Positions 1 to 53,749 of a DNA stretch of 53,749 nt are shown one piece after another (position 1 is the stretch's first letter; each line of letters opens with the position of its first letter). The stretch covers positions 1 through 53,749 of the forward strand of contig NZ_JANQOY010000249.1 in NCBI RefSeq assembly GCF_028285565.1, given 5' to 3'. The notes beneath the pieces are model-generated. The model made no database searches. It saw only the letters and a program-made list of their open reading frames with translations, and was not told the DNA's origin. A program made the position numbers and the translations under genes. Source of the DNA: Acaryochloris sp. IP29b_bin.148. GTDB lineage: Bacteria; Cyanobacteriota; Cyanobacteriia; Thermosynechococcales; Thermosynechococcaceae.

Positions 1-2
1 AC

Positions 3-79
<77 letters not shown>

Positions 80-91
80 GCGTGGAACCTC

Positions 92-121
92 AGTATAGAC
101 ATGAATGGCCACACTTGGCAA
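92..121 (-). promoter_or_regulatory. Sigma-70 type promoter of the initiator tRNA
   Basis: On the minus strand TTGCCA (116-121) and TATACT (92-97) are separated by 18 bases and lie just upstream of the tRNA 5' end at 79. This matches -35 and -10 boxes for the primary sigma factor, with a start site expected near 85. Confidence 0.7.
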
Positions 122-217
122 CTTCTATTACATTAGGTGAATACGCTCTTCTAAGTATCTAGGCAAATCTTCCCTTCAATTTTTCCCTGCAAATAGTGAT
201 TAGTCCTGAGATTATAA

Positions 218-248
218 TTTTACACACCTAAATTTTTCACACCTAAAT
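218..248 (+). repeat. Tandem 15-nt direct repeat upstream of bicA
   Basis: Two nearly identical units, each containing CACACCTAAAT (223-233 and 238-248), follow each other at a 15-base period with one mismatch over 16 bases. They sit 25-55 bases upstream of the transporter start, a plausible place for a regulator bound on one face of the helix. No known operator was recognised. Confidence 0.5.
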
Positions 249-272
249 GAACTCAATAGTAGGCTTCGCTTC

Positions 273-1982
273 ATGGCAAATGCTCAGTTTAGGTTTATCA
301 ATACCCTACACTTTCGTAACTTTCAAGGCGATTTACTGGGTGGATTAACCGCCGCAATTGTAGCCCTACCACTCGCCCTTGCCTTCGGAGTCTCTGCCAC
401 AGCAGATATTTCCACTAGTGCAGGAGCCATTACTGGCCTGTACGGTGCCATTGGGGTGGGCCTATTCGCATCTTTATGTGGGGGGACGCCTTCTCAGATC
501 TCTGGCCCCACTGGCCCCATGTCTGTGGTGATGGCCACCATTTTTACAGCTTTGATGAGGGAAGATCCTCAATCTGGGTTGGCTATGGCCTTCACGGTAG
601 TGATGATGGCAGGGCTGTTTCAGATCTTATTTGGGCTATTACGGTTAGGGAAGTACATCACCTTAATGCCCTATACCGTCATCTCTGGCTTTATGTCCGG
701 CGTGGGCTTAATCATTATTACCCTACAAATTGCCCCCTTACTGGGACATAAAGCATCCTCCAAAGTGGTGAGTGCGATCCAACAACTCCCGAATGTTGTC
801 ACTGATATCAATCCGGTGGCGTTGGGGTTAGGTGTACTAACCTTGGTGATTGTCTTTGCCGCACCGCCCCGGCTGAACCGGATTCTCCCGGCGCCCTTAA
901 TCGCCTTAGTGATTTGTACGTCAATGTCAGTCTATCTATTTCCAAATAGCGGCATCCCCATTATTGGCAAAATCCCCGCCGGCTTGCCGGAACCCCATTT
1001 GCCCCTGTTTCAGATAAAGTACGCCAAAACGATGTTGGGCTACAGTGTCATGTTGGCCATGCTGGGTTCCATTGACTCGCTACTCACCTCATTGGTCGCG
1101 GATAACATTACCCATACTCAGCACGATTCCGATCGCGAACTGATTGGGCAGGGAATTGGCAATTTGGTATCGGGATTCTTGGGCGGGCTACCGGGGGCAG
1201 GGGCAACCATGCGCACCGTCATTAATTCTAAATCAGGGGGCAAGACGCCCTTGTCTGGCATTATTCATGCGTTAGTGCTGGCCATTATTGTCGTGGGAGC
1301 CTCTTCTTTAACCGAACCCATTCCGAATGCTGTCTTAGCCGGAATTTTGATTAAAGTGGGCATCGATATTATTGACTGGAGTTTTCTCAAACGGGCCCAT
1401 CGGCTGTCTTTAAAGGGTGCCGGTGTAATGTACCTGGTCATGTTCTTAACCGTGTTTGTCGATTTGGTGACCGCTGTCGCCGTTGGTGCATTTTTGGCCA
1501 ACTTGTTAACCATTAAGAGCCTGACTGATTTGCAAGTTGAAACCATGCGAACCATTACTGGGCCAACAGACGACCAACAGCTGAGCAAGCTCGAAAAAGA
1601 GATTATTGCCAAGGCCCAAGGAAAAATCCTGCTATTTTTCTTTAGTGGACCCATGAGTTTTGGGGCCGCCAAATCGATTTCTCAGCGGCTTTCGATTGTG
1701 AAAGCCTATAAAGTGCTCATTCTGGACCTGAGCGATGTGACGCGGGTGGGCATTACTGCCTCTTTGGCCATTGAAAATATTCTCAAAGATGCGGATGATA
1801 CGGGCAAAATAGTGTTTCTGGTGGGTGTGCATGGTCAGGTTGCCGAACGGTTGCACCGAATTCAATCAATTCACCAACTGCCTAAAGACTGTTGGTTTAA
1901 TCGGCGTTTAGATGCCTTAAAAGAGGCGGCAGCATTACTCTATGTCCCCGTCTCTCAGATCTCAACAGTAGACGAGCACTAG
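273..1982 (+). CDS. bicA: SulP-family bicarbonate transporter, BicA-like
   Basis: A 569-residue SulP/SLC26 anion transporter of the inner membrane. It resembles cyanobacterial BicA, the low-affinity, high-flux Na+-dependent HCO3- importer of the carbon-concentrating mechanism, throughout its length. The N-terminal HFRNFQGDLLGG segment, the SGPTGPMSVV motif (about residue 76) and the GQGIGNLVSG and GGLPGAGATM blocks are all recognisable. Residues 1-410 hold the hydrophobic transport core. A cytoplasmic STAS domain (about 445-555, with VLILDLSDV) ends the protein. The length matches BicA (about 566). It converges with ilvA, leaving 60 bases between the stops, and a tandem direct repeat lies upstream. 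Substrate specificity within SulP is inferred from similarity; sulfate transport cannot be excluded. Confidence 0.85.
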   Translation: MANAQFRFINTLHFRNFQGDLLGGLTAAIVALPLALAFGVSATADISTSAGAITGLYGAIGVGLFASLCGGTPSQISGPTGPMSVVMATIFTALMREDPQSGLAMAFTVVMMAGLFQILFGLLRLGKYITLMPYTVISGFMSGVGLIIITLQIAPLLGHKASSKVVSAIQQLPNVVTDINPVALGLGVLTLVIVFAAPPRLNRILPAPLIALVICTSMSVYLFPNSGIPIIGKIPAGLPEPHLPLFQIKYAKTMLGYSVMLAMLGSIDSLLTSLVADNITHTQHDSDRELIGQGIGNLVSGFLGGLPGAGATMRTVINSKSGGKTPLSGIIHALVLAIIVVGASSLTEPIPNAVLAGILIKVGIDIIDWSFLKRAHRLSLKGAGVMYLVMFLTVFVDLVTAVAVGAFLANLLTIKSLTDLQVETMRTITGPTDDQQLSKLEKEIIAKAQGKILLFFFSGPMSFGAAKSISQRLSIVKAYKVLILDLSDVTRVGITASLAIENILKDADDTGKIVFLVGVHGQVAERLHRIQSIHQLPKDCWFNRRLDALKEAAALLYVPVSQISTVDEH

Positions 1983-1992
1983 CACTCAAGCA

Positions 1993-2029
1993 GCTGGGCT
2001 GACTGGCGCACACAGCAGTAGTCAGCAGC
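1993..2029 (+). terminator. Possible terminator between bicA and ilvA
   Basis: GCTG-GG-CTGACT (1993-2004) pairs with AGTCAGCAGC (2020-2029), giving a 10-bp stem with a two-base bulge and a 15-base loop, followed by TTTCCTAATTT. The long loop and interrupted T-run make it weak, but it sits exactly between convergent genes. Confidence 0.35.
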
Positions 2030-2042
2030 CTTTCCTAATTTC

Positions 2043-3557
2043 TTAGCCCAGGAACAATTGATAGGCTGGATTGTGCCGTTCATCCGTATAGGGATATCCC
2101 AAGGTATCGAGGAAGGATTGCCATTGATGCATTTCATGGGGAGGGACCTGGGTACCCACGACAATCCGCCCATAGTCAGCCCCATTATTGCGATAGTGAA
2201 AGAGGCTAATGTTCCAATCGGGACTCATGCAGCTTAAGAACTTAGTGAGTGCCCCTGGACGTTCGGGAAATTCAAATCGATAGAGCAGTTCATTTTCGGC
2301 TAAGGCAGATCGCCCACCGACCATATGACGGAGATGGAGTTTGGCCAATTCATTATCCGTTAAATCGAGGGTTTTGAACCCTTGCTTCTCAAAGGTTTGG
2401 ATGATTTGGGCCGCATCCGCTCGATTCTGAATTTGTACCCCCACAAAGATATGGGCTTCCTGTTTGTCCGCAATCCGATAGTTAAACTCAGTCAGGTTAT
2501 GGTTACCTAAACAGGCACAAAACTTTCGAAAGCTACCGCGTTCTTCGGGAATCGTCACGGCCAAGATCGCTTCCCGACGTTCCCCCAACTCTGCCCGTTC
2601 AGCCACAAATCGGAGCCGATCAAAATTCATATTGGCCCCACAGGCTAGGGCAATTAGGGTTTGTGATCGCACCTGTTTTTGTTCAATATACGCTTTGGCC
2701 CCGGCAACGGCCAAAGCCCCCGCAGGTTCTAAGATAGAGCGGGTCTCTTCAAACACATCCTTGATAGCCGCACAGGTATCATCAGTATTCACTAAGACAA
2801 TGTCATCCACATACTGCTGACAGAGACGAAAGGTTTCTGTGCCCACCTCTCGCACCGCCACCCCATCCGCAAATAACCCCACATGGGAGAGCCGAACCCG
2901 CTGGCCGGCTTGCAGAGATTGATGCATGGCAGCAGCATCTATCGGTTCAACCCCAATAATTCGAATCTCTGGCCGCAGGCGTTTGATATAGGCTGCAATA
3001 CCAGAAATCAAACCACCGCCGCCAATCGCAACAAAAATGGCATGGATGGGCTTTTGATACTGCCGCAAAATTTCCATACCAATGGTGCCTTGCCCCGCAA
3101 TCACATCTGGGTCATCGAAGGGATGAATAAAGGTCAGTCCTTTTTCCTCAGATAGTTGACGAGCATGGGCATAGGCGTCATCGTAGGTATCGCCGTAGAG
3201 AATGACCTGGCCCCCTCGGGCTTTGACCGCCTCGACTTTAACGTTGGGGGTAGTGACTGGCATGACGATTAGGGCTGTTGTGTCTAGTTGTCGGGCACCC
3301 AAAGCCACTCCCTGCGCATGGTTTCCGGCAGACGCCGCAATCACGCCTTGGTGCAGTTGGTCCAGGGGTAATTGCGCCATTTTGTTATAGGCACCCCGGA
3401 GCTTGAAGGAGAAGACCGACTGCATATCCTCTCGTTTGAGGAGAATGCGGTTCTGTAGGCGGTCTGATAGGCGGGGAGCCAGTTCCAGGGGACTTTCCTG
3501 TGCCACATCGTAAACCCGCGCTGTCAGGATGCGTTCAAGATAGTCTGGATGACTCAC
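2043..3557 (-). CDS. ilvA: Biosynthetic threonine ammonia-lyase (threonine deaminase)
   Basis: A 504-residue PLP enzyme that converts L-threonine to 2-oxobutanoate, the first committed step of isoleucine synthesis in the cytoplasm. The catalytic domain (about 1-320) has the PLP lysine K52 in SFKLRGAYNK, the asparagine loop SAGNHAQG and the phosphate-binding GGGGL. Two ACT-like regulatory repeats follow (about 330-410 and 425-504), as in feedback-inhibited biosynthetic enzymes and unlike the short catabolic form. Length is normal for the two-ACT type. The start is GTG at 3557, with a GAGG ribosome-binding site just upstream. An unrelated hypothetical gene lies 111 bases upstream on the same strand. 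Confidence 0.95.
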   Translation of the reverse strand: MSHPDYLERILTARVYDVAQESPLELAPRLSDRLQNRILLKREDMQSVFSFKLRGAYNKMAQLPLDQLHQGVIAASAGNHAQGVALGARQLDTTALIVMPVTTPNVKVEAVKARGGQVILYGDTYDDAYAHARQLSEEKGLTFIHPFDDPDVIAGQGTIGMEILRQYQKPIHAIFVAIGGGGLISGIAAYIKRLRPEIRIIGVEPIDAAAMHQSLQAGQRVRLSHVGLFADGVAVREVGTETFRLCQQYVDDIVLVNTDDTCAAIKDVFEETRSILEPAGALAVAGAKAYIEQKQVRSQTLIALACGANMNFDRLRFVAERAELGERREAILAVTIPEERGSFRKFCACLGNHNLTEFNYRIADKQEAHIFVGVQIQNRADAAQIIQTFEKQGFKTLDLTDNELAKLHLRHMVGGRSALAENELLYRFEFPERPGALTKFLSCMSPDWNISLFHYRNNGADYGRIVVGTQVPPHEMHQWQSFLDTLGYPYTDERHNPAYQLFLG

Positions 3558-3668
3558 AGAGCCTCGTCCTTTGCAAAAGCGAGCGATTATTTCTACTGTA
3601 CGCTGTCTTGCAGTCGAAACACGAGGGGCTTAATCTCCGCCGGCGTCAACCCATTCCAGTTGGCCCGA

Positions 3669-4310
3669 TTACAGTTGGTTCAGAATTTGGGGCTGATCGA
3701 CAATATCTGGAAATTTGGTGATCACCTGAGCACAGGATTGGATAAAGGTGTTAATCCATTGCCGTGCCAGTTCTTTTTGCTGATCGTCTAAGGATTGAGT
3801 CAGATTGCCTGGATAGGTAACCTTTTGCGATCGCTGAATCTGAAATTGCTTAAACCAGTCTTGGCTAGGGCGCGCAGCTTGCAGATAATTAACCGTGATG
3901 GCTGCACCCAAATAGGTTTTACCTATTTCTTGCAATTGGTTGAGAATACCCAATAGCGTCTCAACCGTGACCCCCGTTTCCAGGGAGGTCGGTGTCTCCT
4001 GAATCGCGGCCTTCGCTGATATAGAGGGTCCTGTCCCTTGATCTGACTCTCCTAAAATAGCGAAAATACGCTGTTCAACTTCCTCTAGCTGAGCCGGTGG
4101 TGAAACGGATTGAGCAGTGAGTCCCTGATGGTATTGCACCAGCGTTTCTAACTGCCGAATCATCAGATCGAGCGTTTCACCTCGACCATAGAGGTTTTTG
4201 AGAACATGCTCAAGATCCAGAAATGTGGAAAAGTCATCGCCCATATCCTCCACCTGTGATACATACGGATCCTTCTGACGGTAAAGCTTCCGTATGTAGT
4301 AATTCGTCAT
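3669..4310 (-). CDS. Hypothetical protein, soluble, helical
   Basis: A protein of about 213 residues that I do not recognise. It is hydrophilic, has no signal peptide or membrane segment, and looks mostly helical. A variable Ser/Pro/Thr-rich stretch near residues 90-110 separates an N-terminal part containing NLYGRGETLD from a C-terminal part containing ARQWINTFIQSC. The ATG at 4310 is used here; an in-frame GTG at 4331 would add seven residues and neither has a clear ribosome-binding site. A 10-bp inverted repeat covers the first codons (4260-4298). It lies upstream of ilvA on the same strand, but nothing suggests a shared function. Confidence 0.6.
   Translation of the reverse strand: MTNYYIRKLYRQKDPYVSQVEDMGDDFSTFLDLEHVLKNLYGRGETLDLMIRQLETLVQYHQGLTAQSVSPPAQLEEVEQRIFAILGESDQGTGPSISAKAAIQETPTSLETGVTVETLLGILNQLQEIGKTYLGAAITVNYLQAARPSQDWFKQFQIQRSQKVTYPGNLTQSLDDQQKELARQWINTFIQSCAQVITKFPDIVDQPQILNQL
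4260..4298 (-). repeat. Inverted repeat in the first codons of the hypothetical gene
   Basis: TACATACGGA (4260-4269) and TCCGTATGTA (4289-4298) are perfect 10-base arms with a 19-base spacer, covering roughly codons 5-17 of the minus-strand gene. In the mRNA this could fold into a hairpin close to the start codon. Confidence 0.5.
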
Positions 4311-4331
4311 GGGAGAGATCTTAGTGGGCAC

Positions 4332-5028
4332 AATCGAACCTAGCCAAATGAAATAAGGTAAAAAACTAGCTTTGGAGGATAGATCTGATGATGTGCACTC
4401 AAGGAATTCACCTAGACAGCACAGATCTTTGTTGATATTTAAAGGTTACACATTCCTGAAAGTAGATCTGACATTTATTCAGCGTTTTGCACCATAGCCT
4501 CTAGCCTCAACACTAGAAATAGAAAAAGTCTGCTATCAAAAATACAGGCTTAGCAATTTTTCACTCCTAGAATAGAAAAACATTCTATAAAATCCGTGGT
4601 TTCACGGATTGAGCTTTATAAGTCTATATGTGATCTTAGTAAATATTATTTGCGCAGATATTTTTATTCTTCTTATAAAAAATATCTGCCGCAGACCATT
4701 TCCTAAATCACTCATAAACCTTCATTGCCATATCCTATAGAACGATGGCCTTATCCATAGGACAGAGCTATGGATACATGCATATGCTTGCATATATCCG
4801 CACCTTCTTATAGGGATTTATCCGCATCGATTAGCGGTAGAAATTTATCAAAAAAAGTTCAATCTAGCCAGCAAGAGGGAACCCTTGTTTATAGACAAAG
4901 AATGCTACTTTATTTGTCTATAAACAAAGTATTTTTATACCTATCTACTGTAGATAGATTGCTTCGAGCCTTGCTTAGGCAACCACTACCCGTTCATCAT
5001 TCAACTAAACAAAAAAGGGTTATTCTCA
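4332..5028 (+). other. Long AT-rich intergenic region upstream of the PAP-like operon
   Basis: About 700 bases with no credible gene between a divergent hypothetical gene and the operon. It holds three AGATCTG-type motifs (near 4380, 4425 and 4464), a perfect hairpin AATCCGTG-GTTT-CACGGATT (4591-4610) without a following T-run, and a large inverted repeat at 4885-4927. The length and the dyads suggest regulated transcription and a long 5' leader. A 103-codon frame at 4770-5081 overlaps the first operon gene and was judged spurious. Confidence 0.5.
4885..4927 (+). repeat. 15-bp perfect inverted repeat, operator-like
   Basis: TTGTTTATAGACAAA (4885-4899) and TTTGTCTATAAACAA (4913-4927) are exact reverse complements separated by 13 bases. 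Each arm is itself nearly palindromic (TTGT-N6-ACAA), so the element can be read either as one hairpin or as two copies of one regulator site in opposite orientation, about 100 bases upstream of the first operon gene. Confidence 0.6.
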
Positions 5029-5745
5029 ATGGTTTTTACACCAGCAGAAACCGCCGCCAGTCCCAGTTCAAGCGGCGCTAGCGGACATTCATTTAAACAG
5101 TCCTATCCTCACAAGCTTAATCACTATCGTTTTGAGGATTTCTTCTCCTTTAATCGGGAACAAGGCACCATTGATGATTGGCACAATTCGCGCAATATTC
5201 TAGCGAGTGAAGATTTCATCATTGCGCTCATCAAAGGTTTAGAGCAAGAGGTGGGAAGCGCCTCTTCTGTAGTGATGTATAACATCGGTCATGAATGGGG
5301 CAAACAAGATGCTGTCTTCTTCCAAAACTGGTTTGAGGCCCAATTTCAACAATCCTTGCAAAAATGTCGTCCTTCCTTGGCCTTAGAAGCTTGGTGGTGG
5401 CCCTTTACCAGCCAAGGCTGGGGAAATTGGGAGGTTGATTTAGAAAACCAAAAGAATGGTTTTATGTTTATCAACATCTTTGATTCAGCTGTCGCTCGGA
5501 CCCTCGGTGATGTCGGTAAGCCCGTTTGCCATATTTATGCAGGTTTATTCGCAGGGTTCTTTAGCCATCTCGTTAAAAAAGAGCTGAGCTGTATCGAAAC
5601 CCAATGCTACGCCATGGGCGAAACCTACTGTAAGTTCCTCCTTGGCAAGCAAGATCGCATTGATGCAGCCACATTCTGGCAAAACGAAGGAGCCACCACC
5701 CGAGATATCGAAACCCGACTTCACAATGGGGAATATTTAGAATGA
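5029..5745 (+). CDS. V4R-domain protein, Slr0144-like
   Basis: A 238-residue soluble protein with a C-terminal V4R (4-vinyl reductase) domain, a small-molecule or metal-binding fold first seen in bacteriochlorophyll biosynthesis proteins. Three cysteines in the C-terminal part (C188, C193, C201, in SCIETQC and TYCKF) match the V4R cysteine cluster. By order and content this is the first gene of a set equivalent to Synechocystis slr0144-slr0151, reported to help assemble photosystem II. Its stop overlaps the next start (ATGA at 5742-5745), indicating translational coupling. A pigment or tetrapyrrole ligand is an inference from the family. Confidence 0.85.
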   Translation: MVFTPAETAASPSSSGASGHSFKQSYPHKLNHYRFEDFFSFNREQGTIDDWHNSRNILASEDFIIALIKGLEQEVGSASSVVMYNIGHEWGKQDAVFFQNWFEAQFQQSLQKCRPSLALEAWWWPFTSQGWGNWEVDLENQKNGFMFINIFDSAVARTLGDVGKPVCHIYAGLFAGFFSHLVKKELSCIETQCYAMGETYCKFLLGKQDRIDAATFWQNEGATTRDIETRLHNGEYLE

Positions 5746-6107
5746 GCGAACCCAGTGCATGGCAGGATTTAACTGTCCACGAGTTCCTACAAGCCTATAA
5801 CTGGTCAGGACAAAAGCTGCCAGAGGGATCGAAGCCCCACGCTGCCGAGGGTGAAATGGCTAATTGGCAGCGCCAGACGGTACAGACCTTTTTGAGTCAA
5901 TTGAATTGGTTAGGACTTCCCGTCAAACCACAAACGTTGGTGCCCTCCTCTCAGTCGTTTTCTACCCGTCTGACTATCAAGGACTTCTTTCAGTACTTTG
6001 CTTGGGAAGGGCACCCCAATATCGCCGCCATACCCGATATATCGAAGTCATCCCTGATTGCTCCTGAGGATGACCTGAACTTAAATGACTTCTCTGATAT
6101 GTTTTGA
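5742..6107 (+). CDS. Small three-repeat protein, Slr0145-like
   Basis: A 121-residue protein of the PAP-like operon. It has no catalytic motif, but three copies of a short unit are visible: LTVHEFLQAYNWSG (about residue 10), QTVQTFLSQLNWLG (about 46) and LTIKDFFQYFAWEG (about 77). The pattern is T-[VI]-x-x-F-[LF]-x(4)-W-x-G. The tail is acidic (DDLNLNDFSDMF). Such short aromatic repeats suggest a scaffold or adaptor that binds the same kind of partner several times. It starts within the ATGA overlap with the upstream gene and ends just before the next one, so co-translation is likely. Function is not known. Confidence 0.8.
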   Translation: MSEPSAWQDLTVHEFLQAYNWSGQKLPEGSKPHAAEGEMANWQRQTVQTFLSQLNWLGLPVKPQTLVPSSQSFSTRLTIKDFFQYFAWEGHPNIAAIPDISKSSLIAPEDDLNLNDFSDMF

Positions 6108-6115
6108 GGATTATC

Positions 6116-6604
6116 ATGCAATCAACCTTTGAAGATCTTGCGCGCGCTGCGGAAGATCATTACCTACAGCCCACAGAGATGAATAGCTTCAAGCAGCAAG
6201 TGGATGCTCTGCAAGATCGATTGACCGTATATGAAGCTATTCGAGATCATGAGCTGGTTATTTTCCAAACCATTGCAGATCAGCTGCATAAGGAACCTGC
6301 CTCCAATTCTCCATCCGATATCGAAAAAGTGTTGACCCATTGGATTGCTGTATTACGTTACAGTGCCATGGCTATGCTGATGGATCAGCCTGAGGTGCTG
6401 ACCGACCAACTGGGCTGGCTCACGGATGTAGTGAGTGGGGACGAATACCTCTCCTTGCATCAACATATCAGTGAGTTACTGCATCAGTGCTTGCACTCCG
6501 TCTTGGCTGAGGACCAAATCATGCTGATAGAGCCTTTCCTCCAGCCCGTCGATGCAGCGCTATTCAGTGAAGATAGTAATCGAGAATTAGTGGTTTTGGG
6601 TTAA
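6116..6604 (+). CDS. Phycobiliprotein-like globin-fold protein without bilin cysteine, Slr0146-like
   Basis: A 162-residue helical protein that aligns with its neighbour at 7862 and, more weakly, with allophycocyanin subunits. The N-terminal region has DRLTVYEAIRDHE, and the central helix has VLRYSAMAML, equivalent to LRYATYAML-type segments of phycobiliproteins. At the place where phycobiliproteins carry Cys-x-Arg-Asp it has V-x-T-H instead, so covalent bilin attachment at that site is not expected. I chose the ATG at 6116 because GAGG (6106-6109) sits at proper distance; a TTG at 6104 would add four residues. Likely a structural partner of the other operon proteins. Confidence 0.75.
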   Translation: MQSTFEDLARAAEDHYLQPTEMNSFKQQVDALQDRLTVYEAIRDHELVIFQTIADQLHKEPASNSPSDIEKVLTHWIAVLRYSAMAMLMDQPEVLTDQLGWLTDVVSGDEYLSLHQHISELLHQCLHSVLAEDQIMLIEPFLQPVDAALFSEDSNRELVVLG

Positions 6605-6623
6605 TGACCAGAGGATCGAAATA

Positions 6624-7301
6624 ATGATTGCCGTTGAAGAGTTAACAAGCCAGAAGCATATCCCTGGTAATTTCTTTGCCCCCAATGTATACGTCCAAGG
6701 GGACACGGAACTAGGATTGATTGAGAACCGGGAAGGCGCCCGCTTAATTGCGTTGCCAGAAACCTTGTTGAGTGCGCTGTACTCCGGTTTAGAACATGAA
6801 GTAGGCCCCGCTGCCGACTTAGTCCTCCAACAATGTGGCTATTATTGGGGAAGAAATTTTTACCGACGATTTGCCTCTGAGGTTAGTGAATACTACGGGA
6901 AGTCTCTAGCTGAGATGGAAATGGTGGAGTTTTTACAGCTACTCAAAGCATGCTGGAAAACTTATGGCTGGGGACTGATCGAGCTTGATTTTAGTTACCA
7001 TCAACAGGGTTTTTTGGTCGTTCAGACTCAGCATTCTGCCTTTGCTAAAGTGCGAGGGGCGGGAGAACATCCCTCTTGCTTTGTCGAGTCAGGACTCTTG
7101 AGCGCCTTTTTTAGTCAGTTAACGGGACGTGAGCTGGGCTGTGTGCAAACCACCTGTGAATCGCTGCAGGCCACCCACAACTCCTTTATTTTAGGGTTGC
7201 CAGAGCGGATCAAAGCTGCCGAAGCTTGGATCAAAGAAGCTCAGGATCACGACACAATCCTATCGCAACTTTGTAGTCAACCTGCTGCAACTGTGAGTTA
7301 G
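6624..7301 (+). CDS. V4R-domain protein, Slr0147-like
   Basis: A 225-residue paralogue of the operon's first gene. Shared landmarks include SALYSGLEHEVGPAADLVL near residue 50, CGYYWGR, a Trp-Gly segment (TYGWGLIELDF) and the C-terminal VESGLLSAFFSQLTGRELGC. The V4R cysteine cluster is incomplete: C173 and C178 are kept, but the third position is N186 (THNSF) where the paralogue has cysteine. The two V4R proteins may form a hetero-oligomer in which only one chain has the full cysteine set; this is inference. It starts 19 bases after the preceding stop, with a GAGG site upstream. Confidence 0.83.
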   Translation: MIAVEELTSQKHIPGNFFAPNVYVQGDTELGLIENREGARLIALPETLLSALYSGLEHEVGPAADLVLQQCGYYWGRNFYRRFASEVSEYYGKSLAEMEMVEFLQLLKACWKTYGWGLIELDFSYHQQGFLVVQTQHSAFAKVRGAGEHPSCFVESGLLSAFFSQLTGRELGCVQTTCESLQATHNSFILGLPERIKAAEAWIKEAQDHDTILSQLCSQPAATVS

Positions 7302-7349
7302 ACCCATGTCAAAACAATTAATCCGTAGACAAACTGGGAGAGTATAGCG

Positions 7350-7832
7350 ATGGCCAAAATCGTTAAATTAGACCCTATTGGCCAAGAAACGAGTATCGCC
7401 ACCAATGATAATTTGCTATCGGCCTTACTCAAAAATGAACTGAAGGTTCTCAGCGAATGTGGGGGGCGTGGAATGTGTGCCACTTGCCATATCCACATCA
7501 AAGAGGGGATGGAACATTTGTCTCCCATGAGTCGCCGGGAACGGCGGACCTTAGGAGTGATCACAACCTGTAAACTGAATTCCCGTTTGGCTTGCCAAAG
7601 CAAAGTCATGGGCGAGGGCGTCGTTGTCGAACTCCCGGCGGGGATGTATCTCAGTGATATAAGTGACATCGAATGCTTGATTGGTCGCCGCGCTGAAGAC
7701 AATATTTTACATCCCTTAGATGGCAAGGTTCTGGTGGAGAAAGGGAAACTCATCACTCGATCCATGATCAGCCAACTGGAAGAGACTCGCAGTGACGTTT
7801 CAACTCACTTAGCCCATTCACAACCCGTATAA
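7350..7832 (+). CDS. 2Fe-2S ferredoxin with C-terminal extension, Slr0148-like
   Basis: A 160-residue electron carrier. Residues 1-95 form a 2Fe-2S ferredoxin fold with cluster cysteines C37, C43, C46 and C82 (SECGGRGMCATCH and LACQS). The spacing CX5CX2CX35C is like adrenodoxin/Isc-type ferredoxins; plant-type PetF has CX4CX2CX29C. The 65-residue tail after the domain has no recognisable motif. It corresponds to slr0148 in the PAP operon. The separate plant-type ferredoxin gene found between the equivalents of the next two genes in Synechocystis (slr0150) is absent here, so this is the only redox carrier of the cluster. A GGGAG site precedes the start. Confidence 0.88.
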   Translation: MAKIVKLDPIGQETSIATNDNLLSALLKNELKVLSECGGRGMCATCHIHIKEGMEHLSPMSRRERRTLGVITTCKLNSRLACQSKVMGEGVVVELPAGMYLSDISDIECLIGRRAEDNILHPLDGKVLVEKGKLITRSMISQLEETRSDVSTHLAHSQPV

Positions 7833-7861
7833 ACAACCAACATTAATGAGGGGGAAATAAT

Positions 7862-8329
7862 ATGCTGTCACAACTCAAGCACCTGAGTATTGAAGCAGAT
7901 GGTCGCTATGCAACGGATGCAGACCTGAACTTTTTAAAGTCCTATATTCAGTCCGCTCGCCAACGCATTAGCGCCTATGAAAAAATTCGGGATGCTGAGG
8001 CAACCCTGATGGAGCAAGCGGATACAAAATTAATGGAGATTGATCCGCAAGTCTTTCATAAGGGATCTAAAGATTATCGAGAAACGTGCCATCGCGATCG
8101 CAAAAATACGCTGCGCTATACAGCAACGGCCATGCTGTTTAATGATCTCGATCGTCTCCGAGATGGGCTATTACTTTGGCAACGAACGATTGTCCATGCC
8201 GTTAAGGATGAGCATGCATCTACATTGACATGGCAAGAAATGCCTGAAATTCTGCGGGAGCATCTCACGGCGGAAGAGGCCGATTTAATGATGCCTGCGT
8301 TACATCTCAATCAAGCCCTACTAAACTAA
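7862..8329 (+). CDS. Phycobiliprotein-like protein retaining a Cys-x-Arg-Asp bilin site, Slr0149-like
   Basis: A 155-residue protein with the phycobiliprotein globin fold. The segment GRYATDADLNFLKSYIQS matches the ARYLSPGELDRIKSFV region of allophycocyanin. The following TCHRDRKNTLRYTATAML matches the chromophore helix TCLRDLDYYLRYATYAML. C76, R78 and D79 occupy the positions of the bilin-attaching cysteine and the Arg/Asp that contact the bilin. After residue 100 the protein diverges from true antenna subunits. A strong GAGGGGG site lies 8 bases before the ATG. It may bind a bilin, or use the fold only for assembly; the retained triad favours the first but does not prove it. Confidence 0.8.
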   Translation: MLSQLKHLSIEADGRYATDADLNFLKSYIQSARQRISAYEKIRDAEATLMEQADTKLMEIDPQVFHKGSKDYRETCHRDRKNTLRYTATAMLFNDLDRLRDGLLLWQRTIVHAVKDEHASTLTWQEMPEILREHLTAEEADLMMPALHLNQALLN

Positions 8330-8373
8330 TTGTCCCTGAACCATTATTGAGAATTTTAGGATTTTCGGAAACT

Positions 8374-9390
8374 ATGCAAGCCGCAAATAACATGCAAGAG
8401 AGCGCCAGTCCCTCCGGCGGGATTAACCTCATTGATACCCTGACTGTTTGTGCCGCGATCGGCGGGGGTGTTGCCTCCCTGGTCACTCAGCAAATTGCTT
8501 TTGCCTCAATTCCTTTGTCTTTAACCGCTATCCTTAATCTGACCAATCGCCGTCAACAGATTGCGGCTGTTCAAGAGCAGCAACGGATGGAGAACGCCCA
8601 TTTGATCCGACGGTGCCAAGACGAAGCCCATGCTGAGATCGTTGTACTGAAGCAAAGTAGTGAAGGCGTTCATGCTCAAATTGAGCATTTAACTCAGCAA
8701 AAGACCCAAGCGTTGCAAACCATCGCCACCTTAACGGAACAAACAGACGAGTTGAAATCTGTGCTCACAACGCTCAAACAGTCCCAGCAACAGGGAGAGG
8801 TCACCTTTAAGACCCTGAACGAGCAAAATCAAACATCGCAAACACAAGTTGAGAAACTGTCCACAGACATGGAGGATTTAAAAAATGCGATCGCATACCT
8901 ACAGTCCTCTGCTTCAGACCTGGATAGCCGTGTCGATGCCCAACAAAATAATTCTCAGCATCTTGCAGCCCAAACCGAAAGTGTGGAGGAACTGGTGGAA
9001 ATCCTCAGAGAGATTGACACCCTCACCCAGGCCATTTCAGCCAATCCAGCGATAGCGGATCACTTTTATCAGCGCGGTCTTATTCGCAAGCAATTGCAGC
9101 GGTTAGAAGATCATCGCATCGCCATGGAAGACTTCTCTCAGGCGATTCAACTAGAGCCGACCCTTGCCAATGCTTACTTTGAGCGCGGCCTACTCAAATC
9201 CGACTTTGATCACAAGCAACATGCTGTTGATGACCTGCGCACAGCAGCCAAGCTCTATTTTGAGCAAGGGGATTTGACACAATACGAGAAAGCCCGTGAC
9301 CTCAGTCAAAACATTCATGACTTAATTAGTGGCGATCCCTCTCCGGAAGAAGAAACTGAACAGTACCTGATTGAGAATCTCTTCGGTTAA
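8374..9390 (+). CDS. Membrane-anchored coiled-coil/TPR protein, Slr0151-like
   Basis: A protein of about 338 residues and the last gene of the operon. A hydrophobic stretch near residues 17-50 (VCAAIGGGVASLV and IPLSLTAIL) anchors it in a membrane. A long coiled coil follows (about 55-215), rich in Gln, Glu and Leu. The C-terminal third has tetratricopeptide-like repeats (HFYQRGLIRKQL, AYFERGLLKSDF). Slr0151 of Synechocystis is a thylakoid-associated TPR protein implicated in photosystem II repair, and this gene has the same place and architecture. I chose the ATG at 8374; an upstream in-frame TTG at 8347 is less likely. A strong hairpin ends the operon. Confidence 0.85.
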   Translation: MQAANNMQESASPSGGINLIDTLTVCAAIGGGVASLVTQQIAFASIPLSLTAILNLTNRRQQIAAVQEQQRMENAHLIRRCQDEAHAEIVVLKQSSEGVHAQIEHLTQQKTQALQTIATLTEQTDELKSVLTTLKQSQQQGEVTFKTLNEQNQTSQTQVEKLSTDMEDLKNAIAYLQSSASDLDSRVDAQQNNSQHLAAQTESVEELVEILREIDTLTQAISANPAIADHFYQRGLIRKQLQRLEDHRIAMEDFSQAIQLEPTLANAYFERGLLKSDFDHKQHAVDDLRTAAKLYFEQGDLTQYEKARDLSQNIHDLISGDPSPEEETEQYLIENLFG

Positions 9391-9416
9391 ATCAATTCTC
9401 AACAATCCTATATCGA

Positions 9417-9454
9417 TAGCAGGGCATTCAGTCATCCAACTGAATGCCCTGCTA
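9417..9454. terminator. Strong bidirectional hairpin ending the PAP-like operon
   Basis: TAGCAGGGCATTCAGT (9417-9432) and ACTGAATGCCCTGCTA (9439-9454) form a perfect 16-bp stem with a 6-base loop. It lies between the operon and a convergent gene and probably terminates or protects both transcripts. Only a short T-rich tail follows on the plus strand. Confidence 0.8.
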
Positions 9455-9495
9455 GACGTTTAAAACCGCTGCACTGGAGGTGGATACAGAATACC

Positions 9496-10074
9496 TTAGC
9501 GCCCCATCTGGCGTTTTAACGCTTCGAGTTCTGCCTCTCTTTCCCAAGTTCTGAACTGTTCGTCTAGGGGATCGGGATCACCCAGGGAGACCTTGTGATA
9601 CCAACCACTGGAAGGATCTGACGTTTGAGAGGGGGCTGGGCTGGGCTGGGGTTTACGAGGTGTTTGTCGAATTTTTTCTTGCACCTCTTGTTGCCGGACC
9701 CGAATTTTCTCCAACAAGGATTGGGTTTGCTGCAATCGCGCTTTGGTCACCTCCATTTGTCCCCACTGTTGGTTGCCTTGGCTTAGCAGTGAGGCTTCGC
9801 GCGCTTTAGCTGCCGTGGCCAAGTCCTGTCGTCCAGCTGCCTCCGCTTTTTTAATGCGTTCATGCCAGCGCTGGATCTCGTTCGCTGTCGCTAAAATGGC
9901 ATCTTGTTGACGTTTCTCTTCCGCTTCTAGTTCGGCCAGTAACTTAGTTGTTTTAACGTCCTGCTCTCGCAAATTATCGACCAGAACCTGCAATTCCAAA
10001 TGTGGATGGGCTCGAAGAAATTCTTCTAACTGCTTTTCTAAAAAGCGGCTCACGTCTTCAAACACATTCATCAT
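9496..10074 (-). CDS. Conserved cyanobacterial-type coiled-coil protein
   Basis: A soluble protein of about 192 residues. It begins MNVFEDVSRFLEKQLEEFL and is then almost entirely coiled coil (about residues 30-135, rich in Glu, Gln, Lys and Ala), with a proline-rich linker (RKPQPSPAPS) and a short charged tail (FRTWEREAELEALKRQMG). I believe it belongs to the uncharacterised cyanobacterial family TIGR04376, but that would need a profile search. The start is set by GGAGG (10080-10084), which places ATG at 10074 or 10071; a further in-frame start at 10107 is less likely. Function is unknown. Confidence 0.7.
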   Translation of the reverse strand: MMNVFEDVSRFLEKQLEEFLRAHPHLELQVLVDNLREQDVKTTKLLAELEAEEKRQQDAILATANEIQRWHERIKKAEAAGRQDLATAAKAREASLLSQGNQQWGQMEVTKARLQQTQSLLEKIRVRQQEVQEKIRQTPRKPQPSPAPSQTSDPSSGWYHKVSLGDPDPLDEQFRTWEREAELEALKRQMGR

Positions 10075-10206
10075 TGAAGCCTCCGTAACTGATGGGCTTG
10101 ATACCACTGTTTTGAGTGTGTCATATTTCCCAGGGGTGATCTGATCACCTTCAGCATTCCCTGAACCATCCTTAAGCCTGCCACAATCCCATCCATTCTC
10201 TAGCCA

Positions 10207-11400
10207 TCAAACCTTGACTAAGGACTGACGACGCAAATCCTCCACCGTTGACCAGTACCAATCCAGATTGCTCAGCAAGGCATAGGCAATAAATTTCAGA
10301 TTATCAGGATGCTCAGTAAAAAGGGGGTGAAAGTCAGTGCCTAGAAGCTTCTGGGGATTTCCCCAGGTATGAACCACATAATTGGGGATCGTTTCTGGCA
10401 CTTCAGCCTCGACAATCAGGGGCTGGCATTCTGGGGGCAATAAGGCTTCAATCTGTTGGATCATGGTGCGAATCGAAATCGGTTGACCTTGGCCAATGTT
10501 GTAGACCATGTCCGAAATGTTATCGACCTGAGGCTGCGGCTCTGGCAAAGTCAACAAATACAGGAGCGCTCGCGACACTTCTGCGGCAAAAATCGTATCT
10601 CGGGTTTGCTCACCTGGCACAAATTGTCCCGCTCGCCCCCATAGCTCAAAGGGAATTTGTTGGAGGGTATGCCACAGAATTTGAGTATATAGATTGCCAA
10701 ACGCCCCTTTATGTTGCTCGGTGACGCCATAGACTGAAAAAAATCGGCAAATTTGGGCCGCTAAATCATCGCAGAGGGCTTGCTGAATAATCATGTCCTC
10801 CATCATCAACTTCGCCGCTTCATACAGCGAAGCAGGCCAGACCCGCTGCTCTTCCAGGGAAGGTCGCTTTTTACAAAGGCTACTGGTAGACGCAAAAATA
10901 AGCCGAATCTTCTCCGCCACGCACCATTCTAGAACCGTTTTCCAGATTGCAACTTCTTCTAGAACATCGGCCAGACTCTGGAAATGAGGGGCACTCGATC
11001 GCCCTCCGACAAAAATTAAAATGTCAGGCTGGCGATCTGGGTTCAGCGCATAATCGCGATGGCACCGGGTATCGACTTGGTCACGAAAAATAACGGGTAA
11101 ATTTTCGCGTTTACCCAGTCGTAAATCATCATTGATTGAGAGGTGATCAACGGGGTAGCCATACTCATACAGTTTGGTAATCAGGTGAGATCCGACTTGA
11201 CCACACCCCCCCATGACGCAAATATGACGGTCATGCAGGGACTGGATAGCTGGACGATGGGGGTCCCCCAAGGTTTTGTTGATATACCAATTTCGAATAT
11301 CTTCAGCTTGGTGGTTGAGCAGTTCTAGATGGGGCAACAACATAGGATAACAGTAGTCTGCTTGGATAACGTTTATGAGCAGTTTGGCCGGGCACTTCAC
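10207..11400 (-). CDS. NAD-dependent epimerase/dehydratase (extended SDR)
   Basis: A 397-residue member of the extended short-chain dehydrogenase/reductase family, which typically acts on nucleotide sugars. The Rossmann dinucleotide-binding loop is GGCGQVGSH (about residue 65) and the catalytic tyrosine/lysine pair is in SLYEAAKLMMED, preceded by the ASTSS serine block. The GxxGxxG is therefore placed 60 residues from the annotated start, so an unusual N-terminal extension exists even if translation begins at the internal ATG at 11343 instead of the GTG at 11400. Neither start has a clear ribosome-binding site. No glycosyltransferase or sugar gene is adjacent, so the substrate cannot be inferred. 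Confidence 0.8.
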   Translation of the reverse strand: MKCPAKLLINVIQADYCYPMLLPHLELLNHQAEDIRNWYINKTLGDPHRPAIQSLHDRHICVMGGCGQVGSHLITKLYEYGYPVDHLSINDDLRLGKRENLPVIFRDQVDTRCHRDYALNPDRQPDILIFVGGRSSAPHFQSLADVLEEVAIWKTVLEWCVAEKIRLIFASTSSLCKKRPSLEEQRVWPASLYEAAKLMMEDMIIQQALCDDLAAQICRFFSVYGVTEQHKGAFGNLYTQILWHTLQQIPFELWGRAGQFVPGEQTRDTIFAAEVSRALLYLLTLPEPQPQVDNISDMVYNIGQGQPISIRTMIQQIEALLPPECQPLIVEAEVPETIPNYVVHTWGNPQKLLGTDFHPLFTEHPDNLKFIAYALLSNLDWYWSTVEDLRRQSLVKV

Positions 11401-11656
11401 AACTTAGCAACGCTAATATTCAGAAGTTTATTGAATGAACGTTTTCAGTGATCACTGAACGCATCAATCCTACAAAATACGACTGTTCATATCCCCCACC
11501 CTCACCAGCATATACAATGATTGGGCACCAGCAACCCAGCCCAATTTAAGGGAGGTTGCTTGATGCCCATATAGACTACGGCTCACCGTGCTTTTCTAAG
11601 GGTCACACTCAGTACAACCTGGCACTGAATATAAACCAGAAAAGCAAAGCGAGAAA

Positions 11657-12772
11657 CTAGCGAATATATTCTTTCAAAACGCTATTGCGATTGGGGTGGC
11701 GCAGCTTACGAAGCGCTTTGGCTTCGATTTGGCGAATTCGCTCACGGGTAACGTTAAAAATTTGGCCAATTTCCTCTAGGGTTTTCATCCGGCCATCATC
11801 TAAGCCATATCGCAGCTTGAGAACATCCCGCTCACGAGGGCTGAGCGTATCCAAAACCGTTTCTAGATCTTCGCGCAGTAGGCTCTTAGAAACTTGATCC
11901 TCAGGGGTTTCACCATCGGACTCAATAAAGTCTCCCAATCGAGAGTCTTCTTCTTTACCGATGGGCGTTTCCAAAGAAATAGGTAGCTGCGCGGACTTAG
12001 CAATAAAGCGGAGCTTCTCAATGGTCATTTCCATCCGAGTCGCAATTTCTTCTTCTGTGGGTTTGCGACCCATTTCCTGGGAGAGCAATTTGGTGGTTTT
12101 TTTGATGCGGGAAATGGTTTCGTAGAGGTGGACGGGAAGACGAATAGTGCGGGATTGATCTGCGATCGCACGAGTAATAGCCTGCCGAATCCACCAAGTG
12201 GCGTAGGTGGAGAACTTATAGCCTTTCTCATGGTCAAACTTTTCCGCAGCTCGAATTAATCCTAAGCTGCCTTCTTGAATCAAATCTTGAAACGATAGGC
12301 CCCGATTCATATATTTCTTGGCGATGGACACCACCAACCTGAGGTTCGACTGCACCATTTTGTCCTTGGCACGCCGCCCTGCATGGAGCCGATGGCGGAA
12401 GCGATTGAGGGGCATATCCACTTCTAAAGCCCACTCTTGCAGCTGAGGCTCACGTTCTAAGCGATCGTAAAGATCGTCGTAAATTCGCTCAAGCTCTAGC
12501 AAATCTGCAATTTTACGGGCCAATTCAATTTCTTCATCAGCTCGTAGCAACCGAATTCTGCCGATTTCTTGTAAATAAAGACGGATGGAATCTTCCGTGT
12601 AATGCTTTTTCTTGGATTGACCGCGACGACGGGCAGTACGGGCTTTACTCGCTTTCCCTCCTTCGTCAGCTTGGTTATCCTCACTAGCGCTACTGGCAGC
12701 ATCCTCCACAAGATTATCTAAATCATTCGCAGGGGCTTGGATAGCTTCTAGTACATTATTGGCTTGGGTCAT
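11657..12772 (-). CDS. sigA: Principal (group 1) RNA polymerase sigma factor
   Basis: A 371-residue primary sigma factor (rpoD homologue) that directs RNA polymerase to housekeeping promoters. After an acidic N-terminal region (residues 1-55) come region 1.2 ([16 protein letters not shown]), region 2 with the -10-binding helix ([17 protein letters not shown]), region 3, and region 4.2 with the -35-recognition helix ([20 protein letters not shown]), ending at [11 protein letters not shown]-type residues. Length and the compact region 1.1 are typical of cyanobacterial SigA. The 250 bases downstream show no strong terminator. The upstream gap is long and dyad-rich. Confidence 0.96.
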
Positions 12773-13430
12773 GCCGGATTCCTCAATACTCCCTAATTAA
12801 AACGATAGGAGAACCATATTTACTCACTACAACCGAATCTAACAAATTCAGCTAGGGGGGGTGAGCTTAGACGCCGATTGATTTGACCCAGACAGTATCT
12901 GCATGGGCAAGCTGAAGGCCAACCCAGAACGAAACACAGTCCTGTATTGGGCTCCAAGCCATCGACGATTGCTAAACCTCCACGATTGTAGCCTTTCTCA
13001 CAAAAATTGGGGGCGTCTACAATGACTTCCACCGCAATTATGACCTATACGCTCGAAAACGACATCCGAACTCACTTATTTCCCATCACATCACCGTGAT
13101 ATGTCGTTCAGATTCCCCACTGTCGTACGAACTTGCTCCCCTTTTCAGTAGAGCATTTATTGATCTGGATCACCACCATTCCGTGATCTATTTCACCCAG
13201 GATAAGCCTGCTCTAGAGCAGGCTGCCACTATATCTAGTGTCAAAGCCCTCATTGAATTCACTAGATTTAGAGCCCAGAGCAATGTCTATCCTCTACCAA
13301 TGGCATGGAAGCACAAAAGCAAAACTTAATCTTCGTTCAATTAAGTTTAAATTTATTTACATCAATAAGGCGGTTGATTGCCCCTCTGCAGGCGGAAGCA
13401 AAATATTTCACAACGAAAATACAATATTAA
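12773..13430. other. Dyad-rich intergenic region between the copper ATPase and sigA
   Basis: About 660 bases without a credible gene; the short frames at 12820-13032 and 13096-13329 resemble no family. It holds ATCAC-N6-GTGAT (13085-13100), GATCAC-N9-GTGATC (about 13167-13187), a perfect 20-bp palindrome (13205-13224) and 8-bp arms ATCTAGTG/CACTAGAT (13233-13267). It must contain the sigA promoter on the minus strand and the 3' end of the upstream ATPase transcript. Confidence 0.45.
13205..13224. repeat. Perfect 20-bp palindrome
   Basis: AGCCTGCTCTAGAGCAGGCT reads identically on both strands. It could be an operator or an 8-bp hairpin with a CTAG loop; no T-run follows on either strand, which argues against a simple terminator. 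Confidence 0.6.
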
Positions 13431-15818
13431 TTAAAAGGACAAACGCCGCAAACGTAAAGAATTGGTAACCACGCTCACAGAGCTAAAGGCCATAATCGCC
13501 GCCGAGACAGCCGGACTGAGCAAAATGCCAAATTGAGGTAAAAGTAAGCCTGCGGCAATAGGTAAGCCAATCAGATTGTAGACAAACGCCCAAAAGAGAT
13601 TTTGCTGAATCTTACGAAAGGTGGCTTGGCTCAGACGCAAAGCATCCACAAGGCTACTAAGGGACCTAGCTTCTGTATGACCAGGCATCAGGATGATTTG
13701 AGCGGTTTCTATGGCGACATCTGTACCACCACTCAGGGCAATGCCGACATCTGCTTGAGCTAACGCTGGGGCATCATTGATGCCGTCTCCAACCATGCCG
13801 ACTTTATGGCCTTGAGCTTGTAATTGGACAATAGCGGTCGCTTTACCCATTGGATTAACTTCCGCTTCAATATCTTTCATCTCTAGGTGGAGCGATGGGG
13901 CCATTGCCTCCGCCGTTGCCGCTTGATCGCCCGTCAACATTTTGACGTGCAGCCCCATCTCTTGCAGCTGGCGGATCGTTGGCGCGGCATCGGGTTTGAG
14001 CGTATCCTGCACAGCAATTCCACCCAGGTAGGTATTCGCAACGGCCAAATAAACAACGCTTTTGCCTGCCTGAGCTAGTGCTTGTTGCTGGGCCGTAACA
14101 GGGATTTCGATCCCACACTGCTGCAGCCACGTTGCTGAGCCTAAATGGGCCGTCCACTGTTCCACCTGTCCACAGACCCCTGCTCCGGGCACCACCTCCA
14201 AGGCCGTTGTCGACCAGAGCGGCACTGATAAAGTCTGGGCGTGATCTAAAATGGCCGTTGCCAGAGGATGGCGACCGCCAACTTCTAGAGTGGCCGCCAT
14301 CTGGAGCACGGTCTCGGGTGACAGCGGAGACTCCCAAAGGGGGAGATCTGGAGGGGACTCCGACAACCAGTAATCGGTGACTTTCGGGTGCCCAGACGTC
14401 AGGGTTCCAGTTTTATCAAACACGATGGTATCGAGCTGATGGACCTGTTCGAGAACATCTCCGCCTCGAATCAATAAACCTCGCTCAGCGCCTAAGCTGG
14501 TTCCCACTAAGATGGCAGTGGGGGTCGCCAGCCCCAAGGCACAGGGACAGGCAATCACAAGCACCGCAATCGCCAATTTCAGCCCCAGCAAAATACTGGC
14601 CGCTCCTGGATCGATGACGGCTGGCACCTCTGGATCATGAATCATGGGTAGGGTGCCTTGAGCAATGACGTCGGGCCAGAGATGAACGCCAATGCCAACC
14701 CAAAACAGAAAGGTCAGGGTTGCGATCGCAAGTACGCCATAAGTGAAGTAGCCAGCCACTCGGTCAGCAAACTGCTGAATCGGCGCTTTCCGCGTCTGAG
14801 CAGTTTCCACCAACTTAATAATTTGGGCCAAGGTGGTTTGTTGGCCCGTGCGCGTGGCAGCAATGGTGACCAGCCCCGATTGATTCAGTGTCCCTGCCAC
14901 CACCTCATCTCCGGGTGCTTTAGCGACGGGCATCGCTTCCCCCGTGAGCATCGCCTCATCCACAAGGGTATGTCCCGACCGGACTTGGCCATCCACGGGG
15001 AATTTATCCCCTGGCGAAATCTGCAAACAGGCGCCCATCTGAACATCTTGCACGGGAACATCCACCCCATAATCAGGATGGGCCTCAGGATCGGGCAGCC
15101 AGCGGGCCACCATAGGCTGCAAGGCCAACAGATTCTCCAAGGACGCTTTAGTTCGTCCCCTCGCTTGCGCCTCTAAGGCCCGACCTAATAGAATTAAGCC
15201 CACAATCATCACAGGTGCATCAAAAAAGCAGTCCCAATGCAGCTGCGGCCAAACCACGGCCACAACGCTGGCCAGATAGGCCGTCACACTCCCCAAGCTC
15301 ACCAGGGTATTCATATTCGGCAGATTGTGCCGGAGCCCTTGCCAGCCCTCCCAGAGAATGGAACGTCCAGGCCCCAGCAAAGCCAAGGTTGCTAATCCCC
15401 AGTGAAATTGGATGCTCCCCGGAAGGGCAAACCCTGGCAGATGTCCTAGATGCCCCACCCCGGATAAGACCACTAACATAGCGGCGAATATCAGCCGCTG
15501 GACCGACTGCCAATCCACCCCTGCCTTAGGACCAGGAGCCTGGCCAGCGCCATTGCCAGCGCTAGAGGCAGGGTCTCGGTCCCGAACCTGGCTGGGGAAT
15601 CCAGCGGTGGTGAGCAGCTGGGCTAAGGCGTTTGGATCAACCGCTTGGGGGACATATTCAACGGCCGCCTGTTCCGTCACTAAATTGACCACCGCCCGCG
15701 AAACGCCGGGTTGCTGCTGGAGGCGTTTTTCCACCGCTCGGACACAGCCTGCGCATTTCATCCCAGATACGGACAAGACCGTAGCAGTCTGCGGTTCAGA
15801 AGGAGAATGTGAGGTCAT
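13431..15818 (-). CDS. P1B-type heavy-metal (copper) transporting ATPase
   Basis: A 795-residue integral membrane pump. An N-terminal HMA domain has the metal-binding GMKCAGC motif (C22, C25). Eight hydrophobic segments, the actuator TGEA motif (MLTGEAMPV), the intramembrane ACPCALGLATP metal site, the phosphorylation motif DKTGT and the hinge GDGINDAPAL are all present, so the enzyme should be active. CPC plus HMA indicates Cu(I) (or Ag(I)). Cyanobacteria usually have two such pumps, CtaA (plasma membrane import) and PacS (thylakoid, supplying plastocyanin). The MKCAGCVRAVE motif looks more like CtaA to me, but a tree is needed. Its start overlaps the upstream carboxypeptidase stop (TGATG at 15816-15820). 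Confidence 0.93.
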   Translation of the reverse strand: MTSHSPSEPQTATVLSVSGMKCAGCVRAVEKRLQQQPGVSRAVVNLVTEQAAVEYVPQAVDPNALAQLLTTAGFPSQVRDRDPASSAGNGAGQAPGPKAGVDWQSVQRLIFAAMLVVLSGVGHLGHLPGFALPGSIQFHWGLATLALLGPGRSILWEGWQGLRHNLPNMNTLVSLGSVTAYLASVVAVVWPQLHWDCFFDAPVMIVGLILLGRALEAQARGRTKASLENLLALQPMVARWLPDPEAHPDYGVDVPVQDVQMGACLQISPGDKFPVDGQVRSGHTLVDEAMLTGEAMPVAKAPGDEVVAGTLNQSGLVTIAATRTGQQTTLAQIIKLVETAQTRKAPIQQFADRVAGYFTYGVLAIATLTFLFWVGIGVHLWPDVIAQGTLPMIHDPEVPAVIDPGAASILLGLKLAIAVLVIACPCALGLATPTAILVGTSLGAERGLLIRGGDVLEQVHQLDTIVFDKTGTLTSGHPKVTDYWLSESPPDLPLWESPLSPETVLQMAATLEVGGRHPLATAILDHAQTLSVPLWSTTALEVVPGAGVCGQVEQWTAHLGSATWLQQCGIEIPVTAQQQALAQAGKSVVYLAVANTYLGGIAVQDTLKPDAAPTIRQLQEMGLHVKMLTGDQAATAEAMAPSLHLEMKDIEAEVNPMGKATAIVQLQAQGHKVGMVGDGINDAPALAQADVGIALSGGTDVAIETAQIILMPGHTEARSLSSLVDALRLSQATFRKIQQNLFWAFVYNLIGLPIAAGLLLPQFGILLSPAVSAAIMAFSSVSVVTNSLRLRRLSF

Positions 15819-17293
15819 CAGCTTTTAGATTGACAAGCTTGCCAACGATGAATGGATAACAGGATGGCGTCCATCGCTTGACGCCGTTTGGCACTGGATT
15901 GGTTGTATTGATTCACCATGATGCTAAATAGGATGGGCGAAGACTGGGCAGTTTGCAGATAGCCTGCCAAGGTGGAAACCCCTCGCATCCCGCCACTCTT
16001 ACTCCTCAGCGTAGATGCTGGATGTTTGCCCACGGACTCTTGCGGTAAGGACGCTTGGAAAACAGCGGCATGGGGAGAGCGAAGGACGCCATCCAAGGTC
16101 TGTACGAGCGCCATCGGACTGACCAGATTATGGCGGGATAACCCTGAACCATCCGCAAGGTCATAGGCGGAGGCATCCACCCCCAATTGGGTTAAAGCCT
16201 GCTGCAGCGCTGTTAAGCCTTGTTGATGGCTGGTTTGGGGGCTGTTCTTGGGGGCCACGGTTCCCCCTAAGGTTCTGAGTAACGCTTCGGCATAGAGATT
16301 GTTACTCTCTTGATTGGTGGTGGCAATTAAGGCTGAAAGCGGTGGAGATTGAAGTTGAACTAAGCGACGCTCTGACGACGTTTTTAGCGCCATCTGACGC
16401 GCCTGATCACGGGTGAGTAAAGAGATCTGCCCCACCTGAATTTGATGTTGAGCCAGAAGGGCCTGTAAGCGGTGGAGCAGAAACCACCCCGGATTGACAA
16501 TGGCCACCGCTGAACGATCGGGAGGTGCCCCCACCCGTAACTGTCCAGTGATTTCTATTTCTAAGGTTTTGCCCTGGAGACGGCGCTCAATATTGACAAA
16601 TTCAGGTGCATCTTTGGCGACCGTGCGCGTGCGGTTCAGTTGTCGCCAAGCACCCGTGGGCGGCGGAGACAGCCATTCTATCTTTAAGGGTTGGCCCAAG
16701 GACTGCGGCCATAGCTTCAGTTCATAGGCATTTTGATTGAGAATCAGGCTATTGATAGGTGCTCCATACCCGGCCTGCAGATCCTCCCAGGCCCAAGAGG
16801 GCACCACACTGTTCTGGAAATACCGATCCTCTCCGACAAGGTGTTTAATCTGACGCACCCCCTGTTTCTGCAGTTGAGCGGCGATCTGCTGGAGTTGCGG
16901 ATCGGATAAACTCGGATCGCCTCGGCCCACAATTCTCAAGTGCTCCAGCGTCTTGCCTACCCCTGTGCCATAGACCTCCGTTGGAATCCGAAATTGCGGC
17001 CCCAGTTGGGTCAGGGCGGCAGCCGTGGTCATCACCTTTATAGTAGAAGCGGGCAGAAAATAACGCTGAGCATCCCGAGCATAAAGGGGTTGAGTGGTCC
17101 CCAAGGGCTGAATCGCAATGCCCAAGCGAGCTTGATTAAACAGGGGTTGGGATGCGATCGCATCCACGTCTCGCCGCAGTTGAGACAGACAATGCGGCTT
17201 TAAAGCAGGGGCAGCAGTGGCGATGGAGGCCCCCATCATCCCGCTCACCCATATCCCCCCCCAAAGGCTTTTCAGTAGAGACATGCCATCCAT
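15818..17293 (-). CDS. dacB: D-alanyl-D-alanine carboxypeptidase/endopeptidase, PBP4 (class C) type
   Basis: A 491-residue peptidase of family S13 that trims or cleaves peptidoglycan stem peptides in the periplasm. It has an N-terminal signal sequence (about residues 5-30), the catalytic SxxK motif S83-T-I-K86 (PASTIKVMTT), an SxN-type motif in DGSGLSRHN and the third motif KSGG replacing the more common KTG. A large insertion between the first two motifs is normal for PBP4. It is the first gene of a two-gene unit with the metal ATPase, joined by a one-base stop/start overlap; the functional link is not evident. Confidence 0.9.
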   Translation of the reverse strand: MDGMSLLKSLWGGIWVSGMMGASIATAAPALKPHCLSQLRRDVDAIASQPLFNQARLGIAIQPLGTTQPLYARDAQRYFLPASTIKVMTTAAALTQLGPQFRIPTEVYGTGVGKTLEHLRIVGRGDPSLSDPQLQQIAAQLQKQGVRQIKHLVGEDRYFQNSVVPSWAWEDLQAGYGAPINSLILNQNAYELKLWPQSLGQPLKIEWLSPPPTGAWRQLNRTRTVAKDAPEFVNIERRLQGKTLEIEITGQLRVGAPPDRSAVAIVNPGWFLLHRLQALLAQHQIQVGQISLLTRDQARQMALKTSSERRLVQLQSPPLSALIATTNQESNNLYAEALLRTLGGTVAPKNSPQTSHQQGLTALQQALTQLGVDASAYDLADGSGLSRHNLVSPMALVQTLDGVLRSPHAAVFQASLPQESVGKHPASTLRSKSGGMRGVSTLAGYLQTAQSSPILFSIMVNQYNQSSAKRRQAMDAILLSIHRWQACQSKS

Positions 17294-17414
17294 TTTGGTT
17301 GCTAGCTGCCAGCTTAACGCGAATTCCTAAAGGGCTTATTGACCCTTCAGACCGACTTTATAATTGGCCCTTAGCCATTCGTCTAAAATAGAAATAGAGA
17401 CCTATCAGGGAACC

Positions 17415-19001
17415 ATGGATGCTGCATTACCCCTCCTCGTTCAGCGAATGCTGCAGCCGGATTTCTATCCTCATCCGGTCCAGGCCCCTGTGCAGCTACT
17501 GCAAACTCATATCTCCTATGTGTTCTTAACCGGAGACTTCGCCTACAAGCTGAAAAAGCCCACTCAGTTTGGATTGCTAGACTTCTCCACGCTGGAACAA
17601 CGGGCCTACTTCTGCCAAGAAGAACTCCGTCTTAACCGTCGTCTTTCTCCAGACCTCTATCTGGCCGTCTGGCCCATTTATCAAGACGATGACTATTACC
17701 TCCAAACCTCTCCTCATCCCCAAACACCGATCATCGACTATGCGCTGCAAATGCGTCAGTTTCCTCAGGAGGGGTTGTTTAGTCACCTGCTCCATATCGG
17801 TCAGTTAACGTCATCCCATCTACAAGAACTGGGTCAAGTAGTGGCTCACTTCCACACTGCTGCTGCGACTAGCCCAGCGATTCAGCGAAATGGCACACCC
17901 GAGGCACTCAGCGCTATCGATGAGGAAAACTACACCCTTGCCAAAGCGTTTATTGGAATCTCCCAAACGCAAGACCAGTGGCAGCAAACCCGAGCCTTTA
18001 CCCAACAGTTCTGGCGAGACCACTCAGATGGGCTCCACCAGCGAGTCACCCACGGCAAAATCCGCGACTGTCACGGTGATTTACACCTAAATAATGTTTG
18101 TCTCTATCAAGATCGCATTCAAATCTTTGACTGCATCGAATTTTGCCGTGAATTTCGCCATATTGATGTCATTTACGATGTGGCCTTTATGGTGATGGAC
18201 TTAGAGTTTCACCATCGTCCTGACTTGGCCAATATTTTTCTCAATACCTACCTAGAACAGACAGGGGACTACGAGGGGGCCTTATTACTACCGGCCTACT
18301 TAAGCATGCGGGCGACGATTCGCGGCAATGTTAACAGCATGACAGCCCAAAATACGGATACCTCAGCCCCCACAGCCCGCTCGTATTGGCAACAAGCTAC
18401 ACACTACTTTCATTTGGCCTATCAATATACTCAACCCCGGCAGGGGCAAATCCTCCTGATGTCGGGTTTGTCAGGATCTGGGAAAAGCACGGTGGCCCGT
18501 CGTCTGGCCACCCAATTCAATGGCATTCATATCCGGTCCGATGCGGTTCGCAAACACCTGGCTGGCATTCCCTTGGATCAACCCGGTGGAAAGGGGCATA
18601 ACATCTATACCGCAACCATGACCCAAAAGACCTATCAGCGCTTAGCCGAGTTGGGCCTCTCCTTAGCCCAGGCAGGATGGACGGTGATTTTAGATGCCAA
18701 ATATGATCAGGAAAACTTACGCGCTCAAGTCCTCACCCTGGCGGAACACGCGCATCTTCCGATCCAGATCGTGTACTGTACTGCCCCTGAGACCGTGTTG
18801 AGATCGCGCCTACACAACCGTCAAGGCGATATTTCCGATGCCACCGCCGCCTTACTTTCTAGCCAACAGCAGGCATTTCAAACCTTTACGCCCACAGAAG
18901 AACAACGGCTCACTCGACTATCAACTGACCAAGATTTAGACACACAGTTAACATCTTTTAGTACGCATCTCGCCAAAAAAGAGAATGTCAGGTTACCCTG
19001 A
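17415..19001 (+). CDS. Fused aminoglycoside-phosphotransferase-like and P-loop kinase protein
   Basis: A protein of about 528 residues with two kinase-type domains. The N-terminal part (about 1-320) is APH/choline-kinase-like, with the catalytic loop HGKIRDCHGDLHLNN and the metal site QIFDCIEF. The C-terminal part (about 345-520) is a gluconate-kinase or zeta-toxin-like P-loop NTPase, with Walker A GLSGSGKST near residue 350. This fusion is widespread in bacteria (COG2187 with COG0645), but its substrate is unknown. I chose the ATG at 17415, preceded by AGGGAA; an in-frame TTG at 17364 would extend it by 17 residues. It is divergent from dacB. Confidence 0.87.
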   Translation: MDAALPLLVQRMLQPDFYPHPVQAPVQLLQTHISYVFLTGDFAYKLKKPTQFGLLDFSTLEQRAYFCQEELRLNRRLSPDLYLAVWPIYQDDDYYLQTSPHPQTPIIDYALQMRQFPQEGLFSHLLHIGQLTSSHLQELGQVVAHFHTAAATSPAIQRNGTPEALSAIDEENYTLAKAFIGISQTQDQWQQTRAFTQQFWRDHSDGLHQRVTHGKIRDCHGDLHLNNVCLYQDRIQIFDCIEFCREFRHIDVIYDVAFMVMDLEFHHRPDLANIFLNTYLEQTGDYEGALLLPAYLSMRATIRGNVNSMTAQNTDTSAPTARSYWQQATHYFHLAYQYTQPRQGQILLMSGLSGSGKSTVARRLATQFNGIHIRSDAVRKHLAGIPLDQPGGKGHNIYTATMTQKTYQRLAELGLSLAQAGWTVILDAKYDQENLRAQVLTLAEHAHLPIQIVYCTAPETVLRSRLHNRQGDISDATAALLSSQQQAFQTFTPTEEQRLTRLSTDQDLDTQLTSFSTHLAKKENVRLP

Positions 19002-19135
19002 GGTCAGTAGACAGCAGATGAAGATATAATTTAGTCAGAGTTTAATATTATTTGGCATTCACCAACTTAACTATTGCATATCTAAAGGCGGGGGGGAACG
19101 CTCGAGTGCAGTAAACAAAAAGGAAAATTACCTCT

Positions 19136-20641
19136 GTGGCAAATACGGCCCATCTCCGCTTGATTAAGCGTGGAGTCAAACATTGGAATGCCTGGCGCAA
19201 AGAGAAGTTCTCTGATCAGCCAGATTTAGGTGAAGCTGATCTCAGCGGATTGGATCTACGCGGAGCCAATCTTATTGGCGCCAATCTTAACCATGCCAAT
19301 TTAACCGGGGCTGATCTGAGCGGAGCCTACTTAAGCGTTGCCGATTTATCCGATGCTTATTTGAGTGAAGCCAAACTCACCGGGGCTAATCTAGGCAAAG
19401 CCAATCTCAAAGCAGTGGATTTAAGCTTTGCCAATCTAGACCAAGCTATTCTGATTGAAACTCGGCTCACCAAGGCCCTATTGGTGGAAGCGAGTCTGAT
19501 CCAAGCCATTTTAAACTTTGCAGATTTAAGTCGGACCAATATTAGCAAAGCCAATCTCCGTAAAGCTCATCTGATCAAAGCCACGCTTTTAGAAGCCAAT
19601 TTAAGCGATGTGAATCTCCATGGGGCCAACCTCAACCGAGCCCTGTTGGGTGAAGCCGATTTATCACGGGCCGATCTGAGCAATATCAACTTAAGCAAAG
19701 CCGATCTGAGCTTCGCCAGACTGATTGAGGCCGATCTACACGGCGCTAATCTCAACGGCATTATTTTGATTGAAGCCAACTTAAGAGGCGCTAATCTCCA
19801 GGGCAGCACCCTGAAAAAAGGTCAGCTTTGTCGAGCCAATTTGGGCGGCGTTGATTTAAGTCATGCCGATGTGAAGAATACCAACCTCAGCGACAGTGAT
19901 TTGATCAATGCCAATCTCAGCAAAGCCCTCTTTGTCGACACCAACTTAAACGCCGCCCAATTAGCAGGAGCAAACTGTCGCAAAGCCAGTTTTTTGCACG
20001 CCAATCTCCACCAGGCCAACCTGAACGAAGCGAATTTAACCGCGGCCGATCTACGAGAAGCAGATTTGCGAAAAGCCGATCTATCTCGGAGCCAGATCCA
20101 AGGGGCTAATCTGTCGATGACCAACTTAACGGCAGCCTGTTTTGAAGAGACCCTGCTCAACCGCACCACTCAGTTTGACCATACGATTTGTGAATATATC
20201 TATCTGAAAAAGAATGAGCAAGGTCGCCAGCCGAGTCACGGCAAGTTTTTGACCGGAGAACTCGCAGAGCTACTGTGGACCAGTGCAGAAACCATTAATC
20301 TCACCTTTCATAAGGGGGTTAACTGGACGGCCTTTGCCAATGCACTCAAACGGATCCAGCGCATGTATCCCCAAGCGCAAATGGGTATCCAATGTATTGA
20401 ACATAAGGGCAATGGAGTGATCCTCGTCAAAGTCCATACCGCCCCACATGCTGATCAGGAAAAAGTCCATCAGGAACTGATGTTAGCCTACGTCAACACT
20501 CGCCGTCAGCTCCATCAACAGCAGCAGGGACAGGGGATAGGCCAGGTGTCGACGCCAGAATCCATACAGTTAAAGAATCCTCAAGACATCATTAATCATT
20601 TGTTCGATCTCCTCAACCCCGCCATAAGTTCTCTCCCTTAA
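19136..20641 (+). CDS. Pentapeptide-repeat protein with extra C-terminal domain
   Basis: A 501-residue protein. After a short leader (RLIKRGVKHWNAWRKE), residues 33-345 are almost uninterrupted A(D/N)LXX pentapeptide repeats, more than 50 units, predicting a long right-handed quadrilateral beta helix. The last 130 residues form a different globular domain (LLWTSAETINLTFHKGVNWTAF, then GVILVKVHTAP). I have seen similar tails in other cyanobacterial repeat proteins but cannot name the family. No signal peptide is visible, so it is likely cytoplasmic. It starts at GTG (19136) after AAGGAAAA. Function is unknown. Confidence 0.88.
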   Translation: MANTAHLRLIKRGVKHWNAWRKEKFSDQPDLGEADLSGLDLRGANLIGANLNHANLTGADLSGAYLSVADLSDAYLSEAKLTGANLGKANLKAVDLSFANLDQAILIETRLTKALLVEASLIQAILNFADLSRTNISKANLRKAHLIKATLLEANLSDVNLHGANLNRALLGEADLSRADLSNINLSKADLSFARLIEADLHGANLNGIILIEANLRGANLQGSTLKKGQLCRANLGGVDLSHADVKNTNLSDSDLINANLSKALFVDTNLNAAQLAGANCRKASFLHANLHQANLNEANLTAADLREADLRKADLSRSQIQGANLSMTNLTAACFEETLLNRTTQFDHTICEYIYLKKNEQGRQPSHGKFLTGELAELLWTSAETINLTFHKGVNWTAFANALKRIQRMYPQAQMGIQCIEHKGNGVILVKVHTAPHADQEKVHQELMLAYVNTRRQLHQQQQGQGIGQVSTPESIQLKNPQDIINHLFDLLNPAISSLP

Positions 20642-20777
20642 CGAATCGCATTAATCGTGCCCCCTCGGTATCGTTCAGAAATATCGACTGGAAATTAGGC
20701 TTAAAAATTTTATTTTCTTACAAAAAATTGTTTATGCTGCACTGGGGGCAGATGCTCAAGTCCCAAGGAGGATAGAT

Positions 20778-21623
20778 ATGCGCTGGAAAATGGGTCGCAG
20801 AAGTAGCAACGTAGAAGATCGGCGGGGCAGCTCTGCTAGGCCTTCGGTGACAGGCGGTGGGTTGGGGTTATTGGTGATTGCCCTGATTGCCGCTTTTTTT
20901 GGCATTGATCCTAGTTTTATTTTGAACCAGGCCGACAATCGGCCAACCTCCTCCGTGCCAGGGAACCGACCTGCGGCAGAAGATGAGTTGGCAGACTTTG
21001 TATCCGTTGTCCTCGCGGATACCGAAGACACCTGGGAGACGTTATTCCAACAAGAAGGACTCACTTATCGCAAGCCCAACTTAGTTTTATTTACAGGCCA
21101 AACCCCCTCCGCCTGTGGTTTAGGCAAAGCCGCGATGGGGCCATTTTATTGTCCAGCGGATCAAAAGGTATATATCGACCTCAGCTTTTATGATGACCTC
21201 AAGCAGCGACATCAAGCCCCTGGTGATTTTGCCCAAGCTTACGTGATTGCCCATGAAGTCGGGCATCATGTGCAAACCTTGTTAGGGGTGTCTCGCAAGG
21301 TCCAGGATCTGAAGCGTCGCGTCAGCCCCGTTGAAGGGAATCAACTCTCAGTGCGGCAAGAATTGCAAGCAGATTGCTTTGCCGGGATTTGGGCTCACCA
21401 TGCGGATCGAACGCGCCAACTTTTGGAGCAAGGAGACCTAGAAGAAGCCCTTAATGCAGCCAGTAGTATTGGGGATGATCGATTGCAGCAGCAGGCCCGA
21501 GGTTACGTAACTCCCGATTCCTTTACCCACGGGAGTTCTGCCCAGCGCGTTCGATGGTTTAAGGTGGGCTTTCAGCAGGGGAGCCTGAAGGATTGCGATA
21601 CCTTTGCTGCTCGCAATCTCTAA
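20778..21623 (+). CDS. Neutral zinc metallopeptidase, YpfJ family
   Basis: A 281-residue membrane-anchored metallopeptidase of the YpfJ/KPN_02809 family. A basic N-terminus (MRWKMGRRSSN) leads into a hydrophobic segment near residues 32-50 (GLLVIALIAAFFG). The zinc motif H159-E160-x-x-H163 is in AHEVGHHVQ, and the third ligand region ELQADCFAGIWAHH follows. The conserved FYCPADQKVYIDLSFY segment is present. Length is typical (about 285). AAGGAGG lies 7 bases before the ATG, so expression should be good. The substrate of the family is not established. Confidence 0.9.
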   Translation: MRWKMGRRSSNVEDRRGSSARPSVTGGGLGLLVIALIAAFFGIDPSFILNQADNRPTSSVPGNRPAAEDELADFVSVVLADTEDTWETLFQQEGLTYRKPNLVLFTGQTPSACGLGKAAMGPFYCPADQKVYIDLSFYDDLKQRHQAPGDFAQAYVIAHEVGHHVQTLLGVSRKVQDLKRRVSPVEGNQLSVRQELQADCFAGIWAHHADRTRQLLEQGDLEEALNAASSIGDDRLQQQARGYVTPDSFTHGSSAQRVRWFKVGFQQGSLKDCDTFAARNL

Positions 21624-21756
21624 CATTGCCAAACTTGGACTATATTTTCTCAGCCAATCCTCAATTTAATTTATGCCCGTCTCAGGTGTTGATCAAATCC
21701 CTCTCAAATTGAGTCGACATACTTAGAAATAAGTTCAGTCTTATAGGGAAATGATC

Positions 21757-22215
21757 ATGAAACGTCTTGTCTTTGGCACTCTATCTGCTTTCGTATTAGC
21801 GACCAGTGTGGTTCAGCCTAGCTTAGCTGCGGCTTCTATGACTCAGGGCAATGTTAGCGACAATGCGTTGCTCATCGCTCGTCAGTCTGTGGTCTCCTCT
21901 GGACAGTTTGTCACCGTCAAAAAGCAATCTACAGGCTCTGCCCAAATCATCACCAAGGAGGGCAAGCAATATTTGGAATTGAGTTCTGACTTCAGTACGG
22001 GCGAGGGGCCTGATGTCAAAGTAGTCCTCTCTCGTCAAGCGACTGTTCCAGCAGCGATCGAAGAAGGATCCTATATTACGTTATCTCCACTAGAGAAGTT
22101 TAGTGGCAAGCAGCTCTATGCAATTCCCGATGGGATTAATTTAGAGGAGTATGCATCCGTCGCCCTATGGTGCCAAGAGTTCAATGTCACCTTTGGCTAT
22201 GCACCGCTGAGTTAG
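21757..22215 (+). CDS. Secreted DM13-domain protein
   Basis: A protein of about 152 residues with a cleavable signal peptide (MKRLVFGTLSAFVLATS and a cut near SLAAAS). It has a DM13 domain over the rest, with GSAQIITKEGKQYLELSSDF, GPDVKVVLS, YAIPDGINLEEY and the terminal SVALWCQEFNVTFGYAPL. DM13 domains occur in secreted and cell-surface proteins and have been proposed to act in redox reactions through the conserved cysteine (here in LWCQEF). The start at 21757 is preferred over 21751 because AGGGA (21745-21749) is 7 bases from it. A hairpin lies about 70 bases downstream. Confidence 0.88.
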   Translation: MKRLVFGTLSAFVLATSVVQPSLAAASMTQGNVSDNALLIARQSVVSSGQFVTVKKQSTGSAQIITKEGKQYLELSSDFSTGEGPDVKVVLSRQATVPAAIEEGSYITLSPLEKFSGKQLYAIPDGINLEEYASVALWCQEFNVTFGYAPLS

Positions 22216-22286
22216 AGCAATGGTTTGAACAAGCACAAACCTTACAGCCCAAGGATACGCAATCAATCCGTGACCTTGCATACAAA

Positions 22287-22310
22287 AATACCCTCGCGCG
22301 TGAGGGTATT
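22287..22310. terminator. Hairpin downstream of the DM13 gene
   Basis: AATACCCTC (22287-22295) pairs with GAGGGTATT (22302-22310) around a 6-base loop. It is preceded by A-rich and followed by GC-containing sequence; it may serve convergent ends of the DM13 gene and the small gene at 22375. Confidence 0.5.
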
Positions 22311-22374
22311 GCCTCAGAAGAGGAACTCTAACCTAATGGCAGAAGCAGGGCAGTCTTGAACGTAGCCCCTAAAA

Positions 22375-22509
22375 CTAGGTTTTGGCTAGTTCTCCGCGAA
22401 CTTGGCGTCCACCTTCTTTCAAGGTTTCTAACCAAGCATCGGCATCATCCAGCTTGTAACCTGGAAATTGGATCGTTGTTTGCTGATCTGTGATGGTTCG
22501 CACCGTCAT
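22375..22509 (-). CDS. Small conserved-looking 44-residue protein
   Basis: An ATG at 22509 runs 44 codons to TAG at 22375. A strong GAGGAG ribosome-binding site lies about 9 bases upstream on the minus strand, which is the main reason for calling it. The product begins MTVRTITDQQTTIQFPGY, continues with an acidic helix-like DDADAWLETLKEGG, and ends QVRGELAKT. It has no membrane segment or cysteine. The composition looks like a folded or partner-bound small protein. I do not recognise a family. It lies on its own between the DM13 gene and the BRCT protein gene, in the same orientation as the latter. Confidence 0.65.
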   Translation of the reverse strand: MTVRTITDQQTTIQFPGYKLDDADAWLETLKEGGRQVRGELAKT

Positions 22510-22669
22510 AGGGTTATCTCCTCAGAAATTAGGCTCAGAATTCCAACCGAAATTCTCCCATGTTCTTTGAGGACCAGTAGCAATTCCTAACGGTAGGGAA
22601 ATGGAATTCTATATTTCTTTGAGGATTGCAAGATTTTGCAATAACTTGCTTGGATTCAGAACACAGTGC

Positions 22670-25549
22670 TTAGGGCGAAAGATCCAGTCCCAGCAACTCG
22701 ACCAATTGCTGTTCTGACAACTGCGGAATGCTATATTTTTCAGCCTTTTTCAACTTATTGCCAGGGTCTTGGCCGACTACCACATAACTGGTTTTGGCGC
22801 TGGGGTGAGTATTAATGGTTCCTCCAGCTTCCTGAATCACTGTTTTCACTTGTTCATAACTCAATTGGGCCAGTTTCCCCGTAATCACAAAACTTTGTCC
22901 GCTTAAGGGGAGAGAGGACTCTTCCTGGGGAACGGCAGGCATTGAGGAGGCACTCTCAGGCTGGCGTTGCGCCTCCAGCTGATGCTTTTCTTGGGTAAGA
23001 TGGTTGACCTGTTGCTCAAAATGAGAGACCACGTCCTTGGCCATTTTCATAGCTTTTTCGAGTTCAGCCTTGTCTTGCTGAAGGGCTTTGACTTGGGCTT
23101 CTAGGGTCGTAATCTGCTGATCGGCCTCTTTCAAAGCTGCCATAGCTTGTTCAGGTAGGGCCTCACTCAGTTCAGGAATCTCAGTGTTTTGTTGTTCTAG
23201 ATGCTGAATCTGTTGTTGGAGGGTCACGATTTCGGCAGTGGCCGTTTCATAATCCTGCTGGAGCTGTCCACGGCTAACTGTCAGTTCTTGGAGCTGCTGT
23301 TCTAACGCTGAAGAGGGAGCAACGGCTTGTAGCTCATCCACCTGTTGCTCCAGTGACTGAATCTGGGCCTGCAATCTCTTAGTTTCCCCTTGGGCATGGG
23401 ATAGCTCGGTTTGCAAAGTCTGGCGCGTTTGAGTCAATTGGGCGACTTCGGTCGTCAGCGTTTGGACTTGGTGCAGCTTGGCTTGTGCTTGTTGCAGGGA
23501 ATCTTGTAGACCAGCGTTGTCTTGATGAAGGTTTTGGAGCTGATCCGGGAGAGATTCTAGATCCGTGAGTTGGGCCGTGAGAGTCTGGATAGTAGTCTCT
23601 GCCGTTTGTACGGTTAAGGTAAGACGATCGCACTCATCAGATACTGCCGCTAATTTTGTTTCCCATGCCGATGAGTCAGAGGCCTCTTCCAAAGCGGTTT
23701 GTAAGCTTTGATTTTGTTGTGAAAGGTCTGCTAACTGTTGCTCCAATTGGGTCTGTGCTGCTTGGGACACTTGCAAAGATTCTCGCAACGGTATGGGAAC
23801 AGCCTCCGCATCTTTTAGGGCAGTGGTGAGTGCCATTTTCTCTTGCTCTAGGGTCCGGGCTTGTTCTTCTAGGGTCGTTACCTGCGTGTGTAAGTTTTGC
23901 TGGAGCTGATCCTGAGCTTGATGGGCGGTATTGAGCTGTTGTTCCAGTTGAGTGGTCTGACCTTGGGCCGCTTGTAAGGCTGTTTCTAAGGTCTGTTGCT
24001 GTTGTTTGAGGTCGGTAACCTGTTGTTGCAGCGGCACCATTTGGGTTTGGCTCTTGGCCAACTGTTGGTGGAGATCCGTTCGCTCGCGTTGCAAGGTTTG
24101 CAGCTGTTGTTCTAGGGTTGCCATGGCCTCTGCATCCGACTGCGCGGCTAACGTTTGGCGTTCCTGCAGCTGCTGGCGCAAAGTCTGGGTCAAATCTTGG
24201 GCCGCGGTAAGGTCAGCAGTGGCTTGTTGTCTAGCTGCTATCAGTTCTGAATTCGTTGTGGTGAGGACTGATATCTCCTGCTGTAGGGCTTTGATTTGAA
24301 CATGGGCATCCTGGAGATCGTTGGCTAATTCGGTATTTAGATCGGCATCCTGAGTTTCTAGGGCCGCCAAGGTTGTTTGAGCCACTTCATAGTCTTCGGC
24401 CAGCTGTTGCTGCGTCGCCTTAGCGGCGGCCAACTGGCTGTTTAAGGTTTCAAGATTTTGTTGTTGTTCGTTGATGCGATCGCAAAGCATCTGATTATCC
24501 TGGGTCAGGCGCTCGACTTGGGCAGGTGCATCCGCCATGCTCTGTTGTTCGATCACTAAGCGATCGCGATCCTGTAGCAGCTGTTGATAATCTTCGGCCA
24601 GATCGGCTAGTTGCTGTGCTGTATTGGCTTGAGCCGCCGTCCATTGCGTCTGAGTATTTGTCAGAGTCTCAACTTGCAAGGTTAAGGTGGCCTTGTCCGC
24701 CTGAGCAGTTTCTAGCTCAGAGGCTAGACGCTGTTTGGCGGTCGTTAGGTTAGAGACCTGCGCTTCCAAAGCAGTCCTTTCCTCCGCCCAATTCTCCTGC
24801 TGAGATTGGCGCTGAGTATCGAGCTGTTGCGTCATCGTCAGCACTTGCTGCTCAAGGGTGTGAATCACTGACTGAGCGTGCTGATATTGAGACTCGGACT
24901 GCTGCTGTTGCTGTTCCCATTGATGCAGTTGTTGCTGTAGCTGGGTATTGGTTTCCGTCAAATGGGCAACCGTCGCTTCAGCGGTAGCTAACTTTGTTGT
25001 TAATGGCTCCTGAGCTTGGGTAAGGGTCTCAACCTGGAGTTGCAAACCTCGGATTTTAGATTGAACTTGACGGAGGTCCACCTCAGCTTGGGTCTTCGCT
25101 GCAGTTAGCGCGTCTACATCAGTCTCTACAGCAACTCGCCCCGCCAATTCTGTGGAAAGTTGCTGGCATTGGGCCTGTTGGGCTTGGAGTTCAGTTTGTA
25201 AGTCCGCTAGCCGTTTTTGTTGCGTCTGTTGGTTTTGCTCCCAGATCTGCTGTTGATTCCGAAAGTGCTCCTGCTGTTGGGTCACTTCTTGTTCATGGGC
25301 ATCAACCGCTTGCTTCGCAGTTTCTAAGGCGGTCGTTAAGGTTTGATTCTCAGTGGTTAAGGTTTGTAGGTGAGTTTGCAGCTCCGCTTGATCATCTGTG
25401 AGCGATTGCTGTTGCTGAACATAATCAGCTTCGAGTTGATTTTGGTGCTGACGGTGGCGACGAGCGTCAATCGCTACCATAACCAGTGAGAGCGCGCCAA
25501 CACATTCAATAACTAAACGGAGATTAAGGAAACTGGACAATTCAGGCAT
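22670..25549 (-). CDS. Membrane-anchored long coiled coil with C-terminal BRCT domain
   Basis: A 959-residue protein. Residues 9-26 (RLVIECVGALSLVMVAID) form a single N-terminal membrane anchor. About 30-865 is continuous coiled coil, very rich in Gln, Leu, Thr and Glu. The last 80 residues form a BRCT domain of the DNA-ligase-A kind (SGQSFVITGKLAQLSYEQV, then VIQEAGGTI, then TSYVVVGQDPGNKLKKAEKY). LigA-type BRCT domains bind DNA ends or phosphorylated partners. The arrangement suggests a rod that ties DNA or a DNA-bound protein to the membrane, but no function is known to me. A Gln-rich coiled coil also occurs in the TPR protein of the PAP-like operon, without clear homology. Confidence 0.9.
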   Translation of the reverse strand: MPELSSFLNLRLVIECVGALSLVMVAIDARRHRQHQNQLEADYVQQQQSLTDDQAELQTHLQTLTTENQTLTTALETAKQAVDAHEQEVTQQQEHFRNQQQIWEQNQQTQQKRLADLQTELQAQQAQCQQLSTELAGRVAVETDVDALTAAKTQAEVDLRQVQSKIRGLQLQVETLTQAQEPLTTKLATAEATVAHLTETNTQLQQQLHQWEQQQQQSESQYQHAQSVIHTLEQQVLTMTQQLDTQRQSQQENWAEERTALEAQVSNLTTAKQRLASELETAQADKATLTLQVETLTNTQTQWTAAQANTAQQLADLAEDYQQLLQDRDRLVIEQQSMADAPAQVERLTQDNQMLCDRINEQQQNLETLNSQLAAAKATQQQLAEDYEVAQTTLAALETQDADLNTELANDLQDAHVQIKALQQEISVLTTTNSELIAARQQATADLTAAQDLTQTLRQQLQERQTLAAQSDAEAMATLEQQLQTLQRERTDLHQQLAKSQTQMVPLQQQVTDLKQQQQTLETALQAAQGQTTQLEQQLNTAHQAQDQLQQNLHTQVTTLEEQARTLEQEKMALTTALKDAEAVPIPLRESLQVSQAAQTQLEQQLADLSQQNQSLQTALEEASDSSAWETKLAAVSDECDRLTLTVQTAETTIQTLTAQLTDLESLPDQLQNLHQDNAGLQDSLQQAQAKLHQVQTLTTEVAQLTQTRQTLQTELSHAQGETKRLQAQIQSLEQQVDELQAVAPSSALEQQLQELTVSRGQLQQDYETATAEIVTLQQQIQHLEQQNTEIPELSEALPEQAMAALKEADQQITTLEAQVKALQQDKAELEKAMKMAKDVVSHFEQQVNHLTQEKHQLEAQRQPESASSMPAVPQEESSLPLSGQSFVITGKLAQLSYEQVKTVIQEAGGTINTHPSAKTSYVVVGQDPGNKLKKAEKYSIPQLSEQQLVELLGLDLSP

Positions 25550-26164
25550 GGACTCGTCTTAGACCTTTGCAAACATCACGACTGAGGAACTATTCTCCCT
25601 CCATCTATCCTGACGTTCTCTGCTGAGAAATGCTAGGTAGGTGTAAGAAGTTTAAGGCCAATCTCCGATGTCCTACGATTAGCAGGACATTCCATAGCAT
25701 CATACATGCACTCAAAGGGTGGCGTTGAAAGCCTAAAATATCAAGGCGATGCATGTCTTACACTCGCGACTGCCCCGATGAGATCGCACCAGCAAAGCTA
25801 AATAGATTCGTTAAAAGCTAACCGAGTTTTAACATTAAGTTTTGAATAAATATAGTCAGAAAGAACGGTAAAGCTAGTAATAGGCCATAAACATCAAATT
25901 TAAGTTCATATTCATATAAATATGGAAATTTAGCTCTAAAAAAACTATAAAAATATAGGGTTAAAACTCGACAAAAATATGGGTACCATAAGGGAAATGG
26001 TCATGAGTCAGCAAGTGTCATTTTTTGTAACACTTATCTAAAACGTAAATTTTAGATTACTTGATGATCCCTGAAATAAAGAGAAATTAACCTACTGAGT
26101 TAATCATCTTCAAGCTAAATTTCTTGATAATTCTAGCAAGTCCTAACTCCCAAAGATTTAGCCT
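25550..26164. other. AT-rich intergenic region upstream of the taxis operon
   Basis: About 615 bases between the divergent BRCT protein gene and the PatA-type gene. The part from 25,800 to 26,160 is strikingly A+T-rich and presumably holds the taxis operon promoter and a leader. I found no RNA gene, strong hairpin or credible coding frame. Confidence 0.4.
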
Positions 26165-27385
26165 ATGGAATCGACTAAATTTGATCCCTATCAGCTGTTA
26201 ACTGAGTTATCAAGCTCTCAAGCTAGTGGTGTTCTCAGAACCAAGAGTGATAGTGCTGTTTGGCAGATTTATTTGACCGAGGGGGAATTACAATATGTGG
26301 ATTGTTCGATACAAACTCCAGCACAGCTCAGCTATTTTCTGTGCCATCGAGGACTAGATCAAGCCTTTAATGCCCTTAAGGAAATGCCGCCTGCAGCAAA
26401 GGTTAGCAGTCCTTCCTTAACAACCTCTGACGATCAAGGACTGATTGGGAGATCGATGCTGTGGCTACAAGAGCGACATCTGTTGGATGCCATGCAGACC
26501 CAACAACTCATTGAAGATTTTACGCAAGATGCCCTAGAAACGTTCTTATGGCTAAGACAGGGTCAAGCTACCTGGGACAATGCCGTGGCAAAACCGGAGT
26601 GGGTATCAACGATTTCGGGTGAGATTCCATTACTGGAGCTAGTGGACACCATCAGGTTCCTGAGGCAGCGGATGAAGGCATGGCAAAATTGCTGCTCTGA
26701 TATTTGGTCCCCCTATCAACGCCCCTACTTGTTGGATGTTCGTGATATCAATAAGCCCGTTGCTGGTGGGAAGTTCTCCCCAGAAGTATTAACCAAATTG
26801 GCCCAATTAATGAGTCGAGGCTTTAGCCTTCGCCAATTATCGGTGTTGTTGAAACAGGATGAACTCCATATAGCTCAGCTCTTTGGCCCCTATGTAGATC
26901 AAAACGTTATCTATCTACGCAATCCTCAACCACCCTTTGATCATCTGCCACGGGTACCGAAAATATCCAAGGCCCAGGTAGCAAAAGCAGCACAGGACGC
27001 CAATCAGGTTTTCAAAATCGTCTGTATTGATGATAGTCCAACTATTTTGAGTGAAATTGAGCGTTGTTTGGGGAGCACTCGATATAAAGTCACCACAGTG
27101 AGTGATCCAATCCAAGCATCCACCATTATCTTCCGAGTTCAACCTGATTTAATTCTGCTGGATATTACGATGCCCAAGATCAATGGCTATCGTCTGTGTA
27201 ATTTACTCAGGAATAGCAATGTGTTTGATGAGACCCCGATTATTATGGTGACGGGAAATACAAGAATGATTGACAAGGCCCGCGCCAAATTAGCCGGTGC
27301 CACCGACTATTTCACTAAACCCTTTACCCAAAAAGGCTTAACAGAAATGGTGGAGAAGTATTTAACACAGCTCCATCCGGTCTAA
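26165..27385 (+). CDS. PatA/PilG-type response regulator (PATAN + REC)
   Basis: A 406-residue protein with an N-terminal PATAN/DUF4388 region (about 1-150, GVLRTKSDSAVWQIYLTEGELQY), a central linker helix region, and a C-terminal CheY-like receiver (about 283-405). The receiver has the acidic pair in CIDDSP, the phosphoacceptor aspartate in LILLDITMPKING and the lysine in FTKPF. This is the architecture of cyanobacterial PatA, PixG and TaxP1, which act at the output side of the taxis systems and influence type IV pilus motors. It is the first of five genes in taxis order. Confidence 0.92.
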   Translation: MESTKFDPYQLLTELSSSQASGVLRTKSDSAVWQIYLTEGELQYVDCSIQTPAQLSYFLCHRGLDQAFNALKEMPPAAKVSSPSLTTSDDQGLIGRSMLWLQERHLLDAMQTQQLIEDFTQDALETFLWLRQGQATWDNAVAKPEWVSTISGEIPLLELVDTIRFLRQRMKAWQNCCSDIWSPYQRPYLLDVRDINKPVAGGKFSPEVLTKLAQLMSRGFSLRQLSVLLKQDELHIAQLFGPYVDQNVIYLRNPQPPFDHLPRVPKISKAQVAKAAQDANQVFKIVCIDDSPTILSEIERCLGSTRYKVTTVSDPIQASTIIFRVQPDLILLDITMPKINGYRLCNLLRNSNVFDETPIIMVTGNTRMIDKARAKLAGATDYFTKPFTQKGLTEMVEKYLTQLHPV

Positions 27386-27534
27386 TGTGTTGTTTGTTTT
27401 CTGTGCACTGCGGACAACAGCACTCCCCCAGTTCTGGTTGCCCCGTCTAGCTAAAACAACAACGTTGCAAGTTCCAACGTACCCCTTCTTAATCCTGTCA
27501 ATTCTAATCCTCTAACCGATTAAAGGAACAATTA

Positions 27535-27900
27535 ATGAGCAGCAAAATTTTAGTCGTTGATGATCTACAGTCTGAACTTGACTTAATCAGTCAATACCTG
27601 ACAGAAGAGGGGTACACCATTGTTACCGCTACCAATGGGGCTGAAGCATTAGAAAAAGTTAGCCAAAATAAGCCGGATGCTATCGTTACCGACTGGATGA
27701 TGCCGGAAATGGGAGGGTTAGACTTGGCCCGGAAGCTGAGAAAGAATCCTGAAACAGCTGATATTCCGGTTGTAGCCTGCACGGCCAAAAGTCGGGATGT
27801 AGATCGGATGTGGGCAGCCAAGCAAGGCATTGAGGCTTATGTCACCAAACCCTGCACCAAGCAAGATCTCGTAAGTGCCCTTAGAGCGGCGATGAAATAG
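27535..27900 (+). CDS. Stand-alone CheY-like receiver (PilH/PixH type)
   Basis: A 121-residue single-domain response regulator. All receiver residues are present: the DD pair in ILVVDDLQS, the phosphorylation site in AIVTDWMMPEMGG, the threonine in ACTAKS and the lysine in VTKPC. No output domain follows. In Pil/Pix clusters the second small receiver acts as a phosphate sink or directs the motor. AAGGA lies upstream of the ATG, and its TAG abuts the ATG of the next gene, so the two are translated together. Confidence 0.93.
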   Translation: MSSKILVVDDLQSELDLISQYLTEEGYTIVTATNGAEALEKVSQNKPDAIVTDWMMPEMGGLDLARKLRKNPETADIPVVACTAKSRDVDRMWAAKQGIEAYVTKPCTKQDLVSALRAAMK

Positions 27901-28467
27901 ATGACCACCCAACAACCCACTGCTTCGACAACTTCTCTGTCTAGACTGCAAGAACTATTGCCGCAGTTATTTCAGGCAACGCAATTGCAGGGACAACCTT
28001 ATCTGCGATTTTTGTTGACTGAGGGCATTGAGGCATTGATGTCGATGGTGTATGTGCAGGAATCCTTAATAGTCCCTGCTGAGCAAATTACCCTCTTACC
28101 CAATTTACCCAGATCGGTTCTGGGCTTGATGAGTTCGCGAGAACAGGTGTTCTGTCTGGTGAATCTACCACAGTTGTTGGGGTACCCCTGCCTGGTCGGT
28201 CCTCAGCGACGATATCGAGTCATTGTAGTGCGGGTACCTGGCTCAAAGTATCAGGCTGCTGCTGACGGAGAAGCCCTCTTGGGTTTAGCCGTGCTCGACA
28301 TTCAAGGGGTCACTCGTTTCAGCGAAGAACAACTACAAACTGCTACGCCTCTATGCCCTGCCAATCTGCAACCCTACGTTACGGGAGGGTGCCAGCAAGA
28401 TGGCCAGCTTACTTACATTCTTCATCCACCTGCGATAGCAACAGCGCCAGCTCTCTACCCATCTTAA
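27901..28467 (+). CDS. CheW-like coupling protein (PilI/PixI type)
   Basis: A 188-residue CheW-domain adaptor that links the chemoreceptor to the kinase. The CheW core starts near residue 35 (LRFLLTEGIEALMSM), with PRSVLGLMSSREQVFCLVNLPQLLG and RYRVIVVRV. It starts immediately after the preceding stop. The family has no enzymatic residues. Position between a CheY-like and an MCP gene is the expected order. Confidence 0.9.
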   Translation: MTTQQPTASTTSLSRLQELLPQLFQATQLQGQPYLRFLLTEGIEALMSMVYVQESLIVPAEQITLLPNLPRSVLGLMSSREQVFCLVNLPQLLGYPCLVGPQRRYRVIVVRVPGSKYQAAADGEALLGLAVLDIQGVTRFSEEQLQTATPLCPANLQPYVTGGCQQDGQLTYILHPPAIATAPALYPS

Positions 28468-28543
28468 TACTCAACCACTATCAATTCAGACCTGTTAACT
28501 CCGTGTTGACCTATTCCTTTACAGACTTACCTATCCAGAGATC

Positions 28544-30985
28544 ATGACTACTCAAAAGGACTTTACCCCTACTGACGCAACCCCGAATAGCAACGGCAAT
28601 CTCACCAATGTGAAAAATCCGCTCAGTGGTTCATCCACAGAAACGCTCTCAGAACATCAGGCGGAAACAACCCTTAAGCCTGCCGCTACGCTTCGTCAAC
28701 GTCTGTTAACCACGGTTTTGCCAGTTGCTTTAGCACCGCTAGCCCTTACCAGTGCGATCGGTTTTGTGCAAACAGAAGCTCAGGTGAAGGAAAAAACCCT
28801 ATTACGGCTAGAGGAGGTTAGTCTACTCACCAGTGAGGCTTCAACTATTTTTCTACTGGATGCCCTAAAATTTCCAGATTTGATCAATAGTAATTCCTTA
28901 TTGCTACAAGCAGTGAAAGAAGGAGCCCAACAGTCAGAAGCTCAGGGACTTCTTCAAAAGCCAATTGAGGCAGTGGAAAAGCAATTTGCTAGTACCAAGC
29001 TGTTAAAACCCAATGCCCAATTGAATCAATATTTAGAGCGGGTGGTCAGGAATGCCCAGTTGGCAGAGGTATTTGTGACCGACAAATATGGCTTCAATGT
29101 GGCCTATAGCAACCCGACCTCAGACTTCGTTCAGAATGATGAACGGTGGTGGACAGAAGCAAAAGCAAAGGGGCAATTCATCGAAGAACCAGAGTTTGAT
29201 GAATCGGCAAATACAAATGTTATTGCTATATCTAAGCAAATTAAGGATGACTCTGGCAAGTTTCTGGGTGTGATGAAGTTAGCGTTAGCCACGAAGGAAT
29301 TAGACGAAGCCATCAATACGCTAGTCTCCCCTAGCCTCACAGAAACAGAAATGGTTCAAATTGTGAACCCGAATCTAGACAGTAACGCCGTGGTGAATAC
29401 TGTTACCCAGCAAGGCAATACCACAAAAGCCCAAGAAGTGATGGGTGGAGTAGATGTTGTAGCGGCCGCCAAGGTGCTGCAAGATTACTTGGAATCCGAG
29501 GATAAAAACGTTAATGCGACTCAAATGCAAATTCAGAATATTCCAGGGATTCGGGATGTCAAGCTGAAGACGAAAGAATCGGAAAGCTTTCAACTGGTTG
29601 TTGCGTCGTTTACCTACAAAAATCGGTTTTATAACATATCAGTTATTCCCAACTCGAAGCTGGTTGCGATCGCATCCGTCTCCACCGCTGAAGAAGCCGC
29701 CGTTGCCCGTAACCAACTGATTCTGTTCGCTGTAATTGGCCTATTGCTTGCAGGTATTGTTACTGCCCTAGTTTATTGGTTATCCAATAGCTTATCTAAT
29801 CCCTTAGCAAAACTGACCACCACTGCTGATGCTGCCGCTGCAGGCAACTTGGATGCTCGTGCTGAGGTTGAAGGCACCCGCGAAACCCGCACACTAGCTC
29901 GGACATTCAATATTTTGGTGTCTGAGGTGCAAACCCTCCTCAGTGAAACCAAGCAAGTTGCGCAAGAACAGAAAGAATCTCGCGACCAATTGGAGATGGA
30001 GATTTACCAACTTCTTGATGAAGTGGGAGACGCCACCGATGGGGACTTAACAGTGCGCGCTAGCTTATCTTCTATGGAAATGAGTACGGTTGCCGACTTG
30101 TTCAATGCCATTATCGATAATCTCAATGAGATTGCTGGCCAGGTAAAAACTTCTTCGGGCCAGGTGAGTTCCTCTCTCGATGAAAACGGAACAGAAATTC
30201 AGGCATTGGCTGAGCAGGCCGTGCAAGAAACCGAACGAACCCGCACCACCCTCAACTCCATTGAGCAAATGTCCATGTCTATTGAGGATGTGGCCAACAA
30301 TGCGGGTAAAGCTGCCTTAATTTCAGATGAAGCCTATACCACGGTGCAGGAAGGAAGTTCAGCAATGGACCAAACGGTTGATAGTATTCTCAGTCTGCGG
30401 AATACCGTGGGTGAAACCGCTAAGAAAATTAAGCGCTTAGGCGAATCCTCCCAAAAGATCTCGCAGGTAGTGTCTTTGATTGATGAAATTGCCCTGAAAA
30501 CCAACCTGTTGGCCATTAACGCCAGTGTGGAGGCCAGTCGCGCCGGGGAGCAAGGTCAAGGATTCACTGTGGTTGCCGAACAGGTGGGGGCTCTAGCTGA
30601 ACAGTCTGCTGCTGCCACGAAGGAAATTGCTCAAATTGTGGCCGGAATTCAAGCTGAGACTAAAGAAGTCACCGAAGCTATGGAGGTAGGGACCAATCAG
30701 GTGGTCGATAGTACCCGTTTAGTGGAAACTACGAAAGAAAAGCTGGCGGTCGTGTTGACCCGGTCCCAAGAAATCAACGATCTGATGCGATCGATTTCCA
30801 ATGCCACCGTCTCTCAAACAGAAACCTCGAAAGCTGTGACCACACTCATGCAACAAATGGCAGAACTGGCAAGGCAGCGGGCTGAATCATCCACCCAGGT
30901 GGCTGATTCCATGCAAGAAACGGCGGCCGTGGCCCAGAAGTTGGAAGCAGCCGTGGCCCAGTTTAAGGTTGAAGAATCTAGCTAA
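28544..30985 (+). CDS. Methyl-accepting chemotaxis protein (PilJ type, Cache-like sensor)
   Basis: An 813-residue transmembrane receptor. TM1 lies near 50-75 ([19 protein letters not shown]). A periplasmic dCache-like sensor region follows (about 76-385, with [14 protein letters not shown] and [11 protein letters not shown]), then TM2 near 390-412, HAMP near 410-465, a second HAMP-like segment around 480-540, and the signalling domain ending at 813. The hairpin tip [27 protein letters not shown] is intact. No bilin-binding GAF domain is present, unlike PixJ/TaxD1 photoreceptors, so the stimulus is more likely a small molecule or surface cue than light sensed directly. Confidence 0.92.
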
Positions 30986-33900
30986 ATGGCCCGAGCAGAG
31001 GAGGTGATCGTTCCTCTGTTGGTCCCCCTGGATTTGAGATCGATAGCCGGATTCCCTCCATCGACATTAGCGACTGAATATCACCGCAGCATTATGGATA
31101 AAGAACAACAAGTCCAGTTCAAATTTCTCGAAGAAGCGGAAGATTGTTACGACAGAATTGAACGTGTTCTGCTCGGTTTAGCAACGAACGCTGCTGAACC
31201 CCATCAGCTGGATGAAGCGCTAAGAGCCTCCCATTCCGTGAAGGGAGGCGCTGCCATGATGGGATTGATGGATTTAAGTCGAGTGGCCCACCGCCTAGAA
31301 GATTTCTTCAAGATCTTGCGGGTTCGACACGCCTCCAAAACCATCGCTATTGAGGTAGAGACCTTACTGTTGCAAGGGTTAGATTGCTTACGGGAAGTGG
31401 GCGATCATTATAAACAGGGGATGGAAATTGATACAGGTTGGATGTCTGAACATATTTCGCCTGTATTTGACCAACTGCAGGCTCATTTAGGAGAGGTGAC
31501 GGATGACGACGAAAATGCCCTCCTTAACGGTGACAATGAAGAGATCGATCCGGCTTTACTTATGTTTGAGGATGGAGTGGAAGCCGTTCTTGATCGGATT
31601 GAAGGTTATTTTGAGACCTTGCCTACGCCTCAGCTCGCTGAAGAGCTGGCGATAACAGCTGAAGAGCTGGTGGCCTTTGGTCATATGGCCAATTTAGCCC
31701 CCTTTATTCAGCTCTGCCAATCGATTCAAGAACTCGCAACCCAAGTTGCTCCCCATCAAATCCCCGAACTATCGACTGCCGCTCTCAAAACTTGGCGACG
31801 ATCCCATGCGTTGGTTCTGCGCCGCAGTTTTGAGAAACTCCCCTACCAGCTTCAGGATTTTACGCCTAATATCATTTCCAATTCTGAAGTTGAGTTTGAG
31901 AATACTTTAGATTCGGTAGATTTATCGACCTTGCAAGCCGACTTTGGCGAGATAGAAATGCCAACAGAGCTTGCCGCAGAAGCCATCCCCTTTTTGGAGG
32001 ATCCAGCTGTTGATGACCTAGCCGATGTTTTGGCAACGGATCTACCTCACCCTGAGCCGCTAGAATCGGTCAATCTGGAAGATATTTCTGTCACTGATCC
32101 AGCAATCGCCCACTTGGCCGATGCCTTATCGGTCGAGCTACCAGCCCCTGATACTGAGCTGGATATTCCTGCCGAAGACTTTTCTGCAGATGATTTGTTT
32201 AATGCAGAAACTCTCGTCAATTTGCAGGACTCGGTGGAACTGACAGAGCTACAGCAAGCATTTGAAGTTGACTCTGATCTCAGTGGTCCTACAGCAGATT
32301 TGGTGACCGAAGAGCTTACCGGCACTGCTGAATCTCCGCTAACACTTGAGAGTGCCACCCAAATTTGGGAACAAGCCACAGCTACACAGCCTGCAGCTCC
32401 TTCCGTAAAGCCTCTTAGCGGCAAAACCGTGCGCGTTCCAGTGGAGCAACTGGAGCAATTTAATCGCCTGTTTGGAAAATTGATCCTGGAACGGAATACG
32501 GTCAATTTGCGCTTTGAGCAGTTGCAAACCTATACCGAACTCATTCGACAGCGGATTCGACAGTTGGAAGCGTCTAACTCCCAATTACAGCAATGGTATG
32601 ACCGGGCGTCCATGGAAGGAATTGTCCCCATTGAGGATGCGGCCCCAACTCAGCCCCCGAAAGTTACCGAGTCCGCCTTAGGCCGATTTGATGCACTCGA
32701 AATGGACCGATATACGGACTTACATCTGATTGCCCAGGAGCAAATTGAAACGATTGTTCAGCTGCAAGAGGTAGGTTCAGATATTACCCTGATGCTTCAG
32801 GATATGGGCCAGGCCGTTCGAGATATTAACCAGACTACGCGCTCATTGCAGACCAATGTTACCCAAACCCAGATGATGCCCTTTGGGGAAATCGTCAAGC
32901 GTTTCCCTCGGGTGATTCGCGACTTAAGCGTTCAGTTTAACAAACCTGTCAATTTGGTCATGGAGGGAAAAGCCACTCTGATTGACCGGGCAGTCATTGA
33001 ACCCCTCGGCGATGCCCTCAACCATCTATTGCGGAATGCCTTTGGCCATGGGATTGGCCATCCAGACCACCGAATTTCGATTGGCAAACCACCCGAAGGA
33101 ACGATTACTATTAAAGCCCATAACCGGGGCGCTCAAACGGTCATTACTGTTAGTGATGATGGGACTGGTATCCGATTGGATAAGGTGCGCGATCGGTTAC
33201 AGGCAATGGGACTCACCAAGACAGAAGTGTCTCAGATGCCAGAGCAGAATTTACTGGACTGCATTTTTGAGCCTGGCTTCAGTACTGCTACCGAAGTGAC
33301 TGAAATCTCCGGACGAGGTGTGGGGATGGACGTGGTGCGGACGAACCTCCGTGACATCCGAGGCGATATCCACGTGCATACGGAAAGGAGCGTGGGAACC
33401 ACCTTTACGATGACGGTGCCCTATACTCTTTCTATTTTGCGGGTCATGATCCTGGAACATTCTGGTCTGATTTTTGCAGTACCCGTAGATAGCATCCGTG
33501 AACTACTGCGTCTAGACCCAGATCAGTTCCAAAGTATGGAGCAGACCCAAGAGTTGACGTGGCAGGATCAGGTCATTCCAGTTATAAATCTGGCAAAGCA
33601 CTGGGCATTTAATCAAACCCATAAGTTATCTGAAATGCTGGGAACGCCGGTTATTAATCGATCCACGGTCCTAGTGATTGGCGAAGAGTCCAATATTGGG
33701 GGGCTGGAAATTGAGCGATTCTGGGGTGAGCAAGAAGTCACAATTCGCAATATTGCCAGCCCCTTACCCATGCCACCTGGATTTGTCAACTCTACAGTCT
33801 TGGGGGATGGTCGCGTGGTCCCTATCCTTGATCCATTGACCGTTCTTCAATGGTCTTTGAAACAGCAGCAATCCGGTATGGCAGCTCCGACAGCTGAACC

Positions 33901-34309
33901 TCTTCCCCAAATCAGCTCAAACAATACCATTTTGGTGGTGGATGACTCCGTCAATGTCCGTCGCTTCCTCGCTATAACACTAGAAAAGGCAGGCTACCAA
34001 GTCGAGCAGGCCAAGGATGGTCAAGAAGCCGTTGATAAATTGGAAAGTGGCTTAGCCGTACAGGCAGTCGTTTGTGACATTGAAATGCCTAGACTGGATG
34101 GCTATGGCGTATTGGAAGAAGTTAAAGGCCAACCTCGGTTTGAAAACCTGCCGATTGTGATGTTGACCTCCCGTAGTCACGACAAACATCGCAAAGTTGC
34201 TATAAATTTGGGCGCGTCGGCCTATTTCTCTAAGCCATTTAACGAGCAGGAGTTACTCAACACCCTCGCGGAGTATATTTACCCCAAAACCCCCGAGTTA
34301 GTAGGGTAA
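30986..34309 (+). CDS. CheA-like hybrid histidine kinase (PilL/PixL type)
   Basis: A kinase of up to 1107 residues. An N-terminal HPt domain has the phosphoacceptor H83 in SHSVKGGAAMMG, followed by a second degenerate HPt-like region without clear histidine, a long acidic linker (about 330-460), a dimerisation and HATPase_c region (HLLRNAFGHG, VSDDGTGI, SGRGVGMDVVRTNL), a CheW-like domain (about 815-960) and a C-terminal receiver (ILVVDDSVNVRRF, VCDIEMPRLDG). Start choice is uncertain: ATG 30986 follows the previous stop directly, but related kinases begin close to the HPt, which fits ATG 31094 (MDKEQQVQF). It probably phosphorylates both receivers of the operon. Confidence 0.9.
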   Translation: MARAEEVIVPLLVPLDLRSIAGFPPSTLATEYHRSIMDKEQQVQFKFLEEAEDCYDRIERVLLGLATNAAEPHQLDEALRASHSVKGGAAMMGLMDLSRVAHRLEDFFKILRVRHASKTIAIEVETLLLQGLDCLREVGDHYKQGMEIDTGWMSEHISPVFDQLQAHLGEVTDDDENALLNGDNEEIDPALLMFEDGVEAVLDRIEGYFETLPTPQLAEELAITAEELVAFGHMANLAPFIQLCQSIQELATQVAPHQIPELSTAALKTWRRSHALVLRRSFEKLPYQLQDFTPNIISNSEVEFENTLDSVDLSTLQADFGEIEMPTELAAEAIPFLEDPAVDDLADVLATDLPHPEPLESVNLEDISVTDPAIAHLADALSVELPAPDTELDIPAEDFSADDLFNAETLVNLQDSVELTELQQAFEVDSDLSGPTADLVTEELTGTAESPLTLESATQIWEQATATQPAAPSVKPLSGKTVRVPVEQLEQFNRLFGKLILERNTVNLRFEQLQTYTELIRQRIRQLEASNSQLQQWYDRASMEGIVPIEDAAPTQPPKVTESALGRFDALEMDRYTDLHLIAQEQIETIVQLQEVGSDITLMLQDMGQAVRDINQTTRSLQTNVTQTQMMPFGEIVKRFPRVIRDLSVQFNKPVNLVMEGKATLIDRAVIEPLGDALNHLLRNAFGHGIGHPDHRISIGKPPEGTITIKAHNRGAQTVITVSDDGTGIRLDKVRDRLQAMGLTKTEVSQMPEQNLLDCIFEPGFSTATEVTEISGRGVGMDVVRTNLRDIRGDIHVHTERSVGTTFTMTVPYTLSILRVMILEHSGLIFAVPVDSIRELLRLDPDQFQSMEQTQELTWQDQVIPVINLAKHWAFNQTHKLSEMLGTPVINRSTVLVIGEESNIGGLEIERFWGEQEVTIRNIASPLPMPPGFVNSTVLGDGRVVPILDPLTVLQWSLKQQQSGMAAPTAEPLPQISSNNTILVVDDSVNVRRFLAITLEKAGYQVEQAKDGQEAVDKLESGLAVQAVVCDIEMPRLDGYGVLEEVKGQPRFENLPIVMLTSRSHDKHRKVAINLGASAYFSKPFNEQELLNTLAEYIYPKTPELVG

Positions 34310-34331
34310 TTCTGTCGATCCTTCTGGGCCG

Positions 34332-35951
34332 CTAAATATTTTTAAACCCTTGACAGACCACTCTGAGGCCATAGGAGTTCTGATAACTACTCGGCAATGA
34401 GCGATAGCGAAAGGCAGACCGGCAAGCATGGGGACCATCGTACCAAGATCCACCTCGTCTGACTCGGTGCGATCTCAGATCCGCTGACTTCACCCAGGCG
34501 GATCCATCTGTGGGTGCTCCTTGATAGGTCTCATGCCAATGATCCTGGCACCATTCCCAGACTTGACCATGCATGTCATAGAGACCAAAGGGGTTCGGTG
34601 CAAATTGTCCCACTGGGGTCGTCGCCTTTCTAAAAGGGCCGCGAGGGCCGCGAGCATAGGTATAATTGCCATCGTAGTTGGCTAAATCGGCTGTCAGGGT
34701 TGCCCCCATCCAAAAAGGTGTGCTGGTGCCAGCGCGGACGGCATATTCCCATTCGGCTTCGCTGGGCAGGCGATAGTCTTGACCCGTTAACTCAGACAAT
34801 TTTTGACAAAATTCTGTCGCCACCTGCCAGCTCACTTGCTCAACGGGACGATTTGGCCCCTGAAACTTCGCTGGATTCTCCCCCATCACGGCTTGCCATT
34901 GGGCTTGGGTAATCGGGTATTTACCGATAAAAAAGGGGGGCACTGTGACCTGGTGTTGAGGACCTTCACTGGCTTGCCGAGTCGCTTCCGTCGCCGGAGA
35001 ACCCATACTAAATCGCCCCCCTGGGATATAGACCATATCGAGGGTCTGATCTTCTTTCAGCTTCTGGCGATAATATTGGGCAGACTGGCGGCGACGGGTT
35101 TGGATCTGGCCTTGTGCATTCACTCCTACCACTTCAAAGGCAAACCGAGAGAGTCCGGGTAGGGTCTCCTCCGATGGCTCTTGGGTGGACTTTGGTTCAG
35201 GAGGTTCAGAGGTCTGTGGTTCAGATGTGTCCGGTTGCTCAGCGGTCAGGGGCTGGTATTGATTGTCGAGCCCAAAGGTTGCGATCGCAGTTGAGATCGG
35301 AATTCCCAAATTCAAACCATCTTTGATCCGCACCTCCTGCAAGCGCCGCCCCGCCGCCCGTCCATGAATCCCAATGAGACGACCTTCGCGATCCAATACG
35401 GGGCCACCACTCATGCCTGCCTTGGTGACGGCAGTATAGGAAAACCCATAGCCATCCTCAAATTTACCAATGGAGGCCACTTCTCCCCGAGTCAGGGTCA
35501 TGGTGGAGACGGAAATGGCCTGATCGGCCAGAGGATAGCCACCCACGTAAATATCATCCAAAATGCCCAGGTCTTTAAACTTACCGACATCGGTGATGCG
35601 ATAGTTGTTGTCACTCGTAAAGGTTGCGATCGCAATATCCGCTTTGGTTCCCACCTGCATCATGCGAGTGTTGAGCAAATGGGTTTCACCATCATCGGTT
35701 TCCACATAGGCTTCCTCGCCCCGGTTGGAATTTTTGATCACATGGGCCACCGTTAGCACGGTGTAGATATTGTCATTCCGTTTAATTAACACCCCAGAAC
35801 CAGGGGGACCTTGGGTCAATAGGCGAACGGTAATGCGGCGGGCAATTTGGCGAATATCCCGGACCGACTTGGCTAAAGACCCCTGAGAAGAGGCCAAGCT
35901 GAGTACAGCCGTCCCCCCAAACCACAAAAAATGACGACGCTTAATACCCAT
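34332..35951 (-). CDS. Secreted trypsin-like protease fused to FGE-sulfatase-like domain, copy 1
   Basis: A 539-residue protein with a twin-arginine-like signal (KRRHFLWFGGTAVLSLA). A trypsin-like serine protease domain (about 35-225) has a catalytic triad candidate: H in VLTVAHVIKN, D in ADIAIATF and S in AGMSGGPV. After a Glu/Pro/Ser linker (about 245-275) comes a formylglycine-generating-enzyme-like domain (about 295-537, VYIPGGRFSMGS, FFIGKYPITQAQWQAVMG, VRRGGSWYDG, GLRVVC). The second domain is probably a binding or structural C-type-lectin-like fold here. It is the downstream member of a tandem pair; the stop lies 22 bases from the convergent CheA-like gene. Confidence 0.9.
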   Translation of the reverse strand: MGIKRRHFLWFGGTAVLSLASSQGSLAKSVRDIRQIARRITVRLLTQGPPGSGVLIKRNDNIYTVLTVAHVIKNSNRGEEAYVETDDGETHLLNTRMMQVGTKADIAIATFTSDNNYRITDVGKFKDLGILDDIYVGGYPLADQAISVSTMTLTRGEVASIGKFEDGYGFSYTAVTKAGMSGGPVLDREGRLIGIHGRAAGRRLQEVRIKDGLNLGIPISTAIATFGLDNQYQPLTAEQPDTSEPQTSEPPEPKSTQEPSEETLPGLSRFAFEVVGVNAQGQIQTRRRQSAQYYRQKLKEDQTLDMVYIPGGRFSMGSPATEATRQASEGPQHQVTVPPFFIGKYPITQAQWQAVMGENPAKFQGPNRPVEQVSWQVATEFCQKLSELTGQDYRLPSEAEWEYAVRAGTSTPFWMGATLTADLANYDGNYTYARGPRGPFRKATTPVGQFAPNPFGLYDMHGQVWEWCQDHWHETYQGAPTDGSAWVKSADLRSHRVRRGGSWYDGPHACRSAFRYRSLPSSYQNSYGLRVVCQGFKNI

Positions 35952-36066
35952 TCCTACCGTATATCAATCTGCAAAACCATTATCCCTACTGTATCCGCTC
36001 TATTTAGGAATGTCTTGGGTTTAGACTCAAGACAGATAGGTCGTCCCTGACAGAAGCAGCCATCCA

Positions 36067-37677
36067 CTAAGCCGTCGGCTTCAGCGCTGGACAGACAACT
36101 CTCAAGCCAAAGGAGTTGGTATAGGAGTAGGGATAAGAGCGATAGCGAAACGCTGAGCGGCAAGCATGGGGGCCATCATACCAAGACCCGCCTCGGCGAA
36201 CCCGGCGCATTTTAGCATCCCCCTGATCAAGCCAGGCGGAGCCATCCGTAGGGGCTTTCTGATAATTATCATGCCAATGGTCTAAACACCATTCCCATAC
36301 TTGACCATGCATGTTGTACAGACCAAAAGCGTTCCCCGCCAATTGTGTGACCGCAACGGTACTCCCTCTGAAGGCTCCTTTAGATCCTTTGTCATAGGTA
36401 TAGTTGCCATCATAGTTAGCCAGATCCGTAGTTAGCGTATTGCCAAAGTGGAAGGGGGTACTTGTACCTGCCCGAGCAGCATACTCCCACTCCGCCTCAG
36501 TCGGTAAACGATAGTCTTGACCGGTCGCTTCAGACAACTTTTGGCAAAACTCTTCAGCCAAAAACCAGCTCACTTGCTCCACAGGGCGTTCAGCCCCTTG
36601 GAATTTAGAGGGGTTGTTGCCCATAATCGCCTGCCATTGGGCTTGAGTAATCGGATATTTGCCCATAAAGAAGGAGGGTACATTGACGAGATGTTTGGGG
36701 CCTTCGTTTTTTTGTCGGTTGGGCTCTGTGACCGGAGACCCCATCGTAAACTGTCCGTCCGGGATATAGACCATATCTAAAGCCACGCCCTCCTTAAGGG
36801 GTTGGCGATAGTATTGGGCCGATCGTTTTTTGCGTTTTCGGATCCGGCCTTGATCATTCACCCCCAGAACTTCAAAGGCAAAGCGAGATAGCTCTGGTGT
36901 CGGTTTCGGATCTGTCTCAGTCGCCGGTTCAGAGGCAGGTGTGTCCGTTTTAGACGATGCATCCGAGGGCAGGGGCTGATCGGACTGGTTGAGTAGATCA
37001 AACGTTTGGATAGCCAAGTCTACCGGAATCCCCAGATTGAGGCCATCCTTAAGCCGCAGTTGTTGCAGTCGTTGTCCTGCTGCTCGGCCATGAATACCGA
37101 TCAGCTGTCCTTTTTGATCGAGAACGGGTCCGCCACTCATCCCCGCCTTAGTGACTGCGGTGTAAGAGAACCCATACCCATCTGCGAACCGACCAATGGA
37201 AGCGATTTCACCCCGAGTTAAGGTCATGGTAGAAACCGAAATCGCCTGATCCGTAAAGGGATACCCTCCCACATAAATTTCATCCAAGATGTCCAAAGTC
37301 TTGAACTGGCCAATATCAGTGACACGATAGACTTTATTGCTAAAGAAGGTTGCGATCGCAATATCTACCTTGTCTCCCGTTTTCATCTGTTGAGTATCTA
37401 GGAGGTGGGTCTCGCCATCGTAAGTGGTGGCATAGGCTTCTTCTCCTGGATTGGAGTTTTTAATCACATGGGCAGCGGTGAGTACGGTGTAAATGGGACC
37501 ATTCTTTTTAATTAAGACGCCCGATCCAGATGGCCCTTGAGTCATCACCTTGACCGTAATCTGACGAGCAATTTTGCGGATATCGCGAGCGGACGTGGCT
37601 AAAGACCACGGCGAAGCAGTAACGCTCAGAAAGAGGGTCCCCCCAAATAATAAAAATTGTCTACGCTGAATGCCCAT
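36067..37677 (-). CDS. Secreted trypsin-like protease fused to FGE-sulfatase-like domain, copy 2
   Basis: A protein of about 536 residues, colinear with the gene at 34332 over its whole length: Tat-like signal (QRRQFLLFGGTLFLSVT), triad residues in VLTAAHVIKN, VDIAIATF and AGMSGGPV, a shorter Ser/Pro/Thr linker, and the same FGE-like domain. The first start of the paralogue aligns with ATG 37677, so I prefer that over 37707. Both copies share the sequence ACCG-AGG-ATGGG around the start. The intergenic gap between them is 115 bases. The linker is the main difference, indicating divergence after duplication rather than a recent copy. Confidence 0.9.
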   Translation of the reverse strand: MGIQRRQFLLFGGTLFLSVTASPWSLATSARDIRKIARQITVKVMTQGPSGSGVLIKKNGPIYTVLTAAHVIKNSNPGEEAYATTYDGETHLLDTQQMKTGDKVDIAIATFFSNKVYRVTDIGQFKTLDILDEIYVGGYPFTDQAISVSTMTLTRGEIASIGRFADGYGFSYTAVTKAGMSGGPVLDQKGQLIGIHGRAAGQRLQQLRLKDGLNLGIPVDLAIQTFDLLNQSDQPLPSDASSKTDTPASEPATETDPKPTPELSRFAFEVLGVNDQGRIRKRKKRSAQYYRQPLKEGVALDMVYIPDGQFTMGSPVTEPNRQKNEGPKHLVNVPSFFMGKYPITQAQWQAIMGNNPSKFQGAERPVEQVSWFLAEEFCQKLSEATGQDYRLPTEAEWEYAARAGTSTPFHFGNTLTTDLANYDGNYTYDKGSKGAFRGSTVAVTQLAGNAFGLYNMHGQVWEWCLDHWHDNYQKAPTDGSAWLDQGDAKMRRVRRGGSWYDGPHACRSAFRYRSYPYSYTNSFGLRVVCPALKPTA

Positions 37678-37707
37678 ACCTGCGGTCAGTTGCTTATTTT
37701 TAGACAA

Positions 37708-38253
37708 AACAGTTTAGTTATTAGCTGGGTTGATGGCTATCACTCAACTCTCTATTTATTCCTGAAGATATCTCTCACCAGCTCCAACGATTTCTAAACT
37801 GACGAGTGTTATGAAATACCTCGATCAAGCCTCTTACTAACACAGCTCATCTCTATTCTTAGAAATTTTTTAAACCATAAAACCAACGGATATGTATATT
37901 CTGTCTAGTTTTGGAGCCATGAAGTTCCATTTTTAGCTGAATGTTTGATATCTATAACGACTCAGAAGATTGTGCCTTCGTTACCAACTTTAGTACTGCT
38001 AACTCAGAATCAATAAGGGTTTATGGAAAGTATAAAGCCTTTAATTTTTCCTTAAGTCAATTTAAATCAGACAAATTAAATCAGGTGAAATCAGCCCGCA
38101 TAACCATTGCAGCTACCTATTTATCGGCCTGTTCTGCGAATTTTATGCATCCACAATTTTCTCATCTCTGCCCCCGCCCCCTATTGCCCCGTTTTTCAAT
38201 GAAATAGGATACCTGTTATCGTTTTCCATAGCTAGACCGTTGGAGCAACGTGA
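37708..38253. other. Intergenic region between protease copy 2 and the DUF2237 gene
   Basis: About 545 bases, A+T-rich, divergent region. The 88-codon frame at 37941-38207 has no family resemblance or good ribosome-binding site. I see no RNA gene or clear repeat; promoters for the flanking genes are expected here. Confidence 0.4.
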
Positions 38254-38628
38254 ATGACAGAAGCCAAGAATGTGTTGGGTGGTCCTCTACAAACCTGTTG
38301 TACATCTCCAATGACAGGATTCTATCGGGACGGCAAATGCAATACGGGGGCCGGTGATATGGGCGCTCATATCGTCTGTGCCCAAGTAACTGAGGAATTT
38401 TTAGCCTATACCCAGTCGCAAGGCAATGATTTAAGTAGCCCCGCCCCCATCTATGGGTTTCCAGGACTAAAACCAGGCGATTGCTGGTGTTTATGTGCAT
38501 CACGCTGGCAGCAGGCCCTGGAAGCGGGGGTAGCTCCCCCTGTGAAGTTAGCCGCCACTCATGCTATCGCCCTTGAGCACGTCTCCCTCAAGGATTTGGA
38601 AAAAAATGCTGTGGACGCCACTAGCTAA
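38254..38628 (+). CDS. DUF2237 family protein
   Basis: A 124-residue protein of the DUF2237 (COG3651) family, widespread but uncharacterised. Diagnostic blocks are NVLGGPLQTCCTSPMTGFYRDG, GDMGAHIVCAQVTEEFL, LKPGDCWCLCASRWQQAL and the C-terminal ATHAIALEHVSL. Its six cysteines and the histidines of the last block are conserved in the family and could bind a metal. Length is normal. It stands alone, divergent from the protease pair, with no operon partner. Confidence 0.9.
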   Translation: MTEAKNVLGGPLQTCCTSPMTGFYRDGKCNTGAGDMGAHIVCAQVTEEFLAYTQSQGNDLSSPAPIYGFPGLKPGDCWCLCASRWQQALEAGVAPPVKLAATHAIALEHVSLKDLEKNAVDATS

Positions 38629-38749
38629 CGTTCTTTAGCCGTGCGCAACAAGCATTAATACTTATTAAACTTACGTTAAGGTATATAAAGTAGGGTTAAC
38701 TCGGCAGCCTGTGTTTCACCTGCTCCTTTGACGTCGCGTTTATCTACCT

Positions 38750-39430
38750 ATGTTTAAACCTTGGCAGTGGTTGACTCAGCTGGGTCAATCGATCCGTTCT
38801 CCCTGGCAATATTTGGGAATTGTGGCATCAGGATTGGCATTGGGGCTCTTTGTTGCGATCGCAATCCTTCTGCCTCAAATTGAACACCTAGACACTCAGA
38901 TTTTGCTAGCCATTCATCACCTCCATACTCCGACCTTGGATCGGTGGATGGTGCTCGTCACCTATTTGGGCGAGCCCCTAATCCTCTTCCCATTTACGTT
39001 GGGTATAGGTGGACTATTGCTGTGGCAGAAACGACGCCAGGAAGCCTTAGCCTTCGTGATCACGATTGGGGGCGCTTTGGGATTAAATATCTGGTTAAAA
39101 GAGCTGTTTGCCCGCCATCGCCCTGCCCTCTGGGACCAAATTTTGCAGGTGCCTTTCTATAGCTTTCCCAGTGGCCATGCCATGGTGTCTTTGGTCTTCT
39201 ATGCCGTGCTGGTTTACGGGTTGATTCGTCAGCTCCGCTCCTTCCAGCCTTTGATGTTGACACTCGGAACGGGCCTGATTGCAGCCATTGGGTTTAGTCG
39301 GCTCTATATTGGCGTGCATTGGCCCACAGACATCGTGGCAGGATATGCCGCAGGCTTAGTTTGGTTAGCCCTCTGCTTTATCGGTCAGTCACTTCTGTTA
39401 GCTTGGCGACGCCAAGCGGTAACCGATTAG
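38750..39430 (+). CDS. Membrane phosphatase of the PAP2 family
   Basis: A 226-residue integral membrane protein with about five hydrophobic segments. The three PAP2 motifs are present: KELFARHRP (phosphate-binding lysine and arginine), SFPSGHAM (catalytic histidine) and SRLYIGVHWPTDIVAG (second histidine). Such enzymes dephosphorylate phosphatidic acid, undecaprenyl pyrophosphate or phosphatidylglycerol phosphate on the outer face of the membrane. Which of these is the substrate cannot be decided from context. It converges with clpB. Confidence 0.92.
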   Translation: MFKPWQWLTQLGQSIRSPWQYLGIVASGLALGLFVAIAILLPQIEHLDTQILLAIHHLHTPTLDRWMVLVTYLGEPLILFPFTLGIGGLLLWQKRRQEALAFVITIGGALGLNIWLKELFARHRPALWDQILQVPFYSFPSGHAMVSLVFYAVLVYGLIRQLRSFQPLMLTLGTGLIAAIGFSRLYIGVHWPTDIVAGYAAGLVWLALCFIGQSLLLAWRRQAVTD

Positions 39431-39487
39431 CCCATATCACTTGAAATGATCAGGGTTGTAGCGTTCTCAAGCTCATATGCTCTCCCC

Positions 39488-42175
39488 TTACGAAGCCGCA
39501 GGGGCCAACTGTTCTTCTTCTTCAGATTCCTCTTCGGCAATTTCTAACGTGGTGCGGGGGGCCTGGGAAAAGATCAGCCCATCCTCATCCCAGTCCACGA
39601 CAATTGTGTCGCCACTGGTAAAGGTATTCTCCAAAATTTTGGTAGCAATCGGATTTTCTAATTCCCGTTGCAGCGCCCGCTTGAGGGGACGGGCACCGTA
39701 CACCGGGTCATATCCAGCTTCCACAATATGTTCCAATGCTTCCTCCGACAGCTGAATCGCCAATTTCTGTTCTGCCAGCAGGGCTTCAATCCGCTTCAGC
39801 TGAATCTTGACAATCGATCCCAGCTGTTCGCGATTGAGAGTATGGAACATGGTAATTTCATCAATGCGGTTCAGAAACTCAGGACGGAAGTGCGATCGCA
39901 ACGCCTCCAATACCTTCATCTGCATCTCTAGGTACTGTTCCTCTTCCTCCGTCGCCTCAGTGATATGCTCACTGCCAATATTGCTAGTCAAGACGATAAT
40001 CGTATTGCAGAAATTGACGGTCCGTCCCTGAGCATCCGTGATCCGGCCATCATCTAGCACTTGCAAAAGGATATTAAAGATTTCGGGATGAGCCTTCTCG
40101 ACTTCATCCAATAGCACCACTGAATAGGGACGCCGCCGCACCATCTCGGAAAGCTGTCCTCCTTCTTCATAGCCCACGTAACCGGGAGAAGCACCCACCA
40201 GTCGGGACACGGCATGTTTTTCCATATACTCAGACATATCAATCCGAACAATGGCGTCTTCAGTATCAAACAGGAACTGAGCTAACGCCCGAGCCAGCTC
40301 GGTTTTACCCACCCCAGTTGGTCCCAAAAACATAAAAGAACCAATGGGCCGATTGGGGTCTTTCATCCCCGCTCTGGCTCGGCGGATGGCCGCCGACACC
40401 GCTTCCACCGCATCTTCTTGACCAATTACGCGCTCATGGAGGTGGTCTTCCAATTGCAATAGCTTCTGACGTTCCGATTCGAGTAACCGGCTAACCGGAA
40501 TCCCGGTCCAGTTGGCGACCACTTCAGCAACATCTTCCTCCGTCACTTCTTCCCTGAGCAGGGTAGAGCCTTGGGCTCGAATCGCCAATAGTTTGGCCTC
40601 ATGCTCTTCCAATTCCTGCTGCAACGTCGCCATGCGGCTATAGGTGAGCTGAACAGCCTTTTCGTGATCAAACTCTCGTTCTGCTTTTTCAATCTCGACC
40701 CGAACCTGAGCTTCCTGCTCTTTGAGGCTATTGATGTCTTCTAAGACCTGTTTTTCAGTCTTCCATTGCTCTTCCAAAGACTCGCGCTTGGGCAGTAGCT
40801 CATCGATCTCTGCCATTACCCGCTGCAAATGATCTTCCGAAGACTCATAAATGCCGCCAATGCTGGAGCGTTTTTGCTCCTGCTCCAGAGACATCTTTTC
40901 CATCTCTAGCTGCATCACCCGCCGCTCGATTCCCTCTAGTTCACTGGGTTTTGAGGTCATCTCCATCTTCAGCTTAGCCGCCGCTTCATCCACCAGATCG
41001 ATGGCTTTATCGGGTAGAAACCGATCGGCAATATAACGATCGGACAACACTGCCGCCGCCACCAAAGCGGAGTCGGTAATTTTGACGTTATGGTGAATTT
41101 CGTAGCGATCTTTTAACCCACGCAGGATTGAAATGGCAGAATCAACCGTCGGTTGATCAATATAAACCTGTTGAAACCGCCGCTCTAAAGCCGCATCTTT
41201 TTCAATATGCTTGCGATATTCATCAAGGGTAGTGGCTCCAATACAGCGTAGTTCCCCTCGTGACAGCATCGGCTTAAGTAAGTTGCTGGCATCCATGGAG
41301 CTTTGGCCTGACCCTGCTCCCACAACGGTATGGAGTTCATCGATAAATAGAACAATCTGACCATCGGAATGGGTGACTTCTCGCAAGACCGCCTTCAGAC
41401 GATCTTCAAACTCGCCCCGATACTTGGCACCGGCAATTAGGCTGCCCATATCCAGGGTGATTAACTGCCGATTTTTCAAGGATTCCGGCACATCGCCATT
41501 GACGATTCGCTGGGCAAGACCTTCTGCGATCGCAGTCTTTCCCACCCCCGGCTCGCCAATCAAAACCGGATTGTTTTTTAACCGTCGAGACAAAACCTGA
41601 ATCACCCGCCGAATCTCATCATCCCGGCCAATCACCGGATCCAGCTTTCCAGCTTTGGCTCGTTCCGTCAGATCGCGACCATATTTTTCAAGGGCATTGT
41701 ATCGAGATTCCGATTCTTGATCGGCAACCTTTTGAGTGCCACGCATGGCCTTAATGGCTTTTTCCAGATCCGTACGAGCAATCCCTTGATCTCGTAGCAA
41801 GGACTTGCCAATCCGACTATCTTCCGCAAAAGCGAGTAAGTAATGATCAACCGAAATAAACTGATCTGTTCGATCCTCCCGGAGGGCATCAGCCTGGTCG
41901 AGCAGGCGATCTAACCCCTGACCTAAGAAGAGTGACGTGCCCTCCGCCGTCTTAGGCTGACGTTCCGCAAACGTGGTTAGCTGTTGCAAAATTTGATCAA
42001 AATCAACCTGGGCACGGGTCAAAATCTTACTGGCTAAGGGCTCTTCCTCCAACAGAGAAATGGTGAGATGCTCAACCTCTAGCTTGTTATTACTAAATCG
42101 CCGTGCCACATCCTGAGACTTAACAATAGCCGTCCATACCTTGTCGGTAAACTTATCGGGATCAGTAGGTTGCAT
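39488..42175 (-). CDS. clpB: ATP-dependent disaggregase ClpB
   Basis: An 895-residue Hsp100 chaperone that rescues aggregated proteins with DnaK. It has an N-domain (about 1-145), AAA1 with Walker [10 protein letters not shown] and Walker B LFIDELH, a coiled-coil middle domain (about 410-530), and AAA2 with GPTGVGKTE and [10 protein letters not shown]. The C-terminal domain ends in an acidic tail (SEEEEQ). The length and full middle domain separate it from ClpC. Cyanobacteria often have two ClpB proteins; the short upstream region (178 bases) does not show an obvious CIRCE element, so I cannot say whether this is the heat-inducible copy. Confidence 0.96.
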
Positions 42176-42353
42176 ACAGAAAGGAGACGGCTCGGGCTGA
42201 AATCTTTTTCAGGACTAGTATAACAAGCTATCCCGACGGATATTACAGAGTGCAGCAAGCTGTAAATCGGTTCGCATTGGAGGGATCTGGGTCCGTCATC
42301 CTGGTGGGTCAATCCATAACTTGGACCTTAGACCTGGGGACGAGGAAGACGGT

Positions 42354-42917
42354 TTAAACGGACGCTACATCATAGACGGGCAACTGTTCTGACAGATCAT
42401 GCAACTTGGGCAAAGCGACATCTTTAGCAGATAAGGTGGGCTGTTGTAGGGGCCAGTCAATTGCCAAGTCCGGATCATCCCACACAATCCCTTGCTGGTC
42501 CTCAGGATAATAGAAATCAGTGCATTTATACATAAAATCTGCCGATGGGCTCAGCACACAAAACCCATGGGCAAAGCCAGGCGGAATATACATTTGCTTC
42601 TTATTTTCAGCAGAGAGGTGCTCCCCAAACCATTGACCAAACCAGGGTGACCCTTGACGGATATCAACCGCCACATCGAAAACCTCGCCTGCAATCACTC
42701 TGACCAGCTTCCCTTGAGGATGGTGTAGCTGGAAATGAAGCCCCCGTAGTGTTCCCTGGCCAGAGCGGGAATGATTGTCTTGAACAAACTGTTCCTGGAT
42801 ACCAGCGTCCCGATAGCGCTGTTGATGGTAGGTTTCCATAAAAAAGCCCCTGGGGTCCGTAAACACACGAGGCTCAAACACTAATACACCGGGCAAAGGG
42901 GTGGTGATAACATTCAT
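42354..42917 (-). CDS. rfbC: dTDP-4-dehydrorhamnose 3,5-epimerase
   Basis: A 187-residue cupin-fold enzyme that epimerises C3 and C5 of dTDP-4-keto-6-deoxyglucose on the way to dTDP-L-rhamnose. Landmarks are PRVFTDPRGFFMETY, FVQDNHSRSGQGTLRGLHFQ (catalytic histidine in RGLHFQ), VFDVAVDIRQGSPWFG and YIPPGFAHGFCVLS. Length is usual. It starts 6 bases after the rfbA stop, so the two share one mRNA. Confidence 0.95.
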   Translation of the reverse strand: MNVITTPLPGVLVFEPRVFTDPRGFFMETYHQQRYRDAGIQEQFVQDNHSRSGQGTLRGLHFQLHHPQGKLVRVIAGEVFDVAVDIRQGSPWFGQWFGEHLSAENKKQMYIPPGFAHGFCVLSPSADFMYKCTDFYYPEDQQGIVWDDPDLAIDWPLQQPTLSAKDVALPKLHDLSEQLPVYDVASV

Positions 42918-42923
42918 CCAGAC

Positions 42924-43796
42924 CTATTCTCCTTCCTCTAGGATTCTCAGCAGATACTGCCCATAACTGTTCTTGCGTAGATCCTGGCTTAACGCTTTAA
43001 CCTGTGCGGCCGAGATATATCCCATTCGATAAGCCACTTCTTCAACGCAAGCAATTTTTAACCCTTGCCGTTGTTCTATGGTTTCCACAAAGGCAGCGGC
43101 TTGGAGCAGACTTTCATGGGTACCCGTATCCAACCACGCCACGCCACGGCTCAATTTTTCAACCTGCAGTTGCCCTTGCTGAAGATAGACTCTATTTACA
43201 TCTGTAATCTCCAATTCTCCTCTAGCAGAGGGCTTTAAGGATTTAGCAATCTCAATCACTTGGTTGTCATAGAAATACAATCCAGTCACGGCGTAATGGG
43301 ATTGGGGATGCTGCGGTTTTTCTTCAATATCGGTAATCTGTCCTTGCTGATCAAAGGCTAAGACGCCATACCGTTGAGGATCATTGACCCAATAGCCAAA
43401 GACAACACCGCCTGAAGTGAGTTGTGTGACGTGTTGAAGTCGCTCCGCTAAAGAGGCCCCATAGAAGATATTGTCGCCAAGGATCAGGGCGACCGAGTCA
43501 TCGCCGACAAAATCTTGGCCGATAATAAACGCTTGCGCTAATCCCCCAGGCTGAGGTTGTTCGGCATAGGCAAGATTAAGCCCTAGATGGCTGCCATCAT
43601 CCAATAGCCGCTGGAAGAGGGGTAAATCTTGAGGCGTCGAAATAATCAGGATATCTTGAATGCCCGCTAGCATTAAGGTCGACAGCGGATAATAAATCAT
43701 CGGCTTGTCGTAGACGGGCATTAATTGCTTCGATAAGACGCGGGTAATGGGATAGAGGCGCGTTCCTGAACCGCCCGCTAGAATAATTCCTTTCAT
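42924..43796 (-). CDS. rfbA: Glucose-1-phosphate thymidylyltransferase
   Basis: A 290-residue enzyme that makes dTDP-glucose from dTTP and glucose 1-phosphate, the first step of dTDP-rhamnose synthesis. The nucleotide-binding loop [11 protein letters not shown] and the activated-sugar motifs [27 protein letters not shown] and [14 protein letters not shown] are all intact. Length matches RmlA. It lies between rfbB (61 bases upstream) and rfbC in biosynthetic order. Confidence 0.96.
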
Positions 43797-43857
43797 CAGC
43801 CTTGGCTTGGCAAAATTAATAGTATGGTCTAAAGATAGAGCTCGTGATGTATGGATG

Positions 43858-44925
43858 TCATTTTTCGGAGGATGCTAACCCTAATCGTTGACGCTCATAT
43901 TGATTGGCCGTGACAGCCTGGCACCAAGCCCGATTTGCAAGATACCACTGTACGGTTTGTCGTAACCCAGACTCAATGGTGACTTGGGGACTCCACCCCA
44001 GTTCCTGGTTGATTTTACGAAAATCAATGGCATACCTGCGATCATGACCAGGCCGATCCTGAACAAAGGTCATTAAGTTGCTATGGGGCGCAAATTCTGA
44101 TTCTGGCGCTAGTTCATCTAAGATTGCGCAAATTTGCTTAACCAACCAAATATTAGGTTTTTCGGCTCCCCCGCCGATATTATAAGTTTCACCCGGTCGA
44201 CCTGTTGTTAAAACTTGGTCTATGGCCCGACAATGATCCTCCACAAATAGCCAGTCTCGAATATTTTGGCCATCGCCATAGATCGGTAAAGCTTTGCCTT
44301 CTAGGGCGTTCAAAATCATCAAAGGAATTAGCTTTTCAGGAAATTGATGGGGACCATAATTATTGGAGCAATTTGTGATCAGTGTGGGGAGGTTGTAGGT
44401 GTGGAAATAAGACCGGACGAGATGATCGGAACTGGCCTTGGAAGCAGAGTATGGACTATTCGGCGCATAGGCGGTCGTTTCTAAGAAGGGAGGGTCATCT
44501 GGACCGAGCGTGCCGAAGACTTCGTCCGTTGAAATATGCAGAAAACGAAAGTTCTCTTGTGCGGATGGCTGTAAGGATTGCCAATAGGAACGTGTGGCTT
44601 CTAGGAGGTGAAAGGTCCCCAGAATATTAGTTTGAATAAAGGCATCAGGACCATCAATGGACCGATCCACATGGGTTTCTGCGGCAAAATTGAGGAGGGC
44701 ACGGGGTTGATATTGCTCCAGTAACTGTTGAACCAGGGCGCGATCGCCAATGTCGCCTTGGACAAAAATATGTTGAGCATCCGATTGGAGCGTGGATAAA
44801 GTCGCTAAATTGCCCGCATAGGTCAGTTTATCCAGGTTGAGGACTAACTCATCCTGGGTTCGCCGCTGTTGCAGAACATAGTTTGCGCCGATAAAACCAG
44901 CGCCTCCCGTGACGAGAATAGTCAT
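43858..44925 (-). CDS. rfbB: dTDP-glucose 4,6-dehydratase
   Basis: A 355-residue extended SDR enzyme that forms dTDP-4-keto-6-deoxyglucose. It has the NAD-binding [11 protein letters not shown], the substrate-binding [11 protein letters not shown], the catalytic ISTDEVFG and [19 protein letters not shown] (Tyr and Lys), and [13 protein letters not shown]. It is the first of three rfb genes. The fourth enzyme, the reductase RfbD, is not in the window and must be elsewhere or replaced. The product likely feeds O-antigen or exopolysaccharide. Confidence 0.96.
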
Positions 44926-45044
44926 AAATTTTTAAGCATTCTAGGTATAGATAGGCTCCCTGGCTTAATTTTATAGGGTTTATGGGCATAATCATCATTC
45001 CCTTGCATAAATTTCTATCATCAAAAAAATTTGAGGTTGATCCC

Positions 45045-46625
45045 TCAACTGACGATACTCCAACCAATGGGCAAGATGGGTCCCGTCTCCTGATCTGAAG
45101 GAGAGGAATGGGAACGGGTCTCCTGATTCAAAATATCAATCACGCGATGGTAGATGGTGTCTGCCTGTTCCGGTGAATTCGCGATACTGGTGAGGCCGAC
45201 TTTGCCAAATTCCGACAGGCACCCCATCAGATGAAACACGGTCCCCATCTCACTTCCCGTCTCAAAATGGAGATGATGACGAGCAATGATATCCATCAAA
45301 TCATCTGGCAATAGGCCCTGATAGGACGGTTTACAGAGATTATCTGATGCTACATAGTACTTTGGCAGTCCTTGCTGACCAAAGAATAAGCCACTATGCA
45401 TGTCATAAAAGCCGTTGGTCAGTAGTTTCAGCGTCATAAATGGATGGGTGGTGCCGCCCTTCCTCAAATTAATTTCAATGGCTTGGACATCCCAATGGAG
45501 GGTGCCATTGGGCCGCCTCCGTTGAGCGACCACAAAATCAACACCAAATCGTTCGAGAACGCCTTTTTGGGCCAGGTGTTCACCCACCTTTAGTCCCAAC
45601 TGTTGGAGCTGTAAACGATAGTCTTCTGACGCGGGAAAACGGCAACCTAAATAGATTTGTTGATTGGGACCCCCTAAGATCTGATCATGGGTTGACAGAA
45701 TTTCCACCTCTCCACTGGGCGTGATTTGGCCTTGGACGCTAGGAGAGGTTTTAGGGTCTCCTTCAATAAAGGCTTCGACAATTGCCCCCAATTGGGGGAT
45801 GCGATCGCAAAAATGAGGCCAAGATTCCGTGGGCGATTCAAAGGTAAGTTGGGGGAGCCGATCACAAATCACCTTTCGCCGTTGTTCGGGTGTCTCTACA
45901 TCCTCTGCTTGTCGCAAGTCTAAGAGAGCATTTCCTTCTCCTGAAAACCCCTCGTTGAGCTTAATCACCATCCGTTGCAGTTGAGGCTGACGCTGCCAGA
46001 GAGCTACTGCTGCCTCCACAAGCGCTTCTTGATCCCAAACTAATTCACTGCCATCGGGATGCGGAATGCCACATTCTGCAAAGACCTGCCGACTCCCACT
46101 TTTCGTTCCTAAATGGAGCAGTGCTGGATCAGCGGCCAGCAGCGGAATATCAAGTTGAACCGAAAGATCTCGTTCCAGGTCCGTTGAATTGAAGCAAATC
46201 ATATAGGAACACCCAGGACGCAGGGAATGACGAATGCGCTCCATTAACCGGGGACGTTCTAGAATCTTTTGACTAAGGGGCTTCAGGGACTGATCATAAA
46301 TTGGCAGTAACAATAAGCGATCGCGGGCATGGGAAAACGGGATACCCGGCAATAATTGCAAGTAGTAATCAATAACAATGGGCGGCAACGGCTGTGACGT
46401 CACATAAATTAGGCGAGTTTTCGGATCGCGCAATCGAATCAACGAGAATAGCAGCCGCTCCTCATAATGCAAGAAGCCATCAATCTTTTGTAATTCTTGC
46501 TGATCCACGCTGAACGAAGGAATCACCAGAATATCGGAATGTCCCGTTTCTAGGGTTTTAATATCCTGCCAGCGATCACAGAGTTGGGCCTGAAGCTGTT
46601 TAAATTGCCGTTCCACAGCAGCCAT
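45045..46625 (-). CDS. ATP-grasp enzyme, peptide-ligase PGM1-related
   Basis: A 526-residue ATP-grasp family protein. The N-terminal half has a conserved domain beginning LVIPSFSVDQQELQKIDGFLHYEERLLF. The C-terminal half has the ATP-grasp signature MVIKLNEGFSGEGNALL and a metal-binding segment AIEINLRKGGTTHPFMTLKLL. It resembles the family related to PGM1, a peptide ligase from pheganomycin biosynthesis, but most members are uncharacterised and no peptide biosynthesis gene is nearby. It lies 119 bases upstream of rfbB on the same strand and may share its transcript, which could hint at an amide modification of a surface product; that is speculation. Confidence 0.82.
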   Translation of the reverse strand: MAAVERQFKQLQAQLCDRWQDIKTLETGHSDILVIPSFSVDQQELQKIDGFLHYEERLLFSLIRLRDPKTRLIYVTSQPLPPIVIDYYLQLLPGIPFSHARDRLLLLPIYDQSLKPLSQKILERPRLMERIRHSLRPGCSYMICFNSTDLERDLSVQLDIPLLAADPALLHLGTKSGSRQVFAECGIPHPDGSELVWDQEALVEAAVALWQRQPQLQRMVIKLNEGFSGEGNALLDLRQAEDVETPEQRRKVICDRLPQLTFESPTESWPHFCDRIPQLGAIVEAFIEGDPKTSPSVQGQITPSGEVEILSTHDQILGGPNQQIYLGCRFPASEDYRLQLQQLGLKVGEHLAQKGVLERFGVDFVVAQRRRPNGTLHWDVQAIEINLRKGGTTHPFMTLKLLTNGFYDMHSGLFFGQQGLPKYYVASDNLCKPSYQGLLPDDLMDIIARHHLHFETGSEMGTVFHLMGCLSEFGKVGLTSIANSPEQADTIYHRVIDILNQETRSHSSPSDQETGPILPIGWSIVS

Positions 46626-46904
46626 ACATCATGCCTTTGCATTCGATATCAGCCTATCTTAGCCGTTGGCTTTACATGTCGCTGTAATGGATGTCATGGG
46701 TACGGTGCTGCGTAACGTTTCATGGCCTTCTCAGCCCCACTATCCGTATAACCTCGCAGATGGATAAGAATCGCCAATTCCAACCACGGTCAGGAATTCA
46801 GTAGTTTCTCAGTGGTTGATCCCTGATCTGATCGGACAGATTAGATATAGGCTGTGCAAACAGTAATCGCTACCGATAAAGTACGACGATAACCATTTTC
46901 CTCC

Positions 46905-47153
46905 TTGGGCTTTTATTTCCTCCGTAACCCGATCCCCACGACCGTGACCGACCATCCTAACCAACCAATGTATCCCTCCCTTAGCTATACATTGTCGCAA
47001 CTAACATACGTAGAACAAGTGCGGCTGATTATGACGCACCCTTTTTTCACTGGACAGTGTCCAGAGTGCAAAACGAACCTTCACATTACTGAGCGAGCTA
47101 TCGGAAATTGCCAATGCCCAGTCTGTCATTGGAGCGATCGACGCGAAAGTTAA
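46905..47153 (+). CDS. Small zinc-ribbon candidate protein
   Basis: An 82-codon frame, or 61 codons from the internal ATG at 46968. The C-terminal half contains CPEC and CQCPVC, spaced as in small zinc ribbons (about 17 residues between pairs). The middle is helical (YTLSQLTYVEQVRLIMTHP). No strong ribosome-binding site is seen, and the surrounding 600-base gap has no other gene. The cysteine pattern is the main support; I do not recognise a family. Confidence 0.45.
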   Translation: MGFYFLRNPIPTTVTDHPNQPMYPSLSYTLSQLTYVEQVRLIMTHPFFTGQCPECKTNLHITERAIGNCQCPVCHWSDRRES

Positions 47154-47252
47154 GTGTCCAGGGCGACCCAAAACAGGCCGCCTGTTGTCTCCTATTTCAT
47201 GACTAAAGCAGTACTAGAGTCCTTGATTTGCTCAATCTAGTAGGGGGATAGC

Positions 47253-47600
47253 CTACAAGACATGAAAGATAAAAGGGTAGTTATAGGGATTGTCTGGATC
47301 TTGAAAACAACGGCGAATGGCCAAAACAGGCAGAATCCAATGGGCAAGAAACAACAAACCTAAGAGTGGAAATCCCAGCAGAACCCAACATAAAATGCCG
47401 AATAAGAAGCCATAGAACCAAACATTGATGTGGAAATTAATCGCTTCCCGGGCATTTTCTTTAATAACCGGATCGTCGGAAACGAGTAATATCACCAGCG
47501 GAATGCCAATGGATAATACCAAAGCACTCAGAAAAATAGAACCATGACTTAGAGACGACAAGAGTTTGCGTTTATCTGGATCATAGATATTGGCAACCAT
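47253..47600 (-). CDS. DUF4870 membrane protein
   Basis: A protein of about 115 residues with three hydrophobic segments (SIFLSALVLSIGIPLVILLV, NVWFYGFLFGILCWVLLGF and LLGLLFLAHWILPVLAI). The family hallmark KENAREAINFHIN lies between the first two. DUF4870 proteins are small inner-membrane proteins of unknown role. The start ATG at 47600 has AGAGG upstream; a farther start at 47636 has no such site. It lies downstream of petH on the same strand but is separated by two hairpins, so it is probably transcribed separately. Confidence 0.85.
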   Translation of the reverse strand: MVANIYDPDKRKLLSSLSHGSIFLSALVLSIGIPLVILLVSDDPVIKENAREAINFHINVWFYGFLFGILCWVLLGFPLLGLLFLAHWILPVLAIRRCFQDPDNPYNYPFIFHVL

Positions 47601-47677
47601 GAACGAGCCTCTTTTCAAGCAACGGTAGTCCAGCACAGCTGGTCTAAAACTGATTTGATCTTACTCAATCTTCTTCT

Positions 47678-47718
47678 GAAAGCGAACCCCAGAAACCCGA
47701 TCCTGGGTCGCTTTTTTT
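47678..47718 (+). terminator. Intrinsic-type terminator with no obvious gene
   Basis: AAAAGCGAACCCCAG pairs imperfectly with CTGGGTCGCTTTTTTT (bulged stem, loop about 47693-47702), followed by seven T on the plus strand. No plus-strand gene lies directly upstream, so it may end an antisense or small RNA, or act only as a boundary. Confidence 0.6.
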
Positions 47719-47749
47719 CCGATCCTCTCCAACCGACTTATAGAATAAA

Positions 47750-47774
47750 ACTCCAGTTCATGGAGAACTGGAGT
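47750..47774 (-). terminator. petH terminator
   Basis: ACTCCAGTTC (47750-47759) and GAACTGGAGT (47765-47774) form a 10-bp stem with a 5-base loop. On the minus strand it is followed by TTTTATTCT. It lies 50 bases after the petH stop. Confidence 0.75.
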
Positions 47775-47823
47775 GCTTCAGAGAGTTAACTTTCAAGAAT
47801 GAGGCTCGCCAAAGAATAGCAGC

Positions 47824-49137
<1,314 letters not shown>

Positions 49138-49191
49138 TCACTCATCATTCAACTGGGGTATTGGCTGCTTATGCGATAAACCAATGCACCA

Positions 49192-49250
49192 TTTTGGTGA
49201 CACCATCACCTAAAATAAATCTTAAGCGGTGCATGTCTATCGTACACCGC
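49192..49250 (-). promoter_or_regulatory. Two dyads in the petH upstream region
   Basis: TTTTGGTGA-CACCA-TCACCTAAAA (about 49192-49215) and GCGGTG-N13-CACCGC (49226-49250) lie 65-120 bases upstream of the petH start. They could be operators or leader hairpins. The rest of the 417-base gap to 49546 shows no gene; the promoter of the divergent lipoprotein gene is expected there. No NtcA-type GTA-N8-TAC site was found. Confidence 0.4.
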
Positions 49251-49545
49251 AAAAGCTTCAAAACCTTGTATTAACAGGCAGCCGTTCCGCAAACGCGTAA
49301 CGTTCCTTTTGTCGATCCAAAATAGGCTTTGGGCCTGTTATCAGCCGCCTCCTGAACTGATTGAGTAGGGTGGCTGACTGTTAAATATCCGTCGTCATAG
49401 CATGGGTACCCAGATCAGCGCACTGGAAGCATAAGTACTTTAGTGATGGTCAATGGCTGGAATCGCCTGTATAAACCCATACAAAAATGGGGAATGCTAG
49501 ATTATTGCTGGCTGCTCTAGGTCTATCTCAACGGTTGGGGACTCA

Positions 49546-50511
49546 ATGACTAAACTTCCATTTAGTGCGATCGCAACGAAAAACTTATCCCGGATCGCGG
49601 TCATTGCCCTGCTGGCGTTGATCAGTGCCTGTCAGGAGAAACCGACTGACTCCACCTCAACCCCCACCCCGCAGACGACTCAAGCCCAACCCGAAGCACC
49701 CCAACCCCCCAAAACGTTTCTTTGGCAAGTTAAATCTCCCAAGAATACGATTTATCTTCTCGGGTCCATTCACCTCTTAAAGGAATCAGACTATCCCTTA
49801 GCGACACAGATTAATGACGCCTATGAGGATGCTGAAAAGCTGGTGTTTGAAGTGGATATGGATCAGCTGGAATCCAGCGAAACTCAATCCATGGTTCTGG
49901 AAAAGGCGACGGCCCAGGATGGTAAAACGCTTCCGGATCGGCTGACCCCGCAAACCTATCAACTGGCAAAAACGGCCGCCTCAGAAGTGGGATTACCCAT
50001 TGAAGCTTTTTCCGGTTTCAAACCGTGGTTTTTTTCCTTAACCTTGATCACAATGAAGTTCCAGCGCTTGGGCTTTAACCCACAAAATGGTGTGGATCAA
50101 TATTTTTTCCAAAAGGCTAAGAAAGATGGGAAAGAGACGCTGGCTCTAGAAGCGATCGAAGACCAGCTCAATCTCTTTAATAATTTTTCTCAGGGCGATC
50201 AAGAACAATATATTCGCCAAACCATTGAAGAATTAGACACCCTAGAGACGTCGTTCCAAGAGATGGTCCAAGCTTGGAAGGCGGGAGATGATCAAACGTT
50301 AGAAAGTTTATTACTCAAGAGCTTCAAAGACTATCCAGATTTAGAAGACCAAATCTTCGGGGCTCGCAATCGTAAATGGATGACCACCATCGAACCTCTA
50401 TTGCAAAAAGAGGATGACTATCTGATTGTGGTCGGAGCCGGACATTTGGTGGGTAAAGATAGTGTGTTGAAGCTGCTACAAGCGAAGGGGCATACTCCCA
50501 AGCGCCTCTAG
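49546..50511 (+). CDS. TraB/GumN family lipoprotein
   Basis: A 321-residue protein with an N-terminal signal and lipobox (ALISAC, cysteine about residue 29), then a Thr/Pro-rich stretch and a TraB/GumN domain (about 58-320). The domain shows FLWQVKSPKNTIYLLGSIHLL, KLVFEVDMDQL and the C-terminal DYLIVVGAGHLVGKDSVL. Two conserved histidine-containing motifs (GSIH and GAGH) support the Tiki/TraB fold, in which some members are metalloproteases. It is likely attached to the outer or plasma membrane. Substrate is unknown. It is divergent from petH. Confidence 0.9.
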   Translation: MTKLPFSAIATKNLSRIAVIALLALISACQEKPTDSTSTPTPQTTQAQPEAPQPPKTFLWQVKSPKNTIYLLGSIHLLKESDYPLATQINDAYEDAEKLVFEVDMDQLESSETQSMVLEKATAQDGKTLPDRLTPQTYQLAKTAASEVGLPIEAFSGFKPWFFSLTLITMKFQRLGFNPQNGVDQYFFQKAKKDGKETLALEAIEDQLNLFNNFSQGDQEQYIRQTIEELDTLETSFQEMVQAWKAGDDQTLESLLLKSFKDYPDLEDQIFGARNRKWMTTIEPLLQKEDDYLIVVGAGHLVGKDSVLKLLQAKGHTPKRL

Positions 50512-50614
50512 AAGCCAGAAGAATTAACGGATTAAAGCCCAGTTAACCCGTAATCTTGATACATTGGATCAGGGGGACAGCGTTCCTCAAAATTGTGGGC
50601 ATTTGAGGTGTGAT

Positions 50615-51313
50615 GTGACCCTAACGGTAGCGGATGTAGATATCACGCGTTATATCGATCACACCCTTCTCGATCCGTTGGCCTCTGAGGCTGCGATCGC
50701 AACCCTCTGTGACCAAGCCATTCGATTTGAATTTCCGGCGGTTTGTGTCTACCCCATTCATGTTAAAACCGCCGTCAACCGTCTCTATCAGTATTCACCT
50801 CAGGTTTGTACGGTCATTGGGTTTCCCAGTGGGGCGACCACCTCTGCCGTTAAGCTCTATGAGGCCCAAGAGGCCGTAGATCAGGGCGCGACCGAGCTAG
50901 ATGTTGTCATTAATATCGGTTGGTTAAAGGCGGGGAACGTTGATGCCGTGCACCAGGAACTCGCCAAAATTTGTACGGTGACGGGTCAAACCGTGAAAGC
51001 GATTTTAGAAACGACCCTGCTCACCGATGCCGAAAAACGGTTAGCGGCAGAAGTCAGTCTGGATGCGGGTGTTGCCTTTCTGAAAACAAGTACAGGATGG
51101 CACGGCGGAGCCACCCCTGCTGATATAAAATTATTAGCAACGGTCGCTCGCGATCGCGTGGGCATCAAAGCCTCAGGGGGAATTCGCACCCTTGAGCAAG
51201 CCTTCGCGTTGATTGCAGCAGGAGCCCATCGTTTGGGAACCTCCCGAGGGGTGGATCTCGTGCGAATGGCGATGGCTGACATCGAGTCTCCTGAACCCTC
51301 AGGGCCGGGATAG
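50615..51313 (+). CDS. deoC: Deoxyribose-phosphate aldolase
   Basis: A 232-residue class I aldolase that cleaves 2-deoxyribose 5-phosphate to acetaldehyde and glyceraldehyde 3-phosphate in nucleoside catabolism. It starts near the conserved [12 protein letters not shown]. The Schiff-base lysine is in AFLKTSTGW and the second catalytic lysine in [23 protein letters not shown] is also typical. I chose GTG at 50615, preceded by GAGG; a TTG at 50564 would add 17 residues outside the family fold. It lies 94 bases upstream of recO. Confidence 0.93.
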
Positions 51314-51407
51314 TTCTGTTCTCGAAATATCCACCTGAGGATGTTTGAATCAGGGCAAGATATCGAAGCCCATTCCCCATCAAAGGTTTTATCGAACCCG
51401 GTAGGCC

Positions 51408-52289
51408 ATGAGTCGAACCTACAAAGCCACAGGAATTAATCTTAAAAGTATGCCTTTCGGGGAGGCGGATCGTCTGCTGACCATTTTGACTCGTGAACAG
51501 GGTCTAGTGCGGGCGGTGGCACCCGGATGCCGCAAACCCAAATCAAAATTAGGCGGTCGCAGTGCTTTATTTGTCGTTAATGACTTGATGCTGGTGCAGG
51601 GACGGTCCCTGGATAAAATTGCCCAAGCCGAAACCCTTGAATCCTATCCAGGACTCAGCCAAAACTTAGCGAAGCTAACCACCAGCCAATATTTGGCCGA
51701 GCTGACGCTCTATCAAGCCTTGAGTGGGCAGCCCCAAACCGAGCTATGGGACTTATTTTGCCAACAGCTGACTCAACTGCAAACGGCCACACCCGCGCAA
51801 ATACCTTGCTGCCTGATTCACGGCACCCTGCAATTGTTGGCGTGGGCAGGCATTGCCCCTCAAGTCCATACCTGCTGTTTGACCCATAAACCTCTAGCCC
51901 CCCCGATCACCAACCCGACCTGGCGCGTGGGATTTAGTGCTAGCGCAGGTGGTGCCGTAACCCTGACAGGGCCGCCTCGACCCAGCACCGCCATCCAAAA
52001 GGCAGCTGAACAAGGGTCTATCTATGCTGTGGCGACCGAGCATCGGGTACAGGGTAAATTATCGGCCCAGGAACTAGCGTTACTCCAAGACCTTAACCCG
52101 GCCGACATTCAACCCACTTCTCCCTTACCCTTCTCGTTAGTAACCGCTTATCCATTAGCCATTTGGCAAGGCGTGGAGTCTGCCCTGCGCCGCTATGCCG
52201 AAGCCTATTTTGAACGTCCGATTCGCTCTGCTGCGCTCATTGATACCTGTTTCACCGCTCTGCCCGACCTCACCTCCGTGTCTTCATGA
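51408..52289 (+). CDS. recO: DNA repair protein RecO
   Basis: A 293-residue RecF-pathway mediator that helps load RecA on SSB-coated single-stranded DNA. The N-terminal OB fold is recognisable (YKATGINLKSMPFGEADRLLTILTREQGLVRAVAPGCRKPKSKLGG). The central zinc-binding region is degenerate: one short Cys pair (TCC) is present, but the usual CxxC-CxxC pattern is not. The stop overlaps the next start (ATGA at 52286-52289), typical of the recO-MFS pair in cyanobacteria. Confidence 0.93.
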   Translation: MSRTYKATGINLKSMPFGEADRLLTILTREQGLVRAVAPGCRKPKSKLGGRSALFVVNDLMLVQGRSLDKIAQAETLESYPGLSQNLAKLTTSQYLAELTLYQALSGQPQTELWDLFCQQLTQLQTATPAQIPCCLIHGTLQLLAWAGIAPQVHTCCLTHKPLAPPITNPTWRVGFSASAGGAVTLTGPPRPSTAIQKAAEQGSIYAVATEHRVQGKLSAQELALLQDLNPADIQPTSPLPFSLVTAYPLAIWQGVESALRRYAEAYFERPIRSAALIDTCFTALPDLTSVSS

Positions 52290-53749
52290 CCCAAGTACAT
52301 GACCCCAAACGCGACCTGACCTCATCTCCCCGTTCTGCGGATAAACCGAGTTCGTCTCCCTCTGCTGGTCCCGCCTTATCTTCTCAACCGCTTGCTGCGT
52401 CTCCAAGACCAGACCCCGTAGCGATCACTCCCGTCGATAAAACGCCAGACGAGCAGGGCTATTGGCCTGTTCTGCGCAATCAGAATTTTATGCTGATGTG
52501 GTTCGGGCAAGTCTTCTCTCAAATGGCGGACAAGGTCTATTTGGTCTTAATTATTGCCCTGATTACCAGTCGATTTAAGGCCCCAGACCAATCGGTGAGT
52601 GTGTGGGTGTCCTCCATTATGATTGCCTTCACCATTCCGGCCGTCCTGTTTGGCTCAATTGCTGGCGTATACGTGGATCGGTGGTCGAAGAAATGGGTTT
52701 TAGTCCTTACTAATGGTCTCCGAGGGGCCTTAGTCCTAAGTCTCCCACCTCTCCTGTGGGCCTGTGGTCAGCAACCGGGTTGGTTTCAGATTCCCTTGGG
52801 GTTTTGGGTGTTATTGGGCGTGACGTTCTTGGTCTCTACCCTCACACAATTTTTTGCCCCCGCTGAGCAATCGGCGATTCCCTTGATTGTAGAGAAGCCC
52901 CATCTGTTAAGTGCAAACTCCCTCTACACCCTGACGATGCTGTTGGCGTTGATTGGCGGGTTTGCAGCGGGAGAGCCACTCCTAGAAATTGTCGGCGGGT
53001 ATTTCTCCGATCTCGGTTGGGACGCTGGGCGGGAATTGGTTGTAGGCGGTAGCTATGCGATCGCAGGTTTGCTACTCCTATTTCTACGAACGGGAGAAAC
53101 GGCGGCCAATCGTTCCACGGGCGATAGCCATGTCTGGACCGATATCAAAGAGGGACTGCAATACCTGAATGAACATCGACGAGTGCGAACTGCCTTAATT
53201 CAATTGGTGATTTTATTCTCTGTGTTTGCTGCCCTCGCTGTTTTGGTGGTGCGGCTCGCAGAAGTCTTGCCTGGCATTAAAACCTCTCAGTTTGGGTTCT
53301 TACTGGCGACCGGCGGGATTGGCATGGCGATTAGCGCCACCGTTCTCGGGTCCATTGGCCAAAATCTGCCCCGACATCGGCTCAGTTTCTACGGTTCCAT
53401 GGGAATGGCTGCCATGTTAGGGGGCTTAGCCTTCACCACCCAATCCTTGTGGATTTCTCTGATCCTGATGGTCGGCTTGGGAGCGGCTGCCGCCTTGATT
53501 GGCGTTCCTATGCAAACCACGATCCAAGAAAAAACGCCAGAAGAGATGCGGGGCAAGGTGTTTGGCCTGCAAAATAATGCCAGCAACATCGCCCTAAGTT
53601 TGCCCTTAGCCCTGGCAGGCTTGGCCGAAACCTTCTTCGGATTACAAACGGTTTTACTAGGGTTGGCAGGGATTGTTGTGATCGGGGGGCTCTTATCCTG
53701 GTATATTGCCGATACCAGCTCATCTGTATCAGATGATGCAAACCCCTCA
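52286..53749 (+). CDS. MFS transporter, truncated at the window end
   Basis: At least 488 codons are open to the end of the window, starting at the ATGA overlap with recO. The first 65 residues are hydrophilic, rich in Ser, Pro and Asp. Membrane segments then follow, beginning with FMLMWFGQVFSQMADKVYLVLI and including loop motifs such as GVYVDRWSKK. Nearly the whole transporter of about 12 segments is present, ending after GLLSWYIADTSSS. Its place after recO is shared in many cyanobacteria. Substrate is not known. Confidence 0.85.
   Translation, partial: MTQVHDPKRDLTSSPRSADKPSSSPSAGPALSSQPLAASPRPDPVAITPVDKTPDEQGYWPVLRNQNFMLMWFGQVFSQMADKVYLVLIIALITSRFKAPDQSVSVWVSSIMIAFTIPAVLFGSIAGVYVDRWSKKWVLVLTNGLRGALVLSLPPLLWACGQQPGWFQIPLGFWVLLGVTFLVSTLTQFFAPAEQSAIPLIVEKPHLLSANSLYTLTMLLALIGGFAAGEPLLEIVGGYFSDLGWDAGRELVVGGSYAIAGLLLLFLRTGETAANRSTGDSHVWTDIKEGLQYLNEHRRVRTALIQLVILFSVFAALAVLVVRLAEVLPGIKTSQFGFLLATGGIGMAISATVLGSIGQNLPRHRLSFYGSMGMAAMLGGLAFTTQSLWISLILMVGLGAAAALIGVPMQTTIQEKTPEEMRGKVFGLQNNASNIALSLPLALAGLAETFFGLQTVLLGLAGIVVIGGLLSWYIADTSSSVSDDANPS

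Follow-up and report, generated by a model that had tools for sequence, protein, structure and literature searches.

The window, the whole stretch of 53,749 nucleotides that we analysed, is one contig (C85) of an 87% complete draft genome of Acaryochloris (5.07 Mb in 251 contigs), and it carries seven collinear plus-strand genes from 5029 to 9390, spaced −4 to 48 bases apart. In order, these encode a V4R-domain protein in the slr0144-like position (5029-5745; PF02830, 82.9 bits), a small slr0145-like protein (5742-6107) with relatives in the corresponding position of other loci, which matched nothing in Pfam or NCBIfam at E values up to 1, an slr0146-like globin (6104-6604, ATG at 6116), a second V4R-domain protein in the slr0147-like position (6624-7301; PF02830, 44.6 bits), a 2Fe-2S ferredoxin-like protein in the slr0148-like position (7350-7832; PF00111, 40.2 bits), a phycobiliprotein-fold globin of 155 aa (7862-8329), and a coiled-coil and TPR protein in the slr0151-like position (8347-9390; TPR_11, 27.0 bits at a cut-off of 26.8), relatives of which stand 3' of the globin in other loci too. 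This is the PAP order, and judged by its genes the window operon is the Synechocystis slr0144-slr0151 PAP operon minus slr0150, the second ferredoxin gene, which is absent between the globin and the TPR reading frame, where there are only 17 bases. For individual genes, the match to a particular Synechocystis slr locus is in part our presumption. A scan of 4300-9600 returned fewer promoter and terminator sites than shuffled sequence did (3 vs. 8.1 and 1 vs. 5.0, respectively). A cyanobacterial-type PAP operon, with its BBAG at 6001-6480, was also met on a contig labelled Candidatus Gracilibacteria (L008:1-8300), where the first V4R gene and the TPR gene are each split into two frames; this is probably a mis-binned cyanobacterial contig.

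The globin at 7862-8329 is of a type already known, the Slr0149-type cyanobacterial BBAG, described in 2018 (PMC6002478) and 2023 (Rockwell et al., PMC10151467). It is a PF00502 globin with a predicted phycobiliprotein fold, which places it in this type, and alignment to PDB chains confirmed the claim of the sequence-only reading that it keeps Cys76-x-Arg78-Asp79 at the bilin site (C76-H77-R78-D79, codons 8087-8098). The structure prediction proposed as a check gave a model that superposes on both the ApcA and the ApcB chain (TM about 0.82). That is, the protein resembles allophycocyanin in predicted fold and in the C-x-R-D motif, and differs from it in identity (about 13-23%), in gene context, and in scoring far below the family cut-offs: judged against the NCBIfam equivalog thresholds, it reached 37.3 bits for apcB (cut-off 228.15) and 30.6 for apcA (cut-off 270), bearing out the view that it is not a structural antenna protein. 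In a quick tree that came with a long-branch warning, had ApcB as its sole light-harvesting type and left out Slr0149 itself, the 74 BBAG rows all fell on one side of a branch with SH-aLRT 99, and the seven ApcB rows of the genus, from which the window BBAG thus stands apart, fell elsewhere. The apcA label carried by Acaryochloris slr0149 homologues had been judged probably erroneous in 2018 (PMC6002478). From Synechocystis Slr0149 the window BBAG differs in nothing essential, as a comparison of types rather than of the named Slr0149 sequence.

The nearest named relatives by protein are Acaryochloris MAGs. Four of five window pairs gave a usable dS, with dN/dS of 0.05-0.11 pointing to purifying selection at dS values (1.35-2.40) near saturation; the fifth pair was not computable. 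A PDB search with a 15-row BBAG profile at E 1e-10, too strict a threshold, found no match. Phage-borne relatives were considered and rejected: viral contigs scanned with the 15-row BBAG alignment gave 53 pattern matches and no confirmed relative.

The closest biochemical comparison comes from heterotrophic bacteria. BBAG-1 and BBAG-3 clusters there share V4R and Fe-S genes with the window, and the members tested share its CXRD motif; in addition, these clusters encode a pre-PcyA reductase and, in many cases, a heme oxygenase (PMC10151467), unlike the window genome, where PcyA and heme oxygenase are encoded on other contigs. Bacterial BBAGs take up bilin in Escherichia coli without lyases, and those measured show weak fluorescence and no photoconversion (PMC10151467). 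The bilin spectra described in the portions of that paper drawn on here are those of BBAG-1, -2 and -3, the cyanobacterial BBAG not being among them, and the functions of BBAGs are given there as not yet known.

The host could supply such a pigment, having PcyA, a heme oxygenase and two CpcS-type lyase genes, and PcyA was found in six of the seven genomes of the genus, the miss being an 87% complete draft. The only PF00502 proteins in the host assembly, at its 87% completeness, are the two operon globins and one ApcB-like phycobiliprotein (G000:C174:4445-4891). Each of the seven genus genomes, G388 with its broken BBAG frame included, encodes a single ApcB-like protein and gives one or more BBAG matches above the Pfam cut-off. 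Because just one other phycobiliprotein-family protein was found outside the operon in this 87% draft, so that little antenna pigment would mask a signal, Acaryochloris would make a good test host.

The neighbouring globin, with its ATG at 6116, is a distant PF00502 relative encoded in the same operon, and it does have V, T and H in place of the bilin triad, as had been read from the letters. The asymmetry is general: Cys occupies the site in 51 of the 74 BBAG orthologues vs. four of 52 slr0146-class proteins, and three of those 52 have Asp as the third triad residue. In the tree, a branch of their own (SH-aLRT 99) sets off all 51 slr0146 rows included. The reading of a bilin-competent globin next to a globin lacking the site, within a PAP operon, is supported; the two may form a pair. 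One member of the window's family (L006) has an slr0146-like frame only 88 codons long.

Orthologues were collected from 386 genomes of the phylum, seven genomes of the genus and 12 named loci, giving 74 distinct BBAG-class and 52 distinct slr0146-class proteins once exact duplicates, locus-end fragments and one frameshifted copy (L010, which reads C-L-R-D) were left out. The 74 rows include close relatives and within-genome paralogues, and are hence not independent; among the sampled phylum genomes, 51 of the 386 contributed BBAG-class globins. The triad, for which invariance had been offered as a check, is not invariant: position 76 is Cys in 51 of the 74, Trp in 21 and Phe in two, Arg78 is present in 53, and Asp79 in 73. 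This puts a count on the "some" cyanobacterial BBAGs with CXRD mentioned in the 2023 paper (PMC10151467). With 23 of the 74 orthologues lacking Cys76, covalent pigment is therefore not needed everywhere. Random loss of the cysteine had been named as what would speak against a bilin; loss does occur, but it follows the tree, with five changes between Cys and not-Cys on a tree inferred after removal of the motif columns, vs. a mean of 19.9 in shuffles, none of 500 being as low. A supported branch (100/98) separates 26 rows (20 Trp, six Cys) from 48 (45 Cys, one Trp, two Phe), and the window BBAG falls in the latter clade, which keeps Cys76 in 45 of 48. All 21 Trp76 codons are TGG, one base away from both cysteine codons. 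Arg78 accompanies the cysteine in 45 of 51 Cys types vs. eight of 23 others; tested on independent pairs, of which there were four, the association of Cys76 with Arg78 had a median P of 0.5.

Within the window's own family, Phe-x-Arg-Asp replaces Cys-x-Arg-Asp in L006 (6001-6465) and L038, and L006 and G296 are members with Phe at 76. One Acaryochloris draft (L010:6001-6464) has a BBAG frame split into two pieces, and its second V4R gene, which lies upstream, is split likewise; either assembly error or decay may be responsible.

Decay alone does not account for the Trp type. The 14 aligned Trp-type rows all share Lys75, Trp76, Asp79 and Arg82, and a Cys at position 120 is found in 15 of the 21 Trp types, neither of the two Phe types and none of the 51 Cys types, although the four independent pairs for Cys76 vs. 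Cys120 again gave a median P of 0.5. The state at position 76 follows gene order, and the gene-order sets in turn follow descent. Where the BBAG lies 3' of a ferredoxin gene and a preceding V4R gene on the same strand, the window's order (n = 33), 30 are Cys, two Phe and one Trp; where a V4R gene of the first kind is upstream, with or without a tandem BBAG, all 15 are Cys; with a ferredoxin gene alone upstream four of 16 are Cys, and with none of these neighbour genes, none of eight. Two Cys rows cut by contig ends (L007 and L073) stand outside these classes. We rejected the idea that the Trp type goes with loss of bilin synthesis, since a PF05996 (PcyA family) match was found in 41 of 42 chosen genomes; the single genome without one, G193, has the Trp type.

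Two tandem Cys-type BBAGs sit beside a V4R gene in Thermosynechococcus (L003-L005) and in four loci of the window's family (L078, L079, L088 and L089); among these, G089, G247 and G280 have a BBAG-free PAP operon elsewhere in the genome (L143, L141 and L147). G010 belongs to the phylum but lies outside the window's class and has no PF00124 match; on one 18-kb contig of it (G010:C109, loci L202 and L142) are a weak PF05996 match (63.9 bits), V4R and ferredoxin genes, and two globins, in which Val or Thr replaces the Cys. Pre-PcyA in such sister lineages has already been reported (PMC10151467).

A further globin family gave strong matches (>150 bits) in 15 of the 386 genomes. All 15 proteins have Cys-x-Tyr-Asp at the bilin site and a Cys at the place of position 120, and in the six loci where the surroundings were covered no PAP-type V4R or ferredoxin gene was nearby. 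The next gene on the same strand was a PF00427 linker in 14 of the 15 loci (for example L139, at 7039-7545 and 7679-8476; also L132, L135, L137, L138, L144, L148, L150, L151, L153, L154, L162, L181 and L182), the exception being L149. The two linkers scanned are like rod-core linkers, yet far under the NCBIfam cut-offs. Among the 51 phylum-sample genomes with BBAG rows, this two-cysteine globin occurred in 14 of 22 with a Trp or Phe type vs. none of 29 with the Cys type (Fisher P = 2.5e–7), the fifteenth genome, G229, having no BBAG row. Corrected for kinship, the comparison comes down to three supported independent pairs and a sign-test median P of 1, and shared descent may explain the links of Cys76 to position 120, to gene order and to the second globin alike, the independent pairs being too few to reach significance. 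Our literature searches, targeted at neither the Cys/Trp split nor the two-cysteine globin with its linker, met no account of them, and Fig. S11 of PMC10151467, which shows motifs on a globin tree, may hold part of it.

Published work on the Synechocystis operon bears on function. Interactions among Slr0144-Slr0149 were validated by AP-MS with Slr0149-GFP, and a thylakoid location is stated (PMC9880817); the PAP operon is listed as photosystem II assembly-associated, and photosystem II is lower without slr0151 (PMC9145668); and the V4R proteins have been suggested to hold chlorophyll or its precursors (PMC13326532, PMC9175036). In the portions of the Synechocystis literature used here, photosystem II phenotypes are linked with slr0151 or the operon as a whole and not with slr0149. 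The sequence-only reading had favoured an assembly or sensing factor over an antenna. Its negative half is supported, the family scores speaking against a structural antenna protein; its positive half, a photosystem II role for the 7862-8329 globin, would follow by analogy from the operon papers, most directly those on slr0151 (PMC9145668).

On balance we lean towards an Slr0149-type BBAG that carries a bilin at Cys76 within a thylakoid PAP complex and serves photosystem II rather than the antenna, and, from its motif and its bacterial relatives, we consider a covalent bilin on the 7862-8329 protein likely. The apoprotein would fold as an allophycocyanin-like globin, as modelled, and, helped by a lyase or unaided, would bind a single bilin through a thioether at Cys76; the pigment, probably phycocyanobilin, would be hydrogen-bonded by Arg78 and Asp79. 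Within a small, operon-encoded complex associated with the thylakoid, which would comprise two V4R proteins, a 2Fe-2S protein that may supply redox input, two globins and the TPR protein, it would be the subunit that carries pigment; this complex might serve the build-up or repair of photosystem II as a tetrapyrrole carrier, sensor or quencher, which is a guess. The weak fluorescence and lack of photoconversion of related BBAGs favour a carrier, quencher or redox-linked role over that of an antenna or photoreceptor.

A quite different reading, to which we give perhaps half as much credence or somewhat less, gives the globin a scaffolding part in the PAP complex, with a pocket that is empty or filled by a noncovalent ligand, and makes Cys76 a harmless relic in its lineage. 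The 23 of 74 orthologues in which Trp or Phe replaces Cys76 fit this, as do the 48 of 52 proteins of the neighbour's slr0146 class without Cys at the site and the retention of Asp79 in 73 of 74, Cys or not, from which it follows that the site can persist for a reason other than a thioether. Against it weigh the 45 of 48 rows with Cys76 in the window's supported clade, the distribution of Arg78 (45 of 51 Cys types vs. eight of 23 others), as though the site were held as a unit, and the uptake of bilin by bacterial BBAGs in E. coli (PMC10151467). We find it improbable that the protein is a light sensor, its bilin a photoswitch reporting light to photosystem II assembly: the bilin motif does share its operon with a 2Fe-2S protein gene, and the Synechocystis operon proteins are reported to interact (PMC9880817), but no photoconversion was seen in the bacterial BBAGs tested (PMC10151467), and a domain search found no output domain in the 155 aa. 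Least plausible is a stand-in for the absent allophycocyanin alpha chain, pairing with the lone Acaryochloris ApcB as the older apcA annotation implied; the apcA model score of 30.6 bits against a cut-off of 270, the position of the gene in a PAP operon and the probable error in that label (PMC6002478) tell against it, even though each of the seven genus genomes combines a lone ApcB-like protein with one BBAG match or more, and the model superposes on ApcA and ApcB chains.

At the level of the family, the covalent pigment may have stayed with the operon globin in certain lineages, while in others it was divided between two globins. More specifically, and as a tentative proposal that we would not yet bet on, the family may have two states: a bilin held by Cys76 in intact PAP operons, and Trp76 with any thiol at position 120, where pigment would be attached elsewhere or unattached and the unlinked two-cysteine globin with its rod-core-type linker would take the covalent pigment. 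Whichever holds, Cys-type and Trp-type orthologues offer a natural comparison for asking whether the PAP complex depends on a covalent bilin, and the Cys/Trp split and the second globin make the open question of what BBAG pigment is for a testable one. If the two-state proposal is true, lineages would differ in their PAP complex: in one set it would be a photosystem II factor that carries pigment, in another a factor that is pigment-free or differently pigmented.
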